DNA of 24,486 bases, taken from IMG/VR virus record IMGVR_UViG_3300008113_000979, positions 1-24,486 of that record, one strand, 5' to 3'. Under the pieces are notes generated by a model, which saw nothing but the letters and a program-made list of their open reading frames with translations, made no database searches and was not told where the DNA came from. A program made the position numbers and the translations under genes. Position 1 is the first letter of the stretch, and every line of letters starts with the position of its first letter. The stretch is from a virus. Positions 1-24,486 of the stretch are shown one piece after another.

Positions 1-140
1 TTAACCCATTTGCGAGGTAAGAAATATGGAGTACCAATTCGTATTTTACCAACATACCATCCAATTTTAAATGGTGTAAACGGACTGAATAGTGCTTTAA
101 TCCATCTAAATCGTTCTAATGTGTACTTTAATTTTTTCAT
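1..140 (-). CDS. Hypothetical protein, 3' end cut by window edge
   Basis: The ATG at 140 opens a frame that stays open to base 1, giving at least 46 residues. The visible part starts MKKLKYTLERFRW, is basic and aromatic-rich, and ends its visible part in GTPYFLPRKWV. The frame overlaps a possible 22-codon ORF upstream by an ATGA junction, which supports this start. I do not recognise a family. The stop codon lies outside the window. Confidence 0.6.
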   Translation of the reverse strand, partial: MKKLKYTLERFRWIKALFSPFTPFKIGWYVGKIRIGTPYFLPRKWV

Positions 141-205
141 TTGTAAATGAAATTTATTTTACTATAACCTGTTACTGTTGTGCTTACTGTTGAAACCCAA
201 TTCAT
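137..205 (-). CDS. Possible 22-residue peptide
   Basis: A very short frame (starts MNWVSTVSTTV, ends FIYK) fills most of the gap between the phosphoesterase gene and the next gene. Its TGA overlaps the following ATG as ATGA, the coupling seen elsewhere in this window. The length is so short that chance is a real alternative. No function can be suggested. Confidence 0.3.
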   Translation of the reverse strand: MNWVSTVSTTVTGYSKINFIYK

Positions 206-207
206 AA

Positions 208-963
208 TTATCTTGTTTGTCCAACGCTAAGCTCTCCATCTTGAATAACCAAATATTCACCTGTAGTTTCTTGACAATCGATAAGATAATATCTACCACC
301 AGCTGATTTCATAGCACCATCAATATCAAGTTTTCTAACTCCAGTATGTCCTACTACTTGAATTACTTGAGTACGTAGTGTATCTCTGTTAGCAGCCATT
401 AGTGAACGTGGTCTAATCCATATTGGAGATTGTTCTTCATTATCACCATACGGATCTAGATAGCTTAGTTTCTTTATACTAACTGCTGTTCCGAATTGAA
501 ATGTAAGTGGTTTATATTTAAATTGTTCGTTTAATTGTTCTACCATTGTTTCTACGTTCCATCCATCAGCTCCAAATACACTATCCATAAATTTACTACT
601 AACACCAGCGTGGCTGAATAGGAACTCATCAAACTGATAAGCCATTTGTAGGTGCTCTCTGTTAGCATCAATCGTTGGTTTGATTTGGTGGCTGAATACT
701 GATTGGTAGCCTGATGTTCCATTTTCACCTACTTCAGGAAAATAATGATAGTCATGGTTACCAATAAGCATAATGACTTCCTTATCAGTTGATTTTTTAA
801 ATTCAATGATGTCAAGGAAATTATTTAGTTGTTCTTCTCCTTTAATATCAAATGAATCAAAGTAATCACCGATGAATATAATTCTGTCAGCGTCTTGTTC
901 TTGATTAACGATTAATTTCCAGAGTGAACGTCCGTGAACGTCTCCGATTGCTACTGTTTTCAT
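208..963 (-). CDS. Calcineurin-type metallophosphoesterase
   Basis: The 251-residue protein carries the metal-binding signature of calcineurin-like phosphoesterases: GDVHGR at residues 7-12, GDYFD at 32-36 and GNHD at 68-71, followed by later histidines in SHAGV (about 117) and GHTGV (about 205). These residues normally bind a two-metal centre that hydrolyses phosphomonoesters or diesters. Family knowledge fits a protein Ser/Thr phosphatase or a nucleotide/RNA-end phosphatase; the sequence does not decide the substrate. No signal peptide is visible, so it should be cytoplasmic. It lies 3 bases downstream of a small unknown gene and is probably co-transcribed with it. Confidence 0.85.
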   Translation of the reverse strand: MKTVAIGDVHGRSLWKLIVNQEQDADRIIFIGDYFDSFDIKGEEQLNNFLDIIEFKKSTDKEVIMLIGNHDYHYFPEVGENGTSGYQSVFSHQIKPTIDANREHLQMAYQFDEFLFSHAGVSSKFMDSVFGADGWNVETMVEQLNEQFKYKPLTFQFGTAVSIKKLSYLDPYGDNEEQSPIWIRPRSLMAANRDTLRTQVIQVVGHTGVRKLDIDGAMKSAGGRYYLIDCQETTGEYLVIQDGELSVGQTR

Positions 964-966
964 AAC

Positions 967-1197
967 TTATAATATTATACCTTTTACTATTGTGTATTTG
1001 TCTTTATCTGGTACATAATAGGCAGTATCAGCATCTTCATGCTTACCATAGTACCATTCTTCATGTACGTCTAATGCTATATTCATAACATTACTAACTG
1101 GTCCCACATCGTCATAACCACCTTCATATCCTGCTACGAATACGTGTAGATCTGGGTCTAATTGTTGTAGTTGCTCTATTAGTTGTTTAACTGTCAT
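967..1197 (-). CDS. Small acidic hypothetical protein, 76 aa
   Basis: A soluble 76-residue protein starting MTVKQLIEQLQQLDPDLHVFV, with an amphipathic N-terminal helix, a GYEGGYDD turn and aromatic residues in the centre (EEWYYGKH). The beginning resembles small phage proteins that start with a leucine-rich helix followed by LDPD. I do not know a function. The stop lies 3 bases before the phosphoesterase start, indicating an operon. Confidence 0.7.
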   Translation of the reverse strand: MTVKQLIEQLQQLDPDLHVFVAGYEGGYDDVGPVSNVMNIALDVHEEWYYGKHEDADTAYYVPDKDKYTIVKGIIL

Positions 1198-1225
1198 TAC
1201 GTAAATGTAATAACTTATTTTGTCC

Positions 1226-1459
1226 TCACCAAAATTTATACCACGGTTTTTCTATCTTAAGTGGTTGTTTTGGTTTTGAAATAGACTTGAAAACGCGATT
1301 GAAGAAGTAATTTGAATGTTTTTGAACCTTAATTTTATCTACTTCTTTTAAATGAGATAAACTAACATGAATTTGCACAGGGGCTTCAATACCATCAGCT
1401 TGTATGAAGGTAGTTATTACGTAATATTCTTTTCCTTTTATATTTACTGTGCGTATCAT
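1226..1459 (-). CDS. Hypothetical protein, 77 aa
   Basis: A 77-residue basic protein. The N-terminal half alternates hydrophobic and polar residues as in a beta sheet (VNIKGKEYYVITTFI); the C-terminal half is Lys- and Phe-rich and ends KPWYKFW. No signal peptide or membrane segment is evident, and I do not recognise a family. It sits in the same close-packed gene string downstream of thyX. Confidence 0.65.
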   Translation of the reverse strand: MIRTVNIKGKEYYVITTFIQADGIEAPVQIHVSLSHLKEVDKIKVQKHSNYFFNRVFKSISKPKQPLKIEKPWYKFW

Positions 1460-1475
1460 TTCCCATATAAATATG

Positions 1476-1691
1476 CTATGTTTCGTTCTCTTCAGAATCT
1501 AAATTACCTGCTCTTTGATAAGCATGCCACAGTTCTTCTAACGCTTTATTCAAATGTGAATTTAACTCTTTATCAACTTTAGCTACTGGGTGTTGTAATA
1601 TATGATCATCTAGTGTACTCATTAGCACGTGTAAACGATCCATCATTTCATGGTAGTGGCCTGAGTTAAGTTTGTCTTTTAATTTACTCAC
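1476..1691 (-). CDS. Hypothetical helical protein, 71 aa, GTG start
   Basis: A 71-residue acidic, helix-rich protein (MSKLKDKLNSGHYHEMMDRL at the start). The start is GTG, and the sequence GTGA overlaps the TGA of thyX, so translation is probably coupled to thyX. This overlap decides the start. The function is unknown. It could be a small phage regulator, but nothing in the sequence shows this. Confidence 0.65.
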   Translation of the reverse strand: MSKLKDKLNSGHYHEMMDRLHVLMSTLDDHILQHPVAKVDKELNSHLNKALEELWHAYQRAGNLDSEENET

Positions 1692-2338
1692 AGTTCAAAT
1701 GCCTCTATAGTTTCTTTAAATGGGTTACCTTCAATTTGCTTAACTAGATCAAGCATATCTTGAGCTAATTGTCTTACCTCAACCTGAGCATGTTCACTAT
1801 TACGTAATTGCTGGAAGTGATAGAATGAACGCCAGTTAAACATTACATCCATTGTAATTTGGCTATTGAATGTTTTAAAGAAACGAGCTGATTCTTTAGC
1901 ACGTTTACGGCCTAGTATTGGTGTTAGGTCTTCTAAACATTGATGATATAGTTGATTACCATACCTAGTATATTCATCTAATATATCAGCCCAATTCTTT
2001 CTCTGTAGATGTTCCATACTGCAAGGAATATCAGGCCAATCATTTGGAATGTAGTATTTATCTTCCTTCAATTCCTTGTAACGAGCTGATTCACCATTAA
2101 CTGAAACACCAATACGATGCTTAATTAAATGGATGTGTGTTGCTTGATCTACTGTTACTAGGAAATGTAATGATGATTTTTCAAATGGAGTATGATGACC
2201 CTCACTTGCTAGCATTTTAAGTAGTTTACCTACTCTTGCTATTTTATCTTCAGTTAAATCTCTTGATGTTGATGTCCAAGCTGATTGAGCATGAACTAGA
2301 TCGCTTCCATAATAACCTAACAATTCTACTTTGTTCAT
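1688..2338 (-). CDS. thyX: Flavin-dependent thymidylate synthase ThyX
   Basis: The 216-residue protein matches the usual length of ThyX. It contains the signature helix-loop at residues 73-87 (KHRIGVSVNGESARY), a variant of the ThyX motif RHRX7-8S with Lys for the first Arg. The upstream EGHHTPFEKSSLHF stretch (about 46-59) is also typical of the family. ThyX converts dUMP to dTMP using methylenetetrahydrofolate, NADPH and FAD. Phages often carry it to supply thymidine for genome replication. The start ATG overlaps the previous stop as ATGA, and the stop overlaps the next start as GTGA, so it is the middle gene of a coupled operon. Confidence 0.95.
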   Translation of the reverse strand: MNKVELLGYYGSDLVHAQSAWTSTSRDLTEDKIARVGKLLKMLASEGHHTPFEKSSLHFLVTVDQATHIHLIKHRIGVSVNGESARYKELKEDKYYIPNDWPDIPCSMEHLQRKNWADILDEYTRYGNQLYHQCLEDLTPILGRKRAKESARFFKTFNSQITMDVMFNWRSFYHFQQLRNSEHAQVEVRQLAQDMLDLVKQIEGNPFKETIEAFEL

Positions 2339-2673
2339 AGAGTATGTTTTTTGCCTTTTTCAGTTAGTGAATATAGTATTTCTCCTTCCTCACCTACACC
2401 TGCTTGTAACATTCCTTTGTCTACTAAGCCGTTAACCATTTCTTGAGTATATTTTAATCCAGCACGATCATATGCTTCATTCATATCCTCATCTGAAAGT
2501 AAATAATCATTCTTTTTACCTATAATATAGTCGTTATAGCTGTTAATAGCTAATTCCCAAATTTCCTCACACCAATATTCTACTAATTGTTCTGGTAGTG
2601 GGCCATCTGCCTCTCTGATAGTGCTAGTTAGTATTTTAGCGTAATCTTCTCCGCTGTTAATATTCTTTCTCAT
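2335..2673 (-). CDS. Hypothetical protein, 112 aa, upstream of thyX
   Basis: I place the start at the ATG at 2673 (MRKNINSGEDYAKIL), just after the stop of the lipoprotein gene. A longer frame would run back into that gene. The protein is acidic and helical, and its C-terminal half looks like a small winged-helix or helical repeat (NGLVDKGMLQAG, then LYSLTEKGKK), which would suit a transcription-factor-like fold, but this is only a guess from pattern. The gene ends in an ATGA overlap with thyX. Confidence 0.7.
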   Translation of the reverse strand: MRKNINSGEDYAKILTSTIREADGPLPEQLVEYWCEEIWELAINSYNDYIIGKKNDYLLSDEDMNEAYDRAGLKYTQEMVNGLVDKGMLQAGVGEEGEILYSLTEKGKKHTL

Positions 2674-2674
2674 A

Positions 2675-2917
2675 TTATTCAGTTTCGTGGTACATAAAGT
2701 TTTCAAATTCAAGACCAGCATTTAGATTTACTTCCTTCAAATGCTCTAATGATAACTCATATCTACCTAACTCAACGTGTTTGATAAATAGTTCGTCATG
2801 CATGCTATCTACTTTAGCTTGTAAAATATCTACTTCAGATTGACAATCAATTTCAGTCTTGTTATTACTACAAGATACAAATAACACTAAGGTTAAAAGT
2901 GTAAGGATATATTTCAT
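2675..2917 (-). CDS. Small lipoprotein with coiled coil, 80 aa
   Basis: The N-terminus is a lipoprotein signal: a hydrophobic stretch ending in the lipobox LFVSC at about residues 12-16, followed by SNNK. The mature part of about 64 residues has heptad-like leucines and many acidic residues (VDILQAKVDSMHDELF), suggesting a coiled coil anchored in a membrane. Phages use such lipoproteins as spanins, superinfection exclusion factors or immunity factors. Its neighbour 2914-3066 encodes a small membrane protein, and the ATGA overlap means the two are translated together. That pairing resembles an i-spanin/o-spanin pair, but I cannot confirm this. Confidence 0.75.
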   Translation of the reverse strand: MKYILTLLTLVLFVSCSNNKTEIDCQSEVDILQAKVDSMHDELFIKHVELGRYELSLEHLKEVNLNAGLEFENFMYHETE

Positions 2918-3066
2918 GATATTTCGTTTTTATCGTTTTCATCCCAATTTAAAAAATCATCACCTTTATAGTCGGGGTGATTTTCTTTCATATAATCAAT
3001 AGCAGCAACCCATCTCCAAGAGATAATTGCAACTATAATGAACATTAATAAGAATACTTTCCACAT
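2914..3066 (-). CDS. Small single-pass membrane protein, 50 aa
   Basis: A 50-residue frame starts at the ATG at 3066 (MWKVFLLMFIIVAIISWRW) and has one clear N-terminal transmembrane helix at residues 3-20, followed by a polar acidic tail ending NDKNEIS. Its TGA overlaps the ATG of the lipoprotein gene. An inner-membrane protein overlapping a lipoprotein gene recalls two-component spanins, although the soluble part is short for an i-spanin. Confidence 0.6.
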   Translation of the reverse strand: MWKVFLLMFIIVAIISWRWVAAIDYMKENHPDYKGDDFLNWDENDKNEIS

Positions 3067-3076
3067 ATGTTTTATT

Positions 3077-3577
3077 TTAATCCCACCATCTTCTGATGTT
3101 ATTTTCTAATATTTTGAATAATAATTTATGAGCACGTTCTTCATTTGTTTTAGCTATATTAAATGCTGTTCTATGCTTATCATCACACTTAACCTGCTTA
3201 TAAATACGAGGATATTTTTTAAAATATTCATCAAAGTTTTCAGATATATATTCCTCTTCCATTTCATAGCTACCTGGATGGCTTATACTATCTATAAATT
3301 TAAGTTTTGATTTATGGTAATCAAAGTATTCTCTTCCATACCATTCATCTTGTACCTTATCAATTAATCGAACACATAACATCATTATTTCAGCATCACG
3401 TTTAGCAGACATATGCCTATCGTGATAACCAATATATTCAGATTGGTTCTTAAGTTTAAACTTAAGTATTTCGAAAATATAGAAATCATCCCAATCCTGA
3501 TCTTTCCATATAATGGGTAACCAACGATAGAGATTATAAATACGTTTAAAGAATTGCTTTACCTTATACATAACCAT
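3077..3577 (-). CDS. Hypothetical cytoplasmic protein, 166 aa
   Basis: A 166-residue protein rich in aromatic and charged residues (many Trp, Tyr and Lys/Asp/Glu), without signal peptide. It contains a conserved-looking block YIGYHDRHMSAKRDAEIMM at about residues 48-66 and ends in RRWWD. A second Met at residue 3 is an alternative start. I do not recognise the family. A strong terminator lies just upstream (3590-3606), so this gene begins a separate transcription unit that may run on through thyX to the window edge. Confidence 0.7.
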   Translation of the reverse strand: MVMYKVKQFFKRIYNLYRWLPIIWKDQDWDDFYIFEILKFKLKNQSEYIGYHDRHMSAKRDAEIMMLCVRLIDKVQDEWYGREYFDYHKSKLKFIDSISHPGSYEMEEEYISENFDEYFKKYPRIYKQVKCDDKHRTAFNIAKTNEERAHKLLFKILENNIRRWWD

Positions 3578-3589
3578 TAAAATTAAAGT

Positions 3590-3606
3590 GGGGGCTCATC
3601 GCCCCC
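3590..3606 (-). terminator. Intrinsic terminator after the export region
   Basis: Read on the minus strand, GGGGGC and GCCCCC form a 6 bp all-GC stem around a 5-base loop, followed by ACTTTAATTTTAATGG. It sits 7 bases past the stop of the small lipoprotein gene and ends the export region. Confidence 0.8.
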
Positions 3607-3612
3607 TCTTAA

Positions 3613-3783
3613 TTACTTAGCTGAAACTGAATCAGCTGGAATTGCAGCTACAGTTGAATCTGTTGCTACTACTGAAGAATCAGCTACGGCTGTACTGTCA
3701 GTGTTTGTAGTTTCAACTGATGCATTTCCTCCACAAGCAACTAGCATAGTTGCAACTGCGAATACGAACATTACTTTTTTCAT
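3613..3783 (-). CDS. Small Ala/Ser/Thr/Val-rich lipoprotein, 56 aa
   Basis: A 56-residue frame starts at 3783. It has a lipoprotein signal with lipobox LVAC (Cys at about residue 17) followed by GGN. The mature 40 residues are almost only Ala, Ser, Thr, Val and Asp (for example TDSTAVADSSVVATDS), a flexible surface chain with a repeated TDST/ADS pattern. A Bacteroidota-type promoter (3804-3835) lies 21 bases upstream and a terminator lies just downstream, so it can be a single-gene unit, probably strongly expressed. Confidence 0.8.
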   Translation of the reverse strand: MKKVMFVFAVATMLVACGGNASVETTNTDSTAVADSSVVATDSTVAAIPADSVSAK

Positions 3784-3803
3784 AATAAATTATTTATTTG
3801 AAT

Positions 3804-3835
3804 TAAATATACGACAACATTTTGACCGAACCAAA
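3804..3835 (-). promoter_or_regulatory. Bacteroidota-type promoter
   Basis: On the minus strand TTTG is followed by 20 bases and TATATTTA, matching the Bacteroidota primary sigma pattern TTTG-N19-21-TAnnTTTG except for the last base. The 11-base core GTCGTATATTT recurs at 17102 and 20484, with a 10-base GTCGTATATT at 23586. It serves the small lipoprotein gene at 3783. Confidence 0.75.
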
Positions 3836-5197
3836 TTAGAATTGTAATTTAGAACCAATCATAAAGAAACTAAGCATAGGTGAACCTGGCACTGTTGATA
3901 CCATCAATTTATAGTCCATGTTTACTCCAAAGCGTTTACTTATCTTATATGAGTATCCACATCCAATTAACGAATTAATATTATAATTCCAAGTTGAACC
4001 TGTAGCTGTATTATACGAATAAGGTGATGCCATAACAAATACTCCTGGAGATAATGTTGTTTTTAGATTTACCTGATACGGTTTAGTCCAGAATGATGTT
4101 ATTGATGACACCATTGAGTATGAATATTTACCTGTTATTCCGTCTTTTAATTTAATATTAATATAAGCTAAGTTATAACCATACGTTCCTAATTTAGGAT
4201 GTGGTTTAATCCAGGTATAACCACCAAATGTCATGTTGGTACCTTTAACCCTAGCTACTGTGTATGAATATGCTTTAATTGCTTTTAACTGACCATCTTT
4301 AAATACTAAATCGCTTTTGTTAATTGATAAGGCAAACGATTTAAAATCCATCCATATCATTGAACTAACACCCCAACTAGATTCACCAGTTGCTGATGAT
4401 TGAGACATACCTAATGATAGTATAGGTGTAAAGCCACCTGTTGGGTTTTGAGCAGTAGTTAAATCCGAATTCATCAATATAGGATTCATTCGTAGTTGTT
4501 TCTTCTCATCTTTTTTTTCTTCCTTCTTTTCCTCTTTTTTCTCCTCCTTCTTTTCTTCCTTTTTTTCTTCTTTAGATTCAGATTTGCTTTCTTCTTTGCT
4601 TTCTGATTTAGATTCAGATTTGCTTTCGCTCTTGCTTTCGCTTGAACTTGTACTTTCTGATTTGCTCTCTGAGCTTGAGCCTGATGACGACGAAGACCCA
4701 GATGATGAGGATGATTGGGATGAGGATGACGAAGATGCTGAAGAGGAAGACGCTGAAGAGGCTGATGAGCTCGAAGCTGAGCTTGATGCAGCTGAGGAAG
4801 CGCTTGAGCTTGCTGCTGAACTTGCTGATGAACTCGCTGCGCTTGAAGCGGCTGATGAAGCCGCTGATGAGGCTGCTGATGCTGCTTGACTTGCTGCTTG
4901 CGTTACTGTATTTTGAACGGTTTGAGTTACTGTTTGAGATACTGGACATGCTGCTGAATTATACGCTGCGTATGTTGCTTGCAACCATGCTTGTAAGGCC
5001 CCACTTTGAACTTCTGCTGGGGTAAATGTTTTTACTTGGTTGTAAAACGATACTACAGCGTTGCCATTAATATAGGTTGTAGTTGCAATCTTAGTTTCAC
5101 CAGTACATTTATCTACAAACGTCTGAGTGAAGGTTTGGCCATTCGTTTTAAGGCAAACGAACAATAATATAATTACACTTACAACCCATTTTTTCAT
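3836..5197 (-). CDS. Secreted protein with Ser-rich linker and beta-barrel-like C-terminal domain
   Basis: The 453-residue product begins with a signal peptide (about residues 1-20, ending TNGQ). Residues 20-100 form a small domain with a CTGE motif. Residues 104-235 are low complexity and change in steps: Ala/Ser, pure Ser, Ser/Gly, Ser/Glu/Lys, then Glu/Lys. The last 215 residues alternate as amphipathic beta strands with Tyr, Trp and Ser and end in SKLQF, a terminal aromatic residue as in outer-membrane beta-barrels. I infer a C-terminal barrel or beta domain with an extended linker crossing the periplasm or displayed outside. The gene starts one base inside the stop of the CsgG-like gene (TAATG), which ties the two proteins together. 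Confidence 0.85.
   Translation of the reverse strand: MKKWVVSVIILLFVCLKTNGQTFTQTFVDKCTGETKIATTTYINGNAVVSFYNQVKTFTPAEVQSGALQAWLQATYAAYNSAACPVSQTVTQTVQNTVTQAASQAASAASSAASSAASSAASSSASSAASSSASSAASSSASSSSASSASSSSASSSSSSQSSSSSGSSSSSGSSSESKSESTSSSESKSESKSESKSESKEESKSESKEEKKEEKKEEKKEEKKEEKKDEKKQLRMNPILMNSDLTTAQNPTGGFTPILSLGMSQSSATGESSWGVSSMIWMDFKSFALSINKSDLVFKDGQLKAIKAYSYTVARVKGTNMTFGGYTWIKPHPKLGTYGYNLAYINIKLKDGITGKYSYSMVSSITSFWTKPYQVNLKTTLSPGVFVMASPYSYNTATGSTWNYNINSLIGCGYSYKISKRFGVNMDYKLMVSTVPGSPMLSFFMIGSKLQF
4505..4890. repeat. Trinucleotide-type low-complexity tract
   Basis: Degenerate triplet repeats encode the Ala/Ser to Ser to Glu/Lys linker of the secreted protein on the minus strand. The Glu/Lys part is nearly pure purine on the coding strand, and the Ser/Ala part is rich in AGC/TCA/GCA codons. 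The tract creates long false frames on both strands and should be prone to slippage and length change. Confidence 0.85.
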
Positions 5198-5913
5198 TAT
5201 TTGCTAAATATTCCCTTATCAACCATACGCTTTAAGATACGAGCACAAGCTATATCTAATGCTTTTTTGGTTGCTATTGAAATAGTTGATTGGTTAAATT
5301 TAACTGGATCAACTGTAGCATCTGATAGTAAAGTTAATTCACGTGTTGTTTTAGCTTCACCTAAACCTGATGCTCCGAATATTACTCCAGTTTCTGCATT
5401 TGTAAAACGAACTTGTAAACCCAAACGTGTTACTAATAAGTTTTTAACACCGTCTTTTAAATTTACTGTTTCATCTTCTGAGATAGAGTAGTCGTATACT
5501 TCAATAGTAACGAAGTATTCAGCTAGATTAATTTTACCTCTACCATCTAATTTATTTTCACTAATTCCCGCTTGTGATGCTTGGAATTGTTTTACCATTC
5601 TGTTCTTGATCTCAGTTTTGTCTTCAGTGAATTTGAAGCGATTTAGATTTTCTAAATACTCCATTGTAATATTAGCCACACCTAAACCAACACGTTTTTC
5701 CTTTAATTCAGGATACATTTCATACATTTCATCACTAATACCACACTTTAATATCTGAATTGGTATTTGCTTACCATCATAATCTAGAAACTGAGATATG
5801 TCAATCGATGTTTCGAATGATGCTTTATACTGTTCTGTTTTTGTGCTTCCCACAGTTTGGGCACCCGCACTTATGGTCAATAATAGACCTAATAATATTA
5901 ATAAATTTTTCAT
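5197..5913 (-). CDS. CsgG-like outer-membrane assembly protein
   Basis: The 238-residue protein starts with a signal peptide (hydrophobic 3-14, cleavage near SAGAQ at about 19); there is no lipobox Cys, unlike classical CsgG. The body resembles the CsgG family: VGLGVANITMEYL (about 76-88), a central helix, a strand region (FVTIEVYDYSIS), a glycine-rich VIFGASGLGEA stretch and a C-terminal helix ACARILKRMVDKG. In curli systems CsgG forms a nonameric secretion pore in the outer membrane. Here the following gene encodes the Ser-rich secreted protein, with a one-base stop/start overlap, and the preceding gene encodes a lipoprotein. I infer that it helps export or anchor its neighbour. The family match is moderately strong; pore formation is not shown. 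Confidence 0.7.
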   Translation of the reverse strand: MKNLLILLGLLLTISAGAQTVGSTKTEQYKASFETSIDISQFLDYDGKQIPIQILKCGISDEMYEMYPELKEKRVGLGVANITMEYLENLNRFKFTEDKTEIKNRMVKQFQASQAGISENKLDGRGKINLAEYFVTIEVYDYSISEDETVNLKDGVKNLLVTRLGLQVRFTNAETGVIFGASGLGEAKTTRELTLLSDATVDPVKFNQSTISIATKKALDIACARILKRMVDKGIFSK

Positions 5914-5916
5914 ACA

Positions 5917-6243
5917 TTATTTGTTATTAAATTTTCTAATTGGAGCTCTATTATCATTTCTTGGTGGTGGTAATGGAGTCCATCTTGGTTGTGGTTGAAC
6001 TCTAGGTCTTGGATTTACAATTATAGGTCTAGGATTAACTATAATAGGTTGTCTAAATCTATAATTCCAATCCCACCACAATGGAGTTGACATTATAGGA
6101 GCACTATAGTATACGTCATCATAAATAACTCGTTTTCTAACTTCAACTAATTTAGTACTGTCTTTAGGATCAATGAAAACATATTTTGTAGTAGTACACC
6201 CTGTTAATAATACCCCTAGTAATATTGTTAATAGTTTTTTCAT
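5917..6243 (-). CDS. Proline-rich lipoprotein, 108 aa
   Basis: The N-terminus has a lipoprotein signal with lipobox LLTGC (Cys at about residue 16), then TTTKYVF. The middle is rich in Tyr and Trp, and residues 66-95 are rich in Pro, Arg and Asn with an exact tandem repeat of PIIVNPR. The C-terminus is basic. This looks like a cell-envelope lipoprotein with an extended chain. It is the first gene after the 6256-6283 terminator, followed at 3 bases by the CsgG-like gene, so it may act with it, as CsgE/F-type partners do, though I see no homology to those. Confidence 0.75.
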   Translation of the reverse strand: MKKLLTILLGVLLTGCTTTKYVFIDPKDSTKLVEVRKRVIYDDVYYSAPIMSTPLWWDWNYRFRQPIIVNPRPIIVNPRPRVQPQPRWTPLPPPRNDNRAPIRKFNNK

Positions 6244-6255
6244 TATATAATAAAT

Positions 6256-6283
6256 TAAAAAAAAGGGAACCGAAGTTCCCTTT
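6256..6283 (-). terminator. Strong intrinsic terminator with UUCG loop
   Basis: On the minus strand AAAGGGAAC-TTCG-GTTCCCTTT is a perfect 9 bp stem with a UUCG tetraloop followed by a run of T. It ends the unit with the holin-like gene at 6289 and separates it from the lipoprotein/CsgG-like unit. Confidence 0.9.
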
Positions 6284-6288
6284 GGTTA

Positions 6289-6534
6289 TTATTCTTTATC
6301 TCCTTTTCTTTTGTTGATAAATTTATCAACTGATGCAATACCAAATGCACCTAATACGATAACCATGAATCCGTCAAATACAAACTCGTGAATAGGCATT
6401 TCTTTACCTACTAAACCAGTTGCAATATCAGCAATCAAGGTGATTACCATCATCACGAATGCTGTAAAGCCAACTACTGATTTTTCATTGATTGTGTTTG
6501 AATCATCAAATAGATTTTTCAAAAATTGTTTCAT
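6289..6534 (-). CDS. Holin-like two-helix membrane protein, 81 aa
   Basis: The 81-residue protein has two predicted transmembrane helices, about residues 19-41 (VVGFTAFVMMVITLIADIA) and 51-68 (VFDGFMVIVLGAFGIASV), with a charged C-terminus (INKRKGDKE). Size, two helices and basic tail fit small phage holins, which form inner-membrane holes at lysis. No endolysin is present in the window. It lies between a larger membrane protein and a strong terminator. A role in the export region instead of lysis is an alternative. Confidence 0.7.
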   Translation of the reverse strand: MKQFLKNLFDDSNTINEKSVVGFTAFVMMVITLIADIATGLVGKEMPIHEFVFDGFMVIVLGAFGIASVDKFINKRKGDKE

Positions 6535-6552
6535 ACTTTTAATTTTTATTGG

Positions 6553-7167
6553 TTAGTGGGATTCGTCCCAAGCGTCTTTCAACAACCCACACTTTTGACA
6601 CTCTAATTCACCATCATTGTCTGAGTCACCCCATTCATGTTGGCAGTATCTATGTGCTTTTATTTCATGTTCTAATTTTAATTTAGCCATTTCTTGTTCA
6701 TGTTCTTGTTGATCGGCTTCTAATTTTTGGTCATGTTCTTGTTGGTCAGCTGCTAACTCGTAGTTTTGTTTGTTTTCAACTACAGCTAAATCTCTAGCTG
6801 CTGCTGCACCTGCTACGAATGCATCTGGAATTAATGGAGTTACTGGTTTGTTGCTTTCTTTAATGTCATTAACACTACCTAATGCTACACCGTCTTCCTC
6901 ATCCATTTTCTGAACTAACATTTTATCTTTGTCTGTATCACTGAACCAGTAATCAATAATCTTACCATATGAACCAATGAAGGCACCTAATAATAACATT
7001 AATAATTCTTTCCATGCTGCTGCCATTGGTGTTTGTAAACTAATAGCGGCAAATATACCAGCTATGATTACTATAAAACCACCCAATACCATTGCTGTGA
7101 TGTACCATCTGCGGGACATCATTTTATTTAGTAGTTCTCTAAATCCTGTATTTGGTTGTTGACTCAT
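6553..7167 (-). CDS. Membrane protein with coiled coil and zinc-ribbon tail, 204 aa
   Basis: Residues 20-42 and about 50-68 form two transmembrane helices (ending LLLGAFIGSYGKIIDYWF, a pattern seen in phage holin-type proteins). A polar region follows, then a coiled-coil segment (about 135-170) with a twofold repeat of ADQQEHDQKLE-type sequence, and a C-terminal metal-binding motif CQHEW...CQKCG that suggests a zinc ribbon. I infer an inner-membrane protein with a cytoplasmic zinc-binding tail. The combination of a holin-like N-terminus and zinc tail is unusual. The ATG overlaps the upstream stop as TAATG. Confidence 0.7.
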   Translation of the reverse strand: MSQQPNTGFRELLNKMMSRRWYITAMVLGGFIVIIAGIFAAISLQTPMAAAWKELLMLLLGAFIGSYGKIIDYWFSDTDKDKMLVQKMDEEDGVALGSVNDIKESNKPVTPLIPDAFVAGAAAARDLAVVENKQNYELAADQQEHDQKLEADQQEHEQEMAKLKLEHEIKAHRYCQHEWGDSDNDGELECQKCGLLKDAWDESH

Positions 7168-7274
7168 TACTTATACTTTTTTAAAACTTCGTTATTTTGT
7201 TTTATTTGCTTTGCTTTTTTCATTCCAGAACGTTTACTACGTCTTGGTTTAGGTTTAGGTTGTGCGTTTGCCAT
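7167..7274 (-). CDS. Very basic 35-residue peptide
   Basis: The frame starts at 7274 (MANAQPKPKPRRSKRSG) and ends KKYK. Nearly half of the residues are Lys or Arg. Its TAA shares a base with the ATG of the next gene, which supports translation. It may bind nucleic acid or acidic lipids. I do not recognise a family. Confidence 0.55.
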   Translation of the reverse strand: MANAQPKPKPRRSKRSGMKKAKQIKQNNEVLKKYK

Positions 7275-7277
7275 AGA

Positions 7278-7583
7278 TTACCATTGAGCTGGTTTCTCTT
7301 TGAATTCGTCACCTTCTTTCTTCTTAACTGGAGCTGCTGCTGGTTTTTCAACTACTTTTTCTTTAACAACTACAGTCTTACCACCTGCTGCTTGTTGTTG
7401 TTGGTTTGAGTTAGTAATATTGATTACTGGAGCTGCTTGTTGTACTGGAGCTGCTTTTTCTTCTTCACCACCAGTTAATTTAGTAGTTACCCATCCACCT
7501 ACACCTAAGGTGATAGTTGAGGCCAATCCGATAAAAATATTTTTAAGGGATGTACCTGTGCTTTCTTGTTTTTCTTCTGACAT
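7278..7583 (-). CDS. Single-pass membrane protein with Gln/Ala/Lys-rich tail, 101 aa
   Basis: A polar start (MSEEKQESTGTSLKN) is followed by one hydrophobic segment at about residues 16-36 (IFIGLASTITLGVGGWVTT). The tail is low complexity: Glu/Lys, Gln-rich (NSNQQQQAA), then Val/Lys/Glu and Pro/Ala/Lys. This looks like an inner-membrane protein with an extended soluble tail, possibly spanning the periplasm. It sits between twin lipoproteins and a basic peptide in the same operon. Function unknown. Confidence 0.7.
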   Translation of the reverse strand: MSEEKQESTGTSLKNIFIGLASTITLGVGGWVTTKLTGGEEEKAAPVQQAAPVINITNSNQQQQAAGGKTVVVKEKVVEKPAAAPVKKKEGDEFKEKPAQW

Positions 7584-7595
7584 ATACTTTTATTT

Positions 7596-7967
7596 TTATA
7601 GTTTATTAAAATCTGTTATTCCTAATTGGTTATTATTTACATCGTATAAAGCAATTCTATAAGCTGATGTTGGTAGAGCATTAGTGTATACTTTTAGTAT
7701 ATTGTCACCTGCAACTACACTTACAGTTTCTTTAGATACTACTCTATTCGAGATATCAAATATTTTAATCGTAACTGTGCCTGCTGTTTCCAGCTTCACA
7801 TTCATTAGTACTTCAGTAGTTACAAATGGGCTTTGTAATTTAATCCCTACTGAATTTGCTATCTTTAAACTCTCAGCCATTACTGGTGGTTGAGGAGTCG
7901 GGATGTCTAATTTGCGGCAAGCTGATAATGCTATTGAGCATATCAGTACCAATAATAGTTTCTTCAT
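7596..7967 (-). CDS. Lipoprotein with beta domain, twin copy A, 123 aa
   Basis: A lipoprotein signal ends in the lipobox ALSAC at about residue 17, followed by RKLDIPTPQPP. The rest is a beta-sandwich-like sequence, with TVTIKIFDISNRVV and YRIALYDVNNNQ strands, resembling the C-terminal sorting-type domains of Bacteroidota secreted proteins in pattern. The gene immediately upstream encodes a related lipoprotein (CRKLDVPAPP), so the two are tandem duplicates. They are likely anchored in the outer membrane. The binding partner is unknown; the two large secreted proteins upstream are candidates. Confidence 0.75.
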   Translation of the reverse strand: MKKLLLVLICSIALSACRKLDIPTPQPPVMAESLKIANSVGIKLQSPFVTTEVLMNVKLETAGTVTIKIFDISNRVVSKETVSVVAGDNILKVYTNALPTSAYRIALYDVNNNQLGITDFNKL

Positions 7968-7970
7968 CTT

Positions 7971-8309
7971 TTAATTTATTATAATGGTTGTTTTATTGAC
8001 TTGGTTTCCACCTTCATCATCTAAAATCAGATATAAATATTTAACAGGTAGCGTCCTAGTGTAGATTTTAATAGTGTTTGTACCTACTTTACCATTAATT
8101 CGTTCCTTAGTTATGACCTGTTCCGTATCTTTATCTACTAATTTAATTATGTATACTCCCGCCTTATCTAGTTTAAATGATATATCACTGTTGTTAACTA
8201 CAGTGGATTGAGTAGAACTAAATACATCTACTATCTGGGGTGGTGCAGGGACGTCTAATTTTCTACATCCAATTAACAATAATGATATTAATAATAACTT
8301 TTTCATCAT
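7971..8309 (-). CDS. Lipoprotein with beta domain, twin copy B, 112 aa
   Basis: A lipoprotein signal with lipobox LLIGC at about residue 15 is followed by RKLDVPAPPQI, nearly identical to the start of the twin at 7596-7967. The body again alternates as beta strands (KAGVYIIKLVDKDT, TNTIKIYTRTLP). The tandem pair has diverged in the body but kept the mature N-terminus, suggesting that this part matters for sorting or binding. The ATG of a second Met one codon downstream is also possible. The start overlaps the stop of the lectin-domain gene. Confidence 0.75.
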   Translation of the reverse strand: MMKKLLLISLLLIGCRKLDVPAPPQIVDVFSSTQSTVVNNSDISFKLDKAGVYIIKLVDKDTEQVITKERINGKVGTNTIKIYTRTLPVKYLYLILDDEGGNQVNKTTIIIN

Positions 8310-10600
8310 TTAATCTTTACATTAAGTTTATTTAAATTAATTCCTAATGTTTCTACATTCTGTATTGATATTAATCCTAACACGTTATTTATAGTTGTTT
8401 TAGGTTTAAATACTATTTTATACCCAATATTAGATATTGAACCACCAGATGTATTTAATGATCCTACGCCTACTGATGAACCGTTATTTCTACCAAAGTT
8501 AGTAGATTGATTATTACTAAATTCAACCTTCGAATAATCTAATACTGAGTTGTCATAGTGTACTATAAATTGAGTGGCTCCTATTTCATTGCCATTTGGA
8601 ATTAATTTTATAGTTGCTATAATACTATCACCTACTTTTTCCATCATAATATCAGCTTCAGTAGTGCCAGCTGAATTTGTAGAAAACGCGGACATAGATT
8701 TTATATCTGATGTAGACATATTTGCTGCATTAGGTATAAAACTTGTTGGTTGGGATGAATGTGATAAATTAACATCTCCTTTCCAAGTTATATCTAAATT
8801 ATAAGCATTCAATATTCCATTTGTAAATGTAAATGGATAATCAATTCCAATAGGTAATGTGAATGTATTCCAATTTTGTTTTGTAATATTATCAAAATTC
8901 GTGGATGGTATAATTTTTATAGCATCTGCTATACTAGGAGTTGTTGACCACAATGATGTTGTTCCTTGTAAGTGTGTTAATAACAAATAACAATCTCTTT
9001 CATCAAATAAATTATCACCATTTATATCGGCATTATCAAATTGAATACCAGATGTAAAATATTTACTCTCATCTCCCATTATTCCTCTATCTGCAAATTC
9101 TCTAAATGCCAAATACACATCAGATACAGTAACAATACTTGATAATAAATTTGTATTTTGTGTTGCTGTCAAACTTCCAAATTCCAATTTATGAAATTTA
9201 TTCATTCTATTCTGCACAAATGTAAATTCCGCACTTAATCCCCAGAAGAAACTGGCTCGTCTTATATTAGATGAAAACGATGAACCTGCAAAATTAAATT
9301 GAGTTGGTGTATAAATCCAATATGCTGCCCAAGTTCCATCATCCCATTGATATGTTACTGGTCCATCCCATAAATCAAATAATTTCAAACTTGTAATACT
9401 ATTTGCTGAAACGCCTGTACCTGTAAATTCTCTTTTATCAATTAAGATCTGGTATCGTTGGTTTTGTGGTTCATAATCATATACTACGCACCATTCAACT
9501 TGTCCACCTATTGTATTTGCTTTAAATCCGGTTCCATTAATCTGTGTAGTATCCATTTGTGATGTCATGTTCACTCTACCAATACCATTCAAATTCACAT
9601 AAGGATTATTTGATGAAAATGTAGTATTATCATTTGATGTTAGTATTCTAGTTTTAAACATTGTTTCATCAACATTATTTCCAAAATTAAAATTAAATTC
9701 AGCTCGTAGTATATTACCATTTGAATGGTTTACGCTATTAGAATAAAATTCAGTAAATGTTGCATCATCGGGGTTAGTCCAAGTTCCAAATTCAACTACA
9801 TAAGCACAACTAAAATGATTAGGTAAATCGTTCCATTGAGAACCACCACCCCATTTAGTCACTGCGTAATCTTCATTGCCACTATTGTTTGGTTCACCGG
9901 GTGCCCAATTGTTGTACTGACCAACTATGTTTCCGGCGGTTTGTCCGTTTGATGTTTTAATAAGTGTTCCCGCTTCAGGTCCAGCATCAATTCTCCATTG
10001 TGCCTCAACTATTTCATCGGTTAGTGCAAACCAAATACTAGATTGTGGAACATTAGCAAATATAAAAGCATCTTCATCGGATGAAGTAATTGTTACCAAG
10101 TATCCTTGCTGTCCTTTGAAAGTTTGTTGCGATGAAAGTAGTTTAGCATTTGAATATGTTGCACCGGTTGATATTGGTCTATAAAAGTGTCCGTTTGATG
10201 GATTATAGAAATACCCAGTTGGATTAACAGTTGCCGATACTGATATTTGTATGTTACCTGCGGTAGCATTTGTGTTTACTTTTAACGTTGCTAATGCATT
10301 GTTTATATTAGCCATTGTGCCTGTAAACGCCAAACGAGTTTTGTTACCCGTAAAGTTAAATCCAGATGCTGGTGTAAGACCCGTTGTTGTACTTATATTA
10401 AATGTTGTTCCGGCTGGTGCTTGTGGTAAACCAATAGCACAAAGTAAAGTTGCGGTTGAATTAAATCCACTTAAAGAAAATCCACTAGCATCTTGAGCTG
10501 CTGTATTAATAATAAAAGATTTGGGTTCGGGAGCAGTCACTGACTGTCCAAACCCAAAGCTTGTTATTAAGATAAATAATATAACTAGTAAGCTTCTCAT
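8306..10600 (-). CDS. Large secreted protein with C-type lectin, dockerin-like and cohesin-like parts, 764 aa
   Basis: A signal peptide (about 1-19, ending FGFGQ) is followed by a beta-rich region to 125 and a C-type lectin-like domain at about 130-272. The lectin part shows WAPGEPNN (232-239), with the EPN sugar/calcium motif, and WND (256-258). A beta-rich region follows, then a dockerin-like calcium motif, NADINGDNLFDERDCYLL (about 523-540). A WKGD..SHSS motif (about 610) and a cohesin-like beta domain (about 650-764) end the protein. I infer a cell-surface or released carbohydrate-binding protein. It is a paralogue of the next upstream gene in its C-terminal half. A secreted lectin in a phage is unusual; host attachment, superinfection exclusion or biofilm binding are possible roles. 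Confidence 0.85.
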   Translation of the reverse strand: MRSLLVILFILITSFGFGQSVTAPEPKSFIINTAAQDASGFSLSGFNSTATLLCAIGLPQAPAGTTFNISTTTGLTPASGFNFTGNKTRLAFTGTMANINNALATLKVNTNATAGNIQISVSATVNPTGYFYNPSNGHFYRPISTGATYSNAKLLSSQQTFKGQQGYLVTITSSDEDAFIFANVPQSSIWFALTDEIVEAQWRIDAGPEAGTLIKTSNGQTAGNIVGQYNNWAPGEPNNSGNEDYAVTKWGGGSQWNDLPNHFSCAYVVEFGTWTNPDDATFTEFYSNSVNHSNGNILRAEFNFNFGNNVDETMFKTRILTSNDNTTFSSNNPYVNLNGIGRVNMTSQMDTTQINGTGFKANTIGGQVEWCVVYDYEPQNQRYQILIDKREFTGTGVSANSITSLKLFDLWDGPVTYQWDDGTWAAYWIYTPTQFNFAGSSFSSNIRRASFFWGLSAEFTFVQNRMNKFHKLEFGSLTATQNTNLLSSIVTVSDVYLAFREFADRGIMGDESKYFTSGIQFDNADINGDNLFDERDCYLLLTHLQGTTSLWSTTPSIADAIKIIPSTNFDNITKQNWNTFTLPIGIDYPFTFTNGILNAYNLDITWKGDVNLSHSSQPTSFIPNAANMSTSDIKSMSAFSTNSAGTTEADIMMEKVGDSIIATIKLIPNGNEIGATQFIVHYDNSVLDYSKVEFSNNQSTNFGRNNGSSVGVGSLNTSGGSISNIGYKIVFKPKTTINNVLGLISIQNVETLGINLNKLNVKIK

Positions 10601-12270
10601 TATTCTACTACAAGTTCTACTTTCTTACCAGCCGCATCTACTGCATCTGCTAATACGAAGAAGAATAACCCTGCAGTATTACTTACTGGTACTTTTGGTG
10701 TGAATATTAATTTATATGGAGTGCCTGTTTTAATTCTAGCTGTCTTTAACTGATCAATAGATCCAAATGTTAATCTACCTTCATCTTTAGTTGAGAAGTT
10801 AGTGATTGTAGAGCCAGTATTGAATATTACATTTTCTAAAGTTAATTTAGTTGAATCGTAGTTCATTACTACTTGTAAACCTGCTAAACCTTCTTTAGTT
10901 AATCCACAAGCTAAAACTACTTTACCATTCTCAATTGTTGAAATAATATTTAAACTAGCTTTCTCTACTTCAGTCTTTTCATAAGCATTACTCATAGTAG
11001 AAGTCATTGCCATAGTTTTAATTGTAGCTATGTCTGCTGTTCCTGGATTTGCTTTGTTAGTATAGATGCCTGCAGCTATTCTTGCAGCAATAGTATCTGG
11101 ATGAGATGAATGTGACCAATCTAAATCACCAGCCCAAGCAAATACAGCATCTACTGTTTGGTTTGAATTAGTAATGTATACTCTGTTTTTAGTTGTTCCA
11201 TCCAACCAACTTTGATTTAATAAACCACTATGCCATCTCCAAGATGTAGCTGTTGATGTTGGAATAAACGCTTGAGCTGATACATCTTGTCCCATTACAT
11301 AGGCAAATGAATAATAAGCGTCTGATTCGTTAAATGTGTTATCGTTTTTAGTTACATTGCCTATTTTCTTTTCTAATACTGGACGAGTGAAGAAAGTAGC
11401 ATTACCACTAATATCAGTTTGAGAATGTCCTAAGAATGCCTTATAAGCATCTGATACAGTAATTACGTTGTTCATCCACTGCTTTTGAGAAGCAGGACTA
11501 ACAAATACACCTAAGCTATCACCTACTTTTACTTGTGTTGTAAATGTAGCTTCACCACTAGCATCTAATGGTAATTGAGCAATTGGTTGTTGTGACCAGT
11601 CAATATCACCTGTTCCATCGTTCTTTAATCTCATCAACTGAACATTATGATCAGTAATATTATATCCTGAAGGGAATAATACTCTTACTTTAAATTGAGA
11701 TGTGTTACCGGTTACGTTAGTTAATGAAGCGTTAATGTTTGGTCTTGTGATTGGTGAAATATAAACTGAAGCATCGTTGATAGCATATGCTAAGTCTAAT
11801 TTATGAATGTCGTTATATGCACCTAAATCTTTAATAACATATTTTTGAGTTGCAATATCGCCATTGATAGACGCATCGGCTCTTTGTACTGTTAATTGAC
11901 CTACATTCCAATCAGCATTGGTAGCATAAGACCAAGGTGAGGCCTGATACTGCGCGTATAATGAAGTATCTGATGCAGTATTAGATGGAGTGAATTTGTA
12001 GTTGTTCCAGTTTGTAAAATATGTTTGTACTGATGTTCCTTGAGAGAATACAGTACTGTTTGGTACTAATGTTAGTGCCTTGTTGTTAAATTGATATCTT
12101 AACCAGAAGTAACGTGGTGTTGTTGTACCTCTAGTTACAGTATATTTCACAGTAACTGTATCACCTACTTTAACATTAGATGAAGGAGTTACTGTTTGGT
12201 TGACGACTAACTGTGCGTCAGCTGCTAGGGACATCAATAATACCCCTATAATTACTATTAATTTTTTCAT
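10600..12270 (-). CDS. Large secreted protein with cohesin/dockerin-like parts, 556 aa
   Basis: A signal peptide (about 1-20, LAADAQ) is followed by an N-terminal beta domain with VKVGDTVTVKYTVT, typical of cohesin-like or PKD-like folds. A central region carries two dockerin-like helices, ITVSDAYKAFLG (about 272-283) and FNESDAYYSFAYVMG (about 318), without the full calcium loop. Then comes WAGDLDWSHSS (about 388) and a C-terminal cohesin-like domain (about 440-556). The VSDxYxAF, GD..xSHSS and C-terminal parts match the 764-residue neighbour, so the two arose by duplication. I infer an exported structural or adhesive protein. The stop and the next start overlap by one base (TAATG). Confidence 0.8.
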   Translation of the reverse strand: MKKLIVIIGVLLMSLAADAQLVVNQTVTPSSNVKVGDTVTVKYTVTRGTTTPRYFWLRYQFNNKALTLVPNSTVFSQGTSVQTYFTNWNNYKFTPSNTASDTSLYAQYQASPWSYATNADWNVGQLTVQRADASINGDIATQKYVIKDLGAYNDIHKLDLAYAINDASVYISPITRPNINASLTNVTGNTSQFKVRVLFPSGYNITDHNVQLMRLKNDGTGDIDWSQQPIAQLPLDASGEATFTTQVKVGDSLGVFVSPASQKQWMNNVITVSDAYKAFLGHSQTDISGNATFFTRPVLEKKIGNVTKNDNTFNESDAYYSFAYVMGQDVSAQAFIPTSTATSWRWHSGLLNQSWLDGTTKNRVYITNSNQTVDAVFAWAGDLDWSHSSHPDTIAARIAAGIYTNKANPGTADIATIKTMAMTSTMSNAYEKTEVEKASLNIISTIENGKVVLACGLTKEGLAGLQVVMNYDSTKLTLENVIFNTGSTITNFSTKDEGRLTFGSIDQLKTARIKTGTPYKLIFTPKVPVSNTAGLFFFVLADAVDAAGKKVELVVE

Positions 12271-12272
12271 AG

Positions 12273-12923
12273 TTATTTTTCGAATAGTTTAGTGATTAGT
12301 TTATCACAACCTTTCTTTAGAGCATTGCTTAATGATGTTTGATTAAATTTTCCACCTTGATCTACAAGTAAAGTAGACATAGAAATTTCAGATGAAGATT
12401 CTTCAACAATTATTTCCTTTTCTTTTATACCGTCTTTGTATAGGATTCCTTTTAAACGAATAACTACTTCATCTTCACCTTTATGGAATACTGAAATACT
12501 TTTCTTTGTAGTTAGTACGTCTAAATAGATAATTTCAACACGTAGTTTATTTTCAGCATCTGGAGATAGATTATATCCTTTGTCTTGTAAGTACTCTTCT
12601 AGTACGTTTTTAACACCGAATTCTAAATTGCGGTTACCTGCTAATTTACCAACAACTACTTTGTTAGTAACCTTTTCAACGTAGATATGTTCATCTGCGT
12701 TATACCAGATATTACCAGGATGGTTTTTGAATGTACCATCCATTCTCCAAGTAATTTCATTTGCTATTTGGGTTGCATATTCACTTCTACCACTAAATTC
12801 CAAGAATACCATGAAGACTTGGAATAGAAAAGCAAGGCCTATAAATGATAAGGCACTTATTAAGAATAAATGGAATAGTTTGTCACGTAGGCTGATGGCC
12901 AGAGATGTGGCTCTTTGTTTCAT
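12273..12923 (-). CDS. Membrane-anchored envelope protein, possibly CsgG/FlgO-like, 216 aa
   Basis: Residues 1-16 are polar and basic, then a hydrophobic segment at about 17-42 (FHLFLISALSFIGLAFLF) anchors the protein as a signal anchor. The body is a mixed alpha/beta domain with VVVGKLAGNRNLEFGVKNVLEEYL (helix after strand), charged beta strands (DEVVIRLKGILYK) and a final helix NALKKGCDKLITKLFEK. That layout, and the last helix in particular, recalls the CsgG-like protein at 5197-5913, so I suggest a shared fold with low certainty. It is the first gene of the export operon, 3 bases before the 556-residue secreted protein. Confidence 0.65.
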   Translation of the reverse strand: MKQRATSLAISLRDKLFHLFLISALSFIGLAFLFQVFMVFLEFSGRSEYATQIANEITWRMDGTFKNHPGNIWYNADEHIYVEKVTNKVVVGKLAGNRNLEFGVKNVLEEYLQDKGYNLSPDAENKLRVEIIYLDVLTTKKSISVFHKGEDEVVIRLKGILYKDGIKEKEIIVEESSSEISMSTLLVDQGGKFNQTSLSNALKKGCDKLITKLFEK

Positions 12924-12964
12924 CTTTTAATTTTTTAATTGGTTCGGACATAAATATGACAGAG

Positions 12965-12988
12965 AAGGCAACCATTTCTGGTTGCCTT
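12965..12988 (-). terminator. Terminator downstream of tmRNA
   Basis: AAGGCAACC and GGTTGCCTT form a perfect 9 bp stem with a 6-base loop. On the minus strand it follows the tmRNA 3' end by 17 bases and is followed by CTCTGTCATATTT, a modest U-rich tract. It probably ends the tmRNA transcript before the export operon. Confidence 0.7.
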
Positions 12989-13005
12989 AAAAGATGAACA
13001 ATAAG

Positions 13006-13312
13006 TGGAGATGACGGGAGTCGAACCCGTGTCTTGCTAAGTATTCATAATACCAGCATATCACATGCTTAGATCTGATAAATCTGATCAGTAGGGGCGA
13101 ACCGATATGGTCGACTTCCACCACCTGATTTATGACATCAGGAAACTAATTCACAGTCCTTATTTAATGAGTCGACCTACGAACGCCATAAGGTCGTCGA
13201 AGGTCATAGTTGACAATTCGTCATTTATTTGTTTGTAGCTTTTTAAGACGACACTACCGAACGTCTGCATGTGGTACTACCAATCGCATAGCAATCAATA
13301 CCAAACATCCCC
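13006..13312 (-). ncRNA. ssrA: tmRNA (ssrA), complete, with unusual tag
   Basis: The 5' end GGGGATG (13312-13306) pairs with CATCTCC at the 3' end (13013-13007), followed by A; CCA is not encoded. The T-arm is CGGGTTCGACTCCCG. The first pseudoknot is visible: AGACG pairs with CGTCT, and its loop GTAGT pairs with GCTAC in the AAAAAGCTAC stretch. Eleven to twelve bases later, with U at -5 and A at -4, the resume codon is GAC at 13222-13220. The frame then encodes DELSTMTFDDLMAFVGRLIK, with stop TAA at 13162-13160. tmRNA plus SmpB rescues stalled ribosomes and tags the product. The usual degradation end LAA is absent. A hairpin CGACCT/AGGTCG lies inside the tag frame. It sits 5 bases past the stop of the gene at 13318. 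Confidence 0.92.
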
Positions 13313-13317
13313 ATATT

Positions 13318-13641
13318 TTAAAGAACTTCTAGTTTTGGCTTACGGCCACGTTTCTTACCTTCCAGTATCTTTTTAATCTCAGCACATAGCTCATATTCTT
13401 CCATTGCAATCAAATCGTTCATGCAATTGCCTAATAATTCTTTGTATTGTACTTTTTCTATACTGAATGTAAGTTGATCCATGCTTTTAAACGTAATATC
13501 AAATATGTCTATTTGATCTTTGTCTCGTTTGTAAGCACTAAGGACACATTTAACCATTTTCATGATTAAGTCAGGATTACGGTCTTTCAACATCCCGTAA
13601 AATTCCTGCGCGTTTTTAAGACTCAAACAATGGCACGCCAT
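13318..13641 (-). CDS. Small protein with UVR-like helix and AT-hook-like tail, 107 aa
   Basis: I place the start at the ATG at 13641 (MACHCLSLKN); a longer frame starts inside tRNA-Leu and is an artefact. The N-terminus holds CHC. The body is helical and ends with EEYELCAEIKKILEGKKRG, similar to UVR motifs (Tyr, acidic and paired helices) that mediate contacts in UvrB, ClpC and McsA proteins. The last part, KKRGRKPK, resembles an AT-hook. A protein at 21509-21811 has a comparable final helix (YTKCIEIRDLIKQI). Function unknown; it lies between tRNA-Leu and tmRNA in one transcript. Confidence 0.7.
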   Translation of the reverse strand: MACHCLSLKNAQEFYGMLKDRNPDLIMKMVKCVLSAYKRDKDQIDIFDITFKSMDQLTFSIEKVQYKELLGNCMNDLIAMEEYELCAEIKKILEGKKRGRKPKLEVL

Positions 13642-13653
13642 GTCTATAATTAT

Positions 13654-13743
13654 TGGTGCCCCCAGCGGGAATCGAACCCGCACGGACTTTTTCGGTCCAC
13701 AGGATTTTAAGTCCTGCGTGTCTACCTATTCCACCACAAGGGC
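13654..13743 (-). tRNA. tRNA-Leu(UAA), CCA encoded
   Basis: Acceptor GCCCTTG (13743-13737) pairs with TGGGGGC; T-arm GCGGGTTCGATTCCCGC; anticodon loop CTTAAAA gives UAA. It has a long variable arm, as in Leu tRNAs, and ends ACCA. It is processed from a transcript with flanking coding genes. Confidence 0.95.
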
Positions 13744-13770
13744 ATAAATTACTGTTCTTTAACTTATTTT

Positions 13771-14013
13771 TTATTTTTTATTAGTTAATTTAGATTCTAA
13801 TCTATCAAGACGTGAATCCATTTGACGATAGATATTTTGTGTTTCTTCGTTTATTGTTTTATAAACATTTTCGATTTCACGAGATAACGATATTTCATTA
13901 TGCTCAATTTGTTTTTTTACTTTATTTACCTTAACGAATGCGTAAACAGCAACTATTGCCGTAGCAATAACCACCACAGACGCTATCCCTAAAACGAATG
14001 ATAGTATTTCCAT
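13771..14013 (-). CDS. Single-pass membrane protein with coiled coil, 80 aa
   Basis: The real start is the ATG at 14013 (MEILSFVLGIASVVVIATAI); a longer frame reads back into the tRNA-like gene. Residues 5-27 form a transmembrane helix, followed by VKVNKVKKQIEHNEISLSRE and a heptad-rich coiled coil to the basic end (RLDRLESKLTNKK). Size and layout resemble phage i-spanins or small envelope proteins. It is embedded between two RNA genes. Confidence 0.75.
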   Translation of the reverse strand: MEILSFVLGIASVVVIATAIVAVYAFVKVNKVKKQIEHNEISLSREIENVYKTINEETQNIYRQMDSRLDRLESKLTNKK

Positions 14014-14051
14014 AATTTGTTTCTCCTTATATGTCAAAGAACAGTAATTTG

Positions 14052-14208
14052 CTGTAAGGGTTGGAATCGAACCAACACGCGGCGATTCAATAAACGACAT
14101 TTGTGCTGCAGCTTGTGGTCAACCCTTATCGTTTATCTATCTCGAGCTCCGCACCCACGAGACGAGTGGGCGTGTCTGCCATAGCCTAGGCTATTTCACC
14201 ACCTTACA
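14052..14208 (-). tRNA. Oversized class II tRNA-like gene, about 157 nt
   Basis: Acceptor TGTAAGG (14208-14202) pairs fully with CCTTACA (14059-14053); the T-arm is GTTGG-TTCGATT-CCAAC. The D-arm resembles tRNA-Leu (GTGAAAT...GGCAGACAC) but carries an extra palindrome AGCCTAGGCT. The anticodon-position hairpin is CCCAC-TCGTCTC-GTGGG, with C instead of U at position 33, so the anticodon (GUC if read normally) is uncertain. The variable region is about 80 bases, closed by GCGG/CCGC and containing an 8 bp stem ATAAACGA/TCGTTTAT. It could be a degenerate tRNA, a tRNA with an insertion, or a tRNA-mimic RNA. Its 5' end overlaps the stop of the gene at 14204. Confidence 0.6.
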
Positions 14209-14434
14209 ATTTTCTCTTACTACCACGTCTTCTTGCTTCCTCAGCTTCTTTATAAATACGAATCCAGGTTAGAGTAATATCTACCGGAGCTAATATCCAG
14301 CACATAACAATTAAACCTATACTTTCAAGTCCTGGTGATATGCCTAATCCACCTGCCATAACGTCCCTATTCCATTTTTTAATAGACATTATAATACAGT
14401 AAATAAAACAAGCAACATAATAAGTCCAGAACAT
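14204..14434 (-). CDS. Two-helix membrane protein, 76 aa
   Basis: Residues 1-17 (MFWTYYVACFIYCIIMS) and about 38-58 (ESIGLIVMCWILAPVDITLTW) are hydrophobic, with a glycine-rich loop between and a basic Arg/Lys tail (ARRRGSKRKL). The TAA lies inside the acceptor stem of the tRNA-like gene, an overlap of coding and RNA sequence. Two helices and a basic tail would fit a holin or anti-holin, but the function is not shown. Confidence 0.65.
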   Translation of the reverse strand: MFWTYYVACFIYCIIMSIKKWNRDVMAGGLGISPGLESIGLIVMCWILAPVDITLTWIRIYKEAEEARRRGSKRKL

Positions 14435-14437
14435 AAA

Positions 14438-14647
14438 TTATTGTTTAAAGTGTTTTTCAAGTGCTTCGATCTTATCTTCAGCATCAACTAACATTTGTAA
14501 TGCTTCTTCAGCATTGTTGTAGAAGTCTTTTGTTGAATGATCACCTATCCCTGCTGGGTGGTTCGACAACAAATCTAAAGTTAGTAATGCTTTTGATTTT
14601 TCAGCCATTGCTGATGTCATAAGCATATCGTATAATTCTTTTTTCAT
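14438..14647 (-). CDS. Hypothetical helical protein, 69 aa
   Basis: A soluble, mostly helical acidic protein (MKKELYDMLMTSAMAEKSKA) with a Gly/His-containing loop (HPAGIGDHSTKDF) in the middle and an acidic C-terminal helix. It is 3 bases from the next gene and shares its operon. I do not recognise a family. Confidence 0.65.
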   Translation of the reverse strand: MKKELYDMLMTSAMAEKSKALLTLDLLSNHPAGIGDHSTKDFYNNAEEALQMLVDAEDKIEALEKHFKQ

Positions 14648-14686
14648 ATAATGTCAATTTACAATCTTATTTTGACTTCTCCAAAT

Positions 14687-24486: not shown

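Follow-up and report, generated by a model that had tools for sequence, protein, structure and literature searches.

A phage block of exported proteins with a CsgG-fold protein, an outer-membrane barrel and lectin cargo probably rebuilds the surface of infected Bacteroidota

Curli-type (type VIII) secretion modules with CsgG, CsgF and CsgA/B are known from pelagiphages and OM43 phages, and superinfection defence, aggregation and lysis timing have been proposed as their roles (PMC9599517, PMC9004378). Phage-encoded cargo of the type IX secretion system (T9SS) is known in Cryophage and crAss-BACON phages, whose proteins with T9SS sorting domains are presumably exported by the host T9SS (PMC7468147, PMC6949934). 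The PelB-PelC exporter combines a CsgG-type periplasmic ring protein with an outer-membrane barrel. FapF and the type Va autotransporters have an N-terminal domain, a helix and a C-terminal 12-strand barrel. In cellulosome scaffolds, secreted proteins that appear to be surface-anchored bear cohesin and dockerin-like modules. The phage gene block described here resembles each of these systems in part. Like the curli modules, it has a phage-borne CsgG-fold protein (CSGG) among exported genes, and the same roles can be proposed for it. Unlike them, it has no CsgF or curlin repeats, its CSGG lacks a lipobox and full hairpins, the partner is a 12-strand barrel (BARREL), the cargo is of lectin and cohesin type, and the hosts are Bacteroidota. 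The T9SS-tailed proteins that relatives of the block also encode are of cohesin type and belong to a fixed gene block that includes CSGG and BARREL; they are not variable enzymes or BACON proteins. BARREL, whose pairing with CSGG is inferred from gene adjacency, differs from PelB in having 12 strands and no TPR region. It differs from FapF and the type Va autotransporters in a low-complexity linker of ~110 residues, and no sequence homology to them was detected. The cargo departs from the cellulosome in having C-type lectins instead of enzymes as tips, and is probably anchored by a T9SS tail or by lipoproteins. A literature search that covered few subscription papers found no report of a module of CsgG fold, barrel and lectin, which is weak evidence for novelty. 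The probable effect of the block is to remake the bacterial surface during infection, perhaps for exclusion of rival phages or changed adhesion. We put at roughly 60% the probability that it is a phage-encoded module for surface display on the infected cell that partly uses the host T9SS.

The window, by which we mean the whole stretch of 24,486 nucleotides analysed, is a 24.5-kb virus entry (IMG/VR IMGVR_UViG_3300008113_000979). It encodes 24 tRNAs and has ThyX, TROVE, RNase H-like, ClpP-like and glycosyltransferase genes. A 64.9-kb contig with 99.8% identity over the block comes from the same phage; among isolates, Flavobacterium phage immuto (160 kb) comes closest. A T4-type Gp23 major capsid protein is present in 12 of 15 block-carrying records checked, most of them 130-326 kb in length. 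Because of the tRNAs, the virus record and Gp23 in these relatives, the window is assigned to a T4-like Bacteroidota phage and not to a bacterial contig, the origin that the original prediction had named as fatal to itself.

The block comprises 12 co-directional ORFs on the minus strand (window 3613-12923). Most intergenic distances fall between -4 and +18 bases and three are 45-110, and the edge at 3590 is a GC hairpin (3590-3606). It had been predicted that nearly every gene of the block would carry a signal peptide, lipobox or membrane segment, with two large secreted proteins, four lipoproteins and several membrane proteins among the products, and a simple signal census bears this out. Signal peptide I was assigned to 3836-5197, 5197-5913, 8306-10600 and 10600-12270, lipoboxes to 3613-3783, 5917-6243, 7596-7967 and 7971-8309, and membrane segments to 6289-6534, 6553-7167 and 12273-12923. 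One hydrophobic segment in 7278-7583 was seen by eye and is under the census threshold. Few window ORFs beyond the block score in the census. The clustering is not due to chance in full-size relatives: signal peptides occur in 8 of 11 block ORFs against 13 of 192 genome-wide in a 161-kb relative (G012; hypergeometric p 5e-9), and in 6 of 7 against 14 of 221 in immuto (p 1e-7), all counted by an in-house heuristic and not by SignalP. About half of all signal-peptide genes in these two ~160-kb genomes fall within the block. A possible terminator hairpin, AAAGGGAAC-TTCG-GTTCCCTTT followed by a T run (6262..6283, minus strand), may split the block into two transcripts; it comes from a consensus scan that found 13 such sites versus 6.6 (sd 2.7) in shuffles.

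Related loci were collected from IMG/VR with the window CSGG (489 related stretches) and with the immuto protein (113), and 160 viral loci were kept in this search for the block in other phages. CSGG is present in 160/160 by construction, since the loci were found by a CSGG search; the 160/160 for a BARREL relative has no such cause. TM7278, a single-TM protein, accompanies the two in 150/160. CSGG and BARREL lie on the same strand in 161/161 pairs scored, with BARREL downstream in 160 and less than 600 bases apart in 143. LPS12273, a membrane-anchored protein, is found in 121 loci and LECTIN-type proteins in 120. TM7278, CSGG and BARREL thus form a core that persists as a unit amid turnover of the flanking genes, although all these counts are among related phages and partly reflect shared ancestry. 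Among 50,697 GenBank phage records the block is found in Immutovirus only; tblastn of the immuto BARREL and of TM7278 against GenBank phages returned immuto only, or nothing. A pattern-based scan of 84,980 bacterial species genomes found CSGG in two MAG contigs, one of which is also the only carrier among 299 genomes of the host family. Since bacterial genomes yield only these two contigs, the gene set is a phage set and not a host set.

CSGG (5197..5913, minus strand) is predicted to be a CsgG-fold periplasmic protein with a cleavable signal peptide. Its AlphaFold2 model (pLDDT 76.6, pTM 0.72) has CsgG topology, the top Foldseek matches are CsgG (E 4e-6), and VIA-align superposes the model on CsgG with Z 11.2 (172 residues aligned, rmsd 4.1). 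The CsgG likeness first noticed from the letters therefore holds for the predicted fold. The fold class, CsgG/PelC-type, is firm in these models, and the family assignment is less so because the VIA-align margin over Cj1090c (Z 10.5) and PelC (Z 9.8) is small; LptE comes next. The best viral-structure match is an uncultured phage protein annotated as CsgG (E 4e-6), with no other outstanding. At the sequence level, Pfam CsgG (PF03783) gave no match in the window, and its cut-off was passed in only one of 14 phage records (21 vs 20.8 bits). Two of 48 CSGG family members match it at E <= 0.1 (best 1.8e-4), and a sequence-only PDB search with the CSGG profile found no credible relative. Against E. 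coli CsgG the profile aligned only 20 residues (E 0.05), around the motif GLQVRFTNAETG, which pairs with AVNLRVVNVSTG of the E. coli protein. CSGG is 83-100% identical within the window clade and 53% identical to immuto. Its signal peptides appear to be real, since their sequence drifts while their character is kept (mean majority identity 0.47) and the mature part is strongly conserved (0.77). An A-x-[AGS]|Q-type cleavage pattern occurs in 42 of the 48 members; CSGG has neither a lipobox nor a lipidated N-terminal Cys. Hairpin regions are present, with ~7 charged and ~1 aromatic residues each, whereas the two hairpins of E. coli CsgG have 3 and 6 charged and 3 and 5 aromatic residues. With hairpins that are shorter than in CsgG and carry more charge, CSGG would be a periplasmic ring rather than a pore.

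BARREL (3836..5197, minus strand) is predicted to consist of a signal peptide, an N-terminal domain of ~60 aa with two invariant Cys (31, 84), a helix (88-122), a Ser/Glu/Lys linker and a C-terminal outer-membrane barrel. The barrel spans residues 240-452, ends in Phe as the last residue and has 12 strands modelled confidently by AlphaFold2. FapF is the top Foldseek match (E 5e-7), and VIA-align gives Z 23.4 with NalP (rmsd 2.3, 223 aligned); NalP, other autotransporters and FapF are the closest structures. The aligned range with NalP begins at residue 86, at the helix, where model pLDDT is only ~30-50. These comparisons agree with the barrel-like protein originally noted in the block, and the signal peptide and C-terminal 12-strand barrel give BARREL the type Va autotransporter layout. 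A sequence-only PDB search with its profile found no credible relative, and the N-terminal domain, sought in other ORFs, was present in BARREL only. Twelve-strand barrels are common, so the fold tells the location of the protein and not its function. Contact between CSGG and BARREL is a guess from the gene pairing and the parallel with PelB-PelC. In 15 loci (for instance L005:905-1795 and L048:5709-6599) a further BARREL-like protein is encoded that is shorter and lacks the N-terminal region.

The remaining small proteins are membrane proteins and lipoproteins, all on the minus strand. TM7278 (7278..7583), the third core gene, has a Pro/Gln-rich tail and a conserved C-terminal Trp. TM6289 (6289..6534) is a small two-TM protein that is holin-like in layout only, and TM6553 (6553..7167; 89/163 loci) has an acidic tail and a CxH...CxxC-type C-terminus. 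LPS12273 (12273..12923) appears to contain a YajG-type domain (Lipoprotein_16, PF03923, 27.3 bits, cut-off 25), and several of its relatives are signal-peptide forms. Four putative lipoproteins were recognized by their lipoboxes: LPP3613 (3613..3783), of 56 aa, Ser/Thr/Asp-rich and with relatives in 41/163 loci; the Pro/Arg-rich LPP5917 (5917..6243), with relatives in 13 loci; and LPP7596 (7596..7967) and LPP7971 (7971..8309), whose families are paralogous (hhalign prob 99, E 3e-20). LPP7596, directly upstream of TM7278, has a domain that is weakly similar to a T9SS sorting domain. It is the only Por_Secre_tail match in the window (E 0.004, under cut-off) and matches DUF3244 at E 3e-4, also under cut-off; hhalign aligns it with phage T9SS tails at prob 76 (E 2e-5). 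The tails match LPP7971 (prob 37) and a 120-aa lipoprotein family (prob 31) weakly. Pfam and PHROGs searches of single window proteins yielded few matches other than those to lectin, cohesin and Lipoprotein_16. Cor and Rz spanin identities suggested by PHROGs were dropped, as those matches covered essentially only the signal peptide.

The block had also been predicted to have its own cargo, and LECTIN (8306..10600, minus strand) and COH2 (10600..12270, minus strand), which both carry signal peptides, fit this description. In LECTIN, Lectin_C matches at 23.3 bits (cut-off 22.6), and this C-type lectin domain shows both the EPN and the WND motif (EPNNSGNEDYAVTKWGGGSQWND). The protein also carries a single dockerin-like Ca loop, and a cohesin-like domain at its C-terminus scores 23.4 bits, just under the cut-off of 24.1. 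COH2 has candidate cohesin-like domains (E 0.0064, under cut-off). Cohesin is clearly over cut-off in the cargo of relatives, while Dockerin_1 is under cut-off in the members examined. Among 64 cargo proteins surveyed, cohesin was found in 29, C-type lectin in 24, T9SS tails in 17 and dockerin in 6; a dockerin-like loop occurs in 30 against 3.9 expected, and EPN...WND is conserved among block lectins. In immuto, g13 combines a lectin with a dockerin-like loop, and g15 a cohesin with a T9SS tail (TIGR04183, 44.8 bits, cut-off 23; PF18962, 34.6 bits, cut-off 27). The counterparts of g14 and g15 are fused in one protein in L115, which ties the subunits together. A 634-aa protein of L116 likewise has a T9SS sorting domain (PF18962, 38.1 bits). 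With the Pfam profile, 8 of 14 phage records have a T9SS tail over cut-off, a single one in each genome, and it lies within the block. A local T9SS-tail profile matched in 76 loci, and the best 40 of the 76 matches end no more than 4 residues from the C-terminus.

The two clades differ in this respect. The gene that lies upstream of the core in the immuto clade has a type A T9SS sorting domain at its end. In the window no such domain is over cut-off, and sub-threshold matches occur on LPP7596 and LPP7971 only; across the window clade, block matches are also sub-threshold, on LPP7596 or its counterparts. Small lipoproteins, one of them weakly T9SS-like, appear to hold the place of the T9SS-tailed gene. 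In those cases in which sequence reveals a route for the cargo, this is the host type IX system and not CsgG.

From these features we infer a ring-barrel assembly, cohesin-dockerin chaining and surface display. The CSGG ring would work in the periplasm beneath the 12-strand outer-membrane BARREL, and TM7278 would link the two to the inner membrane. Together with the lipoproteins, these three proteins would assemble the large secreted cargo at the cell exterior or anchor it there. This cargo would be modular, its C-type lectin tips being connected by modules of cohesin and dockerin-like type. Export and anchoring of the cohesin subunit would fall to the host T9SS in the immuto clade, through the type A tail of that subunit. 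In the window clade its place would be taken by the small lipoproteins, of which one has a degenerate T9SS-like domain. A stronger version makes the block a new envelope machine, with a CsgG-fold ring docked on the barrel, an inner-membrane tether, a cellulosome-like chain of C-type lectins linked by cohesin and dockerin, and either clade-specific T9SS hijack or lipoprotein anchors; this is tentative, and we hold it possible but doubtful.

That the block could remodel the host surface, as was originally suggested, is supported as its likely purpose by the export signals, their clustering, the predicted folds and the cargo domains. Gliding-surface adhesins travel by the T9SS. In F. columnare, phage receptors are believed to belong to the gliding machinery (PMC7345892). 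Since flavobacterial phage resistance and receptors are tied to the gliding surface (PMC7345892), we infer that the purpose would first be exclusion of superinfecting phages that use T9SS or gliding-surface receptors, and second altered adhesion; adhesion or glycan capture would fit nearly as well.

Capture of nutrients or polysaccharides, in which the lectins and barrel would help the infected cell to take up algal or other glycans, agrees with the EPN motif of LECTIN, with an exported nuclease encoded near the block in relatives, and with a TonB-dependent receptor and lipoprotein partner inserted next to CSGG in six relatives. However, six of 160 loci is a small share and the core has no glycoside hydrolase, and we consider this unlikely as the main function. 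A lysis module is an unlikely reading as well. In it, the CsgG-like protein and barrel would perforate or destabilize the outer membrane late in infection and the two-TM proteins would be holins, as the layouts of TM6289 and TM6553 allow; a lysis-timer role has been proposed for CsgG of OM43/SAR11 phages (PMC9004378). But a GH19 lysin-type gene and a PF05105 holin are encoded elsewhere in immuto, at 43.7-44.8 kb, ~30 kb from the block, which adjoins replication genes, and lysis leaves the lectin, cohesin and T9SS-tailed cargo unexplained.

The original prediction of a curli-type export unit with its own cargo stands for the CsgG fold, the barrel, the exported block and the cargo, but not for the curli type. 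CsgF and curlin-repeat profiles gave nothing over cut-off in 14 phage records, which include the window (itself a fragment), immuto and relatives of 131-326 kb, while both profiles match in an E. coli control; the block therefore appears to be no curli system. In a true type VIII unit, CSGG would itself form the outer-membrane pore through which LECTIN and COH2 leave. This reading would suit the fold and the two large signal-peptide proteins of the window that have no T9SS tail, but the missing CsgF, curlin repeats and lipobox and the short, charged hairpins with ~1 aromatic residue make it very improbable. C-type lectin folds are found in phage tail proteins, but virion components such as receptor-binding lectins are the least credible reading, given the cleavable signal peptides and lipoboxes, and given that the immuto block lies ~65 kb from the nearest baseplate genes, the baseplate, tail and head genes starting at ~82 kb. 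Structure predictions of virion tail parts devoid of secretion features, which would have spoken against the original prediction, did not come up. Gene position and signal peptides are thus what rank the lysis and virion readings low.

A surface display module would mean a defined cell-surface programme for a large group of Bacteroidota phages that comprises hundreds of contigs but has hardly been cultured, with a single isolate genus in GenBank. It opens to experiment the ways in which phages employ lectins and the type IX system to govern who attaches to a cell or infects it, and immuto with its Flavobacterium host is an existing laboratory pair.

Several other genes lie in or near the block in relatives. 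L153:16045-18237 encodes a large secreted protein with a CHU_C T9SS type B signal (2.8e-17) and a SprB repeat, similar to a gliding adhesin. The TonB-dependent receptor at L035:5913-9580 (OMP_b-brl_3 7.8e-27, Plug 1.8e-8) lies with its lipoprotein partner among the block genes, and the pair is also inserted in L066, L067, L071, L072 and L082. The exported nuclease is a DNA/RNA non-specific endonuclease (PF01223) with a signal peptide and has relatives in 31 loci (examples are L083:9935-10510, L021:12779-13378 and L042:12644-13243). Right after the block in L116, a 199-aa protein (14406-15002) has a YkuD-like motif by eye and no Pfam match.

The window itself contains a phage-encoded tmRNA (13003-13312, minus strand) that was missed by ARAGORN and scores 81.5 bits with RF00023 (gathering 47). 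Its likely tag frame is ...NDELSTMTFDDLMAFVGRLIK*, in which the usual ALAA ending is absent. A TROVE-domain (Ro60-like) protein (15510-17048, minus strand) adjoins the tRNA array. The called start of the minus-strand ORF 13318-13683 falls within a tRNA-Leu (13654-13743), and that of ORF 13771-14100 (minus strand) resembles tRNA 3' sequence by eye, so the true starts of both are further downstream than called.
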